Below are positions 1 to 61,556 of a DNA stretch of 61,556 nt, in pieces. The translations under genes were made by a program, and so were the position numbers. How positions within the stretch are numbered: position 1 is the stretch's first letter; each line of letters begins with the position of its first letter. The stretch is taken from the NCBI GenBank assembly GCA_022340665.1, contig JAJDNM010000027.1:1-61556 (forward strand), given 5' to 3'. Source of the stretch: Acidobacteriota bacterium (GTDB lineage Bacteria; Acidobacteriota; Thermoanaerobaculia; Thermoanaerobaculales; Sulfomarinibacteraceae). The notes beneath the pieces were generated by a model. The model did no database searches. It saw only the letters and a list, made by a program, of their open reading frames with translations, and was not told the DNA's origin.

Positions 1-711
1 AACCCCGAGCGGCAGCATTCGAATGGGCGAGCCCGCCGCGTAGTGGTCCGGCACCTCGTCCGGAGATCCGCCCAGAAGCTGATCGATGACATCCCCCCCG
101 CACACCTCATTGTCCATGTCCCGAAACGGTGCCAGCTGTCCTGGTCCGGCCAAGCTCACCGCAGCCACGATCGGCAGGGACGTTTCCGAGTACAACACGC
201 TCTCTTCCTCGATCCTCGGTCGAGCGGCTGCCCAGAGAGCGAGGTGTCCACCGGCCGAGTGGCCTACCGCGACCACACGATTCAGATCGAGTCGATACTC
301 GGACTCCATAGCCCGCAGAAAGTCGATGGCTTTGGCAACATCGAGAAGGGTATTCGGCCAACCACCTCCGGGGCTGTCGACGCGTCGATACTCTATGTTC
401 CACGTCGCGATGCCCGCCTGCGCGAAGGCTTTCGCAAACCGACCCAGGTACTCCAGATCTGCGAACGACAGCCAGCATCCGCCATGGATAACGACGAGCA
501 CCGGGAACGGGCCTTCGCCGTCCGGCAGAAACAGGTGGCCGAATTGGTTTGCGTCCGTCCCATAGTTCAGCACCACGTTAGGCACCACCGGATCCGCTCC
601 CAATACATCCCGAGATGTCAGATACTGCGCCATCGACCGCGCCGACCACAGGCACAGACAAGCACACGCAATCACGGTTGCCGTTCGAGTTCCCGGAACC
701 CTAAATCGCAT
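1..711 (-). CDS. Secreted alpha/beta hydrolase (esterase/lipase-like), 3' end outside window
   Basis: The minus-strand frame stays open from an ATG at 711 to the window edge, giving 237 codons without a stop, so the C-terminus is missing. The N-terminus looks like a signal peptide: a basic start, then a Cys/Leu/Ala-rich hydrophobic stretch ending near SMAQ. The mature part shows an oxyanion-loop motif HGGCW and the nucleophile elbow GHSAGGH, as in alpha/beta hydrolases of the carboxylesterase or BD-FAE group. The Asp and His of the triad would lie beyond the edge. A G-rich ribosome site (AAGGGGG) precedes the ATG. The substrate cannot be told; an acyl ester is likely from the family. Confidence 0.8.
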   Translation of the reverse strand, partial: MRFRVPGTRTATVIACACLCLWSARSMAQYLTSRDVLGADPVVPNVVLNYGTDANQFGHLFLPDGEGPFPVLVVIHGGCWLSFADLEYLGRFAKAFAQAGIATWNIEYRRVDSPGGGWPNTLLDVAKAIDFLRAMESEYRLDLNRVVAVGHSAGGHLALWAAARPRIEEESVLYSETSLPIVAAVSLAGPGQLAPFRDMDNEVCGGDVIDQLLGGSPDEVPDHYAAGSPIRMLPLGV

Positions 712-820
712 CCCGACCCCCTTCAATCGCCCAACAGATTTCAGGTCGAGCAACAACCTTTTTCAACGAGAGATCCCGCCCATCTTACACGGCTCGAGAA
801 GGCAAGCGGCGAACACCATG

Positions 821-850
821 CCTCATTCCGAACTCCGAATTTCGAATTCG
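821..850. repeat. Half-element of the heptad intergenic repeat (TTCCGAA type)
   Basis: Short tract of degenerate units (ATTCCGAA, CTCCGAA, TTTCGAA) just upstream of the ccoI start. It matches one arm of the inverted-repeat elements seen elsewhere in the window. No complementary second arm or G/C core is visible here, so it may be a decayed copy. Confidence 0.55.
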
Positions 851-879
851 TTCTTTTCTCCCATGAGAAAATCTCCACA

Positions 880-3282
880 ATGACTATCGACTGCAACCAT
901 TGCGGCCTGCCTGTGCCGACGGGTCTGGTGGAGGACGGGGCCGAGCTCCAGTTCTGCTGCAACGGATGCCGGGTGGCTTACGAGGTGATCCATCAGCACG
1001 GGCTCGACGGCTACTACGACATCAAGGCCCGTATCGACGGGCCCGATCTGGCCGCGCAGCGCTCCGGCAAGAGCTTCGCGGAGTTCGACGATCCCGCATT
1101 CTGGGACCTCTACTGCCGCGACCGGTCCGACGGTGTCGCGACTGTCGAGCTCTACCTCGAGGGCGTGCACTGCGCCGCTTGTGTGTGGCTGGTGGAGAAG
1201 CTAACGGTTGTGGTCGACGGGGTAGCCGAGGTGCGACTCGACCTCGGCCGCTCGCTCGCCACTGTCACCTGGAACCCCGAAACCACGCAGCTGTCGGAGA
1301 TCGCTCGGTTCCTCGATTCCATCGGCTACGCGCCACATCCCTTTCGCGGGGTCGAGGCGCGGGACATGGCGCGGCGTGAAGAGCGCTCCTTGTTGATCCG
1401 GATAGCAGTCTCCGGTGCCATCGCCGGCAACGTGATGCTCATCGCCTTCGCTCTCTACGGCGGCCATTTCCACGGCATCACCGACGAGTTCAGGAACCTC
1501 TTCCGGTGGGTCAGCATGGCCCTCGCGGTGCCGTCCGTCTTCTGGTGCGCCAACGTCTTCTACCGCGGGGCCTGGGGGGCGCTCAAGACTCGCAGCCTGC
1601 ACATGGACCTGCCAATCGCGATCGGCATCCTGGCCGGTTTCACCCAGGGTGCCATCAACACTGTCCGCGGCACCGGCGAAATTTACTTTGACTCGGTGAC
1701 GGCGCTGATCTTCTTCCTCCTGGTTGGCCGGTTCCTGCAACGTCGTCAGCAACTCAAAGCGGCAAGCTCCACCGAGCTGCTCTTCACCCTCGCCCCATCC
1801 ACCGCGCGCCTGGTGGAAGCCGAGGGTGTTCGCGAGGTACCGATCGAAGCTCTCGGACCCGGGGCCATAGTCGAGGTCCGGGCCGGGGACTCGATCCCGG
1901 CGGATGGTGTCGTGTCCGACGGCTCCTCGACCCTCGACCGATCGCTGCTCACCGGTGAGTCACTGCCCGAACCGGTTACCGCCGGAGACCCCGTCCACGC
2001 CGGCACCGTCAATTTGGGAAGTCGAGTCCTTGTGGAGGTCCGCGCGACCGGCGAGGACACGCGCGTCGGCCGATTGATGCGGCTGGTCGAGGAGGGAGCC
2101 CTTCGGCGCGCCCCGGTGGTACAGCTCGCCGACCGGATCTCGGGTTGGTTCGTAGCCCTCGTGCTGGCGTTGGCGGCAATCACCGTCGCCGTCTGGCTGC
2201 CGCTCGAGCCCGAGCACGCGGTCGAGCACGCAGTCGCGTTGCTCATAGTCAGCTGCCCCTGCGCCCTCGGGCTCGCCACGCCGTTGGCGGTCAGCGCCGC
2301 GATCGGCCGTGCCGCCCGCAAGCAAATCCTGATCAAGGGTGGCGATGCGCTCGAGAACCTGGCCCGGCCTGGGCGAATGATCCTCGACAAGACCGGCACG
2401 CTGACAGAAGGGAAACTGGGGATCCTAGCCTGGTGGGGCGATGTAAGCGTGAAACGGATGGTGGCGGCGATCGAGCGTCACTCCGCCCACCCGGCAGCTC
2501 GCGCCCTGGGATCGGACGATCTCATTGAGGGGCTGCCGGAGGTGACGGAGGTGCGAGAGATCACCGGCGCCGGCATCAGCGGGATGTGCAATGACCAGGA
2601 AGTCATGATTGCCTCGACGGGCCACGTCTCCAGCGAGCTTGGCGGCCTGCCGGAAGAAGCCTCGGAGGCCGCGGATGCCTTCGCCCGCAAAGGCCTGAGT
2701 CCGGTGGCAATAGCGGTCGACCACCAGGTCGTGGCGATAGTGGGGATCGGCGATCCCCTTCGCCACGACAGCGCGGATGCCGTGAGCGCAATTGTCGACG
2801 ATGGATGGACTGTTGAAATTCTCTCCGGGGACCACCCGCTGGTCGTTCAATCGATCGCCGAACAAATCGGCCTTCCGGCGGCATCGGCTCACGGCGGAGT
2901 GACCCCAGAGCAAAAGCTCGAGGCGGTGCGGGAGGGAGCAGCAGGCGCAACGACGGCAATGGTCGGCGACGGCGTGAACGACGCCGCGGCGCTGGCCGCG
3001 GCCACGGTTGGCATAGGCGTCCACGGGGGCGCAGAGGCTGCGTTGGCCGCCTCCGACGTCTATCTCGCACGTCCCGGCCTCGCGCCGGTTGTGGAGCTTC
3101 TCGACGGCGCGGAGCGCACGCTCGGCGTGATCCGCCGCAATCTCGTCTTTTCACTCGCCTACAACCTTGTCGCGGTGAGCTTCGCCATCACCGGCCACAT
3201 GAGTCCGCTCCTCGCCGCAATTCTGATGCCGTTGAGCAGTATGACGGTTGTGTTGAGTTCGTATCGAGCACGGACGTTTTGA
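880..3282 (+). CDS. ccoI: Cu(+)-translocating P1B-type ATPase, CcoI/FixI type
   Basis: An 800-aa heavy-metal P-type ATPase predicted to export copper across the inner membrane for cbb3 cytochrome oxidase assembly. Residues 1-80 hold the Cys-rich N-terminal domain (CNHC at 5-8, CCNGC at 26-30) typical of CcoI/FixI. An HMA domain follows with CAAC at 98-101. MDLPIAIGI at 242-250 is also typical of this subfamily. The core motifs are intact: TGES near 358, CPC at 459-461, the phosphorylated Asp in DKTGT at 503-507, the HP pair at 537-538 and GDGVND near the C-terminus. The reading frame stays open far upstream, but that part overlaps the esterase and carries no domain, so I start at 880. ccoS lies directly downstream. 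Confidence 0.93.
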   Translation: MTIDCNHCGLPVPTGLVEDGAELQFCCNGCRVAYEVIHQHGLDGYYDIKARIDGPDLAAQRSGKSFAEFDDPAFWDLYCRDRSDGVATVELYLEGVHCAACVWLVEKLTVVVDGVAEVRLDLGRSLATVTWNPETTQLSEIARFLDSIGYAPHPFRGVEARDMARREERSLLIRIAVSGAIAGNVMLIAFALYGGHFHGITDEFRNLFRWVSMALAVPSVFWCANVFYRGAWGALKTRSLHMDLPIAIGILAGFTQGAINTVRGTGEIYFDSVTALIFFLLVGRFLQRRQQLKAASSTELLFTLAPSTARLVEAEGVREVPIEALGPGAIVEVRAGDSIPADGVVSDGSSTLDRSLLTGESLPEPVTAGDPVHAGTVNLGSRVLVEVRATGEDTRVGRLMRLVEEGALRRAPVVQLADRISGWFVALVLALAAITVAVWLPLEPEHAVEHAVALLIVSCPCALGLATPLAVSAAIGRAARKQILIKGGDALENLARPGRMILDKTGTLTEGKLGILAWWGDVSVKRMVAAIERHSAHPAARALGSDDLIEGLPEVTEVREITGAGISGMCNDQEVMIASTGHVSSELGGLPEEASEAADAFARKGLSPVAIAVDHQVVAIVGIGDPLRHDSADAVSAIVDDGWTVEILSGDHPLVVQSIAEQIGLPAASAHGGVTPEQKLEAVREGAAGATTAMVGDGVNDAAALAAATVGIGVHGGAEAALAASDVYLARPGLAPVVELLDGAERTLGVIRRNLVFSLAYNLVAVSFAITGHMSPLLAAILMPLSSMTVVLSSYRARTF

Positions 3283-3387
3283 AGTTTTGAGTTCTTAGTG
3301 TTGAGTTTTGAGTTCCCACCCGGCCTCCCAGTTCTCGGGCGGGCGGGGGATAACTCAACACTCAAGATTCAAAACTCAACACTGAGG
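3281..3387. repeat. Heptad inverted-repeat element (AACTCAA type)
   Basis: The left arm at 3281-3314 (units like TTTTGAG, TGTTGAG) and the right arm at 3351-3387 (AACTCAA, CACTCAA) are imperfect reverse complements. They flank a G/C core with CCCACCCGG and CGGGCGGGCGGGGG. The element fills the ccoI-ccoS spacer, so a ccoI transcript would carry a long hairpin before ccoS. Confidence 0.8.
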
Positions 3388-3409
3388 AAACGGGCGGTAG
3401 AATAGCGTC

Positions 3410-3595
3410 GTGTCCGCTGTCTACATCGCCCTGCCATTCGCCCTGCTGCTGGCATTGCTCTTCCTCGCAATGTTCATCTGGTCGGTGAGATCCGGGCAGA
3501 TGGACGACCTGGAAACCCCGGCCCACCGCATCCTCGGAGAAGACGAGGAGCGAAGGACGCCCACCCCGTCGGACGACGACCCACTAGATCGGTGA
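3410..3595 (+). CDS. ccoS: cbb3-type cytochrome oxidase assembly protein CcoS
   Basis: A 61-aa single-span membrane protein starting with GTG. One hydrophobic helix (residues about 4-24) is followed by [18 protein letters not shown], which matches the CcoS signature of aromatic/VRSGQ-DDL-xPAxRIL. CcoS is needed to insert cofactors into cbb3 oxidase and is usually encoded next to ccoI, as here. The acidic tail is variable in the family. The oxidase subunits (ccoNOQP) are not in the window, so the assembly pair either sits apart from them or they lie outside to the left. Confidence 0.9.
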
Positions 3596-4025
3596 CCAAC
3601 TCGACTGCCGCTGGGGCGGGGCTCGTAACCGTCGGCCCCCCTCCGGAATAGGAATCCACAGGAGATCCAGTGATGTGGTGTTTCACTCTTGAAATGGCTT
3701 CCCGGAGAGCCGACCGCAGCCGCCCTCCAGCGGTCACGGGACGAGACACCCATCCCCCAAGAGATCTCCACCCCAACGTCATCCACCTGATCTGCTGACA
3801 ACCCCACCCAACCCGCACACCGTTGCGGCGTCCGGGCGCCGCGATGGTCCATCCCCGACCACCCAACCGATGCTCGATGCTCGATGCTCGATGCTCGATT
3901 TAACGAATCGATAAATCGCGTTGCTGAATTGTCAAGGGGCTTACCATGGCAAAGCCCGAGGGGCGAAGCCGGGTGGGCGGATCGATTATCCAGTATCCAG
4001 CATCTAGCATCGGGTGGGCGGGCGG
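3596..4025. other. 430-bp non-coding spacer between ccoS and queA
   Basis: The first 265 bases (3596-3860) are G/C-rich and I see no gene, RNA or convincing signal in them. The rest is the heptad repeat element listed separately. The two flanking genes converge, so no promoter is needed here. Confidence 0.7.
3861..4025. repeat. Heptad inverted-repeat element (GATGCTC type)
   Basis: The left arm at 3869-3900 is a near-perfect tandem of GATGCTC with period 7. The right arm at about 3981-4011 reads ATCCAGTATCCAGCATC and is its imperfect reverse complement. Between and after the arms are G/C runs (GGGTGGGCGG at 3971-3980, CGGGTGGGCGGGCGG at 4011-4025). The element touches the queA stop codon. 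Confidence 0.8.
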
Positions 4026-5054
4026 TCAGACGATCAGCATCGCATCGCCGTAGGAGAAGAAGCGGTATCGTCGGCCAATCGCCTTGGCGTAGGTGTCGAG
4101 AATCTTCTCCCTTCCGGCGAGGGCGCTGATCATCATCAAAAGGGTCGAACGAGGCAGGTGGAAATTGGTCAGCATGGCACCCACGCCCCGGAACGCATAT
4201 CCGGGCGTTATGAAGAGCCGGGTCAATCCGTCGCCGGTCCGGGCGCGGCCCTTCCCTGCGGCCAGGGCACCCTCGAGGGCGCGCACCGAGGTGGTGCCAA
4301 CGCAGACGATCCGGCGTCCCGCCTCGAGGGCGGTGTTGACCGCCACCGCCGTAGGTTCCGACAGCCAGTACCACTCCTCGTGCATCTCGTGATCAGAGAT
4401 GTTCTCGACCGATACCGGCCGGAAGGTGCCGAGCCCAACGTGCAGGGTCAGCGATGCGATTTCGATGCCGCGGTCCCGGATATCCTGCAGGTGGCCCTCG
4501 GTGAAGTGGAGCCCGGCGGTCGGCGCCGCGGCCGCACCCGGAGCGGCGGCATAGACCGTCTGATAATTCCGCCGGTCCTCCTCGATGCCCCCCTCGGGCC
4601 GTCCGATGTAGGGAGGCAACGGCATTTCGCCAATGCGGTCCAGCCGCTCGAGACCGAGCGACGGGTCGAACCGCACGCGCCAACGTCCCTGGCCACGCCG
4701 CCCCTCCGGAATCGCCACGCCTCCATCGGAGAGCACGATGCGTTCGCCGATCCTGGCGCGAGCCGACGGGCGCAGCAGTGCTTCCCAGGCGTCACCGTCC
4801 AGCGCTCTCAGTAGTAGCAGCTCGAACTTCCGGCCGGTGGGGCGGTGGGCCCAGAGGCGCGCCGGAATCACGCGCGTATCGTTGAGCAGCAGCAGGTCAT
4901 CGGGCCGAAGGTATTCGACGAAATTGCCGATGTGGCGGTGCTCGAGTTCGCCGCTCGCACGGTCGAGCACCAGCAGCCGCGACGTGCCGCGCGGCACCGG
5001 CGACTGCGCAATCAGCTCCTGCGGCAGCTCGTAATCGAAGTCGTCGGTTCGCAC
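4026..5054 (-). CDS. queA: S-adenosylmethionine:tRNA ribosyltransferase-isomerase
   Basis: A 342-aa protein colinear with QueA, the cytosolic enzyme that moves the ribosyl group of SAM onto 7-aminomethyl-7-deazaguanine in tRNA to give epoxyqueuosine. Family motifs are clear: the N-terminal FDYELPQELIAQ, DDLLLLNDTRVIPARL, the AAPTAGLHFT block and the C-terminal TNFHLPRSTLLMM. Length is normal for the family. No other queuosine gene is nearby. It converges on ccoS, and its upstream region carries a short heptad repeat. Confidence 0.96.
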   Translation of the reverse strand: MRTDDFDYELPQELIAQSPVPRGTSRLLVLDRASGELEHRHIGNFVEYLRPDDLLLLNDTRVIPARLWAHRPTGRKFELLLLRALDGDAWEALLRPSARARIGERIVLSDGGVAIPEGRRGQGRWRVRFDPSLGLERLDRIGEMPLPPYIGRPEGGIEEDRRNYQTVYAAAPGAAAAPTAGLHFTEGHLQDIRDRGIEIASLTLHVGLGTFRPVSVENISDHEMHEEWYWLSEPTAVAVNTALEAGRRIVCVGTTSVRALEGALAAGKGRARTGDGLTRLFITPGYAFRGVGAMLTNFHLPRSTLLMMISALAGREKILDTYAKAIGRRYRFFSYGDAMLIV

Positions 5055-5077
5055 GGGCGCATTCTACCGTTCGCCCG

Positions 5078-5111
5078 TCGATCCTCGATGCTCGATCCTC
5101 GATGCGCATCG
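5078..5111. repeat. Short heptad tract (GATCCTC/GATGCTC)
   Basis: Four period-7 units alternating TCGATCC and TCGATGC lie just upstream of queA. This looks like a single arm of the repeat family; the complementary arm is not evident. Confidence 0.6.
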
Positions 5112-5273
5112 TTGTTTTCGACTCGTGGATCGGTAATTGAGTACCTTCCGGCACGTGACAGATGCCAACCCAATCTTTCCCTAACCGGTCGGATAACCCG
5201 ACCCCAATTCCTGTACTACCTGTGAACATCGGATCGAGGCGCATGGCGCCGGTTCGACGTTAGAATCACTGAA

Positions 5274-5663
5274 ATGAAACGACCGAAAGAACACCGCCTG
5301 GGTCGTCGCGCCGAATGGGCGGCGATGGTGCTTCTGCTGGCCAAGGGTTACCGCCCAAAACACCGCAACTGGCGCGGTGCCGGAGGTGAGATCGACCTGG
5401 TGATGAAGCGTAACGGCACCACGGTCTTCGTCGAGGTCAAGGCCAGGTCGGGCCGGGAGTTCGGCGGCGCTGGCGAGGCGCTGAACACCAAGAAGCAACA
5501 GATTCTCACCCGCGCCGCCTCGGCCTACCTCGGTACGTTCGGACTCTGGGAGGAGCCGTGCCGCTACGATCTGGTGACTATCGAACGCGTGGGGGGCCTC
5601 TTCCCCTGGCGCATCCGCCACTTCCGCGACGTCTTCCAGCCGAATCTCGGACGGCAATTCTGA
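5274..5663 (+). CDS. YraN/UPF0102 family endonuclease-like protein
   Basis: A 129-aa protein of the YraN family with a predicted restriction-endonuclease fold. The active-site pattern is visible: an early Glu in GRRAEWAA, then GEIDLVMKRNGTTVFVEVKAR, which supplies the D...ExK signature. The biochemical role of the family is poorly defined; members often sit near ribosomal or DNA-processivity genes, but here the gene stands alone between queA and the efflux operon. It starts with ATG in a short spacer and converges on the RND permease. Confidence 0.88.
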   Translation: MKRPKEHRLGRRAEWAAMVLLLAKGYRPKHRNWRGAGGEIDLVMKRNGTTVFVEVKARSGREFGGAGEALNTKKQQILTRAASAYLGTFGLWEEPCRYDLVTIERVGGLFPWRIRHFRDVFQPNLGRQF

Positions 5664-5747
5664 ATTCTCAATTTTGAATGTTGAATTCCCACCCACCCGT
5701 TCTCTGGTCGTGCGGGTGGGAAATTCGAAATTCGAAATCCCAAATCA
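5661..5747. repeat. Heptad inverted-repeat element (AAATTCG type)
   Basis: The left arm (TGAATTCTCAATTTTGAATG) and the right arm (period-7 AAATTCG units) pair imperfectly around a core with CCCACCCACCC and GCGGGTGGG. The element occupies the whole spacer between the convergent yraN-like gene and RND permease gene and reaches the stop codons on both sides. Confidence 0.8.
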
Positions 5748-8700
5748 GCTCTCTACTGCCTTCACCTGCCGACTCACTCTCATCTCTTCGGTTGCGGTTC
5801 CAAAGGCCATCTTGAGGTCCTCGAGGATGCGATAGAGCGTCGGTACGAGAAGCAGTGTGATGGCAGTCGCGAAGACGATGCCGTATCCCAGACTCACCGC
5901 CATGGGAATCAGAAACCGAGCCTGCATGCTGGTCTCGAAGATCATCGGTGACAGACCGAGAAAGGTCGTGGCAGTGGTCAACAGGATGGGTCGGAATCGC
6001 CGTTCGCCCGCCTCCCTGATGGACTCGTCCACCGACACACCTTCACGGCGCAGGCGATTGATCAGGTCGACCAAAATAAGCGAGTCGTTGACCACGACGC
6101 CGGTCAACGCAACCATTCCGAACATCGACAGCATGGTCAGGTTGAGACCCATCGCGATGTGGCCGAAGACGGCACCCACGAGGCCAAATGGAATCGCCGA
6201 CATGATAATCAGGGGCTGGGTGTAGGACCTGAACGGAATCGCCAGGAGCGCGAAGATGGCAATCTGAGCCACCAGGAAGTTGACCTTCAAGCTGTCCAGC
6301 GATTCCTTCTGTTCGCGCTGCTCACCTTCAAAGTCGTACGTCAGGCCGGGAAACTCGAGCGCGAGATTCGGCAGCACCTCTTTTCGCAGATCGGCGTTGA
6401 TTTCATTGGCGTTCGCCACGGATGCGTCGACATCGCCCGTCACAGTCACCACGCGACGGCGATCCGTTCGGTTGATTACGGCGTATCCCCGTCCCTCCTC
6501 GACCGACGCGACAATCGTGAACGGAACCTCGCTACCGTCCGGCAGGCGCACCCGCATGTTCTCGATGTCGCCCAAAGACCGCCGCTCATCTTCCGGGTAC
6601 CGAACCATGACCCGGATGTCGTCTCGACCGCGTTGGATCCTCTGGACCTCCCGACCGTAGAAACCTGCACGCACCTGGCGACCCAGATCGGCCAGGGTCA
6701 AACCGGCGGCACGACCCTCTGGCGTCAGCGAGAGCTCGAGCTCCTGCTTGCCCGGAAGGAATGAGTCCGCGATGTCCTTGGTTCCCGGGTACTCGGCTAT
6801 GATCCCCTTGAGCCGATCGACCACGTGAAGCAGGGTGTCGAAGTCCCTGTGAGCGAGCTGCACGCTGATCGCGTCCCCGGGTGAAAAGAGGCTCGACTTG
6901 TATATGAGCGACACCGCACCCGGAACCTCGCCGACGATCTCGCGCCATCGGTTCAGGAGCTCTGAGGAACTGACCGATCGGTGCTCTGAACCCAGAAGTT
7001 CAACGCTGACCTCGCCGAGGTGAGCGGAGTTCTGTGCCACGTTCTGTGACGCCATCGGACCGTGCGCCCCGGCGGTCGGATGTTGTCCCACGGTCGCCGA
7101 GATATGGGTGACGATCGAAGGGGCCCCTTCGGACTTGCCCTCGTCGTACTCCCGGGCGAGCTGTACCGCGCCCTCGGTAATCCTGTCCAGCACCGCCTGC
7201 GTCTGCTCGACCGGCGTCCCCTGCGGCATGGTCAACATCGCCGCCATGCTGTCGGCATCCACGTTGGGCATCATGCTGAACTTGAGGTATCCGCCGACTA
7301 CCACCGCCACACTCACGATGAGGAAAACGAGAGCCATGGAAACCGTCAGATACCGCCACTCGAGGGCCAGGTCGAGGCTCTTCCGATAGGGACCACTGAT
7401 GATCCACTGGAGACCTCTATGGACCGTCTTCTGGACACGCTCGATCGGGCCGAGGATCGGCCTCAGGATCCGGTTGAAGAGATGACCGTCACCCGACAGG
7501 TGGGCCGGCAGGATGAGGAGCGCCTCGACCAGCGACATCAGGAGCACCGAGATGACGACGATCGGGATCTGTTTCATGATCTGGCCCATGCGACCCGACA
7601 CGAAGAGCAGCGGAGCGAAAGCGGCAACCGTCGTGATGACGGCGAAGGTCACTGGCATCGCCATCTCGCGCACGCCGCGGATGGCCGCGTCGAGGGGTTT
7701 GATGCCTTTTTCCAGATAGTTGTAAACGTTTTCGCCGACAACGATTGCGTCGTCGACCACGATGCCGAGGACGACGATAAACGCGAACAGCGAGACCATG
7801 TTGAGGGTGACATCGAAATGTGGGACCAGCCAGAATCCCCCGAGGAACGAGATTGGAATTCCCATGGTGGTCCAGAATGCCAGCCTGAGATTCAGAAACA
7901 GGGCCAGACAGGCAAAGACGAGGATCAGACCAAGGCGGGCGTTTCGCAGCAGCAGGCCGATCCGCTGCCTGAGAATGATCGAATCATCGTCCCAGGTATC
8001 GACTGAGACCCCCGCCGGAAGGGTCGGCTCGAGGTCCTCGATGAAATCCTTGGTCACTTCGGCCACCTCGAGCGCACCTTCGCTGCCGACTCTGTAGACC
8101 TGTATCAGGGCCGCTCTCTTGCCGTTGAAGCTGGTAGCCGTGTCGGTGTCCTCGAACCCGTCGACCACGGTCGCGACATCTGACAGGTAGACCCGTGTCC
8201 CATCTGACCGGGTCACCACGACGATGTCCTCGAATTCGGTGCCGTGATACATCTGGCCCTTGGTCCGGAGCAGGATCTCGCCGCCACGAGTCTTGACCGC
8301 TCCACCGGGTAGATCGAGGGACGACATCCCCACTACGTTGGCCACCTGCTCGAAGCTGAGGCCATATCGCCTCAGATCTTCCTCCGAGACCTCGATCGAG
8401 ATTTCGTAGTTGCGGACACCCGCAATTTCCACCTGAGACACGCCTTCCCGGGCCGTGAGCTCATCTCGAACCGTTTCCGCCAGTGCCTTCAGCGTCTTCT
8501 CGGAGGCGTCTCCGTGGAGCACGACCGTGATCACCCGTCGCCGGGTGTCACCCTCGGCAACCACTGGCTTCTCGGTCTCGATCGGGAAGGTCTCGATCCG
8601 GTCGACCGCAGCCTTGATATCGTCGAGGACCTTTGTGTCGTCCGCGTCCTCTTCAAGCTCGGCGGTGACCACTCCCATGTTCTCTTGCGCCACGGACCGA

Positions 8701-8954
8701 ATTCGCTTGATACCCTCGATCGAGGCGATTGCCTCCTCGACCCGCACACACACACCCTCCTCCGCCTCGGCCGGTGACGCTCCACGATAGGGCACCCGGA
8801 TTGTCACGGTGTCGGTGTCGATTTCGGGGAAAACCTCGACCACGACTCGAGCCAGGGCCAGCGCACCCGAAACCAGAATGAAGATCATCAACATGTTCGC
8901 CGCGACGTGGTTGGCGGCAAACCAGGCCAGCGGTCCCTTGCGGCTGTCTTTCAT
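5745..8954 (-). CDS. RND efflux transporter permease subunit
   Basis: A 1069-aa AcrB/MdtB-type inner-membrane RND pump, the normal length for the superfamily. It has the N-terminal helix, a large periplasmic domain beginning EVFPEIDTDTVTI and PYRGASPAEAEEGV, and an acidic TM4 motif (GIVVDDAIVVGENV) that carries the proton-relay Asp residues. A second periplasmic domain precedes the last TM bundle (GVVVNDSLILVDLIN). It works with the adaptor and outer-membrane factor encoded upstream; its start overlaps the adaptor stop by 4 bases. The substrate range (drugs, lipids or other amphiphiles) cannot be read from the sequence. The motifs do not suggest a CzcA-type metal pump, though this is not excluded. 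Confidence 0.93.
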   Translation of the reverse strand: MKDSRKGPLAWFAANHVAANMLMIFILVSGALALARVVVEVFPEIDTDTVTIRVPYRGASPAEAEEGVCVRVEEAIASIEGIKRIRSVAQENMGVVTAELEEDADDTKVLDDIKAAVDRIETFPIETEKPVVAEGDTRRRVITVVLHGDASEKTLKALAETVRDELTAREGVSQVEIAGVRNYEISIEVSEEDLRRYGLSFEQVANVVGMSSLDLPGGAVKTRGGEILLRTKGQMYHGTEFEDIVVVTRSDGTRVYLSDVATVVDGFEDTDTATSFNGKRAALIQVYRVGSEGALEVAEVTKDFIEDLEPTLPAGVSVDTWDDDSIILRQRIGLLLRNARLGLILVFACLALFLNLRLAFWTTMGIPISFLGGFWLVPHFDVTLNMVSLFAFIVVLGIVVDDAIVVGENVYNYLEKGIKPLDAAIRGVREMAMPVTFAVITTVAAFAPLLFVSGRMGQIMKQIPIVVISVLLMSLVEALLILPAHLSGDGHLFNRILRPILGPIERVQKTVHRGLQWIISGPYRKSLDLALEWRYLTVSMALVFLIVSVAVVVGGYLKFSMMPNVDADSMAAMLTMPQGTPVEQTQAVLDRITEGAVQLAREYDEGKSEGAPSIVTHISATVGQHPTAGAHGPMASQNVAQNSAHLGEVSVELLGSEHRSVSSSELLNRWREIVGEVPGAVSLIYKSSLFSPGDAISVQLAHRDFDTLLHVVDRLKGIIAEYPGTKDIADSFLPGKQELELSLTPEGRAAGLTLADLGRQVRAGFYGREVQRIQRGRDDIRVMVRYPEDERRSLGDIENMRVRLPDGSEVPFTIVASVEEGRGYAVINRTDRRRVVTVTGDVDASVANANEINADLRKEVLPNLALEFPGLTYDFEGEQREQKESLDSLKVNFLVAQIAIFALLAIPFRSYTQPLIIMSAIPFGLVGAVFGHIAMGLNLTMLSMFGMVALTGVVVNDSLILVDLINRLRREGVSVDESIREAGERRFRPILLTTATTFLGLSPMIFETSMQARFLIPMAVSLGYGIVFATAITLLLVPTLYRILEDLKMAFGTATEEMRVSRQVKAVES

Positions 8955-10117
8955 GCCGGTCCTCCCGCCGGGCCGTCGCTCGCCCGCCGCACCTTCATCC
9001 CGTCCGTCACCGCGTCGAGCGCAGTCACAACTACCAGATCACCGTCTTCGAGACCCGCCGAAACGAGGCTCCGCTCGCGATCCGCACGCAGCACTTCCAC
9101 ATTACGAATCTCGAGAGTACCGTTCTCAAAGACCCACACCCGATTGTCCTCTCGAACTGCATAGCGGGGCAGGGACACGACATTGGCAAGCGTGCGGCCG
9201 AAAATCCGTACGTCGGCGAAGGTGCCGGGCAGCAGCGGAGGGTGATCTACGTTGGCTTCGTACGGATCTGCGACCTCGACCACTACGTGAACCATCCTCG
9301 AGATCTGGTCGACCTGGGCTTCCATCCGCGTCACCGTGCCATCCCACACGACCTCGTGGCCTCCGAGCTCCGCGCTGACCTCCGCTCTCGGACCCGAACT
9401 CCGGTTCCCGGAAGGCACGTCGAACCACGCGAGCTCTCGGCTTTCGAGCGGAACTCGCACCTCGACGGTGTCGGTGCCGTAGACGGTGGCGAGACGGCTG
9501 CCGACGCCCACGAACTGGCCGACATCGACGTTTTCAGACACGACCACCCCGTCAAACGGAAGGGACAGCCGGGTTCGCTCCAGATTGAGCTCTGCGACGG
9601 CGAGATCCGCGACGGCCGCCGCGTACTCCGCCTCGGCCTGCCGAATCTGCGGTTCGCGAATCACGAGGCCGGTCGGCTCCTCACCTGGATGGAGTCCGTC
9701 CCACTCTTCCCTGGCCACCTCCGCCTCCGCCTTCTCGCGGTCGAAATTGACCTTTGCTCGAGCCACAGCCGCTTCCGCGCGCTCCATTGCCAGCTCGTAA
9801 TCGCGCGGATCGATGGTCACAAGTACCTCTCCTTTCTTGAAGAAGCCACCCGCGACCACCGATGGGTGAACCCGGATCACCTGGCCCGGTACCTGGGGCA
9901 CCAGGTCGACTGTTACCCGAGGTGCGACCTCACCGTGGCCGGTGACGATGATCGGAGCATCAGCGACTTTCACTTCGATGACCTCGACCAGAGGCCCGAG
10001 GGCCGGCCGTTCCACTCTGGGGGGCGCCTTCCGGGCGGAGGCAATCAGCGCTGCGGCGGCGACGCCCACGACGAGAACGATGACCGGGATGACGAGCTTG
10101 AGAGTTTTCGAAGACAT
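8951..10117 (-). CDS. RND efflux periplasmic adaptor (membrane fusion protein)
   Basis: A 388-aa HlyD/AcrA-type adaptor. One N-terminal membrane anchor (residues about 8-27) is followed by the half-lipoyl motif VPQVPGQVIRVHPSVVAGGFFKKGEVL, an alpha-hairpin rich in Ala/Glu (ERAEAAVARAKVNFDREKA), the second half-motif (LSLPFDGVVVSENVDVGQFV), and beta-barrel and membrane-proximal domains. It bridges the permease and the TolC-like channel in the periplasm. It overlaps the permease by 4 bases and its start shares 1 base with the end of the tolC-like gene, so the three are translationally coupled. Confidence 0.93.
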   Translation of the reverse strand: MSSKTLKLVIPVIVLVVGVAAAALIASARKAPPRVERPALGPLVEVIEVKVADAPIIVTGHGEVAPRVTVDLVPQVPGQVIRVHPSVVAGGFFKKGEVLVTIDPRDYELAMERAEAAVARAKVNFDREKAEAEVAREEWDGLHPGEEPTGLVIREPQIRQAEAEYAAAVADLAVAELNLERTRLSLPFDGVVVSENVDVGQFVGVGSRLATVYGTDTVEVRVPLESRELAWFDVPSGNRSSGPRAEVSAELGGHEVVWDGTVTRMEAQVDQISRMVHVVVEVADPYEANVDHPPLLPGTFADVRIFGRTLANVVSLPRYAVREDNRVWVFENGTLEIRNVEVLRADRERSLVSAGLEDGDLVVVTALDAVTDGMKVRRASDGPAGGPA

Positions 10118-11637
10118 CAGAGCACCTCTCTTGAATTCGGAATGAGGAATTCGGAGTTAGGAATTGTGGATTCGGCCTGTTTCCCACGTTCCTCGGAATC
10201 ACCAACTTCGGCAGATGGAGTGTCTGTGGACCAGTCGCCACCGAGGGAGAGGAAGAGATCGATACGCGAGCTCCATACGTCTGCGGTCGCCGCGAGGTTT
10301 GCCTGCTCGGCGAGCCGCAGCCGCCGTTCGGTCTCGAGCACGGTCAGCAGGCCCCCCACACCACGCTGATACCGCTCCTTGGCCAGGCGGTCGGCCGCTC
10401 GGGCCTCTTCGACCCGCTGGTCCGAGAACTCCCGGTTGCGTTGCGAGGCCTCGCTGAGCACCAAGGCCTCCTCCACGTCGCGCAGAGCGTTGAGGACCGC
10501 CCCGGCATACAACGCGGTTGCCTGCTCGGCCCGCGCCCGGGCTGCGTCGACATCCGCCCGCCGCTGACCTCCGGAGAAGATCGGCCCGACGAGACTGGCG
10601 ATCGCGTTGTAGACGATCCCGTCCACCGACGTCAGATCGGCTAGGGTGTCCGAACGGCCGCCCGCCGACCCGGTCAGGCTGAGGTCCGGATACAGGGTTG
10701 CGATCGCCGCACCGACGCCGTAGGTAGCAGCAGCAAGCTGCATCTCCGCCTGACGGAGGTCCGGCCGGCGATCGAGCAGCTGGGCCGGAAGACCGACCGG
10801 CACCGGATCGAGCGACGGCAGGCGCGGCAGGGTGTCGGGAAGATCTCCCCCACTTCCGGGGCGCCGGCCTACCAGCACGTCGAGGGCAAGCTTGGCCTGC
10901 TCGAGCTGGGCAGCGATCACCGCCTCGGAGGCCCGGGCCGAGGCAAGGTTTTCACGCGCCAGGTGGACCTCGACCGCGTCGGCAATACCCGCTCTGTAAC
11001 GCCGCTCCACCGTGCTCAGGGTCGATTGCCAGCTTTCGGTAATATCGCGATTGATATCCAGTGCCCACCCTGCGGTCGCGACCAGGACACGGGCGCGCAC
11101 CACCGCGCCCACTACCGAGTGGATCACCGCCTCGCGAGACGCTTCCTCGGCGAGCAGGCTCGCCCAGGATGCCTGCCGCGTCCGCTTGAGACGTCCGAAG
11201 AAATCGGCCTGCCAGGAGACGTTGAGATCGTACGAATAGGTCGTCGAGAAGATTTCTCTTCGCCCCGTGCCCGGCAGGACAAAGGACATCTTCTGGCGGG
11301 TCCCACCCGCGCCGTATCCAACCTGCGGCCACATCGCGCCCCCGGCCCTGCGCAGGCCGGCTTCGGCCTCGAGTACCCGCGCCGCCGCGGCCCGCAGATC
11401 GGGGTTGTTGGCGAGGGCCAGTTCGACCAACACGGTGGTTGTCTCGTCACCGAACTCTTGCCACCAGGGCGTTACTTCCGGCAGCGGCTTCGCATCGGCC
11501 CCCGACGCGTGAACAAAGCCGTCGGAAACGTCCGCAGCCGTCGCAGGGCGTTCGGGATCGGGACCGAGCGTGCATCCCACCGCAAGCAACAGGGCGATTC
11601 CCACTCCCGCGAGCCGAATCAATGGCTGATTTTTCAT
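10117..11637 (-). CDS. TolC/NodT-family outer-membrane factor lipoprotein
   Basis: A 506-aa outer-membrane efflux channel. A lipoprotein signal ends in LAVGC (lipidated Cys22), as in the NodT/OprM group. Two OEP repeats follow, with coiled-coil Ala/Arg/Glu-rich helices (LRAAAARVLEAEAGLRRA) and the conserved LLDRRPDLRQAEMQLAAA segment. The last 15 or so residues ([15 protein letters not shown]) are encoded by a heptad intergenic repeat rather than by normal family sequence, so the original stop was probably a little upstream. The gene overlaps tetR by 4 bases. Confidence 0.92.
   Translation of the reverse strand: MKNQPLIRLAGVGIALLLAVGCTLGPDPERPATAADVSDGFVHASGADAKPLPEVTPWWQEFGDETTTVLVELALANNPDLRAAAARVLEAEAGLRRAGGAMWPQVGYGAGGTRQKMSFVLPGTGRREIFSTTYSYDLNVSWQADFFGRLKRTRQASWASLLAEEASREAVIHSVVGAVVRARVLVATAGWALDINRDITESWQSTLSTVERRYRAGIADAVEVHLARENLASARASEAVIAAQLEQAKLALDVLVGRRPGSGGDLPDTLPRLPSLDPVPVGLPAQLLDRRPDLRQAEMQLAAATYGVGAAIATLYPDLSLTGSAGGRSDTLADLTSVDGIVYNAIASLVGPIFSGGQRRADVDAARARAEQATALYAGAVLNALRDVEEALVLSEASQRNREFSDQRVEEARAADRLAKERYQRGVGGLLTVLETERRLRLAEQANLAATADVWSSRIDLFLSLGGDWSTDTPSAEVGDSEERGKQAESTIPNSEFLIPNSREVL
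10131..10176. repeat. Heptad repeat tract (TTCCGAA type) inside the tolC-like gene's 3' end
   Basis: Degenerate GGAATTC-type units (TTGAATTCGG, AATGAGGAATTCGG, AGTTAGGAATTG) form one arm of the repeat family. They are read in frame as the C-terminal tail of the outer-membrane factor, and the adaptor start lies 14 bases further on. Confidence 0.75.
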
Positions 11638-12341
11638 GAGACTACCTCTCGTCCTGGCTCACGATCTTCCCGGATCATCTCCGCGTCGGCGCAGGCGCGG
11701 ATGCCTCCGGCCGAGAACCGAACGAAATGGCTCACATGATCCGCGAGGCGTTCCGGTACCAGATTGGATCTTTCGTGAACCGTGAACAGGTGATAGGTCT
11801 TGAGCACGTGCAGGAGCTGGCCGACCTGTGACATGGTGCACATCCGGGCGGTCTCCGGATCGAGAGGCGGCCCGCACTTGGCCAGGGCAGCGGTGGCGCG
11901 CTCCATTAGCGGTCGGATGAACTCGTTCAGGAAAACGCCTTGTGGAAGCCGCGGAGTGATCATCTCTCGCGACACCAAATCGAGAAAGAGGCGGCCGTGG
12001 CTATCGTCGACCAGAGGCTCGAGGAATCCGTTTGCGAAAGACTGCAAGTACTCCTCGAGAGCCGGCGCCGGGTTCCTCGCCAGCAACTCGTCGAGGGTCT
12101 CGATTCGCCGATCGCGAAGGGCGGTGACCATGGACCGGAAGGTCTCGAGATAAAGGTTTTCCTTGCCGCCGAAGTGGTAATTGACCGAGGCCACGTTGCA
12201 GCCCGCTTCGGTCGTGATGTCGCGCACCGAAGTCGCTTCGAAACCCTTCTCGGCAAAGAACTTCTGTGCTGCACGGAGGATTCGCTCGCGGGTATCCTCA
12301 GACTCCTGAGTTCGACAGACATGGGTGGACGATGCTTCCAT
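11634..12341 (-). CDS. TetR/AcrR-family repressor of the efflux operon
   Basis: A 235-aa regulator. The N-terminal helix-turn-helix reads TRERILRAAQKFFAEKGF with NVASVNYHFGGKENLY as the recognition end, standard for TetR. The C-terminal part is the variable ligand-binding domain. I start at the ATG at 12341; an earlier in-frame ATG at 12365 would place eight residues inside the operator DNA. It is the first gene of the efflux operon, overlaps the tolC-like gene by 4 bases, and probably represses its own promoter through the repeated sites upstream, with release by a pump substrate (inferred from the family). Confidence 0.9.
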   Translation of the reverse strand: MEASSTHVCRTQESEDTRERILRAAQKFFAEKGFEATSVRDITTEAGCNVASVNYHFGGKENLYLETFRSMVTALRDRRIETLDELLARNPAPALEEYLQSFANGFLEPLVDDSHGRLFLDLVSREMITPRLPQGVFLNEFIRPLMERATAALAKCGPPLDPETARMCTMSQVGQLLHVLKTYHLFTVHERSNLVPERLADHVSHFVRFSAGGIRACADAEMIREDREPGREVVS

Positions 12342-12350
12342 GACAACTCC

Positions 12351-12399
12351 CAACAAATGTTTCAAACAATGATTCTAAACAAATGTTTTAAACTGTCAA
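12351..12399 (-). promoter_or_regulatory. Promoter with twin TetR operators for the efflux operon
   Basis: On the minus strand, TTGACA (12394-12399) and TAGAAT (12372-12377) are separated by 16 bases, a good sigma-70-like match. Two copies of an AACAAATGTTTYAAAC motif lie at 12351-12368 and 12377-12394, 26 bases apart. One fills the spacer and the other lies just past the -10. Each contains the palindrome AAACATTTGTTT or a close variant. The layout suits repression by the TetR encoded 10 bases downstream. Confidence 0.7.
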
Positions 12400-12404
12400 G
12401 AAAG

Positions 12405-12488
12405 GCTCGGCTCGACGGTCGATCGGCTGGACGGCTCATCGGCCCGCCGTGTTGCCGTCTTGCCGTCCTGCCATCTTGCCGATTGTCG
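12405..12488. repeat. Heptad/octad repeat tract (TTGCCGTC type)
   Basis: An upstream part with GGCTCGGCTCGAC and CGGCTCATCGGC is followed by period-8 units TTGCCGTC, TTGCCGTC, CTGCCATC, TTGCCGAT. It separates tetR from the MFS gene. It is open in the MFS frame, which makes an artificially long N-terminus possible. Confidence 0.65.
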
Positions 12489-12496
12489 GCGTTATC

Positions 12497-13675
12497 ATGC
12501 CCTCCATGCAATACGACCTCACCTCCCGCCGTTGGCTGATACTCGCGTCCACGGTCGTCAGCTTCTTCGCTGTCGGCGTGACCTTTTTCGCGGTGCCTCC
12601 GTTGATCCCGGAGCTGGTCACGCGTTTCGGCCTCAGCCATCTCGAAATCGGAGTGCTGATGGGATCGATCGCCATCCCGGCGATATTCCTGTCGATTCCA
12701 CTCGGTGCGGCTGTCGATCGTTGGCCGGCGCGAGCGGCGGGAAACGCCTCACTGTCCCTGATGCTCATCGGCTCACTCCTCTTCGCCGTGGCACCGAATT
12801 ACATGACCCTCCTGATCGGTCGCCTGCTCTTCGGGCTCGGCGCTCTCGTCGTCAATCTCCTGCTCGCCCGCCTCGTCACCGCGGCCTTCGCCGGTCGGGA
12901 GCTTTCCCTGGCAATGGGCGTCTTCAATGCCGTGTATCCGGCGAGCATGGTGGTCATGTTCACCCTTCACCCGCGCCTCCTTGGAAGTCTCGGGTGGCGG
13001 GGTGAGCTCATGGCGCTGGCCATCATCGTCGTCATCGCCATTCCTCTGCACAATTTTGCGGTCCCGAAAAACCTGCGCGGCGAAGCAGCTACCGAGACCG
13101 ACTCGCGCGAGCCTTGGATCACAGCGCCGCTGCTGGCGTTGGCCGTTTCCTGGATGCTCTTTTTCGCGGCCTACGCCTCGGTCTTCACCTTTGCTCCGGA
13201 GTGGGCTGGTGGCGGCTCCTCATCGCTCCTCATCGGCAGCCTGATTGCCTGGGTCGCCCTCATCCTCGCCCCAGTAGTGGGGACATTGATCGACCGTACC
13301 GGACGCACCGCCAGGTGGGTGCTCGGCGGTCAGCTCCTTCTGGCCGCAGTGTTGGCGACAATGGCCGGATCGGTGATCCATCCTGCTCTGGCAATGATTC
13401 TCGTTGGCCTCACGTTTGCGACGGTTTCGACTGCGACCTACTCGATGCCGGCTATTCTCGCACCCCCCGCCAGGATCGGATTTGCATTCGGTTTCATCAC
13501 TGCCTTCTCCAACCTCGGAACACTGCTCGGGCCGGCGGCCGCCGGAGCAATCCGCGATCAAACCGAGGGCTGGAGCCTTGCGTGGGCGGTCCTCGCCGCC
13601 GCGGCAGCCGTCGGCGCTATGGCGACGCTGAAGTTGCCGGTCAAAGGAAATCGAGCTGCGGGACCTTCGGAATGA
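12497..13675 (+). CDS. MFS transporter
   Basis: About 392 aa with 12 predicted membrane spans and the major-facilitator pattern. TM1 begins RRWLILASTVVSFFAVGVTFF, the loop 2-3 region reads GAAVDRWPARAAGNA (a variant of the D-R-x-G-R-R/K signature), and the two halves are separated by a polar stretch near EAATETDSREP. The start is uncertain: ATGs at 12497 and 12506 both precede the first helix, and the frame extends upstream only through repeat DNA. The substrate is unknown; the sequence resembles the broad CynX/NarK-like and sugar/drug MFS groups. Its last 35 bases overlap the 3' end of the convergent mqnD-like gene. Confidence 0.82.
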   Translation: MPSMQYDLTSRRWLILASTVVSFFAVGVTFFAVPPLIPELVTRFGLSHLEIGVLMGSIAIPAIFLSIPLGAAVDRWPARAAGNASLSLMLIGSLLFAVAPNYMTLLIGRLLFGLGALVVNLLLARLVTAAFAGRELSLAMGVFNAVYPASMVVMFTLHPRLLGSLGWRGELMALAIIVVIAIPLHNFAVPKNLRGEAATETDSREPWITAPLLALAVSWMLFFAAYASVFTFAPEWAGGGSSSLLIGSLIAWVALILAPVVGTLIDRTGRTARWVLGGQLLLAAVLATMAGSVIHPALAMILVGLTFATVSTATYSMPAILAPPARIGFAFGFITAFSNLGTLLGPAAAGAIRDQTEGWSLAWAVLAAAAAVGAMATLKLPVKGNRAAGPSE

Positions 13676-14471
13676 GACGTTCCTCGAACGCGCGCTCGAG
13701 GAACGAACTGACGGCCCTGCGCCCTCTCTCTCCGTAGTCCACGGTGAGCTCGTTGACGTACATCCCTACGAATCGGTCCGCCTTGTCGCGGTCAAGGCCA
13801 CGACCGTAGTCGAGGGCATAATCGAGCGCCTCCTCACGATGTTCGAGGGCGTACTCGATGGATGATTTGAGGAGCACCGCGACCCGCTTGCACATCTCTC
13901 CGCCGAGATCGCGTCGGATAAGGTTTCCACCCAGCGGGAGCGGAAGCCCGTCGGTCTCCCCCGCCCACCACACTCCGAGATCCACGATCCGGTGAAATCC
14001 CTCGTCCTTCCACGTCAGCTGGCCCTCGTGGATGACTACGCCGGCATCCACTTCGCCGGATCTCACGGCCGGCATGATCTCGTCGAACGAAAGGGGCACC
14101 GTTTGCAGCCGCGGGTTCCACATCTTGAGGGCGAGTGCCGCCGACGTCAGACGGCCGGGAATGGCAACCGTCATCTCGGCGAGATCGTCCGACGATACCA
14201 CCTCTCTCGATACCAGCACCGGCCCGTAACCGTCGCCCATCGACGCACCCGACGCGAGCAACGCATATCGATCATCGAGGTGGGCGTAGGCGTGGATCGA
14301 CACAGCTGTCACCTCGTAGGTCCCGTCGAAGGCCTCGCGGTTGAGGGTCTCGATATCGGAGAGCACGTGCTCGAAGCGCAGGTCACCGGTGTCGATCAAA
14401 TCCTTGGCCAACCCGTAGAACATGAATGCATCGTCAGAGTCCGGCGAGTGCGCAACACGAATCAGGGTCAT
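13641..14471 (-). CDS. mqnD: 1,4-dihydroxy-6-naphthoate synthase (menaquinone, futalosine pathway)
   Basis: A 276-aa protein of the MqnD family, which shares the periplasmic-binding-protein fold but acts in the cytosol to convert cyclic dehypoxanthine futalosine to 1,4-dihydroxy-6-naphthoate. The N-terminal signature AHSPDSDDAFMFYGL, the SIHAYAHLDDRYALL block and the VVIHEGQLTW segment match the family. I start at the ATG at 14471, preceded by GGAGG; an upstream in-frame ATG lacks a site. MqnA/MqnX paralogs are related, but the HSPDSDDAFMFYGL motif favours MqnD. No other mqn gene is in the window. It implies a menaquinone-based respiratory chain. Confidence 0.88.
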   Translation of the reverse strand: MTLIRVAHSPDSDDAFMFYGLAKDLIDTGDLRFEHVLSDIETLNREAFDGTYEVTAVSIHAYAHLDDRYALLASGASMGDGYGPVLVSREVVSSDDLAEMTVAIPGRLTSAALALKMWNPRLQTVPLSFDEIMPAVRSGEVDAGVVIHEGQLTWKDEGFHRIVDLGVWWAGETDGLPLPLGGNLIRRDLGGEMCKRVAVLLKSSIEYALEHREEALDYALDYGRGLDRDKADRFVGMYVNELTVDYGERGRRAVSSFLERAFEERLIPKVPQLDFL

Positions 14472-14525
14472 CGATCCTCCAGGTCCCTGAACGGGAGGCG
14501 GCATTCTAACCCGGACGCTAGAATC

Positions 14526-14657
14526 ACCACAGAGTCACGGAGAGCACAGAACCCGCCCGCCCAACCTCGCATTTCGGATTTCGGACTTGCCGCCCACCCA
14601 CCTAACATCACCAAAACGTCAAGAAAACCAGCAGGCCCTCTCTGTGTTTCTGTGGTT
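14526..14657. repeat. Composite inverted-repeat element (CACAGAG arms nested round a TTTCGGA tract)
   Basis: The outer arms ACCACAGAGTCACGGAGAGC (from about 14526) and CTCTCTGTGTTTCTGTGGTT (to about 14657) are reverse complements with a few mismatches. Inside lies a second unit: CCCGCCCGCCC, the heptad-like ATTTCGGATTTCGGAC, then GCCGCCCACCCACC. The element ends at the pgi stop codon and sits in the mqnD-pgi spacer. Confidence 0.75.
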
Positions 14658-16357
14658 CAAAAGTCTTTTTGACGCGCGACGAAACGTTCGATCAGCGCGC
14701 GAGTCGAGCTGTCGTGATGCGAGAGATCGACTTCACGGCCCGCCTCAAGGCTGCCGGTCTCGCCGAGGACGGTCCCCGCGAGGATTTTCCCCAGCTCGAC
14801 GCCCCACTGGTCGAAGCTGTTGATCCGCCACACGACACCTTGCACGAATATCTGGTGCTCATACATCGCCAGTAGCATCCCCAACGACCTCGGCGTCACA
14901 CCGTCGAGGAGAAATGTGTTGCTCGGGCGGTTGCCCTCGAAGACCTTGTGCGGCACAAGCGCCTCGATCTCTCCGTCCTCCATTTGCCGCAAGCGGAGTT
15001 CTTCCTCCACCTCGTCCGCGGGCCTTCCCCGCATCAGCGCCTCAGACTGGGCGAAGCAGTTGGCGATCAGCTTCTGGTGGTGGTCTCCAACCGGGTTGTG
15101 GGAGTTGATCACGCCGATGAAGTCACACGGCACCAACTCGGTGCCCTGGTGAATGAGCTGATAGAAGGCGTGCTGGCCATTGGTGCCCGGTTCACCCCAC
15201 ACGATCGGCCCCGTACGGTAACCGACCCGGTGTCCTTCGCGGTTGATCGACTTGCCGTTCGATTCCATATCGCCCTGCTGCAGGTAGGCCGGAAATCGAC
15301 GAAGGTACTGGTCGTAGGGCAGCACCGCCCTGGTCGATGCGCCAAAGAAGTTACGATACCAGATGCCGAGCATCGCCATCAGGACGGGGATGTTCTTTTC
15401 GAGCGGCGCTTCGGCGAAATGCCGGTCAACCTCGTGGGCTCCCTCGAGAAATTCCTCGAACCGCTCGAATCCGATGGCCAAAGCTATGGTCAGCCCAATC
15501 GCGGACCAGCTCGAATATCGCCCGCCAACCCAGTTCCAGAACTCGAAGATGCAGTCAGGATCAATGCCGAACGCCTCGACCGCTTGGTGGTTGGTCGACA
15601 ACGCCACGAAGTGTCGCGCTACAGCCGCTTCGTCTCCCAAAGCATCGACTAACCATCTACGAGCCGTGTGCGCGTTTGTCATCGTCTCCTGGGTGGTGAA
15701 GGTCTTAGACGCGATGACAAAGAGCGTTTCGGCGGGGTCGAGATCGCGGGTGTTCTCCGCGAAATCCGTCGCGTCGACATTCGAAACAAAGCGGACCTTC
15801 GGTCCGTCGCAGTACGGGGTCAGCGCTTCACAGATCATCGCCGGGCCGAGGTCCGAGCCACCAATGCCGATGTTGACGACAGTGGCAATCGGCCTCCCCG
15901 AAAAACCGAGCCACTGACCTGTTCGAACCGCTTCGGTAAATCCCCTCATCTTCCGGAGTACCGCTTCGACGCCCGGCATCACGTCTTCATCATCGACCTC
16001 GATCGGTGTCGCTGCACGGTTGCGCAACGCCACGTGCAGTACCGAGCGGTTTTCGGTCCAGTTGAGCTTTTCACCGGCGAACATCGCCCGGGCCGCCTCT
16101 TGCACACCGCTCGCCCTCGCCAGGTCGATCAACAGCTCGATGGTGGTCTCGTTGACCCGGTTCTTCGAGTAGTCGAAGAGTATGCCCGCAAGCTCGAGAG
16201 AGAACTGACTGAATCGGTTTGGGTCTGCCGCGAAGAGGTCGCGCATGTGGAGGCCGCGGATTTCACGGTGGTGCGCCTTCAGGGCTTTCCACGGCGCGGT
16301 CTCGGTGAGCGGTCTACCCTCACGCACCGCACGGTCTATCTCTGAGTCGAAAAGCAT
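14657..16357 (-). CDS. pgi: Glucose-6-phosphate isomerase
   Basis: A 566-aa enzyme that interconverts glucose 6-phosphate and fructose 6-phosphate in glycolysis and gluconeogenesis. It is the long (E. coli/eukaryote-type) form. Both PGI signatures are clear: the phosphate-binding [11 protein letters not shown] and SKTFTTQET, then [11 protein letters not shown], the catalytic His region [11 protein letters not shown], and [22 protein letters not shown] near the end. A GAGGAGG site precedes the ATG. It stands as a single gene on the minus strand with repeats on both sides. Confidence 0.97.
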
Positions 16358-16404
16358 CGCCGAGCCTCCTCGAGTTCTGACGAGGATAGCGCAGAAAGGC
16401 TTTT

Positions 16405-16490
16405 CGGCTCGTCGGCCGTGCGGCTCATCGGCAAGTCGGGGGGCCCAGAGGACAGCTCGTCGAGCCGAGGGTGGGAGGGCGGGGGAAGCC
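16405..16490. repeat. Degenerate repeat region (CGGCTCATCGGC type)
   Basis: The spacer between pgi and the GCS2 gene contains GGCTCGTCGGCC, CGGCTCATCGGC and GCTCGTCGAGCC, followed by the G run GGGTGGGAGGGCGGGGG. The motif CGGCTCATCGGC is shared exactly with the spacer at 12430. The unit structure is less regular than in the other elements. Confidence 0.5.
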
Positions 16491-16524
16491 GTTGGACCGT
16501 GCCGGCCGGGCGGGTTAGGCGGAT

Positions 16525-17892
16525 TCAGCTACTCGCCCACTCAAGCGCGCGTGCGGGGTCCTCTTCGAGGAGCTCGAGCACCTCGTCAGAGGGCATGCGG
16601 CCGCGGGCGGTGTAGTGCTCGAGATAGGCTTCGACGGACTCGATATCCTCTTCGGCGACGTAGCCGTCGGGAAGCGATCTCGCGCCTTCGAGTCCGATCC
16701 TCCACAGCTTACACGCCAGATCTCGCAGTTCAGGGTCACGGACGCCATCGATCGCCGCCCTCCGCCACATGTCTGGGAGGCGGGATCGTTGAACACCCAG
16801 AAGGTCGAGCGCTCGGTGGCGTGCGTTGTCGTCGTATAGCAATGCGGCGGTCAGGGTCACCGGCACCACACGCCAACGATCGGGGAGCGCTTCTCCGGCC
16901 CTGAGCTCGAGAAAGCCGCGGGGACGTACCTCGAAAAACAACGTCGTCAGGTGGTAGTCGAGATCGTCGGCTGTCGGCCAACCCCAACGTGGGTGACCCT
17001 CGCGAATCCACTTTTCGAAGTTGCAACCGCTGCAACCGGGCTCGAAGTGATCGCCGTCAACCCGGAAGATCATTACGTCGGCCTCGAGTGCCGCACGGCC
17101 CCATTCTCCGCGCGGATCGTTGTCAGGTTCCTCCACCAGGAGGCGTGGGAATCCACTCCTCGTCGGGTCGAGCTCCTGCCAGGCGCGTGCACGACTGCAG
17201 ACCGCGCCCGGCCCCGGGCTGGAGGCGAAAGTCGCGGTCATCAGTGGACTCAAAAGATTGGAGATCAACCAGCGTTCCTGCCAAACGCATTCCGGACCGA
17301 GATCGAGATTGATCTGCAGGCTCGCTGTGTGTCGCATCATGACCGAGCCCCACTGGCCCCGCTGCCGGTAATACGCCGCCTGGGCCGTATATCTCCCGGC
17401 CCGGAGCTGTTGCGGCACAGTGTCCACATCGTGCCAGACGTCAATGCCGATCGCAGCGAGCACTGTGCTGTGGCGGCCGAACGCTCCCCGAAGCCGACCG
17501 AGAATATCGCCGACATCGGTGCAGGCGGTGGCGACCGAGGGATAGACGGCGGTCGAGTGCTCCACCTGCGCTCCAGGTTCGAAGGTCAGCCGCCCTCCAC
17601 CATCGACGGGGTACTCGACCGCCGCCGGAGGACTCGATCGACGTGCGCCGATGCGGTCATCGGACACGGCAAGCTCATCCACCACCTCCAGCACGCCACA
17701 ACCCTCCGGCTGGGTCAGCAGGAGCCGCCCTTGGGGTCGTCCCTTCTCGTCGCGAATGATAGGGAAGAACTCGGGCTCGAGTCCGATGCCACCGACAGAG
17801 GCTCCTGGCACCGGCTCCGGGAACGCTTGCATACCCGCTCGGTGGAGAGCTTCATCCATCGAGATGGCGGCACCTTTGTCCTGAGTCGGCAT
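16525..17892 (-). CDS. Glutamate-cysteine ligase, GCS2/EgtA-like
   Basis: A 455-aa protein of the GCS2 ATP-grasp-like family, which joins glutamate and cysteine through the gamma-carboxyl. Visible motifs include [11 protein letters not shown] (glutamate/metal site), [20 protein letters not shown] and [21 protein letters not shown] with GRWGA-like elements. The layout is closer to EgtA/plant-type GCS than to E. coli GshA. It could serve glutathione or ergothioneine-type thiol synthesis, but no gshB or egtB lies nearby, so the pathway is open. GAGGAGG precedes the ATG at 17892. Confidence 0.83.
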
Positions 17893-17956
17893 GAACCTCC
17901 TCTCGCGTCACGGAACGATACACCCGCATGCATAGGATGCCAACTGACCGATCCTC

Positions 17957-18039
17957 CGCTCGATGCTCGATGCTTGCGGCTTGAGGCCTGGGGCTTGGGC
18001 CGGACGAAAGCATCGAACCTCAGACCCCGGTCCCAAGCC
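17957..18039. repeat. Heptad inverted-repeat element (GATGCTC to GCTTGAG type)
   Basis: The left arm begins with GATGCTC units and passes into GCTTGCG, GCTTGAG, GCCTGGG, GCTTGGG units (period 7). The right arm at 18011-18039 (CATCGAACCTCAGACCCCGG) is its imperfect reverse complement. One copy therefore carries two different unit sequences in series. Confidence 0.75.
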
Positions 18040-18065
18040 AAAAAAAAGCGCGGCCGAAGCCGCGC
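18040..18065 (-). terminator. Rho-independent terminator of the tetraheme cytochrome gene
   Basis: Read on the minus strand: GCGCGGC, loop TTCG, GCCGCGC, then eight T. A 7-bp perfect G/C stem with a UUCG tetraloop and U tract, 31 bases after the cytochrome stop codon. Confidence 0.92.
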
Positions 18066-18096
18066 AGATCTGGATGTGGATAAGAGCCTTTTCTGG

Positions 18097-18567
18097 CTAT
18101 TCCCCCGGGGGATTCTTGAACTCGTGGATCGCTTCTTTGTTGCTGAGCTGGTCGCCGATCACCATCGCAGTCGCGTGATCGTCACCGGTGTGACAGCCAT
18201 CACAGGTCGCCTGGGTCGGGATGACCAACCCGTTCGCCTTCGCGGCCTCGAGGTCCTTCATGATGCTCATCTTCTTGTAGTCGTTGCCGGGCCCGTGACA
18301 GGCTTCACACTGAACGCCAGGAAAGTCCTCGCTCGAGTTGGTGGCGTGGCATCCCAGGCAATCCGCCGAGAAGGTCCGATCACCGGTCGAGGCCTTCGCG
18401 TTTTCAGTCGCCTTCGCGTGCTTGGTGTTCTCCCACGAAGCGTACTGCACCTTATGGCACATCTTGCACTTGGTGGCACCCGCGTACTCGTGGTCCTGCG
18501 CCTGGGCGCTGAGGGACACTGCCACGACTGCGATCATCAAAGCGATCCAAAGAGATGTCTTTCTCAT
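18097..18567 (-). CDS. Secreted tetraheme c-type cytochrome
   Basis: A 156-aa protein with a Sec signal peptide (hydrophobic 6-20, cleavage near AQAQ) and four CxxCH heme-c sites at C34, C70, C87 and C122. The spacing and the HGPGNDYKK segment after heme 3 recall the cytochrome c554/NrfH-related tetraheme domain that moves electrons in the periplasm. GGAGGAG precedes the tandem ATGs; the second (18567) has the better spacing. It is a single gene with a promoter-like pair upstream and a strong terminator downstream. No matching reductase is adjacent, so the partner is unknown. Confidence 0.87.
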   Translation of the reverse strand: MRKTSLWIALMIAVVAVSLSAQAQDHEYAGATKCKMCHKVQYASWENTKHAKATENAKASTGDRTFSADCLGCHATNSSEDFPGVQCEACHGPGNDYKKMSIMKDLEAAKANGLVIPTQATCDGCHTGDDHATAMVIGDQLSNKEAIHEFKNPPGE

Positions 18568-18619
18568 CATTCTCCTCCACTTCTCGCGCACGACCCTGCC
18601 GGGCGCGCAGCGTGGGCCG

Positions 18620-18648
18620 AATCTACCACTGTCTCACCGTCTGTTCAA
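18620..18648 (-). promoter_or_regulatory. Putative promoter for the tetraheme cytochrome gene
   Basis: Minus-strand TTGAAC (18643-18648), a 17-base spacer and TAGATT (18620-18625), about 53 bases before the start codon. The -10 matches four of six consensus positions. Confidence 0.4.
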
Positions 18649-18784
18649 CAATGACTCCGCTGTGACATTTCATTTGCCCGCAGGTCATGCTCGGAAAACC
18701 GGCAAGCCGAACGATCAAACATATGCGCTTACAACATCCTAAATCATTAAAAAATTATGCACTTGGATCCGCAGGCTACTATCT

Positions 18785-21421
18785 TCACCAACGGTCCGGG
18801 TCGACGCCGTTGAAGACCAGCAGACTGCTGGAGGTCGTGCGCCGATTCATCACCAATTCACCCGTCCGGGGGCTCACCGTGAGCGGCAGGTGCTCGAGAT
18901 GCGACGCTGCCGGGGCGCCGAAATCGAGAACCGAGCGGCGGGACCAGGACCAGATTCCAGGCGTCGCCTGCCACAGCTCGATCCGGTCGCCCGCGCGCCG
19001 GAGCTGCAACAAACGACTCCCATCGCGGCTCCAAACCATCCGGGTCGGATGCTCGCCGACCATCCTGGGTGTGCCCCCTTCAGCGGGCACGACCCACGCG
19101 CCCTGGTTCGGATCGGAGTCTTGGGTCCATACGGAGTATGCGATCCAACGCCCGTCGGGACTCCACTGCGGATAGTCCCCGCCCATCGGCGTGAGTTCCC
19201 TCGGTTCACCGCCCGCAGCGGAGACGACCCATACCTTGATCGGCGAACCGGCGGCAAACGTCACATAGCGACCGTCGGGCGACCAGCTCGGGAACTCGGA
19301 CCCTTCAACTGTTGCAGCGAGGGTCACGGGTTCACCTCCATTGCGGGAAACAACCCTCAAGGCGGTGGGGCCCTGTTCATCCTGCGCCAGATACGCAATC
19401 CTCGTACCGTCGGGAGAGATCGAAGGGCACGAGGCATCTTCAGACGGATCAGTGATTGAAATTTCCCGACCAGAGGGCTCGCGCAGAAACAGCGTCGCGC
19501 TGCCGACAACGTTGCGCCGGTAGGCCACGGACCCGTTCTCATCCTCGCTCCCCCATCCGCTGTCAGGCACGCCGCAAAGCAGACAGCTCCAACCATCCCC
19601 ATCCAGGTCCACAGCCACGAGATCGTTGATCGTGTTCCGGTTCACAACTGCCAGCCGATCACCGCTCGGCGAAAAGGACGGGTACCACAGCCTCTCCAAT
19701 CTCGGGATCACCGGGGCGCCTCCGTTTTCATCGACCCGAACGATCTGACCACCCACCGACGCCACAACGGACCGTCCCGAAGCCGCCCAATCGACGCCAT
19801 AAATCCGTTCGCCCGGAGGCAGCCAGGACGTGACCGGTCCGGAAAGCTCGCGTGCCACGAAGAGACTGTCTGGGTTGGCTGAAGGCCCCGCGAGCAGGGC
19901 GAAACCGCCACCGGGCCGTACCAGCGCCCGATACCACGAAAGACCACCTTCGGAATCCCGCACCCGGACGGCCTCCTGCCGGCTCACGGAAAAGCGATAA
20001 AGACTGAAACCCCCCTTACCGTCCTCCCTCGAAAAGAGGAATACGTCGTTATTCTCCCAGCTGCCGCCGCCGGAGTTGATCACCTCGGTGATCGGCTGCC
20101 CGCCGACTACCGGAAAGACCCTGAGTATTGGACTGCCCGCCACCACCGCCTCGAGCAGCAGCGCCTTTCCGTCAGGCGAGTACTGCGGCATGCTCAGGGC
20201 CTCGCCAGGAGCGCCCTCGACGATCAACCGGGTCTGGCCGCGGGCAACATCGACGCCGATCACCTCGCCCGATCCGGCGTGGTTCTTGGCGACGGCGATC
20301 TCGGTCCCAACCGGGTTCCAGCCGGGAAAACCGAGATTGCCCACCGAATCCAACAGCGACCGCGCCTGCCACTTCCCCGGATCCGGGCGCAAGGGCTCCG
20401 TGTCGAAGCGGCCAAAAAACCACCCCAGCAGGATGCCGGCCACGATCGCGGCTACGGTAATGATCGCTCCGTGAACCGCGAGACGACGACGACGCGCGGA
20501 CACTGCCTCGAGCCTGCCAGAGCTGATCGCCAGGGTCGGCGCTTCCGCGAGGCTGGTTTCATCGGTGCCCTGGAATATCGTGAGGTCACGCGCCAAATCT
20601 GCGTTCGAGCGATATCGACGGTTCGGTTCACGCTCGAGGCAGCGCTCGACAACCGCTACCAATTCCTGAGGCGTCTGCGGCGCAACCTCGTTGAGCGGGC
20701 GATACTCCGATCGCACGACCGCCTGCAAAACCTGGAGTGGTGTCTCACCATCGAATGCCCGCACGCCGGAGAGAGCCTCGTAAAGGACAGTGCCACAGGA
20801 GAAGATGTCTGATGCGGGCGAAACGCCCTTTCCGAGGGCCTGTTCTGGCGCCATGTAAGGACACGAGCCCAATACCATGCCCGGCGAGGTCAGGGTTTCG
20901 ATCGGCGTCTCCCCCTCTCGCTCGGTGAGGCGAGCAAGGCCAAAATCCAACACTGTCACATGGCCGCCGTCACCGACCATGATGTTCGAGGGCTTGAGAT
21001 CGCGATGGATGACGCCGACCTCGTGCGCAGCGGCAAGTGCAAGGCTCGCCTGCTCCATGATCCGCGCGGCCTTTCTCGGAGGGAGCGGGCCTTCGGCAAT
21101 CAGCTCGTTGAGCGATTGCCCGCGGATCAACGCCATCACGAGATACGGGAGCTCTTCCCCCACCCCCGGATCGAATGTGCCGACGTCGAAAATGCTGACC
21201 ACGTTCGGGTGCTGCAACCGCGCCATGGCCCGCGCTTCGCGCTCGAACCGCGCTTCGGCAGAACTCTCGGAGACCAGAACTCGCGGCAGGAGCTTGAGAG
21301 CGACCTCGCGATCGAGACGCTCGTCCCACGCCGCCCACACCGAACCCATCCCCCCACGTGCGAGCTGGCGGCGAAGGCGAAAGCGCCACACATTCATCCC
21401 GGGCTTGAGATCGGCGATCAT
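18785..21421 (-). CDS. Membrane Ser/Thr protein kinase with C-terminal PD40/TolB-like propeller
   Basis: An 878-aa Hanks-type kinase. The Gly loop GGMGSVW, Lys43 in VALKLL, HRDLKPSN at 139-146 and DFG at 159-161 are all present, so it should be active. One membrane helix near residues 318-338 leads to a periplasmic region with repeated PD40 motifs (QYSPDGKALL, SFSPSGDRLAVV, SISPDGTRIAYL, SWSPDGRYVTFA, QWSPDGRWIAYS), expected to form a beta-propeller sensor. The gene follows the RsbU-type phosphatase after 24 bases, so kinase and phosphatase are probably co-transcribed. The signal and target are unknown. Confidence 0.93.
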   Translation of the reverse strand: MIADLKPGMNVWRFRLRRQLARGGMGSVWAAWDERLDREVALKLLPRVLVSESSAEARFEREARAMARLQHPNVVSIFDVGTFDPGVGEELPYLVMALIRGQSLNELIAEGPLPPRKAARIMEQASLALAAAHEVGVIHRDLKPSNIMVGDGGHVTVLDFGLARLTEREGETPIETLTSPGMVLGSCPYMAPEQALGKGVSPASDIFSCGTVLYEALSGVRAFDGETPLQVLQAVVRSEYRPLNEVAPQTPQELVAVVERCLEREPNRRYRSNADLARDLTIFQGTDETSLAEAPTLAISSGRLEAVSARRRRLAVHGAIITVAAIVAGILLGWFFGRFDTEPLRPDPGKWQARSLLDSVGNLGFPGWNPVGTEIAVAKNHAGSGEVIGVDVARGQTRLIVEGAPGEALSMPQYSPDGKALLLEAVVAGSPILRVFPVVGGQPITEVINSGGGSWENNDVFLFSREDGKGGFSLYRFSVSRQEAVRVRDSEGGLSWYRALVRPGGGFALLAGPSANPDSLFVARELSGPVTSWLPPGERIYGVDWAASGRSVVASVGGQIVRVDENGGAPVIPRLERLWYPSFSPSGDRLAVVNRNTINDLVAVDLDGDGWSCLLCGVPDSGWGSEDENGSVAYRRNVVGSATLFLREPSGREISITDPSEDASCPSISPDGTRIAYLAQDEQGPTALRVVSRNGGEPVTLAATVEGSEFPSWSPDGRYVTFAAGSPIKVWVVSAAGGEPRELTPMGGDYPQWSPDGRWIAYSVWTQDSDPNQGAWVVPAEGGTPRMVGEHPTRMVWSRDGSRLLQLRRAGDRIELWQATPGIWSWSRRSVLDFGAPAASHLEHLPLTVSPRTGELVMNRRTTSSSLLVFNGVDPDRW

Positions 21422-21445
21422 GTCAGCACCATCGTACGAAGCTTA

Positions 21446-23431
21446 TCAGTTGCGTTCGACGATCAAAATCGTCAGGTCGTCTGCGAGGGGGACTTCGTCA
21501 ATGTGTGCACCCAGGGAATCGAGGATCTCCGCGGTGAGACCTTCCCCAGATCGATCCTCCACGCCTGCGACCGTCCGATCGAGACGATCATATCCGTACG
21601 GTTCGCCGGCAGGAGACAGCGCTTCCACCAGCCCGTCGGAGTAGAGCACGAGGCGGTGACCGGTCGGGAAAGGACGATCCATCGATGCCGGCCGGCAGAG
21701 GCGGCTCCCGATCGGTGGCGAGCAGGCGGCCAGCTCATCCGGCGGACCCTTGGGTCCAACGAGCAGTGCCGGGCAATGGCCGGCGTTGGCCAGGGTCAGC
21801 CAATCCTCTTCGAGATCCATTTCGACCACAGAAAGAGTGATCATGGTTCGATGGTGGCCATCGGCCATGAGGAGGTGGTTGACCTTTTCGATCAGCTCCG
21901 ACCCGCCGTAGCCCTCGTGTACCAGCGCGGCCACTGTCGATTTCAGGCTCGCCATCAGCAGACCGGTCGATAGTCCGTGGCCGGCCACATCGCCAATCGC
22001 CACCACCAGCCGATCTGTCGACAGCGGAAACACGTCGAAGTAGTCACCACCGACTTCGGCCGCCGGCCTGAAGGTGGCGTGCACCGTCACCGGGCCCATC
22101 TCGAGATGGCTGGACGGCAGCAGGCTCTCCTGAATTTCCCGTGCCAGTTCGAGCTCGCGCGCGAGGCGCTCCTTTTCCGCAACGTCTGCCAGCATGGATT
22201 GGACCGAATCAGTCATGAGATTGAAGGACTCGGCGAGGTCGCCGAGCTGGTCCTTGCGCTTCACAGGCACCCGGTGATCGAGGTTCCCCCGCTCGATCTG
22301 TCGTGCACCCTGGGTGAGTCGCGAGGTCGATCGCGCGATCGAGAGTACGACCATCGCAGCGGCTGCCAGCGCCAGTCCATACCCGACGAGAAACAGGATG
22401 CCGAGACCGGCGAGCGCTTTCTTCAACTCTGTCCTGAGCTCGTACCGAAACAGGGTGAAATCGCGCCACACGTTCTGCGGTGAGGTCCTCACCAGGGCTA
22501 TTTCTGTTGCATCCGATTCGACCGCGCCCGACCCCAGATCAACCACGTCCGCCGCCGACCGGAACCAGATTATGAGTGGCCTCGAGAGCAGTCCCTCGCC
22601 CCCTTCGGCCCAATCCGCCCAGAGTCCTCCGTCGTCGATGGAGACACCGTCATCCGAAATGCGGACTTCCCCCCGTCCGGAGCCACCGTCGTCGGTCTTC
22701 GCAGCATCCGCATCAACGTTTTCCGGGCTTTCGCCACGCTCGTCGTGGAGGTCGAGAAATGCAACATCGAACCACCAATGCGAGCTGAATGCTTCCTCGT
22801 TGTCCTGGTCAAATGGAATCAGGGCAACCACCCGATTGCCTGAGGGCTGGCGCTTCGCAGCACTTGAGTACGTCATTTCGTCCCGATGAGCGATCTGCAG
22901 GGAGATACCTTGCGGCAGCCAGTCGAAATCCAAACCGTCGGTTTCGTCGGAGGATGCTGTCGTTTCACCGTCGATCCACGCCCACCAAATGACCCTCGAA
23001 AGCGGGCTCGGAGGATCGGCCGCCATCTTCTCGAGGAGGGAAAACGCCGCGTCGGTCCCGGACGCGCTGGCGATTTCCAACACCGCCTCGCAGTCGCCTG
23101 ACAACGTCGCCTCGAGCTTCTCAAGCTCTGTACCGAACCGCACCGAGGTGTATTGGCCCATCAGGACGTAGAGGCCGATGCCCGCAAATGCAGTGGCGAA
23201 CAGCAGCGGCAGCACTCCGATCAGAAGGTAGGTGATGAAAAGGCGCGTCCCGACGCGATACGTCATCCATCGCCAGGCCCACCTCAGGGCTAACAGACCG
23301 CTGATGATTGCCCAAAGAATTGAGAGCGCAGAAAAGACTTCGGACACGTCGGATCCGGGCCTCACAGCACCAGCGATCACTGCTATGACAATGGCAATCG
23401 CACCGCCAATCCACCACCAGCGGCCGGGCAT
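21446..23431 (-). CDS. Membrane PP2C-type (RsbU/SpoIIE) serine phosphatase with HAMP domain
   Basis: A 661-aa protein. The N-terminal membrane helices (PGRWWWIGGAIAIVIAVIAG and further spans) are followed by an extracytoplasmic sensor region, a TM near residue 355, a HAMP domain (RSTSRLTQGARQIERGNLDH) and a linker coiled coil. The C-terminal SpoIIE domain has the metal-binding motifs GGDYFD, GDVAGHG and YSDGLVEA. Such proteins dephosphorylate anti-sigma antagonists or kinase targets. It begins at the ATG at 23431, with the tdk stop codon beginning 2 bases upstream. The neighbouring Ser/Thr kinase is a plausible opposing enzyme (inference). Confidence 0.92.
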   Translation of the reverse strand: MPGRWWWIGGAIAIVIAVIAGAVRPGSDVSEVFSALSILWAIISGLLALRWAWRWMTYRVGTRLFITYLLIGVLPLLFATAFAGIGLYVLMGQYTSVRFGTELEKLEATLSGDCEAVLEIASASGTDAAFSLLEKMAADPPSPLSRVIWWAWIDGETTASSDETDGLDFDWLPQGISLQIAHRDEMTYSSAAKRQPSGNRVVALIPFDQDNEEAFSSHWWFDVAFLDLHDERGESPENVDADAAKTDDGGSGRGEVRISDDGVSIDDGGLWADWAEGGEGLLSRPLIIWFRSAADVVDLGSGAVESDATEIALVRTSPQNVWRDFTLFRYELRTELKKALAGLGILFLVGYGLALAAAAMVVLSIARSTSRLTQGARQIERGNLDHRVPVKRKDQLGDLAESFNLMTDSVQSMLADVAEKERLARELELAREIQESLLPSSHLEMGPVTVHATFRPAAEVGGDYFDVFPLSTDRLVVAIGDVAGHGLSTGLLMASLKSTVAALVHEGYGGSELIEKVNHLLMADGHHRTMITLSVVEMDLEEDWLTLANAGHCPALLVGPKGPPDELAACSPPIGSRLCRPASMDRPFPTGHRLVLYSDGLVEALSPAGEPYGYDRLDRTVAGVEDRSGEGLTAEILDSLGAHIDEVPLADDLTILIVERN

Positions 23432-23433
23432 GT

Positions 23434-24060
23434 TCAGTCCTCTGACTCGCTGGCCGAGACGTTCGCCGGTGGGATGAGCCACGGCTCGATCGCCGGCGGC
23501 GCACCTTCCGGTTCGTGGCACCGACGGCACCGTGCCTCGTAAGCGCCGGACGCGCCGACCACCACCAGTTCGTCAGACTCGACGAGCCTTTGGGTGTATG
23601 CCGCCGGGGCACCGCAGCTGGTGCAGATTGCGTGGATCTTGTGGACCTCTTCTGCCACAGCGAGAAGCACCGGCATCGGGCCGAAGGGGACGCCGCGGTA
23701 GTCCATGTCGAGGCCGGCGGCGATCACCCGTTTCCCGAGGTTTGCCAGGTGCCCGCAGATCTTTGGCAACGAATCATCGAAGAACTGCGCCTCATCGATG
23801 CCAACTACCTCGGTTCGGGGATCCAGCCGCGGCATGATTTCATCAGCACGATCAACCAATTCGCAGGGCACCCGCATCTGCGAATGCGAGACCACATCGC
23901 CTTCCGAGTACCGGTTGTCGAGCTTGGGTTTGAAGACCTGGACTCTCTGACGGGCGATCATCGCCCGTTTGAGAAGTCGTATCAGCTCCTCGGACTTACC
24001 CGAGAACATCGGACCCGCGATGACCTCGATCCACCCCGTACCTGGACGCGATGGGTTCAT
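23434..24060 (-). CDS. tdk: Thymidine kinase (type II)
   Basis: A 208-aa salvage enzyme that phosphorylates thymidine with ATP. The P-loop GPMFSGKS is at 16-23, the catalytic GIDEAQFF follows in the middle, and a lasso with two zinc-binding pairs (CTSC and CRRC) lies near the C-terminus. The true start is the ATG at 24060; the frame stays open upstream only because it runs through an intergenic repeat. It is the first gene of a run with the phosphatase and kinase, with only 2 bases to the next gene, an unexpected pairing of nucleotide salvage with signalling. Confidence 0.95.
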
Positions 24061-24099
24061 GAACACGCTCCCTTCGAGGCAAACAGGGTAGCAGGATCC

Positions 24100-24192
24100 G
24101 AAGGAGGAATGAGGAGTCAGGAATTCCGACCCCTCCCCCCCGCATGCCGGAAGGGTGGGTGGCATTCCGAATTCCTCATTCCTAATTCTTAT
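24100..24192. repeat. Heptad inverted-repeat element (TTCCGAA/GGAATGA type)
   Basis: The left arm GGAGGAATGAGGAGTCAGGA and the right arm (GGCATTCCGAATTCCTCATT and on) are reverse complements with few mismatches, round a core with CCCCTCCCCCCCG and GGAAGGGTGGGTGG. The right arm includes the last codons and TAG stop of lpdA (24182-24184). Confidence 0.82.
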
Positions 24193-25600
24193 TGACCATG
24201 TGGACGGCTTGCCCCAGAGCCCCTTCGACGGCTTCCTGCAGGGCTTCCGACATTGTCGGGTGCGGGTGAATCGTCAGCCCGACATCCTCGAGAAAGGCGC
24301 CCATCTCGAGCGCCAAGGTGGCCTCGCCGATGAACTCGCTGACCCCGCGGCCAACAGCAACGACGCCCAGGAGCTGCTTCGAATCGGCGTCTGCAATCGC
24401 TTTGACGAAACCATCGGTCGAATCGAGCGACATGGCACGGCCCGAGGCCTTGAACGGAAAGGTGCCGGTGACCACGTCATAGCCCTTCTCCTTCGCCTCT
24501 TCCTCACCGAGCCCGACCCAGGCGACCTCCGGATCGGTGTAGATCACGGCGGGCACCACGCTGTCGAATGCGGCCGGTTCCCCAGCAATCACTTCCGCCG
24601 CTACTTTGGCCTCCTGGTAGGCCTTGTGGGCCAGAAGGGCGCCGCCGACCACATCTCCGATAGCGTAGATGCCGGGGGTGGAGGTCTGCATCTTCTCGTT
24701 GACCTCGATGAATCCCTTCTCGTCGGTCGCAACCCCGGCCTGTTCCAGCCCGAGACCTTCCACGTTGGGCACGCGGCCCACACTCATCATCACGACGTCG
24801 GCCTCGAGCCTCAGTTCCTCATCTTTCGGTCCGCGGGCGACGACGGTCGAGGGCTCGCCCGGTTCGAACGACTCCGCACGATGGCTGAGGTACAGCTCGA
24901 CCTTCAACTTTTTGAGCTGGCGAATGAGGGCCTTACCCACCTCGGGGTCGAGATTCGGTGCGACCTCGGGCAGAAACTCGACGATCGACACCTCGGAACC
25001 GAGCTTTGCGTACACGGTGCCGAGCTCGAGGCCGATGTACCCCGCGCCAATGACCACCATCTTGTCCGGCACCGCCTGCAACGAGAGGGCTTCGGTCGAG
25101 CCGATGATCTTCTCCCCATCGTGCTCGAAGCCGTTCAGTGCCATAGGACGCGAACCGGTGGCGAGCACCGCTTGCTCGAACTCGATCTCGATGCGGCCCT
25201 CTTCCGAGGTCACGGCGAGCGCACGATCAGAGATGAACTCCGCCGATCCGTGGACCACCTCGACGCCATTCTGCTTGCAGAGAAATGCGACACCCGTTGT
25301 CAGCCGTTCCACGATGCCGTCCTTCCACGCCACCATCTTCGGTTGGTCCACCGTCAGGCCCTCGACCGAGAGACCCATATTCCCGGCGTGCCGCGCCTCG
25401 TGCGCCAGGTCTGCCGCGTGGATCAACGCCTTTGACGGAATGCAGCCAACGTTGAGGCAGACACCGCCCAGGGTCGGACTCTTCTCTACCAGAATCACGT
25501 CCTTGCCGAGCTGCGCGAGACGGAGAGCCGCCACGTAACCGCCCGGACCGGCGCCGATCACAACCACCTGACAACCACGGGAAACTGAACCTACAACCAT
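24182..25600 (-). CDS. lpdA: Dihydrolipoyl dehydrogenase (E3)
   Basis: A 472-aa flavoprotein that reoxidises the lipoyl groups of the E2 subunit with NAD+. FAD-binding [10 protein letters not shown] is at 17-26, the redox-active disulfide in [13 protein letters not shown] (C48, C53), an NAD-binding [10 protein letters not shown] in the middle, and the catalytic HPTMSE (H447) near the end. It is the last gene of the 2-oxo acid dehydrogenase operon and shares one base with the E2 stop (TGATG). The final residues NKN and the stop are encoded by a heptad repeat. Confidence 0.95.
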
Positions 25601-26826
25601 CAGAACCTCGCCATCAGCACCATCGGCTCGGAGACCAGGTGCACCAAATCGCTCATGAATCTCGCGCCTTGCGCGCCGTCGATATATCTGTGGTCGAACG
25701 AAACGCTGAGATACATCATCTTGCGGATCGCGATCTCACCATTGACGACCTCGGGGCGTTCTTTGATCGCGTGCAGGCCGACGATCGCGAGCTCAGGCTG
25801 ATTGATGATCGGAGTGGCGAAAACCCCTCCCAACGGCCCGATGTTGGTGATTGTGCAGCTGCCGCCCCTGATCTCGTCGAGCGCCAATTCGCGTGACCGG
25901 GCCCGTTCGGCCTTGTCCGCCACCTCGCGGGCCAGCTCGACCAAATTCTTCGAATCTGCATCCCTGATCACCGGTACGATCAGGCCCTCGGGTGTGTCGA
26001 CTGCCACACCGATGTTGTAGTACTTCTTGAAGAGGATCTCCTGCTTCTCCTCGTCGACCGAGGCGTTGAAGATCGGGTGTTGCTCGAGGGCGGCTACGAG
26101 TGCCTTGATGAAGAAGGGCAGCAGCGTGATGCGGACTCCCGTTCGTTCCTCGATCGTCGGTTTGGCGCGACGGTAGTGGGCCACCAGTTCGGTCACGTCG
26201 GCCTCGTCGACGTGGGTGACGTGAGCGGCGTTGTGCTTGGATGCACGCATCGCGTTGGCGATCATTTTTCGGAGATGGGTGATTGGAACCCTCTCGACCT
26301 CGCCATCCGCAGTCACCGCCGGCACACCGGTCGGTCGCACCGCCTCGGGTTGAGGCGCGCTCCCAGCGGCCGGGCGTCGCACGTCTTCGTCCGTAATGCG
26401 CCCGCCTGGGCCGGTCCCTCTCACAGCGGAGAGATCGACACCCAGCTTGCGCGCCAGAGCCCGGGTCCGCGGAGTCGCCAGCGGACGGCGACCCGCGACA
26501 GTTGGAGCTGCGACCGCCGGCTCGTCCGCAGCAGGTGTTGCGGTACGGGGTGCAGCATCCTGCTGAACCACGTCCCGGACCACTTCACCCGCTTCGCCGA
26601 TGGTCACAAGCGGGTCGCCAACGAAAATCGTCGAGTCTGCTTCGACGTGCACCTTGAGCACGGAGCCGGCGTGCGGCGAGGGCAATTCGACCACCGCCTT
26701 GTCGGTTTCGACCTTGAGGAGCGGCTGGTCCTCCGTCACCACATCGCCCTCGGCGACCAGCCACTCGACGATCCGTCCCTCGTGGATCCCCTCCCCGACA
26801 TCAGGGAAATTGAATACGAACGCCAT
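25600..26826 (-). CDS. Dihydrolipoamide acyltransferase (E2) of a 2-oxo acid dehydrogenase complex
   Basis: A 408-aa E2 core. One N-terminal lipoyl domain carries the target Lys43 in ETDKAVVE. A Pro/Ala linker leads to the E1/E3-binding domain (ATPRTRALARKLGVDLS and GTGPGGRITDEDV). The C-terminal catalytic domain holds the active site FDHRYIDG (H379, D383). The substrate, pyruvate or branched-chain oxo acids, cannot be fixed from the sequence alone. The lipoate it needs could be attached by the LplA-like enzyme encoded at 36.7-37.4 kb. Confidence 0.93.
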   Translation of the reverse strand: MAFVFNFPDVGEGIHEGRIVEWLVAEGDVVTEDQPLLKVETDKAVVELPSPHAGSVLKVHVEADSTIFVGDPLVTIGEAGEVVRDVVQQDAAPRTATPAADEPAVAAPTVAGRRPLATPRTRALARKLGVDLSAVRGTGPGGRITDEDVRRPAAGSAPQPEAVRPTGVPAVTADGEVERVPITHLRKMIANAMRASKHNAAHVTHVDEADVTELVAHYRRAKPTIEERTGVRITLLPFFIKALVAALEQHPIFNASVDEEKQEILFKKYYNIGVAVDTPEGLIVPVIRDADSKNLVELAREVADKAERARSRELALDEIRGGSCTITNIGPLGGVFATPIINQPELAIVGLHAIKERPEVVNGEIAIRKMMYLSVSFDHRYIDGAQGARFMSDLVHLVSEPMVLMARF

Positions 26827-26885
26827 CTCTCAGCCTCTCTTCGTTTTGCGCACCCGGTCGCGGGCACCTATGGTAACGGAGCGAA

Positions 26886-27917
26886 TCAGAAGGCGAGTAC
26901 CTTCTCGACCGCCCTGACGATTCGTTTCCGCGAGGGAAGGTAGAGCTTTTCATTCTTGGCCAGCGGAAAGACGACATCGAAACCGGTGACCCGCTCTATG
27001 GGGGCCTCGAGCTGAAGCAGGGCGTGCTCGGATATCTGGGCCGAGATCTCGGCACCGAAGCCGCTGGTTCGCGGTGCCTCGTGCACCACTACCGCCCGGC
27101 CAGTCTTGACGACGCTCTCAAGCATCGTCTCCCGGTCAAGCGGGTTGAGGCTCCGCAGGTCAATGATTTCGGCGCTGATGCCATCACGAGCCAAAACCTC
27201 CGAAGCGTCCAGACAAACCCGGACCATTGCTCCCCACGCGATCAAGGTGACATCCGTCCCTTCTCGTGCCACCGCCGCCTTGCCGATCGGCACCGTATAG
27301 CCCGCGGCAGGCACTGCCTCGCGAAAGGCACGGTAGATTCTCTTCGGCTCCATGAAGAGCACCGGGTCGTCGTCACGGATGGCGGAAATCAGGAGGCCCT
27401 TGGCATCGTACGGGTTCGACGGCACGACCACCTTGATACCGGGAGTGTTGAGGAACAGGGCCTCGTAGCTCTCCGAATGATGCTCCGGTGGATGGATGCC
27501 GCCGCCGTAGGGCATGCGAACCACTATCGGGCAACTCAATCTCCCGCGCGTGCGGTTACGCATCCGAGCCGCGTGACCGAAGAGCTGATTGATAGCCGGG
27601 TAAACGAAGCCCATGAACTGGATCTCCGCGATCGGCCGAAAGCCCGTTGTTCCGAGTCCAATCGAGATTCCGATGATCGCGCTTTCAGCGAGTGGCGTGT
27701 CGATCACCCTTTCCGAACCGAAGCGTTCGATGAGGCCGTCAGTCGCACGAAATACGCCTCCGTCCACTCCGACATCCTCGCCGAGGACGATCACCCTGTC
27801 GTCCCGGTCCATCTCTTCCAGCATCGCGTCACGGACCGCGCGCGCGATGGTGAGCTTCTCGGTCGCCACCTCCGGAACGGCATGCAACGGTTGTAGGTCG
27901 GGTTTCTGCGAGCTCAC
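26886..27917 (-). CDS. 2-oxo acid dehydrogenase E1 subunit beta
   Basis: A 343-aa transketolase-like beta subunit. The conserved GEDVGVDGGVFRATDGL, DTPLAESAIIGISIGL, EIQFMGFVYPAINQ and MPYGGGIHPPEHHSES blocks match the beta subunits of two-component (alpha2beta2) pyruvate or branched-chain dehydrogenases. It overlaps the alpha gene by 4 bases and precedes E2 after 59 bases. With alpha it performs the thiamine-diphosphate-dependent decarboxylation step in the cytosol. Confidence 0.93.
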   Translation of the reverse strand: MSSQKPDLQPLHAVPEVATEKLTIARAVRDAMLEEMDRDDRVIVLGEDVGVDGGVFRATDGLIERFGSERVIDTPLAESAIIGISIGLGTTGFRPIAEIQFMGFVYPAINQLFGHAARMRNRTRGRLSCPIVVRMPYGGGIHPPEHHSESYEALFLNTPGIKVVVPSNPYDAKGLLISAIRDDDPVLFMEPKRIYRAFREAVPAAGYTVPIGKAAVAREGTDVTLIAWGAMVRVCLDASEVLARDGISAEIIDLRSLNPLDRETMLESVVKTGRAVVVHEAPRTSGFGAEISAQISEHALLQLEAPIERVTGFDVVFPLAKNEKLYLPSRKRIVRAVEKVLAF

Positions 27918-28987
27918 GACCGCACCTCATCTAACAGTGACTGCATTTGCTCGACCACATGCGGCGGCAGCGCGTCGTACATCGAGGTGAAGATTTCCTC
28001 CGGAGCCTGCGGTTCCATGGCCTCGAGTTCCTTGACCTGACCATCGACCCAGCTCACCGCTTCTTCTTGCAGCACTGCCTCCTGATCGTCATCCCACAGT
28101 TCCCGGCTGACGAGATATCGGCGAAGCCGCAGAATCGGGTCGCGCCCCTCCCATTTCTCGAGCTCCTCTTCGGCACGGTACCGGCTCGCGTCGTCGGCGG
28201 TGGTGTGATCACCGAGTCGGTAGGTCACGGCCTCGATCAAGGTCGGCCCGTCACCACGCCGGATTCTCTCGATGGCTTCTGTCGCTGCCGCGTACACTGC
28301 AAGCACATCATTTCCGTCGACCTGAATGCCGGGTATTCCGTACGCGTGCGCCTTCTGGGCGAGGGACTCCGCCGCCGTCTGACGGTGGAGGGGCACCGAG
28401 ATCGCCCACTGGTTGTTCTGGATCACGAAGAGCGTGTTGGCGCCGTATACGCCGGCGCAGTTGACCGCCTCGTGGAAATCGCCTTCAGAGGTCGACCCGT
28501 CGCCACCAAAGGTCACGGCCACCGCAGGTTCACCGCGCAGCTTGAAGGAAAGCCCGACGCCAGTGCCGTGCTGCCACTGGCTCCCGACCGGCACCGCTAC
28601 CGGAAAGCATCGCACGCCGGCCGGATAGCTCGACCCCCGCTCGTCGCCCGCCCAATAGGCGAATACCAGATGCAGCGGCACACCACGCAGGACCATGATG
28701 CCGTGCTCGCGAAAGGCCGGGATCAACCAGTCGTCTTCGCCCATCGCCATGGCGACGCCTGCTTGCACCGCTTCCTGACCCTTGATCGGCGGCCAGGTGC
28801 CCATGCGGCCCTGCCGCTGGAGCTTGAGCGCCTTGGTGTCGAAGGTGCGCATCTGCACCATGTCGCGGTAGAGATCGCGTATCCGACTGGCATCGATTTC
28901 GGGCATCAGGGCGGCATCCACCTGGCCCTCCGAATCGAGGATTTCCAGCCGTTCGGTCACCGCTTCATACACCTTCGTCCGAGGCAT
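27914..28987 (-). CDS. 2-oxo acid dehydrogenase E1 subunit alpha
   Basis: A 357-aa alpha subunit. The thiamine-diphosphate/Mg motif GGDGSTSEGDFHEAVN ending in NNQWAIS is intact, as are the QGRMGTWPPIKGQEA and YRLGDHTTADDASRYR segments, the latter being the phosphorylation-loop region of eukaryotic relatives. It is of the PdhA/BkdA1 type. It is the first gene of the four-gene operon E1 alpha, E1 beta, E2, E3, a complete set. It starts at the ATG at 28987, behind a GAGGGAG-like site. Confidence 0.93.
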   Translation of the reverse strand: MPRTKVYEAVTERLEILDSEGQVDAALMPEIDASRIRDLYRDMVQMRTFDTKALKLQRQGRMGTWPPIKGQEAVQAGVAMAMGEDDWLIPAFREHGIMVLRGVPLHLVFAYWAGDERGSSYPAGVRCFPVAVPVGSQWQHGTGVGLSFKLRGEPAVAVTFGGDGSTSEGDFHEAVNCAGVYGANTLFVIQNNQWAISVPLHRQTAAESLAQKAHAYGIPGIQVDGNDVLAVYAAATEAIERIRRGDGPTLIEAVTYRLGDHTTADDASRYRAEEELEKWEGRDPILRLRRYLVSRELWDDDQEAVLQEEAVSWVDGQVKELEAMEPQAPEEIFTSMYDALPPHVVEQMQSLLDEVRS

Positions 28988-29059
28988 ACGTTCTCCCTCT
29001 TCGCTCTGTCCGGTCGAATTACGACAACAGGAAATGGTAGCAGGGTATTTCGGAGGAAC

Positions 29060-29100
29060 TTGAGGCCTCGAGCTTCGGCCCGAGGTCCGACGGACTGAGG
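29060..29100. repeat. Possible degenerate repeat (CTTGAGG type) upstream of the E1 alpha gene
   Basis: TTGAGGCCTCGAGCTTCGG followed by CCCGAGGTCCGACGG resembles the CTTGAGGCCTGGGGCTTGGG arm of the element at 17957-18039. Unit periodicity is weak. It lies between the end of the seven-gene signalling operon and the E1 alpha start. Confidence 0.35.
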
Positions 29101-29145
29101 GTGTTTTGTCGACCCCGCCCTTACCTTCGGTCTCCGTTGGGCGGC

Positions 29146-29574
29146 TTACCAGCTCTTACCGCGGATAATTTCTCGGATTCGCTCTTCGGTGTCCTGGTCC
29201 ACGAGAATCATTTTTTCTGCCTTGGCCTTGTGAATGATTTCGGAAAGCTTCGAGAAGTCGATCGGCTTCTCGAGAAACTCGAGTGCGCCCTGCTTCATCG
29301 CCTCGACACCCTTCTCCACCGTGGCGTGGCCGGTGAGCAGCACCACCTGGATATCGGGTCTGCGTTGCTTGATCCGCTCCAATACCTCGATGCCGTCCAT
29401 TCCGGGCATCTGGAGATCGAGAACCACGACGTCGAAAGAATCGCTGTCGATCAGATCGAGGGCATCTTTCCCGGAGTTGGAGGTGGACACCTCCATGCCA
29501 CGATTTCTCATCCGTTCCGCAAGCGTATCCACGAACTCCTCTTCGTCATCTACCAGTAACACCTTTTCCGTCAT
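29146..29574 (-). CDS. Stand-alone receiver-domain response regulator
   Basis: A 142-aa CheY-like receiver with a short C-terminal extension and no DNA-binding domain. The acidic pair is in LLVDDEEE, phospho-acceptor Asp53 in VVLDLQMPGMDG, Thr81 in LTGHA and Lys103 in EKPID. The extension (about residues 108-142, charged, helical) could dock a partner. It is the last gene of the seven-gene coupled operon and overlaps the preceding kinase-like gene by 4 bases. It is close in sequence to the receiver of the Cmk2-BON fusion. Confidence 0.92.
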   Translation of the reverse strand: MTEKVLLVDDEEEFVDTLAERMRNRGMEVSTSNSGKDALDLIDSDSFDVVVLDLQMPGMDGIEVLERIKQRRPDIQVVLLTGHATVEKGVEAMKQGALEFLEKPIDFSKLSEIIHKAKAEKMILVDQDTEERIREIIRGKSW

Positions 29575-30263
29575 GCTGTCCTCCCATGCGACAGACCCTC
29601 GGGATAGGGAACGTCGAGGTGCAAGGCCGTACCGTCCGGTTCGACCCTGTAGCTGGCCCCGAAAAAACCGAGGATCTCGGAAACACCATCCTGATTCGAC
29701 CCCGGTAAGTCGCTCGGTCCGGTCAAGCTTGAGAGACCGCTGAATGCCACCGTGAAGCCCCGGTTGGCATTTTCGACGGCGGCATATACGGTCCGGGCTC
29801 CCCCAACTCGCGCCAGGGCAAACTCGAATCCTCGCCCGATCAGACTTTCCAACATGAACGGGTTCGTCCGCACGGTTACGGGCTCGCCGGCATCCGAAAC
29901 CAGCAGCTCAGCCTCGGCCGTTTTCGCCTTTCTCGCATACAGCGCAGCCACCAGACCCAGAAGCTCGGTAACCTCGACTTCGGCAAGCTCTTCATCGGCG
30001 CTGTGCGCGAACCGATTGAGGCCGCGCACCACTTCCCTGGCCAGTGTTACCTGTTCCACGATTTTCTTGCTCTGCTCCTCGAAACGAACCGGGTCGACGT
30101 CCTTGCCGTGGGCCAGCATCGCCGCCAAATCCTGCAACAGGCCGGCTTTCTCGTTGATCACCGCGAGCCTGTTGTTGATCTCGTGACTGATGCCGGCGGA
30201 CACATCGCCGAAGAAGCGAATCTCCTCTCGGGCTATGGCCTGCCAGTCGGTGTTCGCCTTCAT
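29571..30263 (-). CDS. Degenerate histidine kinase-like protein (H box kept, ATPase motifs lost)
   Basis: A 230-aa soluble protein. The H box SHEINNRLAVINEKAGLLQ (His27) is nearly identical to that of the full kinase encoded two genes upstream (AHEINNPLAIINEKAGLIK), but the conserved Pro is Arg. The region where a HATPase domain should lie keeps the approximate length and fold-like spacing, yet lacks a clear N box, the DxGxG motif and the GTGLGL motif. It has no membrane segment. It may accept phosphate from or dimerise with the upstream kinase, or act as a phosphotransfer or phosphatase module (inference). It overlaps both flanking receivers by 4 bases. Confidence 0.82.
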   Translation of the reverse strand: MKANTDWQAIAREEIRFFGDVSAGISHEINNRLAVINEKAGLLQDLAAMLAHGKDVDPVRFEEQSKKIVEQVTLAREVVRGLNRFAHSADEELAEVEVTELLGLVAALYARKAKTAEAELLVSDAGEPVTVRTNPFMLESLIGRGFEFALARVGGARTVYAAVENANRGFTVAFSGLSSLTGPSDLPGSNQDGVSEILGFFGASYRVEPDGTALHLDVPYPEGLSHGRTA

Positions 30264-30613
30264 TGCGTTACCGCCTGTTCCATGGCTTCGATCAACAGAT
30301 CGATGTCGAGGGGTTTGGCGAGGTAGCGGGAAGCCTCGGCCGAACCGGCCTTGAAGTCTTCCTCGGACCCGTGTCCGGTGAGAAAGATGTACCGCATGTC
30401 GGGTCGCGCCTTCTCGAGTTTCTTCTTGAGCTCGATGCCGCTGAGATTCGGCATCTTCACATCGAGCACCGCTACGTCATACGGTTTTTCTGCGGCGAGC
30501 TCCAGCGCTCGTTTACCCGAGGTTGACCAATCGGCCTCTATGCCCCTGTAGGAGAGACGTTCAGCGAGAGCCGTGACCAGCTCTTCCTCGTCGTCAACCA
30601 GAAGTACCCTCAT
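30260..30613 (-). CDS. Single-domain receiver protein (CheY-like)
   Basis: A 117-aa receiver with acidic residues in LLVDDEEE, phospho-acceptor Asp51 in VLDVKMPNLSG, Thr79 in LTGHGSEED and Lys100 in AKPLD. There is no output domain. Its start overlaps the end of the dCache kinase gene by 20 bases and its end overlaps the degenerate kinase by 4, so it is made with both. It probably relays phosphate between the two kinase-like proteins or to the fusion protein of the same operon (inference). Confidence 0.92.
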   Translation of the reverse strand: MRVLLVDDEEELVTALAERLSYRGIEADWSTSGKRALELAAEKPYDVAVLDVKMPNLSGIELKKKLEKARPDMRYIFLTGHGSEEDFKAGSAEASRYLAKPLDIDLLIEAMEQAVTQ

Positions 30614-32375
30614 CTGTGGCTCCCTTCTCCTGAGGCTTGGCCAGAGGCAGAATGACGCGAAAACGTGTGCCTTTGCCAGGTTCGCTGTCCACCTCGATGC
30701 TGCCTCCCAGTTCCTGGGCCAGCGTATAGGTGATCGACAAACCGAGTCCGGTACCTCCGTGCTTGCTCTTGGTTGTATAAAACGGCTCGAACACCCGCGT
30801 GAGCTCGTGGTCGGTCATCCCGCAACCGTCGTCCTCAACCTCGATCGCGATCGAATCCGAAGACGGCTGACTGACCGATATCTCGATGTGTCCACCATCC
30901 TCGACCGCCGCAAATGCGTTGTTGATCAGGTTGAGGAGAATTTGCTGTAACTTGCCGCAATTCGTCTCGATCGCGGGAAGGTCTGGGTCGATGTCAATCG
31001 CGACCTCGATTGAACGATACTCCGCTTCCTTGCCCACGAATCCCAGAACCTCGGTAACCGTCTCCTCGAGGTCCACCAGTGTAGTCTCCTGGTCGGTGTC
31101 GCGGGCGAAGTTCAACAGTCTGCGCGTGATGTCCGAGCACCTTTTTACCGATGAGAGAATCGAATCCACGATATCCATCAGCTTCGGGTCGTCGGCATAA
31201 CGATCGGTATACGTGAAGAGGTCTTTGATGAGACCTGCCTTCTCATTGATGATTGCGAGCGGATTGTTGATCTCGTGGGCCACCCCGGCGCCGAGCCGAC
31301 CGAGAGATATCATCTTGTTCGCATACTCCACCTGATGAAGGGTGGCCAGGCGACGCAGATCTGCCAAGCGGATCCTGTTCACGAGATAGGTAGTGACTGC
31401 CAGCACGACCACCAGGATGCCGGAGATGCTGATCGCGAGAAAGCCGATAAGCTGTCGGCGCGCGTCGCGCCAGGGCTCCATCAACACCGCCTTCTGCTTG
31501 ACGATCATCAGGATGAACGGCGTCTGAGGGATGTTCGAATAGCCGATCAGTACGTCGTTTCCGTCCGGAGTCCCGGTCTCGTAGACCCGGGTCGACTCCG
31601 AGTACTCGGGCACCTCGAGGGATATCGTTTCGAGGACGTCGCCGTGCAGCCGAGAGGAGGTCTGCAGCACGCCCTCGCCATTGATGATAAACGCATCTCC
31701 GTTGCCGCTCAGTTCGAGATCGGCCAGCAAGGTATTGAAGAATTCCGCCTCGAGAGATGTTCGGAGCACATAGAAACCGCCGCCGGGTAGCTCGTGCCGT
31801 TCGGCAATCACCAGGTGGGGAACTTGCCGGAAGCCGGGGAATACGTCACTGATCTGCATATACCCGTGATCCCGCACACTCTGAAACCAATCCTGGTCAC
31901 TGTAGTTGACGCCAGCAAGATCGTACGGCCCCACATAACACGTTTGCCGGCCGGAAGAATCGATGACGCCGAGATCGACGAACCCACCGAAGCTCTGCCG
32001 CAGATGACTGAGAATCTCCTCGAGTCGAGCACAGTCGGTGAGTTCGCCGTACTCGTTGTCCTGGACTATGAAATCGAGCGCGGCAGTCCGTTCCAGCAGC
32101 GAGAAGGCTACCACCCGCTTCGTGTTCGATACGGTGCGAGACGTGCGAAGAAGGAACTCTGATTCGATTGACTGTTGCGTCACCCGGTAATCGGCCGCAG
32201 ACATCAAAAGCAGCGGCACGAGTGAAACGACGGTCATGATGAGGACCGTGATCTGCCACAGACGGCGCAAATTAAGGGAGTGTTGTTGTGGCGAGTCAGG
32301 GCCGCCCGGAGCACCCCAGGATGCGGGTCGTTTTCCCAGCTTCCAGCGCTGGTCGGATTGATCCAGCTTCTTCAC
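30594..32375 (-). CDS. dCache-type sensor histidine kinase
   Basis: A 593-aa membrane kinase. TM1 (about 39-60) and TM2 (about 309-332) enclose a roughly 245-residue periplasmic domain of the double-Cache type (VDLGVIDSSGRQTCYVGPYD and GDAFIINGEGVLQTSSRLHG are its two PAS-like cores). There is no HAMP. The HisKA H box is AHEINNPLAII (His367), then the N box LLNLINNAFAA, the G1 box VEDDGCGM and the G2 box GGTGLGLSI, all intact, so it should autophosphorylate. It is coupled to the Cmk2-BON-receiver gene by a 4-base overlap. The ligand is unknown; dCache domains often bind small carboxylates or amino acids. Confidence 0.92.
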   Translation of the reverse strand: MKKLDQSDQRWKLGKRPASWGAPGGPDSPQQHSLNLRRLWQITVLIMTVVSLVPLLLMSAADYRVTQQSIESEFLLRTSRTVSNTKRVVAFSLLERTAALDFIVQDNEYGELTDCARLEEILSHLRQSFGGFVDLGVIDSSGRQTCYVGPYDLAGVNYSDQDWFQSVRDHGYMQISDVFPGFRQVPHLVIAERHELPGGGFYVLRTSLEAEFFNTLLADLELSGNGDAFIINGEGVLQTSSRLHGDVLETISLEVPEYSESTRVYETGTPDGNDVLIGYSNIPQTPFILMIVKQKAVLMEPWRDARRQLIGFLAISISGILVVVLAVTTYLVNRIRLADLRRLATLHQVEYANKMISLGRLGAGVAHEINNPLAIINEKAGLIKDLFTYTDRYADDPKLMDIVDSILSSVKRCSDITRRLLNFARDTDQETTLVDLEETVTEVLGFVGKEAEYRSIEVAIDIDPDLPAIETNCGKLQQILLNLINNAFAAVEDGGHIEISVSQPSSDSIAIEVEDDGCGMTDHELTRVFEPFYTTKSKHGGTGLGLSITYTLAQELGGSIEVDSEPGKGTRFRVILPLAKPQEKGATDEGTSG

Positions 32376-33619
32376 CCGCTCCCGTCCGTCCGTGATTCGT
32401 CCCCACCACCGGAGGCACGCGCCTTTTCATTGGCCTGCCTCAGGGTTTCGCTGAGCGCTTCGATGTCGACCGGCTTGTGCAGGTAGGCGAACGCACCGAG
32501 CTCCATGCAGGTCTGCCGGTCCTCCTCGGAACCGTGGCCCGTGAGAATGATCACCTCGATGTGCGGGTGAGTCTGCTTCACGCGGCGCAGCACCTCGATC
32601 CCGTCGATGCCCGGCATCCGCAAGTCGAGGATGATGACGTCCGGCTCGTCATCCTCCACCATCTTCAGGGCTGATTCGCCGTCATATGCCACGGCCGAAC
32701 CGACATCCCGCATTTCAAGACGTTCGGAGAGCGTCTGCACGAACTCTCGTTCGTCGTCGACGAGCAACACCCTCGACGGTTCCTTGAAGTCCATTTTGCG
32801 ATAAATGTCCGGCTTGTAGAAGTCCTTCCCGACACGGGTTTCCACCGAGCGAACCCCCTCGACCGGCGCTGCGATTGCCTTGAGCTCGTCCTCGAGCCGG
32901 CCGAGCATGAGAACGTTCTTGTTGATGGTAAGGGTCACCGCTCCATCGGAGCACTCGACATCAACGTAATGGCCCTTCTCGGCGAGCGCTCGCTCGACGC
33001 GGGCTGCCACGAAGAAGTCCTCGGCTGCCTTCTTCGAAGACGGCGTCACTTGAACGACATCTTTTTGCAGGCTGCCTACGATCAGATCGACGGCCGCATC
33101 CAGGTCCGTCTTGTCGGTCGGAATCAGCACATCGTAAAGATCCGGATTCCAGGGATCTTGCGAACCCGCCACAGCCAGTACCCAGGCCGTCGCCTTCTCG
33201 TCCCTCCGGCGGACCAACTTGCCGGCCTCCTTTTGCTTGAGGTCCTGTTCTGCAACAGCCCGGTCGATGCGCGCCGCCATGTCGGCGATCAGACACACCT
33301 GAAGAGCGTGGGTGATCGTCCGTGGGATCAGGTGACTGCAAAATCCTTCCAACACCAACTCGTCATCGAGAAGCCGCTCCGCAACCGCGTAGCGGAGGTT
33401 GGCGATGGATCGCTCCGGTTCCCCAGTGAAGCTGTTGAAAACCGATGATTTCGCCGATAGCGATCGCACGAGCTTCTCTTGCGACACGCCGGAAAGCTCA
33501 CTCGCTCGTCGGACGATCTCTTCATCCGCAACGTGCACGAAGCCGGTGCGCTCGAGCAGCAAGGGAACAATTGCTTCCGCTTGGCAGAAACTCCCACTGA
33601 ACACCGAAATGATCGACAT
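32372..33619 (-). CDS. Cytidylate-kinase-like / BON / receiver fusion protein
   Basis: A 415-aa protein with an unusual architecture. Residues 1-185 match the cytidylate kinase-like (Cmk2/AAK_33) family: VHVADEEIVRRASELSG, RYAVAERLL, LIADMAARIDRAV and VRRRDEKATAWV with DPWNPDLYDVLI. The first loop reads SGSFCQAEAIV, not the usual glycine-rich nucleotide loop, so catalysis is doubtful. Residues about 200-268 look like a BON domain. Residues 283-398 are a complete receiver (Asp332 in LDLRMPGIDG, Thr360, Lys382). I start at the ATG at 33619, which shares one base with the SulP stop; the longer frame would lie inside sulP. Its place beside sulP suggests phospho-dependent control of the transporter (inference). 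Confidence 0.85.
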   Translation of the reverse strand: MSIISVFSGSFCQAEAIVPLLLERTGFVHVADEEIVRRASELSGVSQEKLVRSLSAKSSVFNSFTGEPERSIANLRYAVAERLLDDELVLEGFCSHLIPRTITHALQVCLIADMAARIDRAVAEQDLKQKEAGKLVRRRDEKATAWVLAVAGSQDPWNPDLYDVLIPTDKTDLDAAVDLIVGSLQKDVVQVTPSSKKAAEDFFVAARVERALAEKGHYVDVECSDGAVTLTINKNVLMLGRLEDELKAIAAPVEGVRSVETRVGKDFYKPDIYRKMDFKEPSRVLLVDDEREFVQTLSERLEMRDVGSAVAYDGESALKMVEDDEPDVIILDLRMPGIDGIEVLRRVKQTHPHIEVIILTGHGSEEDRQTCMELGAFAYLHKPVDIEALSETLRQANEKARASGGGDESRTDGSG

Positions 33620-35859
33620 CAGGGACCCCCGTCCAGAACCTTGATTTGACCCGCGCGGCCGGTTGTCGTCAACGGGCACGGCTCCTCTTCTCCCTCATTA
33701 TGGGCATGAGCGTGAACCGCCCGAATGGCCTGTTCCATGGTTGGGTAGATGTGGTCGCGACCGATTCGCTCTATCAGGAAGGTCCGCTCCAGGACATCCA
33801 TGACAGACTCGTTAACGCCACTGAACGAGATGTCGACGCCGGCAGTTCGGACCCTGTCGACGAGCAGAGAAAGCGTCTCTTCGCCGGACGCATCGATATC
33901 GCTGATCGCGTTGCTCACGATGATGATGTGCCTCAAGTCTTGTTTCGCCTGCATGCGCTCGTTGATCTTGTCCTCGAGGTAACTCGCGTTGGCGAAGAAG
34001 AGCGGCCCGTCGAATCGGACGACGTCCATGAATCGGCACTCCTCGAGACCGTGTGTTTGTGCGGCCCGCAACGAATCGTCCTCGTGGCGGGAAAGGCTGA
34101 TGACCGTGGGCCGCATGCTCTTGTAGAGGAAGACCGCCACCGAAAGCACGACACCGATCATGATTCCCTTGTCGAGATGTGGGGCGAAGGCAAGAGTCGC
34201 GACGAATGATGTCACCGAGATGATGCCGTCATACCTCTTGGCCTTCCAGGCATGCACGAATCCTGTGACGTTCACCAGCCCGATGACCGCCATCATGATG
34301 ACCGAGGCAAGGACGGCCTGCGGCAGGTGATAGAGCAGAGGCGTAAAAAACAGGAGAACGATGACTACCGTGAAGCTGGTGATCACGCTCGAGAGACCGG
34401 TCTTGCCGCCGGCCTGGAGGTTGACTGCGCTGCGGGAGAAACTTCCCGAGACAGGATAGCTCTGACCGACTGAACCCACCATGTTGGCGAGGCCCTGGCC
34501 GATGAGCTCCTGGTTCGGATCCAGCCGCTGGCCGGTTTTTGCAGCCATCGCCTTGGCGATCGAGATCGCCTCCATGAAGCCGAGCAGGGAAATGATGACC
34601 GTCGCGGTGAGCAGCTTTGGAATGACATTCATGTCCAGCCGAGGTGCCTTGGCCGACGGCAGGCCGCGCGGGATCACGCCGACAACGTTGCCCCCGCCGA
34701 TCATCAACAGGGCATCCGGATCGAGCGGATTGTTGCCGACCTTCAAACGCCAATGGCGACCGTCGGTGGGGCTCCCCTCGGGCAACAGCGCCTGCTCGTA
34801 AAACCTCCCTTGGTTGCCATCTGGAACCCTGGCAAAGACCATCGAGCGCAGCTCCGAACGCAGGGAGGAGATCTCCTCCTTGATCTCCGCGGCGTGCACG
34901 TCGAGCACACCCGCCATATGATGAAGGGCGAGTGTCCTCCCTTCGATTCCGAGATCATCGCGCGCGCCAGGGGCCAACACGAGCGCTTCGGGCTCCCGCG
35001 GTCCGTGGCAGCGCTGGCATTGACTGTCGATCGCTTTGGTTTCGATTTCACTGCTGAGGGATCCCGCGTTCGACCTCACCTCATTCACTCTTTTTTGGAG
35101 GTCCACGGCGAAATTGAATTCCTCGACCAGACTTTCGAGCCGAGAAGACTCGATGTCCGGCACCGCCACCACCTCGTTGTGCTCGAAGTGAAACACCGCC
35201 GAAAGCGCGGTGGTCACGACCACCGCAATCAGAACGTTTGGAATCCGCGGATTGATTCGTCGCAGGCCCATCATGATGGCAAATGCCAGCACGGCCATGG
35301 CCAGGGTCGGCAGATGCGTCCATTCGATCGCGGCTGCCACCGTCCGCGCCACCGTTTCGTAATGGTGCTCCGCCTTTTCCACGCTGACGCCGAAAATCTT
35401 GTCGAGCTGTGAGGTCGCGATAATGATGGCGGCCGCGTTGGTGAAACCGTTGACCACGGGGTGCGAGAGGAAGTTGACCACCACGCCGAGGCGAAGGACA
35501 CCCAGCAGGAACTGGAACAGCCCGACGAGCAGGGCGAGGAGCACGGCGTACTCGATGTACTCGACGCTGCCAGCGGTGGCCAGCGGTTCGAGGGTGGCGG
35601 ATGTCATCAGCGAAACGACTGCAACCGGTCCCGTCGCCAGCTGACGGCTGGAACCGAAGAGCGCAGCCACCATCGGCGGAAGGAACGAGGCGTACAGACC
35701 GAAATGTGGCGGCAGTCCTGCCAGCTGCGCGTATGCCATGCTCTGCGGAATCAACACCAGTGCAACGGTCAAACCGGACAGGAGATCGTCCTTCACCGTC
35801 GACAAGTTGGATTCCTTGATCCACAACAAAAAGGGCAGGATCATTATCAGGACGCGCAC
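33619..35859 (-). CDS. SulP-family anion transporter with periplasmic CxxCH insertion and STAS domain
   Basis: A 746-aa SLC26/SulP carrier, well above the 550-600 residues usual in bacteria. The N-terminal core (SGLTVALVLIPQSMAYAQLA, ATGPVAVVSLMT) is normal through TM7 (208-225). A roughly 155-residue insertion (about 232-388) follows, with a heme-c motif CQRCH at 281-285 and a helical, charged segment. The family sequence then resumes at VVGVIPRGLPSAKAP. A STAS domain fills about 585-715. In the 7+7 topology the TM7-TM8 loop faces the periplasm, where heme c can be attached. The substrate (sulfate, bicarbonate or another anion) is not decided by sequence. The gene is 3 bases after tetR. Confidence 0.9.
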   Translation of the reverse strand: MRVLIMILPFLLWIKESNLSTVKDDLLSGLTVALVLIPQSMAYAQLAGLPPHFGLYASFLPPMVAALFGSSRQLATGPVAVVSLMTSATLEPLATAGSVEYIEYAVLLALLVGLFQFLLGVLRLGVVVNFLSHPVVNGFTNAAAIIIATSQLDKIFGVSVEKAEHHYETVARTVAAAIEWTHLPTLAMAVLAFAIMMGLRRINPRIPNVLIAVVVTTALSAVFHFEHNEVVAVPDIESSRLESLVEEFNFAVDLQKRVNEVRSNAGSLSSEIETKAIDSQCQRCHGPREPEALVLAPGARDDLGIEGRTLALHHMAGVLDVHAAEIKEEISSLRSELRSMVFARVPDGNQGRFYEQALLPEGSPTDGRHWRLKVGNNPLDPDALLMIGGGNVVGVIPRGLPSAKAPRLDMNVIPKLLTATVIISLLGFMEAISIAKAMAAKTGQRLDPNQELIGQGLANMVGSVGQSYPVSGSFSRSAVNLQAGGKTGLSSVITSFTVVIVLLFFTPLLYHLPQAVLASVIMMAVIGLVNVTGFVHAWKAKRYDGIISVTSFVATLAFAPHLDKGIMIGVVLSVAVFLYKSMRPTVISLSRHEDDSLRAAQTHGLEECRFMDVVRFDGPLFFANASYLEDKINERMQAKQDLRHIIIVSNAISDIDASGEETLSLLVDRVRTAGVDISFSGVNESVMDVLERTFLIERIGRDHIYPTMEQAIRAVHAHAHNEGEEEPCPLTTTGRAGQIKVLDGGP

Positions 35860-35862
35860 GAC

Positions 35863-36459
35863 CTACCCCCCCACCCGTTCCGCCTGAACCAACCTTCGAA
35901 CGCCCTCGAGGAAATCTTCGATTAACGAGTCTGCATCGTAAAGGTTGTAGTTCTTCAGCCGGACCAATCCGTCAATCATCATGTACACGAGTAGGGCGGT
36001 TTTGTGCACCGGCAGCTCCCCCATCGTTCCATCGTTTTGTCCGCGTTCAATCGCGTTTTCGAACGCTTTCACGATTCGGTCATAGATTGTCTCCAAAAGA
36101 GCACGAAACTCCTCATTACCTTTGGCCAAGTCATACGCGTGATGCCTGTGAAGAAGCATGAACTGAGCTTCGTTGTCCGCAGCCAGCCGCAAATAGAACG
36201 CCACCAGTTTTTCGAGAGTTTCGATACCCGAAAGGTCCCCGGTCGAAGGCAGGAACTCTTCGAAAGCGTTGTCGATACGATCCTTCGCGTCTTTCAGCGC
36301 CGCCAGAAACAGCTTCTCCTTGCTTTCAAAGTGATAAAAAACGGTCCCTTCCGCCGACTCCGTCATCCGCGCCACTTCAGTTGTCGATGTCTCCTGATAA
36401 CCCTTGGTGGAAAAGAGCCATGTGGCGGCTTCGAGGATTGCTGCTCGCTTGGACTTCAC
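35863..36459 (-). CDS. TetR-family regulator heading the SulP/two-component operon
   Basis: A 198-aa regulator with a typical N-terminal HTH (KRAAILEAATWLFSTKGY, EGTVFYHFESKEKLF) and a helical ligand-binding half (TetR_C-like, with HRHHAYDLAKGNEEF). It is the first of seven genes that are overlapping or 3 bases apart down to 29146. A perfect 20-bp palindrome lies 18 bases before its start at the likely transcription start site, so autoregulation of the whole operon is the simplest reading. The effector is unknown. Confidence 0.92.
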   Translation of the reverse strand: MKSKRAAILEAATWLFSTKGYQETSTTEVARMTESAEGTVFYHFESKEKLFLAALKDAKDRIDNAFEEFLPSTGDLSGIETLEKLVAFYLRLAADNEAQFMLLHRHHAYDLAKGNEEFRALLETIYDRIVKAFENAIERGQNDGTMGELPVHKTALLVYMMIDGLVRLKNYNLYDADSLIEDFLEGVRRLVQAERVGG

Positions 36460-36476
36460 GGCACTCCATTCAGAAA

Positions 36477-36496
36477 CTGACTGAGTACTCAGTCAG
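36477..36496. promoter_or_regulatory. Perfect palindromic TetR operator
   Basis: The 20-bp sequence CTGACTGAGTACTCAGTCAG is identical to its reverse complement. It begins right after the -10 box and covers the expected +1, so a bound repressor would block initiation. Confidence 0.8.
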
Positions 36497-36497
36497 A

Positions 36498-36526
36498 AAA
36501 ATACGATTCGAAAAAATCGATGTCAA
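36498..36526 (-). promoter_or_regulatory. Sigma-70-type promoter of the seven-gene SulP operon
   Basis: Minus-strand consensus TTGACA (36521-36526), a 17-base spacer, and TATTTT (36498-36503). It is embedded in an A/T-rich stretch and is one of the best matches to a housekeeping promoter in this window. Transcription should start near 36491. Confidence 0.78.
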
Positions 36527-36664
36527 GGATATGCCGAGTGTTTTTGAGAAAAATCTCTGAAAATCAATCACCGACATGCGGTGAGGACCGTTTTTCCGCG
36601 CCACCCGAGACCTGCGACGGCGATGGGGACCCCATGGATCACGGGACCTCATCAATCATGTGGG

Positions 36665-37423
36665 TCAGCGCACGGGCGCCCACTTCGAGTCCGCATAAGG
36701 GGCGAGGTACTTCGGCGGCATCGGAGCGAGAGGACGCTCTTCAGCCTCGAGCCGAAGCGCATCGGCAAACGCTCCGACCAGGACATCGGCTGTCTCGCGC
36801 CAGTCCACACCCCTCAGGGCGGGGGCGAGTCCCGCCGCGACCTCCTCCTCTGCCACCCCGAACACGCTCGAATAGAGCGCCGCATCGAGACCGAGGAGAA
36901 TTGCAGCGTGTATCAGAACCGCACCGTGGCGCCGGGTTTGGGCACATCCGACTGCCTTTTTCCCGTCCACCACGAGAGTGTCGGAGAGCTGGTCGAGGAA
37001 GCAGATCGGCGACCTCACACGGCTCGCATGGGCCGGCGCAGCAAGGCGTGTCACACCCGAACCGAGAGAGTTCAGCGCAGGCTCGAGGACTTCGAGGAAA
37101 CGGTCGTAGGAACGAACCACACCGTCTGCCCAGGGATGGTTGGCCGGAATGGTCAGGCCAACCCCGAGATCTCGTCGATGCACAACGCCCGTGCCTCCAG
37201 TCAGGCGCCTGAACACCGGCACGTCCTCTGCGCGGCACCAATCGAGATCGGCATCCTCGGGTGGTTGTGCGTAGCCCAGAACCACAACCGGTCCCTCCCA
37301 CGACGTGAGAAACAACGAAGCGTCTCCCTCCGCTGCGCGATCCATGAGCCACGCTTCCCGCGCGAGATCGCGCAACGGTGAACCATCGGACATGAAAACA
37401 CCGAGCACTCGTTCTGAACTCAT
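36665..37423 (-). CDS. Lipoate-protein ligase A-like enzyme
   Basis: A 252-aa protein of the biotin/lipoate ligase fold. The motifs RRLTGGTGVVHRRDLG and KKAVGCAQTRRHGAVLIHA match LplA-type enzymes, including the catalytic Lys region (VVDGKKAVG). It would attach lipoate or octanoate to the E2 lipoyl domain encoded at 25.6-26.8 kb. It could also be an octanoyl transferase of the LipM type, which is hard to separate by eye. It is divergent from the DUF2007 gene and not part of the E1-E3 operon. Confidence 0.83.
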   Translation of the reverse strand: MSSERVLGVFMSDGSPLRDLAREAWLMDRAAEGDASLFLTSWEGPVVVLGYAQPPEDADLDWCRAEDVPVFRRLTGGTGVVHRRDLGVGLTIPANHPWADGVVRSYDRFLEVLEPALNSLGSGVTRLAAPAHASRVRSPICFLDQLSDTLVVDGKKAVGCAQTRRHGAVLIHAAILLGLDAALYSSVFGVAEEEVAAGLAPALRGVDWRETADVLVGAFADALRLEAEERPLAPMPPKYLAPYADSKWAPVR

Positions 37424-37516
37424 AGCGCAATTGAAACACAGAACGCCACTGATTGACCGTTTCGACGTTGGACCTCAGTGCCACTTCGGTGGATAATTCG
37501 CCCGAGGAGCCGTCAG

Positions 37517-37972
37517 ATGTACTGCACAAATCGAGACTGTCCCGATTTCATCTCCACCGGGATTCACGGTGAGTACCGAGCAGGTGTCAGCGTGTGCCCG
37601 TACTGCGGCGAAGCTTTGACCGACTCTCTTCCCGACCCAATCGTGGCAGAGGGGGCCGATCATGTCGCGCAGGATGATCAGTGGCATCGACATGACACGC
37701 CTCCTGGCGACGACGGCGGACAGGAACTCGAGCCGGTATTCGAAACATCCGATCCTGCCGAGGTGCCGATCGTCCGTTCGTTTTTGGACAACAACGGCAT
37801 TCCGCACGTGGTCGTCGGCCAGGAACGATTCGATGCTTTCCGCGGGAGCCTTTCACCCTTTCGCTTCAACCCGAGGGCGGGTGTGGTCGCCTTTCTGGTG
37901 CCTGTTTCTCTGGCGGAAACGGCGAGAGAGCTCCTGGTGGCGATAGAAGACCCACCCGAAAACGGCGGCTGA
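37517..37972 (+). CDS. DUF2007-domain protein with N-terminal zinc ribbon-like Cys cluster
   Basis: About 151 aa. The first 30 residues hold CxxxxC and CPYC pairs (C3, C8, C27, C30), likely a small zinc ribbon. The C-terminal part (EPVFETSDPAEVPIVRSFLD to ETARELL) matches the DUF2007 'signal transducing protein' domain, a small alpha/beta fold of unknown role. I use the ATG at 37517 because GAGGAG lies just before it. It is followed after 48 bases by the peptidase gene on the same strand. Confidence 0.8.
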   Translation: MYCTNRDCPDFISTGIHGEYRAGVSVCPYCGEALTDSLPDPIVAEGADHVAQDDQWHRHDTPPGDDGGQELEPVFETSDPAEVPIVRSFLDNNGIPHVVVGQERFDAFRGSLSPFRFNPRAGVVAFLVPVSLAETARELLVAIEDPPENGG

Positions 37973-38020
37973 TCTCCCCTGGCCAGGGAGGAGTAGACTC
38001 CTCCGCAGGGAGAGGAGCCA

Positions 38021-40228
38021 ATGCGCAAGATCACGCCTGTCCTGTGCTGCATTCTGGTCACGTCGACTGCATTCGCGGAAGAGCCCGGCAGACGTCCGAC
38101 CTTCGAGTCAGTCTTCGAGCAAGATGCACTTGCGTTGGAGCAACTGAGTGGCGTCACCTGGCTTCCGGACGCCGAGCATTTCATCTATTTCACTTCCAGA
38201 GGTGAACAGAAAACGCTGTGGCGGGGCGATATCTCGGGTGGCGCACCCGTCGAGCTGGCCGACTGGACGGCCGTGATGAAGAGTCTCTCTGACCTTCGAC
38301 CCGATTACGAGAAACCCGTGATGAGCAATCCGAACAGCTCCGCGTCACTCCGCGTAGCAGCGGTCCTTTCACCGGACGGCACGACGTTGGTCGGCGGCTT
38401 CTCCGGGGATCTTTTCCTCTTCAACCTCGCCTCGAAAGAAGCGAAGTTCTTGACCAGCGACAGCACGCAGGAGATCTTTCCCGCGTTCAGCCCGGACGGT
38501 ACTGAGCTCGGGTTCGTCAAGAACGGTGACGTCCATCGACTGAATCTCGAGACCGGAGCGATTTCACAAGTAACCGACCGGGGCGAACGTACCTACCTGC
38601 TCAACGGGGTCGCCGACTGGGTCTACGAGGAGGAGCTTGACGTCGAACGCTCGTACTGGTGGTCGCCGGACGGATCCAAGATTGCATTTCTTCAGTTTGA
38701 CGAACGTCCGGTTGGCATCGTCCCGATCACCGGAGATTCCATGCCCTACCCCGAGCTCGAAGAGCAGTGGTACCCGAAGGCCGGGACCGCAAATCCGGTC
38801 GTGAAGTTGGGCGTCGTCGATCTCGAGGGAGGCGACCCGTCGTGGTTCGATACCGGCGAGGGCGATTTCTACCTGCCGCGCGCCGGATGGACGCCCTCGG
38901 GCGAGGTCTGGGTCCAGCGCCTCAACCGCGACCAGACAGAGCACGATCTGATGGTCGGCGACCCGAAAACGGGCAAGGTTCGCACCCTGCTCACCGACCG
39001 TGACCCGGCATGGATCAACATCCGCGACGATCTCCATTTTCTGGCCGACGGCAGATTCCTCTGGACATCGGAACGCGACGGGTGGCGCCATCTCTACCTG
39101 TACACGTCCGACGGTCGCTCCTCTCGCCAGCTCACCTCCGGTGAATGGCAGATCGAAAATCTCCTCGGCGCCGATAGCGATCAGCAGAACGCGGTCATCG
39201 TTGCCAACCGGGGAGACCACCGTCAGCGTACGCTGTTCCGGGTCGATCTCTCAAACGGCGCGATCCAACCGATTGGCGATTCCATCCGAGGAGTTCACAG
39301 CGGCACCGTCGCCCCGGACGGCTCGTATGTGATCGACCAGTGGTCGGCCCTCGACATGCCTCCACGAGCCGACCTGATCGCCGCGGACGGGACGATTGTG
39401 GGCACGTTCTGGAAATCCGGAGACCAGCTGCGTGGTTGGGACCTGCTGTGGCCGGAACCGGGATCGGTCACCGCGGATGACGGAACCGAGCTCTTCTCCC
39501 TGCTCTTCAGGCCCCGGAATTTCGATCCAACCAGGCGCTACCCGGTGGTCCTCTACGTGTACGGCGGCCCACATTCTCAGCTGACCGCCGACCGCTGGGG
39601 AGGTTCCGTTCACAACACCTATCGCCTCCTCGCAGAGATGGGCATCGCGGTGTTCCTGGTCGACAACCGCGGCACTTGGGGGCGCGGCCACGCTTTCGAG
39701 GCGGCGGTCCATCGGCGGCTCGGCCAACTCGAGGTTGCCGATCAGCTCGCCGCCGCACGCTGGCTCGAGCGGCAATCATGGGTCGATCGAGAACGGATTG
39801 CGGTTTACGGCGGCAGCTATGGCGGATACATGACGCTCCTCTGTCTGCTGAAGGCACCCGAAGTTTTCCACGCCGGCGTCGCCTATGCGCCGGTCACCGA
39901 CTGGGCGCTCTACGACACCATCTACACCGAACGGTACATGGACACTCCCCGGGACAATCCGCAGGGATACGAGGTTTCGGCACCACTCACGTACGCAGAA
40001 GACCTCGACAGCAAGTTGCTTCTCGCTCACGGCACGATGGATAACAACGTCCATTTCCAGAACTCGCTGCAGATGATCGGCAAGCTGGCCGCAGCCGACA
40101 AGGAATTTGAACTCGTGATCTATCCCCGCACACGTCACGGAATCAGGCTGTCGAATTATCGTCTTCATTTCCATCGAAAAAAGTTTGAATTCTTCAAAAA
40201 ATATTTACTTGATAATGTCGAGGAATAA
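38021..40228 (+). CDS. Secreted prolyl oligopeptidase-family peptidase (DPP-IV type, S9B)
   Basis: A 735-aa exported peptidase. A signal peptide (to about residue 19, TAFA-EE) is followed by an eight-bladed-propeller-like domain with WSPDGSKIAF repeats and the DPP-IV signature DWVYEEELDVERSYWWSPDG, whose Glu pair binds the substrate N-terminus. The C-terminal hydrolase has Ser599 in GGSYGGYM, Asp674 in GTMDNNVHF and His706 in RTRHG. It would remove X-Pro/X-Ala dipeptides in the periplasm, fitting peptide use with the POT carrier at 49-51 kb. An AGGAG site precedes the ATG. PhzF follows after 4 bases. Confidence 0.94.
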   Translation: MRKITPVLCCILVTSTAFAEEPGRRPTFESVFEQDALALEQLSGVTWLPDAEHFIYFTSRGEQKTLWRGDISGGAPVELADWTAVMKSLSDLRPDYEKPVMSNPNSSASLRVAAVLSPDGTTLVGGFSGDLFLFNLASKEAKFLTSDSTQEIFPAFSPDGTELGFVKNGDVHRLNLETGAISQVTDRGERTYLLNGVADWVYEEELDVERSYWWSPDGSKIAFLQFDERPVGIVPITGDSMPYPELEEQWYPKAGTANPVVKLGVVDLEGGDPSWFDTGEGDFYLPRAGWTPSGEVWVQRLNRDQTEHDLMVGDPKTGKVRTLLTDRDPAWINIRDDLHFLADGRFLWTSERDGWRHLYLYTSDGRSSRQLTSGEWQIENLLGADSDQQNAVIVANRGDHRQRTLFRVDLSNGAIQPIGDSIRGVHSGTVAPDGSYVIDQWSALDMPPRADLIAADGTIVGTFWKSGDQLRGWDLLWPEPGSVTADDGTELFSLLFRPRNFDPTRRYPVVLYVYGGPHSQLTADRWGGSVHNTYRLLAEMGIAVFLVDNRGTWGRGHAFEAAVHRRLGQLEVADQLAAARWLERQSWVDRERIAVYGGSYGGYMTLLCLLKAPEVFHAGVAYAPVTDWALYDTIYTERYMDTPRDNPQGYEVSAPLTYAEDLDSKLLLAHGTMDNNVHFQNSLQMIGKLAAADKEFELVIYPRTRHGIRLSNYRLHFHRKKFEFFKKYLLDNVEE

Positions 40229-40232
40229 CATT

Positions 40233-41012
40233 ATGATCCCATATTTCGTAATCCACGCATTTACTGACGAAATTTTCGGCGGGAATCCTGCCGGAGTGTG
40301 TCCGCTCTTGGAGTGGCTCGACGACTCACTCATGCAGCGAATTGCAGCCGAAAACGACCTTTCAGAAACTGCCTTCTTCGTGCCCGGAGAAGATCATTAC
40401 GAGTTGAGGTGGTTCACGCCGACAATCGAGGTCGATCTCTGCGGTCACGCGACCCTGGCCAGCGCCTTCGTCCTCTTCCAGGAACTTGAATACCAGGGAG
40501 ATATGATCGCATTTCGCACCCAAAGCGGTGACCTGCACGTTTCACGAACCGGCTCGTACCTGGTCATGGATTTCCCGGCTCGGCCGGCCGTGCAAATTGA
40601 TCCCTTTCCGAATCTCGTGAATTCATTTGCGACTCCTTTTTTGGAAGCTCATAAAGCGAGTGATCTTCTCGTTGTTTTTGATTCTGAGGAAACTGTAAGA
40701 AATCTGGAACCAGAATTTTCGGAACTCTCGCAACTCGACTGCACCGGAATTATTGTCACCGCTCCCGGAGAAGATGTGGATTTCGTTTCTCGTTTCTTTG
40801 CACCACAGGCTGGAATTCCCGAGGATCCGGTGACGGGATCGGCGCACTGCACGCTCGCTCCCTATTGGGCTGACCGGCTGGGGAAGACGGAACTGTCGGC
40901 GCGACAGGTCTCGGAACGGGGGGGTGAGCTCGCCTGCCGGGTCGCTGGTGACCGGGTCCATATCGCCGGTCGCGCGGCCCTGTACTCCAGAGGATTCCTG
41001 AATATCGACTGA
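40233..41012 (+). CDS. PhzF-family isomerase-like protein
   Basis: A 259-aa protein of the PhzF (diaminopimelate epimerase-like) fold. The start motif [14 protein letters not shown], the catalytic Glu45 in [27 protein letters not shown] and the C-terminal [19 protein letters not shown] are all present. The cellular reaction is unknown for most family members. Codon use is noticeably more A/T-rich in its middle (about 40600-40750) and at the junction with the peptidase than in its neighbours, which may indicate transfer. GAGGAAT lies before the ATG at 40233. Confidence 0.92.
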
Positions 41013-41019
41013 GAGAGTC

Positions 41020-41808
41020 GTGCCAGAGGACGTATTTTCGTTGAACCGGCAGGCCTGGAACGCGCAGGTCGAATGTGGGAACCGCTGGACCGTGCCGGTT
41101 TCGTCTGAAGAGATCGCGGCCGCACGCCGTGGCGAGTGGCAGATTGTCCTCACCCCGACGAGGCCAGTACCTCGCTCCTGGTTCCCGAATCTCGACGGCG
41201 CGAAAGTCCTGTGTCTCGCTTCGGGGGGCGGCCAGCAGGGTCCGCTTCTCGCCGCTGCCGGCGCGCAGGTGACCGTGTTCGACGCCTCACCCAAGCAGCT
41301 CGAGAAGGACCGGATGGTCGCTGCCCGGGATGGACTCGAGTTGGCCACCATCGAAGGCGACATGGCCGACCTCGGTGTATTCGAGGGCGGAGCGTTCGAC
41401 CTCATCGTCAACCCGGTCTCGAACTCCTTCGTAGCGAACGTCCACCCGGTCTGGGCGGAATGTGCCCGCGTGCTCCGGCCTGGCGGAGACCTGCTCGCAG
41501 GTTTCACCAACCCGCTGCGATATCTTTTCCCATACGATCTGGAGCACGACTCAGACCTCCTCTGTGTCGCCCATCGAATCCCCTACTCGGATCTCGAGTC
41601 ACTCAGCGAAGAACAGAAGCGGCAGATGGTAGAAGCGGGAGAGCCGTTTGAGTTCAGCCACACACTCTCCGACCAGATCGCCGGACAGATTCTGGCGGGT
41701 TTCGTGCTCACCGGTTTCTACGAGGACCACTACCACTCCGAAGACGACGAGCTTTCGAAGTACATCCCGTCTTTCATCGCCACCAGGGCTCGAAGGGCAC
41801 AACCGTGA
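41020..41808 (+). CDS. SAM-dependent methyltransferase (class I)
   Basis: A 262-aa protein starting with GTG, 7 bases after phzF. SAM-binding motif I is [26 protein letters not shown]; the acidic motif II and motif IV ([15 protein letters not shown]) and motif post-I ([14 protein letters not shown]) are normal for Methyltransf_11/25-type enzymes. The N-terminal [10 protein letters not shown] is common in a family found near metabolic genes. The acceptor is unknown. It overlaps the next gene by 4 bases. Confidence 0.88.
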
Positions 41809-42278
41809 GGCGCCGCGACAGGGAGATCACGGATCGCGGCGAGATCGATCGGATCATCCACGCCGCAGAGGTTTGCCGGATCGCCATGGCGCGAGAGGAT
41901 CAACCGTACGTCGTGCCTCTTTCCTTCGGCTACGACGACGAAGTCATCTACATCCACACCTCCAAATCGGGGCGAAAGATCGACTTTTTCGAGTCCAACA
42001 AACGTATCTGTTTCGAGGTCGAAACCAACGTCTCGCTCCAGGTCGACGAAGAGGACGCGTGCGAATGGACCTTCGCCTTCGAAAGCGTGATCGGCTACGG
42101 CACAATCTCTGAACTCGCCTCCAGCGCCGAAAAGACGCACGGGCTCAACCAGATCATGCGGCACTACTCGGGGCGCGACTGGAATATCGATCGGGCGGCC
42201 ACTGCGACTACTCGCGTCTGGCAAATCGAGATCGAGTCGATCACCGGCAAACGGTCTGTGGAAAAACCACCGACGTAA
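41805..42278 (+). CDS. Pyridoxamine 5'-phosphate oxidase-like flavin-binding protein (NimA type)
   Basis: A 157-aa protein with a GTG start overlapping the methyltransferase stop by 4 bases. The split-barrel fold is visible from [39 protein letters not shown]. This places it in the NimA/PNPOx-like family, which binds FMN or heme. Related proteins are annotated as nitroimidazole-resistance or general flavin reductases, but no substrate can be given. It ends the plus-strand run that begins with the DUF2007 gene. Confidence 0.87.
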
Positions 42279-42285
42279 TCCGACC

Positions 42286-42440
42286 GGATGCTCGGTCCTC
42301 GATCCTCGATACTCGATTTTCTCTCTGACGTACCGGTATGCGAGAGGGTGGAATCGAGGATCGAGGAACGAGCATCCAGTATCCAAAAAGGAATGCCCCC
42401 TCGGGCGGGGGCACTCCCAATTCCGAATTCCGAATTCTTC
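42286..42440. repeat. Two adjoining heptad inverted-repeat elements (GATCCTC type and TTCCGAA type)
   Basis: The first copy has arms at 42286-42319 and about 42349-42384 (GATCCTCGATACTCGAT versus ATCGAGGATCGAGGAAC) round an inner CTCTC/GAGAG stem. The second has a core hairpin GCCCCC-TCGGGC-GGGGGC and one heptad arm with TTCCGAATTCCGAATTC that ends at the TonB receptor stop. The flanking genes converge. Confidence 0.82.
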
Positions 42441-44607
42441 AGAAACGGTATCTCGCCGTGACCCGGAAGTTCCTCCCCGGCTCCGGCCGGTTGTTGAAGG
42501 GCTCGTTGTAGAGCTTGTCGGTGATGTTCTCCACCGACGCGATAAAACCGAGACCGAAGTCGAAATCGAAGCCGCCGCGCAGATCGTAGACCGTGAATCC
42601 GACGGTCCCGGTATCGAAGAACGGGTCGTCTTCCGGAAGATCGGTCTGTCGATCGAGGAAGCGGAGGTTGGCTTCGGTCCACCAGGCGCTTCGCTGGTAC
42701 CGCAATCCGAGAAGAACCTTGAGTGGCGGAATTGTCGACAACGGTTCGCCGGTCGATTCGTTGTCTCCCTCCATGTAGGCAATGGAACCGAACGCCGTCC
42801 ACCAGTTGGCGAAGATCGCCTCGAGGTCGAACTCAACACCCTTGATGGTCGCTTTGGCGATGTTGGCGAATTCCGCACACTGAATCCCCGGAGGAGCTGG
42901 AGGAGAGGCACAAATCGGGTCGTCGAGATCGAGGAACTCGAGGGTGATGAAATCCGAGAGATCGTTGTAGAACAAGTGAAGTCCTCCACTGTATCGCTCG
43001 TACCGCACCTTGGTGCCGATCTCGTAGTTCCAGGAGCTCTCCGAGCTCAGGCCGGGGTTTTGGAGAATATAGGCCTCCCCGTTAGTGGCGAGCCCGAAGT
43101 ACGACCGCTCCTGGAGGTTAGGCGTCCGAAATCCACGCGCCACCAAGGCGTTGAGATTGACGTGGTCGGTGACGCTCCAGGTGACCCCAAGGTTGCCCGA
43201 GACCGCGGAATCGGTCTCGTCAAACGGCTCACCCAGATAATCCGGATCGTCCTCGCTGACAAAGCTGAAAGTGTCGCCGCGGAGACCGAGCTGGAGAGTC
43301 ACCGAATCGCTAAGCGACCAGCCGTCCTGGATGTAGACACCCAAACCCGTCTGCTCGCTCCTCGGAACCGCCACCTCGGTGCTCGGTGGCAGACAGGACG
43401 GTCCGAAACATGTCTCATCGAGCGTGGTGTCGTCAACGTTGTCGATGTAGAGATCGATGCCGAAGGTGAGGTGGTGGCGGCCGACATGAGCGATCGACTG
43501 TGCGTTGAACCCGAACGAGTTGATCTCCGACTGCGTAAAGCTGTCGGAGAAAAATCCGGGGAAATCGAAGATACTCGCGCTCTCCTTGTTGACGGCCTGA
43601 TAGTAGGTGCTCAGCGAAATGTCGGACAGGCCCCACACCGGCCCCGCGCTCCACGAAACGCCTATCTTGTCGCGGTCGAAGTTGGGAAAGGTGAACTCGA
43701 TACCGTTGGTGTCGAGCGAAAAGCCCGGGAATCCGACGTCTTTCGTGCGAACGACCTCGGCATCGATTCGCAGCACCCCCTGCTGACCGGTCATGAATTT
43801 GAGTCCTCCGTTGAAGTTGGTCTGCTCCATGCCGCTGTTGGGGACCGAGTTGTCCGCGCGGACGTATGGCGCATATCGCTCGTCCTGGGACGCTCCGTCG
43901 GCGGCGGTGTACTCGTCGACCTTTTCATATGTAGCACCGGCATAGAACGAGAACCCTTGTCCGGTGCCCGTGACCGAAGCCCTGCCGAGCTGCGAGTCCG
44001 AGATCGTGCCGTACTCGAAAGCCGCTTCACCGCTTACCTTGAAATCCTGTGCCCCAAGGTTGGGCTGGCGAGTGATGATGTTGACGACACCGCCGATGGC
44101 ATCGGAGCCGTACTGAACCGAGGCCGGTCCCCGCAGAACCTCGATGCGCTCGACCTCGGCGAGGTTGACCAGAGCCGGCTGGATGCCGGCAAAGGTCGTC
44201 GACTCGCGGGAGTTGTTCAGCCTCTGGCCGTCGACCAGGATGAGCACCCGATTCGAGCTCAGACCGCGGATGACCGGGAGACCGCGGAATGGTCCCTCAC
44301 CATCAATTTCCACGCCCGGCACCATTTTGAAGAGATCCGCCATCTTTTCGGGTTGGATCTTTTCGATCGTCTCACGGTCGAAGACCGTAATCGGCGCGGG
44401 TGCGTCGCCAGACGCCTGCTCCTGTCGGCCGGGGGTTACGACGATCTGGTCCCTGAAGACCCGGCCCTCCTCGGTCGCCTCTTCATCCTCGGTGCCCTGG
44501 ACCGCCTCGTTCGGCGGATTCTCCGGTTCATCCTGCCGGGCGGCTGCCGGCATCGTTACCGCAACGAGAAAAAAGATCGACAGGACGTTGGCAAGCGCTC
44601 TGATCAT
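42439..44607 (-). CDS. TonB-dependent outer-membrane receptor
   Basis: A 722-aa receptor. The signal peptide (IRALANVLSIFFLVAVTMPAAARQ) precedes an acidic stretch and a TonB box-like DQIVVTPGR. The plug domain follows (APITVFDRETIEKIQPEKMA, RGLSSNRVLILVDGQRL, VERIEVLRGPASVQYGSDAIGG). The 22-strand barrel ends in an aromatic (RYRF). I start at the ATG at 44607, preceded by AGGAGG; the frame is open further upstream but has no domain. The cargo (siderophore, B12, sugar or peptide) cannot be told and no TonB system or ABC genes are adjacent. Confidence 0.93.
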   Translation of the reverse strand: MIRALANVLSIFFLVAVTMPAAARQDEPENPPNEAVQGTEDEEATEEGRVFRDQIVVTPGRQEQASGDAPAPITVFDRETIEKIQPEKMADLFKMVPGVEIDGEGPFRGLPVIRGLSSNRVLILVDGQRLNNSRESTTFAGIQPALVNLAEVERIEVLRGPASVQYGSDAIGGVVNIITRQPNLGAQDFKVSGEAAFEYGTISDSQLGRASVTGTGQGFSFYAGATYEKVDEYTAADGASQDERYAPYVRADNSVPNSGMEQTNFNGGLKFMTGQQGVLRIDAEVVRTKDVGFPGFSLDTNGIEFTFPNFDRDKIGVSWSAGPVWGLSDISLSTYYQAVNKESASIFDFPGFFSDSFTQSEINSFGFNAQSIAHVGRHHLTFGIDLYIDNVDDTTLDETCFGPSCLPPSTEVAVPRSEQTGLGVYIQDGWSLSDSVTLQLGLRGDTFSFVSEDDPDYLGEPFDETDSAVSGNLGVTWSVTDHVNLNALVARGFRTPNLQERSYFGLATNGEAYILQNPGLSSESSWNYEIGTKVRYERYSGGLHLFYNDLSDFITLEFLDLDDPICASPPAPPGIQCAEFANIAKATIKGVEFDLEAIFANWWTAFGSIAYMEGDNESTGEPLSTIPPLKVLLGLRYQRSAWWTEANLRFLDRQTDLPEDDPFFDTGTVGFTVYDLRGGFDFDFGLGFIASVENITDKLYNEPFNNRPEPGRNFRVTARYRF

Positions 44608-44623
44608 GGGGAAAACCTCCTTC

Positions 44624-44645
44624 AACCACTCGGGCATCCTTGCTC
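44624..44645 (-). other. tRNA-Ser-like D-arm fragment in the TonB receptor leader
   Basis: On the minus strand the receptor leader reads TGCCCGAGTGGTTGAAGGAG, which matches the position 8-25 region of many bacterial tRNA-Ser genes. No anticodon arm, variable arm, T arm or acceptor stem follows, so this is not a tRNA gene; it is either chance or a remnant. The last bases serve as the Shine-Dalgarno sequence. Confidence 0.35.
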
Positions 44646-44765
44646 GAAAAACTCGAGTCTTCGGATGGTACGTAAAGTGAGACGGTTTGTGGGAACCCGG
44701 GATCGAGGTTTTACCCCCAGGTGACAGTTCACCCACACATGACGTAAAAAACGGGCTTTTGGCGG

Positions 44766-46001
44766 TCAGGTGCGCAGGATTTCGTCGAGCCTCAGGTGTT
44801 GCAAGGGCCAGGCAGCAGGCAGCATTTCGCGGAACGCGTCGGACGCGAACCACTCGTCATCGCCGGGATAGGTGGGCACCACGAGGCGCGGGAACCTGGC
44901 CACAATCTCGCGATCGGGAACGACCCGGGCCTCCTGGATCTCCCTGCGCCGCCCCCCGGCGTCGTCGAGGTTCGAGAAGAAGCCCGATGCGGCGCGCAGC
45001 TGCATCAGGATATGGCCGTCTTCAAGGGTCGGCGCCCCGACCCGCGGTCCCAACAGCACTCTCGCCAGGGCATGGCGAGCCGAGCCGACGATGCCGTTGT
45101 CACGGATGCGGCCGCGCCAGCGCTCACCGCGAGACATCGGCTGGGGGCCATTGCCGAACGGATCGGCCGCATGCCGCGCCATCTCCGGATCGGCCTCCAG
45201 GTAAGCCGTCAGCCGGTGCAGGTAGGTCGCCCAGACGGCCTCGCCGAAAGCTTTACGGTGCTCGTCATCGGCGCACACGAAGAACGTGCGCAGTGCATTT
45301 CGCTCGAACAGCACGCCGCGCTTGAAGTCGCCGAGGCTGGCCGAGGTCGCGGCTCCGCGGTGACGTGCGACCGCGTCCGGTGCGGCAACCACCTCTCGGC
45401 CACGGGCCCAGAGGCGCCAACCGAGGTCGACGTCCTCGAAGTAGGCGAAGAGCTTCTGATCGAAACCGCCGCTCGACTCCCAATCGTCGCGCCGGATCGC
45501 CATGTTCCCGCCGCAGGCAAACGGCAAGGACTCACCCGGGGCGGGTGGCTCGACCTCGGTCAGCTCGCACCCCTGACCGAGCTGGAAGGCGTGGCAGTCG
45601 AAGGTCACTCCGCCACGAACGAAATCGTGACGATCGCCATCCCAATTCGTGAGGCGCCCGGCGCTGGCGGCAGCCTGCGGGTTGGAGCCAAGGGCTTCGA
45701 GGTGAGCGTCGAGCAGGTTTTCCTCCGCCGCTGCGTCGTCGTTGAGAAGAACCAGGACATCGGCGCCCGCTGCTTCGACCCCGAGGTGAACGCCGCCGGC
45801 AAAGCCGAGGTTTTCCTCGGCCCGGACGACGGTAATCCAGGGCCATCGCTCGAGCGCGGCGTCGCCACAACGGTCGCCAGAACCGTTGTCGACGAGGATC
45901 ACCTCGACGTCTGATCGATCGGCGTAAGCGGTGAGCGAGGCAAGGCTGTCCTCGAGGTGGTGAAACCCGGCGTGAGCAACAACGATCACCGCCGTTTTCA
46001 T
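44766..46001 (-). CDS. Glycosyltransferase family 2 (rhamnosyltransferase-like)
   Basis: A 411-aa GT-A enzyme. N-terminal VIVVAHAGFHHLEDSLASL, the nucleotide-sugar motif VLLNDDA, FACGGNMAIRRDDWESSGGFDQ and FEDVDLGWRLW are characteristic of GT2 enzymes of the WcaA/rhamnosyltransferase type. The C-terminal 150 residues are specific and unrecognised. It is the last gene of a three-gene glycan operon and overlaps the GT4 gene by 4 bases. It probably acts in the cytosol or at the membrane on a lipid-linked surface glycan (inference). Confidence 0.9.
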   Translation of the reverse strand: MKTAVIVVAHAGFHHLEDSLASLTAYADRSDVEVILVDNGSGDRCGDAALERWPWITVVRAEENLGFAGGVHLGVEAAGADVLVLLNDDAAAEENLLDAHLEALGSNPQAAASAGRLTNWDGDRHDFVRGGVTFDCHAFQLGQGCELTEVEPPAPGESLPFACGGNMAIRRDDWESSGGFDQKLFAYFEDVDLGWRLWARGREVVAAPDAVARHRGAATSASLGDFKRGVLFERNALRTFFVCADDEHRKAFGEAVWATYLHRLTAYLEADPEMARHAADPFGNGPQPMSRGERWRGRIRDNGIVGSARHALARVLLGPRVGAPTLEDGHILMQLRAASGFFSNLDDAGGRRREIQEARVVPDREIVARFPRLVVPTYPGDDEWFASDAFREMLPAAWPLQHLRLDEILRT

Positions 46002-47275
46002 CGCGAACCTCGCTTCCGGCGCAGAGCACGCTGGAGCTTCTGGAGCAGGGGCTCATCGCCGGCAACCTGCCCGGGCGCGAGCTCGGAAAACCGTTCGCGA
46101 TGCCCGTCGCGCCACGGATTGTCCGCGAATTCGAGTAGTGGCTTCGCAACCAGGCTCCACCTTCGATCGGCAGCCCATTTCCGACCGGCATCGGCTGCAG
46201 ATTCCCTTTGCTGCGGATTGTCGAGCAGGGTTGCGACGGCAGCAGCCACAGCCGCTGGCGCGCCCTCCGGCACCACCTCTCCGGCCCCCGACTCCGCCAC
46301 CACCCGCGCCATCGTTCCGCCCTCCGTTACCACGGTCGGCAGACCGAGCCATAGCAGATCCACGAGACGCGTACGAAGGCTGAGGTCGGTCTCGAGGCCC
46401 GCCCGATGGGTCACCACAGCGACATCCGCCGCCTGGGCCACCTCGAAGCGACGATCGTACGGCCGCCACTGCTCGAATCGGACGGAGGACCCGAGCCAAC
46501 CGCGTCGTTCCGCCTCGCGCCGGATGCGCCCCGCTACTGTGAGAGGCGTCAGGTCGGGATGGGGGTGTTCGACGAACACCAGTACCGTCCGCGGGTCGCG
46601 CTCGAGAAGTGCCGGCATCGCGTCGAGCACGGTCAACGGGTCATACCAGTCGTAGATGCCGCCGAAGTAGAGCACCGGTGCATCGATGTCGACTCCGGGC
46701 AATACGTCGGCTCTCTCGGGCTTTGCCGGCAGTTCGGCCTCCGGCACACCAAACGGAAGCTCGACGATCAGTCTCCGCAGCTTGGGGTCATCCTCGAGAC
46801 TCAGTGGATTCACCCTGCCGAGGGCGCTCAACCAACCGAGGTAGTACAGGCGTTGTTCTTCCGACGAGCAAAGGAAAAAATCTCCCCGTCCCATCTGCAG
46901 TCGCCACGTATCGTGATCGGTTGAGAAAGGTGTGAGTCCGAGATCTCGGTGGTAATGGAGATTCTCCACCAGGAACGGGTCGTAGAGATCGACCACCAGC
47001 GGCAGGTCGTCCCGTTGAGAGAGATAGCTGTTTCCGAGGTGCGCGTGGAGCAACACCCAGTCGTGATCGTCCGCCTGCGAGCCCAATCGCGTCGGCTCGG
47101 CGCGGATCACATCAACCCCGTCGAACCGAGGTGCCTCGTCCGTGTCGTTCGGAATCGCCAACGTCACGCCGTGCCCGGCATCCGCGAGGACCCTTGCAAG
47201 AGTCGCGAATCTCGTACCGACGCCGGCGGTGACGGCTCGCACCGGCTCGGGGCAGATCAGGAAGGCGCGGCTCAT
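45998..47275 (-). CDS. Glycosyltransferase family 4 (GT-B fold)
   Basis: A 425-aa GT-B enzyme. The N-terminal acceptor domain starts RAFLICPEPVRAVTAGVGTRF, with the Gly-rich loop of GT4. The C-terminal donor domain has LYFGGIYDWYDP, the FEQWRPYDR segment and LRTRLVDLLWLGLPTVVTEGG, the family's nucleotide-sugar region. I start at the ATG at 47275, which overlaps the previous gene by 4 bases (ATGA); the longer open frame lies inside that gene. It is the middle gene of the glycan operon. Confidence 0.9.
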   Translation of the reverse strand: MSRAFLICPEPVRAVTAGVGTRFATLARVLADAGHGVTLAIPNDTDEAPRFDGVDVIRAEPTRLGSQADDHDWVLLHAHLGNSYLSQRDDLPLVVDLYDPFLVENLHYHRDLGLTPFSTDHDTWRLQMGRGDFFLCSSEEQRLYYLGWLSALGRVNPLSLEDDPKLRRLIVELPFGVPEAELPAKPERADVLPGVDIDAPVLYFGGIYDWYDPLTVLDAMPALLERDPRTVLVFVEHPHPDLTPLTVAGRIRREAERRGWLGSSVRFEQWRPYDRRFEVAQAADVAVVTHRAGLETDLSLRTRLVDLLWLGLPTVVTEGGTMARVVAESGAGEVVPEGAPAAVAAAVATLLDNPQQRESAADAGRKWAADRRWSLVAKPLLEFADNPWRDGHRERFSELAPGQVAGDEPLLQKLQRALRRKRGSR

Positions 47276-49077
47276 CGTCCCTGCGATCGGCCGAGGAGCC
47301 GGCTCACAAACTCCTTGAGCCTCCACGTCCTCGAGTTGGTGATCATCTCGAGAACCGCGTTCAGGTGCTCGACCTCGGACTTGAAGGTGTCCCGGGCTGC
47401 TTCGAGCTCGGCACAGCGATCCTTCAACTCGCGGCTCTCGACAACCAGAGGTTCGACCTCGGACCGAACCCGACGAATTTCGGCAGTCAGGCCGTTGTTG
47501 GCTCCACGTGCCTCCACCAGCTGCTCGTCGCGGACGCGCGCCCGCTCGGACGCACGGTCTCGGGCTTCCACTAACGACATCACCGCCGCCGCCAGCTTGG
47601 TGCGGTTTTCGAGGAGCCCGTGCCGATCCCAGATTGTTTCGAGCGCCTCGAGCTGACCCGGCGATCCGGGAGGATTCGCGCCGGTGATACCGCCAGCGCC
47701 CTCGATCACACGGTACTCGCACGTGACCTTGGGAATGTAGACTGGCGACGTACTCTCTGCCACGCTCAGCAGTAGGTCCCAGTCCTCGTACATGTCGAGC
47801 TCCGGGTCGAAGCCCCCGACCTCGAGGGCGAGCTTCCGCGGGATCGCGACGCACGGCAGCGGAATGTGATTGACCAATGCGAAGCGGGAGCGATCGAACT
47901 CGCCGCCAAAGGTTCGATGGCGCGAGACCTGGACCAGGTCACCGGCGTCGTCCATTCGCCAGACGCCCTGCACCGCATCGACATATGGAACAGACAGGCC
48001 ACGAGCCACCGCTTTGCCGAGCGCCAGCAGGTGGTCGGGATACATCAGATCGTCATCGTCGAGGAACACCACATGCGTCGATTCCGCTCGTTGGAGCCCG
48101 GCCTGAGCGGCGGCGGATCGTCCCCGAGACGCCTCGAACTCGATCGCTTCGAGGTTCAGCCTCCCTTCGAACTGGGAGCACAGAGAGGCTATCGGCTCCC
48201 CGCCATCGTTGACGACAATCACCCTGTTGGCTGGGTGGAGCTGGGCGGCAATCGAATCGAGGGCTTCTCGAAGGAGATGGGGGCGGTTCTTCGTGCGCAC
48301 GACCACGTCGATCGCCGCAGCTTCCGCAGATTCTTCGAGGCCCGAGCTCGGCCCTTGCGCGGCCGCCCACTCGGCGATCGAGTGGGTGCGGACGTAGCGC
48401 GGGTCCACGACGTGGTAGGCCTCCGCCCGTCTCACTCCGTCTGGAAGGGTTAGGCGCCTCGAGCGCGCGATTCCATCCATCACCTCGATATAGGGATGCA
48501 CTTCGAGTTGCGAGGCGTACGCCTCCGCAGCCGAAAGAACGGTGTCCCACTCGGCGCTGACGTCAATCAGGAGATTGGGTCGCATCACCGCAGACACCTC
48601 GTAGGCGGCCAGGATCGTCGACTGAAGGGCCTCACCGGCCTCGCTGTCCCGCGGGATCGACTGCAGGAGACCGTAGACGAGCAGGGCCAGCGCCCGATGA
48701 TCCGGGTGAATCTCGGCCGGCGAAGGAGCGAGGATCAGCGCCGGCGACATCTCGCTCAACAACGAGAGCAACCGATCGGCGAGAAGCGCATCGTCGGGCC
48801 GAATCGACCGGTCCGCAAGTCCCCAGAACTCGGGCTCGCTGAGACCGAGACGACGGGCCGCCTCGAGCGCCTCCTCCCGGCGGACGGTCGGATCGCCCTG
48901 CGCAGCGCCATCAGTGAGGATCACCAAACGAACATCGGCACCCGCCGCGACAGACTGCACGATCGCACCGCCGCATCCGAACACCTCGTCGTCGGCGTGC
49001 GGCGCCAAGACCAACACCGGCGATCCGTCGAGTCGGCCGGGCGCGTAAGGAATCAGGTCCTCTTCGGACCGCATCAT
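47272..49077 (-). CDS. PIG-L deacetylase / GT2 glycosyltransferase fusion with C-terminal coiled coil
   Basis: A 601-aa bifunctional protein. Residues about 20-235 form a PIG-L/LmbE N-acetylglucosamine deacetylase domain: zinc-binding APHADDEVFGCGG and PAEIHPDHRAL. Residues about 255-480 form a GT2 domain (DVVVRTKNRPHLLREALDSI, VFLDDDDLMYPDH, DMYEDWDLLLSVAE). Residues about 500-575 are a Glu/Arg-rich coiled coil, and the end reads MITNSRTWRLKEFVSRLLG. The protein could deacetylate and extend the same glycan, for example a GlcNAc unit (inference). It is the first gene of the glycan operon. Confidence 0.9.
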   Translation of the reverse strand: MMRSEEDLIPYAPGRLDGSPVLVLAPHADDEVFGCGGAIVQSVAAGADVRLVILTDGAAQGDPTVRREEALEAARRLGLSEPEFWGLADRSIRPDDALLADRLLSLLSEMSPALILAPSPAEIHPDHRALALLVYGLLQSIPRDSEAGEALQSTILAAYEVSAVMRPNLLIDVSAEWDTVLSAAEAYASQLEVHPYIEVMDGIARSRRLTLPDGVRRAEAYHVVDPRYVRTHSIAEWAAAQGPSSGLEESAEAAAIDVVVRTKNRPHLLREALDSIAAQLHPANRVIVVNDGGEPIASLCSQFEGRLNLEAIEFEASRGRSAAAQAGLQRAESTHVVFLDDDDLMYPDHLLALGKAVARGLSVPYVDAVQGVWRMDDAGDLVQVSRHRTFGGEFDRSRFALVNHIPLPCVAIPRKLALEVGGFDPELDMYEDWDLLLSVAESTSPVYIPKVTCEYRVIEGAGGITGANPPGSPGQLEALETIWDRHGLLENRTKLAAAVMSLVEARDRASERARVRDEQLVEARGANNGLTAEIRRVRSEVEPLVVESRELKDRCAELEAARDTFKSEVEHLNAVLEMITNSRTWRLKEFVSRLLGRSQGR

Positions 49078-49117
49078 GGGGCCATGGTAGCTGATCCGCC
49101 ATTGCCCGCGCCCAATC

Positions 49118-49360
49118 CTCGGTTTTCGATGCTGGACGCTGGATGCTCGATGCTCGATGCTCGATGTTGGATGTTTGTTTTTTTGATTTTTTCACTCGAT
49201 GTTCGATTCAGTGAATTTTTGACCCACTTTGCAGAGTCGTGCAGGGACACGGGCAGGCAGATCGAGACTCAGGTATTGAGAATCGAGGATCGAAAAAGGC
49301 ACGCCCCCACCGGGTGGGCGGGGGCATTCCTCATTCCGAATTCCGAATTCCGAATTCTCC
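49118..49360. repeat. Heptad repeat region (GATGCTC type, then G/C hairpin and TTCCGAA type)
   Basis: The spacer between the POT gene and the glycan operon contains GATGCTCGATGCTCGATG (about 49142-49172), then an A/T-rich stretch with TTTGTTTTTTTGATTTTTTC. Next comes a weak complementary arm (ATCGAGGATCG), a G/C hairpin with arms GCCCCC and GGGGGC at about 49302-49325, and TTCCGAA repeats up to the POT stop codon. Two differently written units are joined, as at 42286-42440. Confidence 0.78.
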
Positions 49361-51282
49361 TAGGCTCCGTACTGCTTGATCGCCGCATCGAGCTTCGGCA
49401 ACAGCACGTATATGAACCCGGCAACGCAGAGGATGCCGGCGGCCAGAACCAGGAACATCATGGTCGACGGTTCGAGACCGCTGATGAACCCGGCCAGCTT
49501 GTTGCCGATCGAGGTCGCGAGGAACCAGCCGCCCATCATCAGGCCGACCAACCGCTTCGGAGACAGCTTGGTCACCAGGGAAAGACCCATCGGCGACAGG
49601 CAGAGTTCTCCGCACGTGATGACCAGGTAATAGATGACCAACCACATCATCGACGTCTTGATCGCGCCGTCCTGACCTACGTATGCACCGAAGGCCATGA
49701 TGAGGATTGAAATCGTCGTGATGACCATGCCGTAGAAGATCTTTCGCGCAGTCGAAACCTCTCGCCCACGTGCCGCAAGCATGCCGAAGAACCACACCAC
49801 AACCGGCGTCAGCACAACCACGAAGACCGGATTGAGGAGTCCGGTGATCATCTCGGCGTTGACGAGACGCACGTACGAGCCGGGTTCAAGCGTCTCGGTC
49901 GACTCGTCCGTGAGCCGGTAGACGGAGTCGAACGTCTCCTGGCTCACCAGGATGACCGGCACATTCCTCCCGCCGAGTGCTCGCCCGAGCAGGACCTCCC
50001 TCGATTGGCTGGCGTTCTCGGGGCTGAGCGTGACGCTGGTGGTGGTCACGCCGTGTGCGTCTTTCGAAGTTGTGAGACTGACGTTCTGGTCACCGTACAC
50101 CCCGCAGGACATGAACCGCTCGTCCTCGGGAAACTCGGACGGATCGAGCACCTGGACGTCGCGGCCCGACTTCTGTTCGAAGCTGCGAACCAGCGACTCG
50201 GTGAGGATCCGCGCACCGAACATCGACTCGGCATCGGCATCGACGACAACCAGCGTCTCCGGGTCCGGGCGCGGCATGTCCGGGGTCGCGTTGGCAAAGT
50301 ACGACGGCATCGCTTTCTGGGCATAGAAGTCGGTCGCTCTCGGAATCCACTCGGCCTGGCGATCGGTGTCGTGCTCGGCAAACACCGTCATCAGACCGCC
50401 GCTGAGGTGCAGGACCATGAAAAACGCACCCCCCGCGACGTACACCGGGATGAGCGCGGCGAGCCCTGGTTTCTCTTCCGGAGCTGCCCTTTTGACGAGC
50501 AGGACGAAATAGGCAGCGATCGGCAGCATGCCGACCAGGAAGGCGAAGGTCACGCTACCGATGGTGTTGACGACAAACGGCAGATACTGGCCGACGAAAT
50601 ATCCGATTGCACCGAACGCCGCCGCGGGCAGCAGAATCATCATCACGATCTGCCGCATGCTGACATCGTCCTCGCTCGGTGCGGACCGCGGAGGATCGGC
50701 TGCGGCAAGGCCCTTCCACTTGAAAACCAGGGTGACGACCGAGATCAACAGACCGACCCCAGCGGCGGTGAATGCGAGGTTGAAGCTCCACAGATTCCGC
50801 AGCGGTGCCGCCAGCAGCGCCGAGGCGGAGGCACCGATGTTGATGCCCATGTAGAAGATATTGAATCCCGCATCGCGGCGCGGATCGCCCGGTTCGTAGA
50901 GATTGCCGACCATCGCCGAGATGTTCGGCTTGAACAGCCCGTTGCCGAGACACAGGAGGACGAGGCCCGAGTAAAAGGTCGGCATGCTCCGAATTCCGAG
51001 GGCGAAATAACCCGTCGCCATCAGGAGACCACCGATGAAAACGGATTTACGGAAGCCGAGGTACCGATCGGCAATCATCCCTCCGAGGAACGGCGTGAAA
51101 TAGACGAAAGCCAGGTACGTGCCATAAATCTCACCCGCAGAGGCGTTCGACATCCCGAGTCCACCGCGCTCGGTGTCAATGATGTAGAGGTAGAGGATTC
51201 CGACGATCATGTAGAAACCGAGCCGTTCCCACATCTCGGTGAAGAACAGCGCTTTCAGGCCCTTTGGATGCCCAGAACTCAT
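49360..51282 (-). CDS. POT/PTR-family proton-peptide symporter with large loop insertion
   Basis: A 640-aa transporter; bacterial POTs are usually 450-520. The ExxER proton motif (EMWER, 16-20), GGMIADRYLGFRKS, FKPNISAMVGNLY and NIFYMGINIGA are all standard. After TM7 (ending FAEHDTDR) there is a hydrophilic insertion of about 165 residues (304-472). The family sequence then resumes at LLNPVFVVVLTPVVVW (TM8). By position the insertion should face the periplasm. It is a single gene that could import the dipeptides released by the DPP-IV-like peptidase (inference). Confidence 0.92.
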   Translation of the reverse strand: MSSGHPKGLKALFFTEMWERLGFYMIVGILYLYIIDTERGGLGMSNASAGEIYGTYLAFVYFTPFLGGMIADRYLGFRKSVFIGGLLMATGYFALGIRSMPTFYSGLVLLCLGNGLFKPNISAMVGNLYEPGDPRRDAGFNIFYMGINIGASASALLAAPLRNLWSFNLAFTAAGVGLLISVVTLVFKWKGLAAADPPRSAPSEDDVSMRQIVMMILLPAAAFGAIGYFVGQYLPFVVNTIGSVTFAFLVGMLPIAAYFVLLVKRAAPEEKPGLAALIPVYVAGGAFFMVLHLSGGLMTVFAEHDTDRQAEWIPRATDFYAQKAMPSYFANATPDMPRPDPETLVVVDADAESMFGARILTESLVRSFEQKSGRDVQVLDPSEFPEDERFMSCGVYGDQNVSLTTSKDAHGVTTTSVTLSPENASQSREVLLGRALGGRNVPVILVSQETFDSVYRLTDESTETLEPGSYVRLVNAEMITGLLNPVFVVVLTPVVVWFFGMLAARGREVSTARKIFYGMVITTISILIMAFGAYVGQDGAIKTSMMWLVIYYLVITCGELCLSPMGLSLVTKLSPKRLVGLMMGGWFLATSIGNKLAGFISGLEPSTMMFLVLAAGILCVAGFIYVLLPKLDAAIKQYGA

Positions 51283-51474
51283 GTATGTCTCCCGGGAAGT
51301 CGATCTCGCGCCATCGTTCGCTCACGATGAAGCCCGGCGATCGTACCTCATCCCTGCACCTGCACCAACTCGATTTTCGTTCCCGGCCCTCGTGACATTT
51401 GACACCTCGCCACCCGCGGCCGACCGGACACCTGCCGACAAAACCGCGTCGGATTCCACTCTTCGAGCCGTCGA

Positions 51475-51496
51475 TCGTCAAGCCGCGGCTTGACGA
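51475..51496. promoter_or_regulatory. 22-bp perfect palindrome upstream of hdeD-like gene
   Basis: The arms TCGTCAAGCCG and CGGCTTGACGA are exact reverse complements with no spacer. It lies about 100 bases before the hdeD-like start, in a place suited to a repressor or activator site; a cruciform or bidirectional terminator is also possible, but no T run follows. Confidence 0.5.
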
Positions 51497-51551
51497 ATGT
51501 CGAAAACACCAATAGCTTTTCCGGGACATCAGCGAGGAGAATCCAGGAGCT

Positions 51552-51573
51552 GACGCGAGCCCCGGCTCGCGTC
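51552..51573 (+). promoter_or_regulatory. Leader hairpin next to the hdeD-like ribosome binding site
   Basis: GACGCGAGCC and GGCTCGCGTC form a perfect 10-bp G/C-rich stem with a 2-base loop (or 9 bp with 4 bases). It ends 7 bases before the AAGGAGGAGG ribosome site of the hdeD-like gene. It has no T run, so it may protect or modulate the mRNA rather than terminate it. Confidence 0.5.
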
Positions 51574-51594
51574 CCAACACAAGGAGGAGGATTC

Positions 51595-52296
51595 ATGGGC
51601 GAAGACACGTGGACGCACGAAGCGAAGTCGAACGCAGGTTGGCTGATTTTCTTGGGATTCCTGACCGCCATACTCGGCGTGCTGGCAATGGTCGCGCCGA
51701 CCATCACCGGCGTGGCGGTGACCCTTCTGGTCGGCGTGCTGCTGACGATTGCCGGAATCTCGAGGATCATCCATGCGTTCAAATCAGGGAACTGGGGCAC
51801 GGGCATCTGGGGGACCCTCATCGGCCTCCTCGGCGTCGTCGCCGGCCTGATCATGATCTTCAGGCCGGGCGTCGGACTCGCCTCGATCACGATGCTGATC
51901 GGGGTCTACTTCCTCATCGACGGCATCTCGGAAATCATTGCCTCGTTCAAGATGAAGCCGATCGATGGCTGGGGGTGGCTGCTCTTCGGCGGAATCGTCG
52001 CCCTGCTGCTGAGCATTCTGATCTTCATCGAGTGGCCGGTTTCCGGCGTATGGGCGGTCGGCGTACTGGTGGGCATCCACATTCTCATCGCTGGCGTCAC
52101 CATGATCGTCTTCGGCTTTGGCGCGCGACGCGTCGCCGACACCATCGAGGACGCGGTCGAAAAGGCCGGCGACCTGGTTGAGGACGCTTATGACAAGACC
52201 AAGGAAGTTGCCGGCGACGTCGCAGAGGCAACTGGAGACGCTGTGGATAACGTCGTTGACAAGACCAAAGAGATCTTCGACAAAGACGACGACTAG
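51595..52296 (+). CDS. HdeD-family (DUF308) membrane protein with LEA-like C-terminal tail
   Basis: A 233-aa inner-membrane protein. Six hydrophobic helices between residues 15 and 175 form the two DUF308 repeats of the acid-resistance protein HdeD (for example VLLTIAGISRIIHAF and GVYFLIDGISEIIASF). A 54-residue hydrophilic tail (180-233) with repeats such as DKTKEVAGDVAEATGDAV and DKTKEIF resembles group 3 LEA or apolipoprotein-type amphipathic helices. HdeD proteins are tied to acid and envelope stress, and the tail suggests membrane or protein protection (inference). A strong AAGGAGGAGG site fixes the start at 51595. Confidence 0.87.
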   Translation: MGEDTWTHEAKSNAGWLIFLGFLTAILGVLAMVAPTITGVAVTLLVGVLLTIAGISRIIHAFKSGNWGTGIWGTLIGLLGVVAGLIMIFRPGVGLASITMLIGVYFLIDGISEIIASFKMKPIDGWGWLLFGGIVALLLSILIFIEWPVSGVWAVGVLVGIHILIAGVTMIVFGFGARRVADTIEDAVEKAGDLVEDAYDKTKEVAGDVAEATGDAVDNVVDKTKEIFDKDDD

Positions 52297-52375
52297 CCGA
52301 GCAACGAGTCCGGTCGCAGACCTCTGATTGTGAGCCTGGCATCGCGCCAGGCAGTAATGGTGAAATCGATCAGCC

Positions 52376-52410
52376 GGCCGCAGCACGTGCTGCGGCCAGC
52401 CTCCTTTTCA
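52376..52410 (+). terminator. Terminator-like hairpin after the hdeD-like gene
   Basis: GGCCGCAGCAC and GTGCTGCGGCC (52376-52397) form a perfect 22-bp palindrome, followed by AGCCTCCTTTT. The T run is short but follows closely. It separates the hdeD-like gene from the L,D-transpeptidase gene. Confidence 0.6.
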
Positions 52411-52474
52411 CAATCCAGGCCGTATGGGCCGCAAACCGAGTGATCGCGGAATCACTCGTGTAGAATCTCCGGCC

Positions 52475-54148
52475 ATGAAAATCACGCGAATCACCTCGGC
52501 CGCCATCGCTTTCTCTATCATCATCGTGCTCTCCAACCCGATTTCCGCCCCGGGCCAGACAGCCGATCGAGACGCTCTCCGGGATCGCATCGAAGCCCTC
52601 TCGTCCACCCGTGGACCGACGGTGGCAGGCGCCCCCATCGCGGCAATGCCACTGATCTCGGCTATTTACGAATTGCGAGCATACGAGCCGGCGTGGAAGG
52701 ATCCGAAGATGGTCGAGGAGCTTCTCGATCAAGTCGAGGGTTCGGCCTATCACGGACTCAACCCGAGCGACTTTCACGTCCGCCAGATCCGTGAAAGTCT
52801 TGAAGCGGGGGCCCGGAACAGGGACGCGAACTCTCGAGCCGACACCGAGATCCTCTGCACCGACGCCCTGGCCAGGCTGGGCGTCACGCTCAAATTCGGC
52901 AAGCTCGACGCGAAAAGGCTCGACCCGGCCTGGAATTTCGACCGCGAGATCGAATTCGAAGACCCCGTCAAGGTATTCAACGACGCCTTGAACAGCAAGA
53001 GGATCTCGGCAGCTCTCGAGAACGTGGATCCGGACACGGAATTCTACGATCGTCTCCGCCGGGCGCTCGTCAGGTATCGAGATATCGAGCAAAAGGGCGG
53101 ATGGCCGACTGTTTCTGAAGGCCCGGGGCTCAAGTTGGGGGCGAAAGACGAACGGGTGATTTCGCTCAGGAAACGCCTCCGAATGACTGCGGATCTCAAG
53201 GGTGCGGAGCCGGCTGATCCGAACGTCTTTGACGATCACCTGGAAGCCGCAGTCAAGCACTTCCAGACGAGGCACGGCATCGACGCCGACGGCAAAGTCG
53301 GACCCCGCACTCTCGAGGAGCTGAACACCACGGTTGATGCGCGGATCGATCAAATTCGAGCGACCCTCGAGCGATTCCGATGGGTCTTCCGTGAACTTCC
53401 GGAGGATTACGTCATCGTCGACATCGCGGGCTACAACGCTCACCTGGTCAGGCACGAAAGAACAATCTGGAGCACGCGCGTCCAGGTTGGAAAGCCCTAC
53501 CACATGACTCCGGTGTTCAGAGACACGATGCAGTACATCGACTTCAATCCAACCTGGACGATCCCTCCCGGAATTCTGCGCAACGAGACCCTGCCCAGGG
53601 TGCGCAAGGATCCGGAATACCTCAGCCGCAACAACATGAGCGTGGTCACTCATTCGGGCGAGATCATCGATCCGTCAACCGTCGACTGGGCGGCGACGGC
53701 CTCCGGGAAATTCCCGTACATGATCCGTCAGGAACCAGGTCCCGACAATGCGCTCGGCCGGGTCAAGTTCATGTTTCCCAACCAGTACATGGTTTACCTG
53801 CACGACACCCCGAGCAAAGGGCTCTTCGCGCGCACCGAACGCGCCTTCAGCCACGGCTGCATCCGTACGCAGAACCCGTTCGAGCTCGCGACTCTGCTGC
53901 TCGAGGACCAGGGATGGGACCGAGCGCGGGTCGACGAGGTGGTGGATTCGCTGGAGAACACGAGGGTCGATCTCGAGAAACCGATCGCCGTCCTGCTGCT
54001 CTACTGGACCGCCGAGGCCGACGCCGACGGGACCGTTCAATTTCGCAGGGACGTTTACAACCGCGACGCACCGATCATCGAGGGCCTCGACCAGCCTTTC
54101 CGGGTCGACCCACCGGAGGGCCTGCGCGAAGCGATTGAAAAAAGCTGA
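52475..54148 (+). CDS. YcbB-type L,D-transpeptidase
   Basis: A 557-aa exported enzyme. The signal segment (ITRITSAAIAFSIIIVLSNPISA) is followed by a scaffold domain (YELRAYEPAWKDPKMVEELLDQ), a peptidoglycan-binding domain (AVKHFQTRHGIDADGKVGPRTLEELN) and the YkuD catalytic domain with HDTP and SHGCIRTQNPFELA (catalytic Cys462). It should make 3-3 meso-diaminopimelate cross-links or anchor proteins in the periplasm, beta-lactam-insensitive in the E. coli homologue. The start at 52475 is chosen at the signal peptide. The next gene, convergent and 16 bases away, encodes a second YkuD-type domain. Confidence 0.93.
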   Translation: MKITRITSAAIAFSIIIVLSNPISAPGQTADRDALRDRIEALSSTRGPTVAGAPIAAMPLISAIYELRAYEPAWKDPKMVEELLDQVEGSAYHGLNPSDFHVRQIRESLEAGARNRDANSRADTEILCTDALARLGVTLKFGKLDAKRLDPAWNFDREIEFEDPVKVFNDALNSKRISAALENVDPDTEFYDRLRRALVRYRDIEQKGGWPTVSEGPGLKLGAKDERVISLRKRLRMTADLKGAEPADPNVFDDHLEAAVKHFQTRHGIDADGKVGPRTLEELNTTVDARIDQIRATLERFRWVFRELPEDYVIVDIAGYNAHLVRHERTIWSTRVQVGKPYHMTPVFRDTMQYIDFNPTWTIPPGILRNETLPRVRKDPEYLSRNNMSVVTHSGEIIDPSTVDWAATASGKFPYMIRQEPGPDNALGRVKFMFPNQYMVYLHDTPSKGLFARTERAFSHGCIRTQNPFELATLLLEDQGWDRARVDEVVDSLENTRVDLEKPIAVLLLYWTAEADADGTVQFRRDVYNRDAPIIEGLDQPFRVDPPEGLREAIEKS

Positions 54149-54164
54149 TCCACAGCGTCCGGGT

Positions 54165-54824
54165 TCACTCGTCGTCGAGGAACTCGGACTCTCCGAGCCA
54201 CTCGTCGTGCGGGTAGTAGATCCAAAGCACCGACCCGTCCTTGATGGCGTCGATGAGAATTCTCGAGATCGCAGGCCGGACTGCAGGGCATCCCCAACTT
54301 CGACCGACAAGGCGGTCATCGGCACGACCCTCGGACACGTAGGAGGCGCCGTGGATCACGATCAGACGCTCCCGGGCGTTGTCATTGATACCCTTCTCGA
54401 GGCCATCGAGCCGGAGCGAGTAGCCGTGGCGACCGTAATAGGTCTCGGCGGTCACGAACAGACCGAGGCTCGATTTGAGAGTGCCTTTCTCGTTGGAAAA
54501 GGTCAGGGCCTCCTCCATCGTGCCGCCCGACCCCCTCGGTTTGCCCATGCCGTGCGCCACCCACTCCTGGTACAGCACGCGGCCCGCGTTCATGTCGATC
54601 ACCCACAACCTCTGTTGATAGGAGGGGAGCTCGTAGTCGATGATCGTCAGGATTTCCCGACGGACGTGACCGCCTTCCTGCGCCTGTTCGTAGGCCCCCA
54701 GCGCCAACTCGAGCACCTCGGGACGGAGGTTGCCCGCGTGCTCGAGAATGGATTTCGGCTCGATAGCCGCAACTGGGGCGCTCATCAAAACGCAGATCGT
54801 GAGCATCAGAGAGGTTCTCATCAT
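54165..54824 (-). CDS. Secreted murein L,D-transpeptidase catalytic-domain protein (YkuD_2 type)
   Basis: A 219-aa protein with a signal peptide (TSLMLTICVLMSAPVAA). The middle and end match the YkuD_2 group: FVTAETYYGRHGYSLRLDGLEKGIND, the His in VIHGASYV (His158) and GRSWGCPAV (Cys179). It lacks peptidoglycan-binding repeats. Function is inferred as cell-wall cross-linking or editing. The first of two tandem ATGs is used. It is convergent with the YcbB-type gene. Confidence 0.88.
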   Translation of the reverse strand: MMRTSLMLTICVLMSAPVAAIEPKSILEHAGNLRPEVLELALGAYEQAQEGGHVRREILTIIDYELPSYQQRLWVIDMNAGRVLYQEWVAHGMGKPRGSGGTMEEALTFSNEKGTLKSSLGLFVTAETYYGRHGYSLRLDGLEKGINDNARERLIVIHGASYVSEGRADDRLVGRSWGCPAVRPAISRILIDAIKDGSVLWIYYPHDEWLGESEFLDDE

Positions 54825-54951
54825 CGCCCGGCCACGAATTGTAGCTCACACATTTCTCACCCAGAGAACCAGATTCCCGCTCGGGCACGCGCCCGACGGA
54901 CCGTTATTTTCGCTCGGTTCTGGCCGGACCCTTCCCGCCAACCGGTTGCCA

Positions 54952-55518
54952 TCAGTCGTCGTCAGGTGACATCTCGAGCAGCTCTACGACTTCGGTGTGA
55001 CCATTCCTCTTGGCGAAGGACAAAGCGGTGTCGCCATCTTGGTCTTCGAGATTCCGATCCGCGCCGTGGACCAGGAGAAGGCGCACGATGTCCAGGAGAC
55101 CTTCCGCCGCCGCGGTCATCAAAGGCGTGAAACCTTCCAGAGTGCCCTGGACGTTCACGCCGGCTCCCTGTTGCAAAAGGAGTTCGACCGTCTCTGCAAA
55201 GGGTCCGCTCGAGGCATACATTAGCGCCGTCCGGCCGTTGCCGTCTTTGGCGTCAATCGCGGCACCCGCGTCGAGGAGAAATTCGACCACCGGGAAATGC
55301 CCGTTGAACGAGGCGAACATCAGTGGCGTGCGCCTCTCGGCGTCGATCGCGTCGACTGATGTTCCGTCCGCCACAAGCCGTCGTACAGTGTCCAGTTCTC
55401 CGACGTATGCGGCCTCCATGAGGGTCTGCTCCTCCGGAGTCAGCTGTACCGGAGCCTGTGCCACGAGGGGAGTGCACATACTCCACAGCACTACAAAAAA
55501 ACCGGCTATGGATTTCAT
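54952..55518 (-). CDS. Secreted ankyrin-repeat protein
   Basis: A 188-aa protein with a signal peptide (SIAGFFVVLWSMCTPLVAQA) and four to five ankyrin repeats (LMEAAYVGELDTVRRLVADG, RTPLMFASFNGHFPVVEFLL, RTALMYASSGPFAETVELLL, FTPLMTAAAEGLLDIVRLLL, DTALSFAKRNGHTEVVELLE). Such proteins bind other proteins in the periplasm; some periplasmic ankyrins protect or assist catalases or other enzymes. The partner is unknown. It stands alone with short spacers. Confidence 0.92.
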   Translation of the reverse strand: MKSIAGFFVVLWSMCTPLVAQAPVQLTPEEQTLMEAAYVGELDTVRRLVADGTSVDAIDAERRTPLMFASFNGHFPVVEFLLDAGAAIDAKDGNGRTALMYASSGPFAETVELLLQQGAGVNVQGTLEGFTPLMTAAAEGLLDIVRLLLVHGADRNLEDQDGDTALSFAKRNGHTEVVELLEMSPDDD

Positions 55519-55666
55519 GACCCCTACCTTAACCCGAATATCACACCCGCTTTAGTCGCCTGGCTGGGAAAATGGTGGAAACGTGGTGTCTGCATCCTGA
55601 GGCGCGGGCGAGTCACAACCCTCGCAGATCGCCCGTGACTCATGACGTCCGGCTTGATACCGGACT

Positions 55667-56743
55667 TCACACCCAGCGGTAGACCACCGAGTTGATGTTC
55701 ATGCCGGCTCCGACTGATGCCAGGACCACGGCATCGCCCGGATCAACCCGCTGACCATCCATTTCTCCGCGTGCCACCATATCGACCAGCGTCGGCACGG
55801 TCGCAACCGACGAGTTGCCCAACCACGATATGCTCATCGGCATGATCCCCTCGGGGATCTCTCTGACCTCGTAGAGCTTGAACAGGCGCTTGAGGATCGC
55901 GTCGTCCATCTTGGCGTTCGCCTGATGAAGAAAGACCTTTTTGACATTTTCCAGGCTCAACCCAGCGCGGTCGAGACTCTTCTTGACCACCCCCGGCACA
56001 TTGGAAAGGGCGTAGTTGTAGAGCTTGCGGCCATACATCTTGAGGTAGAGGGTCTCGTCTGCGTTACTACGATCGTACGACTCCCCCATCCACAGCAGGC
56101 GCGCGTGATCGATCGTGTCCGAGCGCGCCGCGTGAGCGAGAATGCCAATTTCATTTTCCGTCTCGTGGACCTCGAGCACCGTCGCCCCGGCGCCATCCGA
56201 ATAGATCATGCTGTCTCGATCGTGGGGATCGGAAATGCGGGACAGGGTTTCCCCACCGATCACCAAGGCACGAGATGCGTCACCCGATCTCAGAAAATAG
56301 TCCGCTTGAATGACGCCTTGAACCCAGCCGGGACACCCGAAGGGCAGATCGTAGGCGATGCACTCGGGGTTGGCGATCCCGAGATGCTGCTTGACCCGCG
56401 CGGCCAGACTGGGACAGAAGTCGCAGCGACGGTTGGCTGCAAGGACATCACCGAAATTGTGGGCAAAAATGATGTAATCCAGAGACTCGGGATCGATCCC
56501 GGCGGCTTGAATCGCCTTCTCGGAAGCCAGAGTACCGAGGTCCGAAGCGACTTGATCGTCCTCCGCATATCGGCGCTCGGCTATCTCCGTGATCTCCTCG
56601 AATTTTTCGACTGTCCTGTTATTGTCAGCCCTGTCGATCGGCTGGTCGTAATCGATGAAGAATCGGTTGTCGAGGAACTCGTCGTTGCTCACCCGTCTTT
56701 GCGGAATGTAGCTCCCCGTTCCCGCGATCACTGTTCGGCGCAT
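55667..56743 (-). CDS. 3-oxoacyl-ACP synthase III family protein (KAS III/FabH-like)
   Basis: A 358-aa thiolase-fold condensing enzyme. The catalytic triad is visible: Cys137 in LPFGCPGW, His273 in FLHQANAKM and Asn310 in WLGNSSVAT; SVGAGMNINSVVYRW closes the fold. It is about 40 residues longer than typical FabH, with an N-terminal insert (residues 25-60) found in a group often called KAS III that includes non-housekeeping enzymes. It could start fatty-acid chains or make a secondary lipid. GGGAGGAAAG precedes the ATG. No fab operon is nearby. Confidence 0.9.
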   Translation of the reverse strand: MRRTVIAGTGSYIPQRRVSNDEFLDNRFFIDYDQPIDRADNNRTVEKFEEITEIAERRYAEDDQVASDLGTLASEKAIQAAGIDPESLDYIIFAHNFGDVLAANRRCDFCPSLAARVKQHLGIANPECIAYDLPFGCPGWVQGVIQADYFLRSGDASRALVIGGETLSRISDPHDRDSMIYSDGAGATVLEVHETENEIGILAHAARSDTIDHARLLWMGESYDRSNADETLYLKMYGRKLYNYALSNVPGVVKKSLDRAGLSLENVKKVFLHQANAKMDDAILKRLFKLYEVREIPEGIMPMSISWLGNSSVATVPTLVDMVARGEMDGQRVDPGDAVVLASVGAGMNINSVVYRWV

Positions 56744-57012
56744 CTTTCCTCCCCGCCTGCCGCCCCCGCTCGATCCACTCGGTCAACGCGGGCCACAGCA
56801 GGGCGACAGCGTACCGTTTTCAGCGCCGGCGTCAATGGCACATGGCATCCTTCATCGTCGCCACCTCGATGACACCAACCGAAACCATCGTCATTCACAT
56901 TCCGTTTCCCATCGACTCGGGTGCGGATACTGTCACCGCTAACCCCGGGCCGAACCGTTCTCGGGAAAGACCTTTGGCAGAGCGTTCCAGCCGACCCTGA
57001 TAGGATTCGGCC

Positions 57013-58752
57013 GTGGCGCGAGAAAAGACTCCAGCACCAAAACCATCGCACTGGCCGATCAAGGTTGCGGCGATCGGTTTCTTCCTGGCCGAGATCGCCG
57101 TCCTCCGAGGAGCGGCAAGCCCATTCCGTCTCCCCAAGGACGCGATCGTGTTGGCGACCCTGGTCATCACCTGCGCGATCGCGGTCTGGGCTGCATCGCG
57201 GCGCAGAACCATAACCCTCCCGACAGGGCGGATCGCGGGCATTTTCGCGGCTCTCCCGATCCTGCAAGCGATTTCCGCCTTGTGGAGCGCGAGCCCACTG
57301 AGGGCCCTTGAATCTGCAGCGTTCACGGCGATTTGGGTCGTTGGACTGTTCTGGGCTACAACGATTGGGTCCGATGGGAGAAGCAAGCTCGCGATGGTCG
57401 CCGCCAGCGGCGTCATCGTCTCCGCGGCTGTCATGATGCTCCAGATCGGTGGCGTCCACGTGTTTCGGCTCGCAGGAGAGTCGGCGAAAGGCAGGGTAAG
57501 CAACACGGGACTCACCGGAAACCCGTCGGATCTCGCCATGGCCGCTGTCCTCCTCCTGCCCCTCATTCTCGCCGGATGGGAGAAGCCGTCACGTTCGTGG
57601 CTTCGGGCTGCCTTCGCGTTGATTCTTGCGATGGCGACGCTGCTCACCAGGAGCCTGTCAGGAATCGCGGCTCTGGTTCTTCTGGTCTTTGTGTGGCTGT
57701 ACCAACAGAGGTCGAAACGGTTGTGGATCTCGGCGACCGCCATCCTCACCGCCCTGCTGATCCTGGCACTTGCGACCGGCCTCGGCAGTCGTATCACCGA
57801 GGTTGTCTATCAAATCAGAACAGGCAAGTGGTACGAGCTCTTTTCAGCCCGTGGAGACGGCTGGACTGCCGCCGCCGAAATGGTGCGAGCACGTCCGCTC
57901 ACAGGCGTCGGCGCAGCCAACTACGACCACCTCTACTATCCGAGCCGTCTGAGCTGGTTCGACCGCCACGGGGGGGTCGGCAAACGCGGGCAACTCGCTT
58001 CCCACTTCAGCTGGGCTCACAGCGACCCGCTGCAGCTCACAGCGGAACTCGGTGTGGTTGGTCTGATCTGGCTTCTTTTCCTGGCGGCCGTCCTGGTCAA
58101 ACAGCGCGAACGGGCGGGTCCGGCGCTCGCTTTGGGAGCGGCCGCCCTTACTCCGCTCGCCCTCCTGCACTATCCGACGCACCTTGCGGTCGGTCTCGTA
58201 CCCATCGCCCTCATTTCAGCAGAAGTCGTTGCCTCGATTGGGGCCGTACGGACGGTGGAGTGGCGGACGGGACGCATGCCGGCGGTAGCTGCGCTGAGTA
58301 TCGTCGCGCTGGTAGTCTCAGGATGGCAAATCCAACGGGTGGCCGCTGATGTTTGGAAGGGAAGCCTCGAGTCCATCTTGGAGGCTTCCCGAACCGCTCC
58401 CTTGAACATTCGGACCCAGCGGTCTGCTGCAGTCGAGGCGTCCATTCTCGGGCGGATAGACCGCATGCCCCGCAACGCCCCCGAACTCTGGCGGACTGTC
58501 GGGCGGGCCAGGTACATGAGGAGCGACTACGCAGGTTCCGAAACAGCCTTTCGTGAAGCGTTCAAGGGTTGGCCGCACGAGGATGCGGATTTTTATCTCG
58601 GCCTTTCGCTCGTCGCCCAGGGACGGCGCAACGAGGGTATTCAACACCTCGCCCGCGTGTGCCGCACCAATCCGACGCTTGTCCGATTGATCCGAGATCG
58701 TGACCTGCGCCGCTCTGTGGAAGACGTACTCGAAGCCTATCGCGCACAGTGA
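57013..58752 (+). CDS. O-antigen ligase/polymerase-like membrane protein with C-terminal TPR-like region
   Basis: A 579-aa protein with a GTG start and about ten membrane spans. The Wzy_C signature lies around residues 270-340 (EMVRARPLTGVGAANYDHLYY, then a long periplasmic loop with HSDPLQLTAELGVVGLIWLL). The last 110 residues are soluble and helical (YAGSETAFREAFKGWPHEDADFYLGLSLVAQG), resembling TPR repeats. Such proteins transfer or polymerise lipid-linked glycans on the periplasmic side. It may act with the glycan operon at 44.8-49.1 kb, though the distance is 8 kb (inference). Confidence 0.85.
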   Translation: MAREKTPAPKPSHWPIKVAAIGFFLAEIAVLRGAASPFRLPKDAIVLATLVITCAIAVWAASRRRTITLPTGRIAGIFAALPILQAISALWSASPLRALESAAFTAIWVVGLFWATTIGSDGRSKLAMVAASGVIVSAAVMMLQIGGVHVFRLAGESAKGRVSNTGLTGNPSDLAMAAVLLLPLILAGWEKPSRSWLRAAFALILAMATLLTRSLSGIAALVLLVFVWLYQQRSKRLWISATAILTALLILALATGLGSRITEVVYQIRTGKWYELFSARGDGWTAAAEMVRARPLTGVGAANYDHLYYPSRLSWFDRHGGVGKRGQLASHFSWAHSDPLQLTAELGVVGLIWLLFLAAVLVKQRERAGPALALGAAALTPLALLHYPTHLAVGLVPIALISAEVVASIGAVRTVEWRTGRMPAVAALSIVALVVSGWQIQRVAADVWKGSLESILEASRTAPLNIRTQRSAAVEASILGRIDRMPRNAPELWRTVGRARYMRSDYAGSETAFREAFKGWPHEDADFYLGLSLVAQGRRNEGIQHLARVCRTNPTLVRLIRDRDLRRSVEDVLEAYRAQ

Positions 58753-58804
58753 GGAGTTTTCGTCCAATCCGAACGGGATCGGGAGTCAGGAGATCTGGGG
58801 AGGC

Positions 58805-58843
58805 AAATTCGAAATCCGAAATCCGAAACGTGCGGGCGGGCGG
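58805..58843. repeat. Heptad repeat arm (AAATCCG type)
   Basis: Period-7 units AAATTCG, AAATCCG, AAATCCG, AAACGTG lead into GCGGGCGGGCGG. The arm-plus-core layout matches other copies of the family; the opposite arm is not clear. It lies between the O-antigen-ligase-like gene and the convergent cysteine-protein gene. Confidence 0.65.
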
Positions 58844-58951
58844 ATGAACGAAGCCCCCCGGACAAGGGTACCGAGGGGCCAGCGGAAGGAAGGAGGAGCT
58901 TCCGCACTCGTTCTCTCATTTGCTGACAAGAATACTGAGGTTACGCGATGC

Positions 58952-59791
58952 TCACCTCGATTTCTGTGCTGCAATCCGATTTCGCTCGCATTGATCCTGG
59001 CTGACGAAGCTGTTCGGCCACTCGAATCGGCAGGCGTTGCGAATCATGTTGAATGACTCGACATCGAGCCCGGCGCCCGGTCCTGTCCGACCGCGCATTG
59101 CGTCCAATGCGGCCCGCTCCCGCGCAACGCAGTCGCCGTAGCCCTGCGATCCCGAGGCGTACTGCCTCCCGCAGGTCGAGCTGATGATCCGATCGGCGTC
59201 GATCGGATTGATCATCGCCGGAGTGGATTCGGCCGCATCGCGACGTGCGGCCGCGCCGATCTCCGTCCGTGCTTCCTCGAGCAGGCGGAGGGCCTGTTCG
59301 CAGAGCGTCCTCCCCTGCGAGAAGACCGGACGATCGCTCGCGATAGCCGATCTCAGGATCTCGAGAGCTGATAGAGCGGTATTCGCGCCCTGCTGCGCCT
59401 TCTCGTACGACTCCACATAGCGACCGTCTGGCACGACCGATTCGAGTTTGAACTGGGCGCTCTCGAGCCGCTGCCCGACTGATGCGACCTGCATGCGCCA
59501 CTCGTCTCGGTAGAACAAAGACCCGTCTCGGGTTTCGTTGAAGAGAGCATACAGTGCACGGGTTTCAACCAGGCAGTCGTTGACTGCATCGTTCAGCTGA
59601 TCCACCCCGGAGGCTGGGACCGATGTCTTGCGTGCCCGACCGATGGCATGGCGATCGATCACCACCGCCTCTCCGGCCGGACGGTTGAGCTTGATCGAAC
59701 CCGCGACATCGCCCAGGCTCTGTTGAGCCTCAGACGAGGAGGCCGTCATCACGAATGCAGCCAGCAAGCTGACCAACAGTGACTTCCTCAC
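58952..59791 (-). CDS. Secreted protein of unknown function with two C-x13-C repeats
   Basis: A 279-aa protein with a GTG start behind GGAGG and a signal peptide (RKSLLVSLLAAFVMTASSSEA). The middle is helical and Ala/Glu/Arg-rich. The C-terminus has two similar blocks, each an Ile/Cys start and a C-x13-C pair: STCGRQYASGSQGYGDCV and NACRFEWPNSFVSQDQC, about 43 residues apart. I do not recognise the family. The paired cysteines suggest disulfide-stabilised small repeats. It is followed on the same strand 31 bases away from the end of the reductive dehalogenase-like gene, so the two may be co-transcribed. Confidence 0.75.
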   Translation of the reverse strand: MRKSLLVSLLAAFVMTASSSEAQQSLGDVAGSIKLNRPAGEAVVIDRHAIGRARKTSVPASGVDQLNDAVNDCLVETRALYALFNETRDGSLFYRDEWRMQVASVGQRLESAQFKLESVVPDGRYVESYEKAQQGANTALSALEILRSAIASDRPVFSQGRTLCEQALRLLEEARTEIGAAARRDAAESTPAMINPIDADRIISSTCGRQYASGSQGYGDCVARERAALDAMRGRTGPGAGLDVESFNMIRNACRFEWPNSFVSQDQCERNRIAAQKSR

Positions 59792-59822
59792 GGGGCACCT
59801 CCAGAAATTATCGTAAGCTGGC

Positions 59823-61169
59823 TCATCTCTCGATTTTATCAATACTTGGGGGCCGCTTGCCGTAGAAAAGATCGTCGAGCCACAGCATGGTTCGCCGAGC
59901 GACGGCAGATCTCCCGACGAAAGTCCGGACCAGGTTGTGGGCAAAAGTGTCGGGGTGTGAGTACGGACAGACCCGCACACAGGTTGCACAATCAGTGCCG
60001 ACGACATTCCAGTAACGAAAGCAGCTGTCGGCGTCGATCGCCCAGCGCAGCCCATCGTCGATCGGCGTTCGATCTCCGCTGGGAATTGCGCCCACCGGGC
60101 AGTTGGCGGCGCATTTTCTACAGATCAGACAGAACTCGATCAGCGACAGGTTATCGCCCGGGGTGTCAGCCACCAACGGCAGGTCGGTCGTCACAACGCC
60201 CAACCGAACCCTGGGGCCGAGCCGGGGAGTCATCAACAAACCCACGCGTCCGATCTCACCCAGGCCTGCATCGCGAGCGACCAGCGGTGCGATGACCCGA
60301 TAGTTCCCGTCGATGTGGGCTCGGGCCGGATATCCGAGTCGACGAATCCAGCTCGCGAGGATCAGGGCGATCTTCGCACCCTCCACGTACTGCCTGGCCG
60401 ACTCTTCGACAACCGGAGCCTCCGGTGCAAAAGAAACCCGGCTGTGATCCATCTCTACCGTGAACGCGACCGCCCACCGATGCTCCATTTCAATCTTCTC
60501 GCCGTATCCACCGGTCCCGCGACCGACGTGCGAATAGACGTGGTTTGGGCGCAGTTCGGCAACCCCAACGTCCACAGCGCCGTACGAGCGAGCGAGGTCC
60601 TTGATCTTTGTTGACCAGACCTCGGGAGATCGTTCGATCCTTCGGCGGGCGACCTCGCCGTCGACGTGCTCTCTCACCGCCTCCGTCAGATCGAAGCACG
60701 CCTCCGCGGCGGCGAAAGTCAGCGGTTCGGCGAGGCTGGCTTCCCTGGACAGGAGGCCGGGTAGTGACCGGGTGAGGTCATCGCCGGATTTGTTCTCCGG
60801 CCGCATCGCGTAGTACGACTGGTACTCGGGACTCCCCTCGCGCAGTCGGCCGCGGGAAAACAGAATGTCCCGCTCATCAACTCTCCGCGAAGGACATCCG
60901 CCCGGCGTCAGCCGCGCGCTCGAGGGCACGAGCAAAGCGACCGAGGCGACGACAAGCACCACAACCAAGAAGCCCGCTGCGACGGCAGGAATTGGGCTCG
61001 GCAACAGCGCTACGATCATCACCGAAATCGAGCACAGCAACGCGAGCAGGAGGGCAACCTTCGCGGCCCGTCGCTCGGACTCTCTGACAGATACCAGAGC
61101 GAATGCGGTGAAGCCAATCAGCGCCAGCGAGGCTGCTATCAACAGGAAAAGCGGGGCGACCTCATCCAC
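59823..61169 (-). CDS. Membrane-anchored reductive dehalogenase-like iron-sulfur protein
   Basis: A 448-aa protein with a GTG start. Three hydrophobic helices occupy residues 1-80, with no Tat signal. The cytosolic or periplasmic domain then carries RdhA features: CLICRKCAANCPVGAI (Cys 347, 350, 353, 357) and CFRYWNVVGTDCATCVRVCPYSHP (Cys 383, 394, 397, 401). The C-x-x-W-x-x-x-G-x-x-C-x-x-C spacing is closer to reductive dehalogenases than to epoxyqueuosine reductase (QueG). GEIGRVGLLMTPRLGPRVRLGVVTTDLPL is the corrinoid-domain segment shared by both. No rdhB anchor gene is adjacent; the N-terminal helices may replace it. The substrate is unknown. Confidence 0.8.
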   Translation of the reverse strand: MDEVAPLFLLIAASLALIGFTAFALVSVRESERRAAKVALLLALLCSISVMIVALLPSPIPAVAAGFLVVVLVVASVALLVPSSARLTPGGCPSRRVDERDILFSRGRLREGSPEYQSYYAMRPENKSGDDLTRSLPGLLSREASLAEPLTFAAAEACFDLTEAVREHVDGEVARRRIERSPEVWSTKIKDLARSYGAVDVGVAELRPNHVYSHVGRGTGGYGEKIEMEHRWAVAFTVEMDHSRVSFAPEAPVVEESARQYVEGAKIALILASWIRRLGYPARAHIDGNYRVIAPLVARDAGLGEIGRVGLLMTPRLGPRVRLGVVTTDLPLVADTPGDNLSLIEFCLICRKCAANCPVGAIPSGDRTPIDDGLRWAIDADSCFRYWNVVGTDCATCVRVCPYSHPDTFAHNLVRTFVGRSAVARRTMLWLDDLFYGKRPPSIDKIER

Positions 61170-61238
61170 CCTCCAACCCTACCAGAAGGGACCTCGTCGA
61201 TACCGACGTTTCAGTTCGATTTTCCGATCGGCAGTTCT

Positions 61239-61466
61239 TCAGGAAGCGATCTCTTTTGCCGCGAGCTCCACCGCCTGGTAACGAATCCCGCTGTCCCCCG
61301 CGAACGGAAGAGTGTGGTCGTGATCATTGAACAGGATCTCGGCCGGAATCCCGCCTGGATACGCCTTGCAACGGGTACCGTCAGGGCTGCGATGGGCGCA
61401 GAAGGTACACTGACTGACCACCAGATCCCCCGGATTCCCGACAATCGTGAATTTCACTGGAGCCAT
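61239..61466 (-). CDS. Small cysteine-containing protein of unknown function
   Basis: A 75-aa protein behind a strong AGGAGGT site. Three cysteines (C20, C23, C33) and the segment AYPGGIPAEILFNDHDHTLP followed by GDSGIRYQAV recall a widespread family of small uncharacterised bacterial proteins with C-x2-C...C and a GIPxxI motif. A metal site is possible but only three cysteines are present; the histidines near residues 49-51 could complete it. Function unknown. Confidence 0.75.
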   Translation of the reverse strand: MAPVKFTIVGNPGDLVVSQCTFCAHRSPDGTRCKAYPGGIPAEILFNDHDHTLPFAGDSGIRYQAVELAAKEIAS

Positions 61467-61556
61467 TTACACCTCCTTGCGCCCAACGGTCTGTGCGGTG
61501 CCGTCGGGCCACCTGTCACCCGTCTGCAGGCGCAAGTTCGATGCCAGCTTTTATCG

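Follow-up and report, generated by a model that had tools for sequence, protein, structure and literature searches.

Transporter-linked signalling proteins and sulfate permease clusters

In the SbtA-SbtB and AmtB-GlnK pairs, a soluble, signal-controlled protein is co-encoded with one membrane transporter, and direct binding between the two partners is known. For sulfate permeases, a cluster of SulP, TetR and two-component genes has been outlined for the Desulfobacteraceae (Sci Adv 2025, PMC11887813), and was reported there and in Dv. salexigens. In that paper the regulators were termed WalR type, and APS, sulfate or sulfide were put forward as internal signals, as speculation only; its main text makes no mention of cytidylate, Cmk, BON or heme. 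A literature search joining cytidylate kinase with sulfate terms found nothing.

The locus described here lies in a 61,556-nt window, the whole stretch of DNA that was analysed, from an Acidobacteriota bacterium of the Sulfomarinibacteraceae (GCA_022340665.1, contig JAJDNM010000027.1, positions 1–61,556). Its third gene encodes CBR (Cmk2-BON-receiver protein), a 415-aa protein on the minus strand at 32372–33619, with an ATG start at 33619 and a stop codon at 32374–32372. It begins with a P-loop-kinase fold of the Cmk2 type, followed by a divergent BON-like domain and then by a receiver that is intact. The surrounding operon matches the layout outlined in PMC11887813, with SulP, two-component genes including a Cache kinase and receivers, TetR, and a palindrome just upstream occurring together, and its range is wider than the one given there, extending also to Acidobacteriota and Nitrospirota. 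The best explanation, to which we give about an even chance, is that the SulP sulfate importer of dissimilatory sulfate reducers has in CBR an atypical response regulator, a partner of pseudokinase type that is switched by phosphorylation.

An operon of SulP and two-component genes

The full operon, all on the minus strand, runs in the order TetR, SulP, CBR, Cache histidine kinase, receiver, phosphotransferase-like protein, receiver. The first gene encodes a TetR-family repressor (35863–36459; PF00440), upstream of which lies a perfect 20-bp palindrome, CTGACTGAGT/ACTCAGTCAG (36477–36496), a probable operator through which TetR would govern transcription. The motif CTGAGNNCTCAG has 25 matches in the 1.07 Mb covering 80 loci, and lies within 120 nt upstream of tetR in 24 of 53 scored tetR upstream regions. 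The second gene encodes a SulP (SLC26) predicted sulfate permease with a STAS domain and a long insert in a loop (33619–35859; PF00916, PF01740), which also scores above the TIGR00815 cut-off. The insert contains a CxxCH motif; as the plain pattern recurs in only 2 of 71 orthologues, a heme-bearing SulP was rejected as a general feature, and the motif is not part of a common mechanism.

The earlier note had tied CBR to the adjacent transporter, and this link is strengthened by comparison across loci. In the window, the SulP stop codon overlaps the CBR start, and 75 of the 80 loci have SulP on the same strand directly before CBR, with a median gap of 19 nt (range −29 to 209 nt; 60 nt or less in 63/75). 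Among the remainder, L082, L119 and L131 carry CBR with no upstream SulP, and L123 and L124 are cut. With several contigs cut, the other genes were found in 70 (histidine kinase), 66 (142-aa receiver), 64 (phosphotransferase-like protein), 58 (117-aa receiver) and 53 (TetR) of the 80 loci.

Downstream, the start of the Cache-domain histidine kinase (30594–32375; dCache_1, HisKA, HATPase_c) overlaps the CBR stop. Two stand-alone receivers follow, of 117 aa (30260–30613; PF00072, Asp51 in 59/59) and 142 aa (29146–29574; PF00072, Asp53 in 56/56), flanking a 230-aa histidine phosphotransferase-like protein (29571–30263) with invariant His27 and His87. The latter looks like the portion of the kinase that bears the His, with no ATPase domain called, and may be likened to the phosphotransferases ChpT and Spo0B.

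Receiver domain and output

The receiver of CBR (residues 284–393, phospho-acceptor Asp332; 32441–32770) is matched by the Pfam Response_reg model at 106.5 bits against a cut-off of 30.2. Asp288, Asp289 and Asp332 are kept in 83 of 83 receiver-fused homologues, and Thr360 and Lys382 in all 81 rows extending that far; the catalytic residues attributed to this domain in the earlier note are therefore all present, and together with the adjacent Cache kinase this anatomy bears out the suggested link to phosphorylation. Pfam called no DNA-binding domain in any of the operon's three receiver proteins, a result in favour of an output other than transcription.

The receiver is also the best conserved part of CBR, with about 63–85% identity against 43–55% for Cmk2-BON. 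This counts in favour of the atypical response regulator, and would also suit a protein acting as a mere phosphate sink or relay member, in which Cmk2-BON persists as a relic scaffold with no function at the transporter. Such a role appears distinctly improbable, however, as Cmk2-BON is full length in the orthologues, has many invariant residues (including Ala39, Phe61, Asn62, His104, Arg117, Trp157, Asp163 and Gly216), and lies N-terminal to the receiver in 80 of the 80 CBR orthologues retained from the genome scan, all of which have the receiver.

A kinase fold with an altered nucleotide loop

The N-terminal Cmk2-like part (residues 1–187; 33059–33619) matches Cytidylate_kin2 (PF13189) at 66.6 bits against a cut-off of 28, and the same model matches 62 of 62 relatives (E≤1). 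As the fold search with the whole CBR model returned a list filled by receivers, a second model was made of Cmk2-BON alone (pLDDT 90.6). The list of matches for this model was taken up by the Cmk2 part, with the solved Cmk2 proteins 3hdt_A (Z 19.1; 164 aligned, rmsd 2.1) and 3fdi_A (Z 18.6; 159 aligned, rmsd 1.9) followed by true CMP kinases (2h92 and 7l4a, Z 14.4; 1kdo, Z 13.8). 3hdt and 3fdi, both uncharacterised Cytidylate_kin2 proteins, share the fold of CBR; 3hdt keeps an SGG-type loop, whereas CBR has lost this loop and gained the BON-like and receiver parts.

In place of the SGG-type loop of stand-alone Cytidylate_kin2 members, CBR has SGSFCQAE (residues 8–15, with Cys12; 33575–33598). 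The earlier note had singled out this sequence, and it proves to be no local oddity: GK at loop positions 14–15 occurs in 0 of 83 aligned receiver-fused homologues, across which the replacement motif [FV][SN][GA]x[FY]C is kept. The loop is thus conserved, as a different motif, and activity in the orthologues is unlikely. Positions 13–15 are mostly N/K/E, E/K/A and E/D, with Lys at position 14 in 20/83 and at position 15 in 7/83. The nucleotide or phosphate sensing proposed for CBR in the same note is left unsupported, since no receiver-type protein keeps GK at the loop.

CMP kinases carry the Walker A motif GxxxxGK[ST], which is absent from CBR and is represented in its own genome by a cmk-like protein (L007) with the loop GPAGAGKST. 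Comparison with canonical CMP kinases overstates the loss in CBR, because stand-alone Cmk2 proteins of the same genome, with loops SREAGSGG and SRLSGAGG, already lack the Walker lysine. The loss of loop glycine and lysine relative to Cmk2-BON siblings is real: 28 of 32 siblings retain Gly14, and an SGG or GK loop is found in 27 of the 32 sampled. A nucleotide kinase that remains active despite its changed loop and is regulated through phosphorylation would agree with the CMP-kinase fold of CBR, and the missing lysine alone proves little when stand-alone Cmk2 proteins do without it too; with the loop glycines also gone and GK in none of the 83 homologues, we consider this most improbable, and an active CMP kinase was set aside on the loss of the loop throughout the clade. 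Having lost the phosphate-gripping loop, the Cmk2 part of CBR probably binds no ATP and phosphorylates nothing.

Elsewhere in the domain, the R-x-x-RDE segment described earlier was only partly upheld. Asp140 is present in 77 of 83 homologues, but the actual residues in CBR are Arg137, Arg138, Arg139, Asp140 and Glu141, not strictly R-x-x-RDE, and the three arginines are not conserved, with His the commonest residue at position 137 (39/83). Loss of the LID arginine was rejected as a mark of the clade, Arg143 being present in 37/83; this, together with the lysines at positions 14 and 15 in some rows, means that some members may still bind nucleotide in another way.

The vacated loop also brings a cysteine into consideration. 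Cys12 occurs in 74 of 83 receiver-fused homologues and Cys109 in 82, and the two together, found in 73, mark this class against the Ser12 and Arg109 of the siblings (23/32 and 26/32, respectively; Cys109 in 21/21 receiver-type rows of that comparison). From these residues it might be supposed that the pair forms a thiol, metal or sulfide-sensing site, through which CBR would keep the transporter informed of the redox or sulfide state, but position 12 is Ser in 8/83 and Ala in 1/83, and we regard such a site as very unlikely.

The BON-like domain

Of the three domains named in the earlier note, Cmk2 and the receiver are called by Pfam, and a candidate BON-like domain is indicated by the order of its modelled secondary structure, by profile comparison and by one sibling protein. 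Pfam calls no BON domain (PF04972) in CBR, and its model reaches 17 of 62 relatives at E≤1 (best 0.0016). Residues 192–266 (32822–33046), which include Gly216-His217, are modelled in the order helix-strand-strand-helix-strand. Profile comparison with BON gave a probability of 94 (E 1.3e-7) for a mixed Cmk2-BON alignment, and only 55 for the receiver type alone. Likewise, in a PDB profile search the mixed Cmk2-BON profile matched OsmY (8rjx, E 5.3e-9), and the receiver-type BON part alone matched no BON chain. One Cmk2-BON sibling (L152:5411-6220) exceeds the Pfam cut-off for BON, at 35.0 against 27 bits. Membrane targeting through BON, as put forward in the earlier note, is putative; no membrane segment was predicted for CBR.

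Sibling Cmk2-BON proteins

Cmk2-BON siblings adjoin the anion transporters DASS, TauE and a second SulP, as well as sat and dsrP. In this genome and others, Cmk2-BON-CBS proteins lie beside DASS symporters, and Cmk2-BON proteins beside DASS/TrkA_C; these have the core of CBR with an anion transporter adjacent, and differ in having a CBS pair or nothing where CBR has its receiver. Other siblings have predicted C-terminal membrane segments, two in L151b, L009b, L148d and L195, and one in L191; L188 was left out of the tree. A transporter beside every Cmk2-BON was ruled out by 13 Desulfobacterota regions, in which one adjoins Cmk2-BON in six (L188, L189, L190, L191, L194 and L195) and none is near it in L185, L187, L192, L193 and L196. 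In L186, Cmk2-BON lies at the tail of a CBR operon, with a DASS gene about 3 kb away on the other strand, and L197 is a broken CBR locus.

The siblings raise the question of whether a ligand from sulfate activation, such as APS, AMP or sulfite, can still be bound in the acceptor half of the Cmk2 pocket, with receiver phosphorylation as a second input to a two-signal sensor. Gly92, Arg117, Asp140, Trp146 and Asp163 are common to receiver-type and sibling proteins, sibling genes lie directly behind sat (L152) and dsrP (L150), and PMC11887813 includes speculation on APS for the CBS proteins of the DASS cluster. The receiver clade, however, has lost the loop and has Cys in place of Arg109, and we consider a two-signal sensor unlikely.

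A proposed phosphorylation-switched partner of SulP

In the preferred reading, that of CBR as a phosphorylation-switched partner of SulP, the Cmk2 and BON-like parts would form a joint binding or structural module. The Cache kinase would respond to a signal in the periplasm, such as sulfate or some other small anion, by phosphorylating CBR, and this would alter the contact of Cmk2-BON with SulP or a small ligand; the cytosolic STAS domain of SulP is the obvious candidate contact. The altered contact could adjust uptake independently of transcription. The phosphotransferase-like protein may, with the two stand-alone receivers, be a branch of the same relay. CBR and SulP would thus follow a working principle similar to that of SbtA-SbtB and AmtB-GlnK, although the folds are unrelated and binding by CBR is presumed. 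A shared operon is no proof of a CBR-SulP complex, which is accordingly putative, as are the ligand and contact partner proposed for CBR and the direction in which control would run. CBR probably helps to tune sulfate uptake.

Distribution and significance

Carriers of CBR are mostly sulfate reducers, with dsrA in 46 of 49 CBR genomes searched, and both dsrA and aprA are present in the genome of the window. Another genome from this genus, G018 (83% complete), has CBR and no dsrA call. In the Acidobacteriota draw, the Cmk2-BON profile was found in 14 of 20 dsrA genomes against 0 of 178 others. A universal tie to dsrA was ruled out, as the module is missing from most Nitrospirota genomes that have dsrA; in that phylum the association was not significant (dsrA in 6/7 genomes with the profile and 65/141 without, p 0.055).

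More broadly, and tentatively, at somewhat below even chances, dissimilatory sulfate metabolism may have in Cmk2-BON a control module that has gone unrecognised, coupled through its fusions (receiver, CBS pair, membrane anchor or none) to SulP, DASS and TauE transporters and to sat and dsr clusters. In the plain and CBS forms, the kinase pocket would serve to sense a sulfate-activation metabolite, and the receiver form would have dropped the loop and placed the same output under phosphorylation. In Acidobacteriota, the distribution of Cmk2-BON suggests that it could serve as a genomic marker for dissimilatory sulfate metabolism, useful if not universal, and CBR, tied by gene order to an importer, offers a concrete target for work on the regulation of sulfate uptake in sulfate reducers.

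Domain architecture

The Cmk2-BON-receiver protein (CBR; window 33619-32372, minus strand; 415 residues) has a Cmk2 fold, an intact receiver and a lost nucleotide loop, and sits in a conserved operon. Its ATG shares bases with the stop codon of the preceding SulP permease gene (TGATG), and its own stop codon overlaps the start of the histidine kinase (HK) gene. The earlier note had read 32372-33619 as a fusion of Cmk2, BON and receiver domains, and the first and last are borne out by Pfam, with Cytidylate_kin2 and Response_reg both above the cut-off. An AlphaFold2 model of the whole protein, built with 78 input sequences, reached a mean pLDDT of 87.3, and a separate model of residues 1-277 reached 90.6. 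The latter most resembles two Cmk2 structures of uncharacterised proteins, 3hdt (Z 19.1; rmsd 2.1 across 164 aligned positions) and 3fdi (Z 18.6; rmsd 1.9 across 159), with true CMP kinases ranking after them (Z 13-14). BON domains follow a helix-strand-strand-helix-strand order. The middle part of CBR takes this order in the model and can be called BON-like; its sequence gives indirect support for the assignment.

Loss of the nucleotide loop

The cmk-like protein of the same genome holds the loop GPAGAGKST, stand-alone Cmk2 proteins SREAGSGG or SRLSGAGG, and sibling Cmk2-BON proteins lacking a receiver mostly SRGSxSGG or SRGSYSRGKE; receiver-fused proteins hold FSGSFCQAE and variants. Receiver-type proteins were compared in an 83-row alignment of CBR, 80 genome-scan orthologues and two proteins of the same genus. 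GK is absent from positions 14-15 in all 83, and the altered loop proposed previously is real and clade-wide. Position 12 is Cys in 74, Ser in eight and Ala in one; His104 is invariant (83/83), and Cys109, Arg117 and His217 are each kept in 82. Siblings favour Ser12 (23/32), Gly14 (28/32) and Arg109 (26/32).

In a 55-row tree, a 100/100 branch sets apart 21 sampled receiver-type proteins and the long-branch row L189b, and this side joins the SRGSYSRGKE-holding group via a 100/96 branch. Three receiver-type rows beyond the main group retain the loop glycine (FCRGRE, FCHGPE, FCRGEE). This placement and these three rows point to an apparently stepwise loss of the loop around the receiver fusion, with the new motif kept afterwards. 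Judged from sequence, the pattern would reflect changed function, not decay. Siblings whose loop is intact may act as nucleotide sensors, as the earlier note suggested for CBR; such a role is less likely for CBR, which has lost the loop. At six loci (L120, L122, L126, L129, L130 and L132) the CBR start reads G-A-x-F-S-N-[KT]-[SA]; most have Lys-Ser near the Walker place, the preceding glycine being absent.

A conserved SulP operon

The genome scan retained 80 of 127 relatives, and the receiver is present in all 80 CBR orthologues. At 75 loci a SulP gene precedes CBR in the same orientation (median gap 19 nt); L082, L119 and L131 have CBR without upstream SulP, and L123 and L124 begin too near the contig end. 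Many of these 80 loci lie on short contigs; over the whole set, HK was found at 70, receiver142 at 66, the phosphotransferase-like gene at 64, receiver117 at 58 and TetR at 53. The phosphotransferase-like protein (window 29571-30263, minus strand) keeps His27 and His87 in 61/61, and Pfam called no ATPase domain in it. Neighbouring genes overlap at most junctions of the operon (window 29146-36459, minus strand), which suggests translational coupling.

A perfect 20-bp palindrome precedes tetR in the window. The 80 loci, 1,069,779 bases in all, contain 25 copies of its core, CTGAGNNCTCAG, and 24 of 53 scored tetR upstream regions carry one; this fits the operator described for the Desulfobacteraceae sulP cluster (PMC11887813). 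That cluster, including its two-component genes and the TetR gene, is already published, and the main text of the paper contains no cytidylate, Cmk, BON or heme. A term search of a 2018 sulfate-transporter survey (PMC5840216) finds no cytidylate, CBS, histidine kinase or TetR, and both of its 'bon' matches fall in the reference list. No paper joining cytidylate kinase and sulfate was found in a searched literature without most subscription journals.

The window's SulP (33619-35859, minus strand) carries a loop insert of ~150 residues (about 240-388) bearing a CxxCH heme-c motif (SQCQRCH). The insert is found in part in most orthologues, the plain CxxCH pattern in only 2/71; it could mark a redox-sensing permease of one acidobacterial branch.

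Siblings and sulfate reduction

The genome carries dsrA (571 bits, cut-off 392.85) and aprA (888 bits, cut-off 641.75), and the organism is most probably a sulfate-reducing acidobacterium. Among 49 CBR-carrying genomes, drawn from 50 of the 80 loci with L064 left out, 46 have dsrA, 44 above the cut-off. Of 198 sampled Acidobacteriota genomes, 14 gave a hit with the Cmk2-BON profile (E<=1e-25) and 20 with dsrA (E<=1e-60), all 14 falling within the 20 (Fisher p 3.8e-17, descriptive only, given the relatedness of the genomes). The corresponding counts among 148 Nitrospirota genomes were seven and 71, with six shared (p 0.055). Within the window's family, dsrA accompanies the receiver-type protein in 4/5 genomes, the exception being the same-genus genome G018.

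The window's genome has seven Cytidylate_kin2 matches, including a Cmk2-BON-CBS protein adjoining a Na/sulfate symporter family gene and a Cmk2-BON protein adjoining a TrkA_C-bearing gene of DASS type. Elsewhere in the Acidobacteriota, dsrP is followed after 24 nt by a Cmk2-BON gene (L150), two more lie behind qmoC and sat (L152), and TauE genes are nearby at L148 and, by resemblance, L151. These are plain Cmk2-BON genes within a dsr cluster (L150:14574-15389) and a sat/qmo cluster (L152:4592-6217). Desulfobacterota neighbours are DASS/TrkA (L189, L190, L194), TauE (L191, L195) and a second SulP (L188), with none of these at L185, L187, L192, L193 and L196. Five siblings that group in the tree were checked for membrane segments: four have two predicted at the C-terminus, and the fifth has one.

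Pfam called no DNA-binding domain in the three receiver proteins, which counts against a transcriptional role. The Cache kinase would phosphorylate CBR, and phospho-CBR may then alter its contact with SulP or with a ligand.

Follow-up and report, generated by a model that had tools for sequence, protein, structure and literature searches.

A SulP anion transporter with a predicted periplasmic heme c domain in the linker between TM7 and TM8

The sulP gene analysed here lies in a stretch of 61,556 nucleotides (the window) and encodes a known kind of transporter that carries a cytochrome-like domain, the fold of which is absent from the libraries searched. This domain fills the linker between transmembrane helices TM7 and TM8, where it is predicted to bind a c-type heme on the periplasmic side. 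In one order of Desulfobacterota, genes for homologous heme-type proteins are linked to [NiFe]-hydrogenase genes, which is new.

An insert within a SulP transporter

The gene and the parts of its product discussed below are as follows.

33619-35859, minus strand: sulP, SulP/SLC26-type anion transporter with STAS domain and predicted periplasmic heme c insert (746 aa, GTG start)
33727-34023, minus strand: STAS domain, residues 613-711
34693-35169, minus strand: TM7-TM8 insert, residues 231-389 (~158 residues), a helical hairpin plus a four-stranded beta part
35005-35139, minus strand: hairpin helix 1, residues 241-285, ending in CxxCH (AF2 model)
35005-35019, minus strand: CQRCH, residues 281-285, predicted heme c attachment motif with His285 as proximal ligand
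34921-34923, minus strand: codon of His313 in an LHxxAG motif, proposed distal heme ligand
34843-34950, minus strand: hairpin helix 2, residues 304-339 (AF2 model)

Pfam matched Sulfate_transp in two separate stretches of the product (E=3.6e-106) together with STAS (5.1e-15), and the protein passed the curated cut-off of TIGR00815 (sulP; 454 bits against 380 bits). It is an SLC26-type SulP transporter, presumably of anions, and is expected to form a homodimer. With Arabidopsis SULTR4;1, prestin, SLC26A9 and SLC26Dg it shares the Sulfate_transp core, an inferred 7+7 arrangement and the C-terminal STAS domain; none of the solved relatives matched, however, aligns across its insert. Alignments to solved SLC26/SulP structures (phmmer) break at about residue 203-226 and restart at 389-393, a gap that bears out the original prediction, in which the family sequence stopped at about residue 231 and resumed at about 389. 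The position given there for CQRCH (281-285) and the coordinates of the insert, 34695-35165 (residues ~232-389), were likewise right. The whole protein has four cysteines, two of them in CQRCH, and any CxxCH arose in 0.055% of shuffled copies of it.

PXYGLY is a motif of SulP sulfate transporters of clade C (PMC5840216). The window protein reads PHFGLY at this motif, and PxYGLY occurs in 15 other heme-type homologues and is absent from five. Sulfate is the likeliest substrate, with an even chance in our estimate; bicarbonate is also possible.

The insert modelled alone by AF2 (residues 222-392) reached a pLDDT of 85 and a pTM of 0.73. The model runs from a strand into helix 241-285, which ends exactly in CQRCH, and continues through a low-confidence loop and helix 304-339 to four strands. 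His313 lies in the first turns of the second helix, and on this model CxxCH and His313 could possibly form a heme pocket at the hairpin tip. The insert resembles c-type cytochromes and periplasmic heme c sensor domains in its CxxCH, its conserved second histidine, its predicted periplasmic site and the presence of Ccm genes, but it differs from them in belonging to no recurring Pfam cytochrome family and in having no similar fold in the PDB. A Pfam search with six members of the insert family gave Cytochrom_C_2 (cytochrome c') in one only (E=0.019), and neither the insert sequence against PDB sequences nor the insert model against PDB folds gave a significant match. Within the scope of these Pfam and PDB searches, a known heme-domain family was rejected for the insert. 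An additional transmembrane helix was also rejected, as no 19-residue stretch exceeded 1.36 on the Kyte-Doolittle scale in 78 inserts.

CxxCH and a second histidine occur together

We used the insert alone as the query, first against 297 genomes of the same phylum and then against the order, Desulfobacterota and Pseudomonadota. The 297 genomes yielded two proteins of another family (L005, L006) with CLKCH at the same column, and one of the window's own family (L007) with a shorter insert from which the motif was absent. Together these searches gave 78 insert-bearing SulP proteins, 21 with both CxxCH and LHxxAG, 57 with neither and none with just one (Fisher p about 2e-19, kinship ignored). The 21 CxxCH-bearing homologues come from Acidobacteriota and Desulfobacterota; identity between inserts is as low as 21%, yet C281, C284, H285, L312, H313, A316 and G317 are invariant.

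The heme-less inserts lack some 40 residues at the hairpin tip, and a nearby histidine, where present, is one position off. Because CxxCH and LHxxAG always occur together, and tip and motifs are missing together, these sequences suggest that two ligands of one cofactor were lost or gained in concert. The original prediction had named conservation of CxxCH among homologous inserts as one of its tests, and the outcome is mixed but favourable: the motif is invariant in a subset of 21 and absent from 57 relatives, which also lack the hairpin tip and LHxxAG. Its picture of an insert interrupting the family sequence has to be amended in one respect. The insert is real, but it is no pure addition to an ordinary SulP, since a shorter insert, made of a hairpin and a beta part and lacking CxxCH, is widespread at the same TM7-TM8 site, and the heme version has an enlarged tip of the hairpin. 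Since the majority of relatives have no heme, transport itself cannot depend on it.

A stand-alone copy of the insert domain was sought and rejected: in about 1,500 genomes the strong matches all fell within SulP-type frames. Besides these there were a few fragmentary matches and two weak ones, in a 469-aa frame of G466 (E=2.9e-4) and in a 142-aa frame with stops in G798 (E=5.8e-4). Plasmids searched for the insert gave no match.

Heme-type sulP genes in hydrogenase loci

In the Desulfobacterota order of genome G718, nine of the ten heme-type sulP loci examined fall among [NiFe]-hydrogenase genes or immediately next to them (L123, L124, L126-L130, L133 and L134; L135 is the exception). The order in these loci is small subunit, large subunit, cytochrome b, heme-type sulP, hypF, hypD, hypE, protease, hypA, hypB, the usual place of sulP being between the cytochrome b gene and hypF. 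The cytochrome b exceeds the cut-off of TIGR02125. L127 retains the structural-gene side alone and L124 the hyp side alone, with a fragmented hypF frame. Operons for membrane-bound uptake [NiFe]-hydrogenases share this order of small subunit, large subunit and cytochrome b, then hypF-hypD-hypE-protease-hypA-hypB; the heme-type sulP gene between cytochrome b and hypF sets those of the order of G718 apart.

Two further features of these loci were observed. The hypF of the hydrogenase-linked cluster in G698 is split into several frames (L124:3245-5338), through sequence error or decay. The first gene of the hydrogenase/heme-type sulP operon in four genomes encodes an apparently exported protein of ~343 aa with no Pfam match (L123:1447-2478; also L126, L127 and L129).

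The position of the gene, usually directly after that for the hydrogenase cytochrome b and before hypF, raises the alternative that the transporter only anchors, in the membrane, a heme through which hydrogenase or cytochrome b exchanges electrons with cytochromes of the periplasm, and that transport is not regulated at all. Electron transfer would be a fitting role for a heme that has two invariant histidines. Against this, the SulP core and STAS domain are still intact, a single heme on a transporter would make an odd wire, and no hydrogenase genes lie near heme-type sulP genes in Acidobacteriota, the window's own cluster included, or in the order of G583. We consider a pure electron-transfer module unlikely.

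In a third group (L125, L131 and L136) the neighbour of heme-type sulP encodes a universal stress protein. The factor common to these contexts seems to be redox or stress physiology, with no single partner. In G1162 a gene for a protein with five CxxCH motifs (L132:2957-3856) adjoins heme-type sulP.

The gene cluster in the window

In the window sulP is the second gene of a cluster, with the following companions.

35863-36459, minus strand: TetR-family regulator, 3 bases upstream of sulP (Pfam TetR_N 6e-13; same order in Desulfobacteraceae loci)
32372-33619, minus strand: cytidylate-kinase-like plus receiver protein (Pfam Cytidylate_kin2 3.8e-18, Response_reg 9.5e-31); start codon overlapping with the stop of sulP (TGATG)
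30594-32375, minus strand: membrane histidine kinase with periplasmic dCache domain (Pfam HATPase_c, HisKA, dCache_1); GTGA overlap with the preceding gene
30260-30613, minus strand: stand-alone response regulator receiver (Pfam Response_reg 1.6e-23)
29571-30263, minus strand: final gene of the cluster, probably for a soluble histidine kinase (no Pfam match; H-box seen by eye; the homologous position in L034 matches HisKA at 3.9e-5)

The order tetR, sulP, cytidylate-kinase-like/receiver, dCache histidine kinase, receiver and probable kinase thus defines a TetR-sulP-receiver-kinase cluster, which is found in both Acidobacteriota and Desulfobacteraceae. The translational coupling of its genes through the TGATG and GTGA overlaps, and the receiver domain fused to the STAS end in homologues of family f37, would fit a transceptor, in which transport is secondary and the heme-type SulP serves as the sensory input for the co-encoded kinase and receiver proteins. 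However, heme-less SulPs of Desulfobacteraceae have the same cluster order, so the kinase/receiver cluster is not heme-specific; the kinase moreover has a dCache sensor of its own, and no two-component genes of this cluster type were found near the hydrogenase-linked heme-type members. We regard the transceptor as improbable.

The fusion of a receiver behind STAS in the Acidobacteriota family f37 (L005:109-2688 by Pfam, L006:835-3423 by alignment) is an observation in its own right, and direct phospho-control of the transporter through it is possible. Genes that join a cytidylate-kinase-like domain to a receiver are coupled to sulP in two phyla (window 32372-33619; L034:5626-6837). Elsewhere in the window (5745-12365), ORF translations suggest an efflux operon of the RND type that includes a TetR regulator.

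Topology and heme attachment

SLC26 proteins consist of inverted repeats TM1-7 and TM8-14 with a cytosolic STAS domain after TM14 and an extracellular TM3-TM4 loop; their gate comprises TM5-7 and TM12-14, and their core TM1-4 and TM8-11 (PMC7417587). By parity with these repeats and with the outside TM3-TM4 loop, the linker between TM7 and TM8 is placed outside, where it joins gate and core. Lysine and arginine number 15 in 94 predicted cytoplasmic loop residues compared with 3 in 54 periplasmic ones. The membrane part of the full-length AF2 model was poor (pLDDT 57.6), and the topology therefore rests on homology and charge distribution.

The window's own genome encodes the cytochrome c maturation proteins CcmB, CcmC, CcmE and CcmF, and the synthase family PF01578 was present in all 22 related genomes checked. 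CcsBA, another bacterial synthase, attaches heme to short CXXCH peptides, a reaction in which both thiols and the histidine are needed (PMC8112865). By analogy, an exported CxxCH in a cell with Ccm genes is a likely target for heme. The original prediction had put a c-type heme on the extracytoplasmic side of the protein, and it is supported by the invariance of CxxCH in 21 homologues, the restriction of the partner histidine to proteins with CxxCH, the Ccm genes, loop charges consistent with the 7+7 fold and the hairpin-tip model. Heme is very probably bound covalently to the insert, and bis-histidine ligation with His285 proximal and His313 distal is probable.

The same residues could be read otherwise. 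Two cysteines and two histidines (C281, C284, H285 and H313) make a possible zinc set, or the cysteines might form a redox-active disulfide, and heme is itself a prediction from sequence. The invariant CxxCH, with its histidine next to the second cysteine, speaks against both, as do the predicted export of the motif in cells with Ccm genes and the sufficiency of short CXXCH peptides for attachment by CcsBA (PMC8112865). A zinc site or a disulfide in place of heme is in our judgement quite improbable.

A model for redox gating

We propose that the TM7-TM8 linker would form a small c-type cytochrome domain within a SulP anion transporter. Heme on Cys281 and Cys284, ligated proximally by His285 and distally by His313, would sit at the tip of a hairpin resting on a beta base. 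The gate (TM5-7) and core (TM8-11) move against each other during elevator transport, and because the linker joins these two domains, a hairpin that changes with redox state could either lock the transporter or free it. Electron carriers of the periplasm, such as any that receive electrons from H2 oxidation, would equilibrate with the heme, so that uptake of the anion would depend on the periplasmic redox state. For the Acidobacteriota cluster, this signal might be linked to the kinase and receiver proteins encoded alongside, which would act close to STAS. Against the model count the missing hydrogenase linkage in the window's own cluster and the presence of the kinase/receiver genes beside heme-less SulPs. 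As a whole, the explanation that a periplasmic heme c senses redox state and gates an anion elevator seems to us evenly poised between right and wrong; for redox gating of transport taken by itself, the sequences leave the chance slightly short of even.

The heme c redox or gas sensor first proposed for this insert survives in its redox half, which is plausible and gains support from the hydrogenase operons; gas sensing is less likely, as the second invariant histidine suggests a six-coordinate heme. Heme domains in the periplasm do serve as sensors in other proteins, but with that histidine predicting six-coordination and with clusters containing no obvious gas-related genes, control of transport by NO, CO or O2 binding is very unlikely.

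An extension of redox gating is speculative, and we doubt that it holds: [NiFe]-hydrogenase and anion elevator transporter might act as one unit, in which electrons from H2 reach the linker heme and directly open anion uptake, matching acceptor supply to donor supply, and the heme-less hairpin SulPs would be descendants that lost the heme.

Relation to known SulP proteins

Group Ci SulPs of sulfate-reducing microorganisms are ~710 aa long and have a ~90-aa insertion relative to model SulPs; an extra transmembrane helix was proposed for it, and the words 'cytochrome', 'kinase' and 'hydrogenase' are absent from the text (PMC5840216). Matched by length and host group, that insertion is probably the heme-less hairpin found here in Desulfobacterota, and the heme-less insert is thus partly known already. 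In contrast to the published proposal, none of the inserts found here contains a hydrophobic segment of the kind that spans membranes, and the heme form, which carries CxxCH and LHxxAG, is the longer one. The heme form could explain the insertion found in many SulP proteins of sulfate reducers. In the open full-text literature, as distinct from subscription papers and preprints, our searches turned up neither a SulP that bears heme nor one encoded within a hydrogenase operon.

A secondary anion transporter with covalent heme in its moving linker would, if real, be a design apparently undescribed in the literature searched and would tie substrate uptake to the periplasmic redox state. The placement in hydrogenase operons makes a connection between H2 oxidation and the uptake of anions concrete and open to test in anaerobes, for whose transporters there are few functional studies (PMC5840216).

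Evolution of the heme form

A tree was built on the SulP core with the insert excluded; it is a quick tree with long branches and an insecure root. The window protein groups with L011 and L012 (100% SH-aLRT), nested among heme-less Desulfobacterota proteins, and the other heme forms lie elsewhere, with four changes between the heme and heme-less states. A single clade of heme forms, and with it a single origin, was rejected on this quick, long-branched tree (AU p=0.001), and the association of CxxCH with LHxxAG therefore recurs on separate branches. All heme inserts share homology, which favours several losses, or else transfer of the insert, over several independent inventions.
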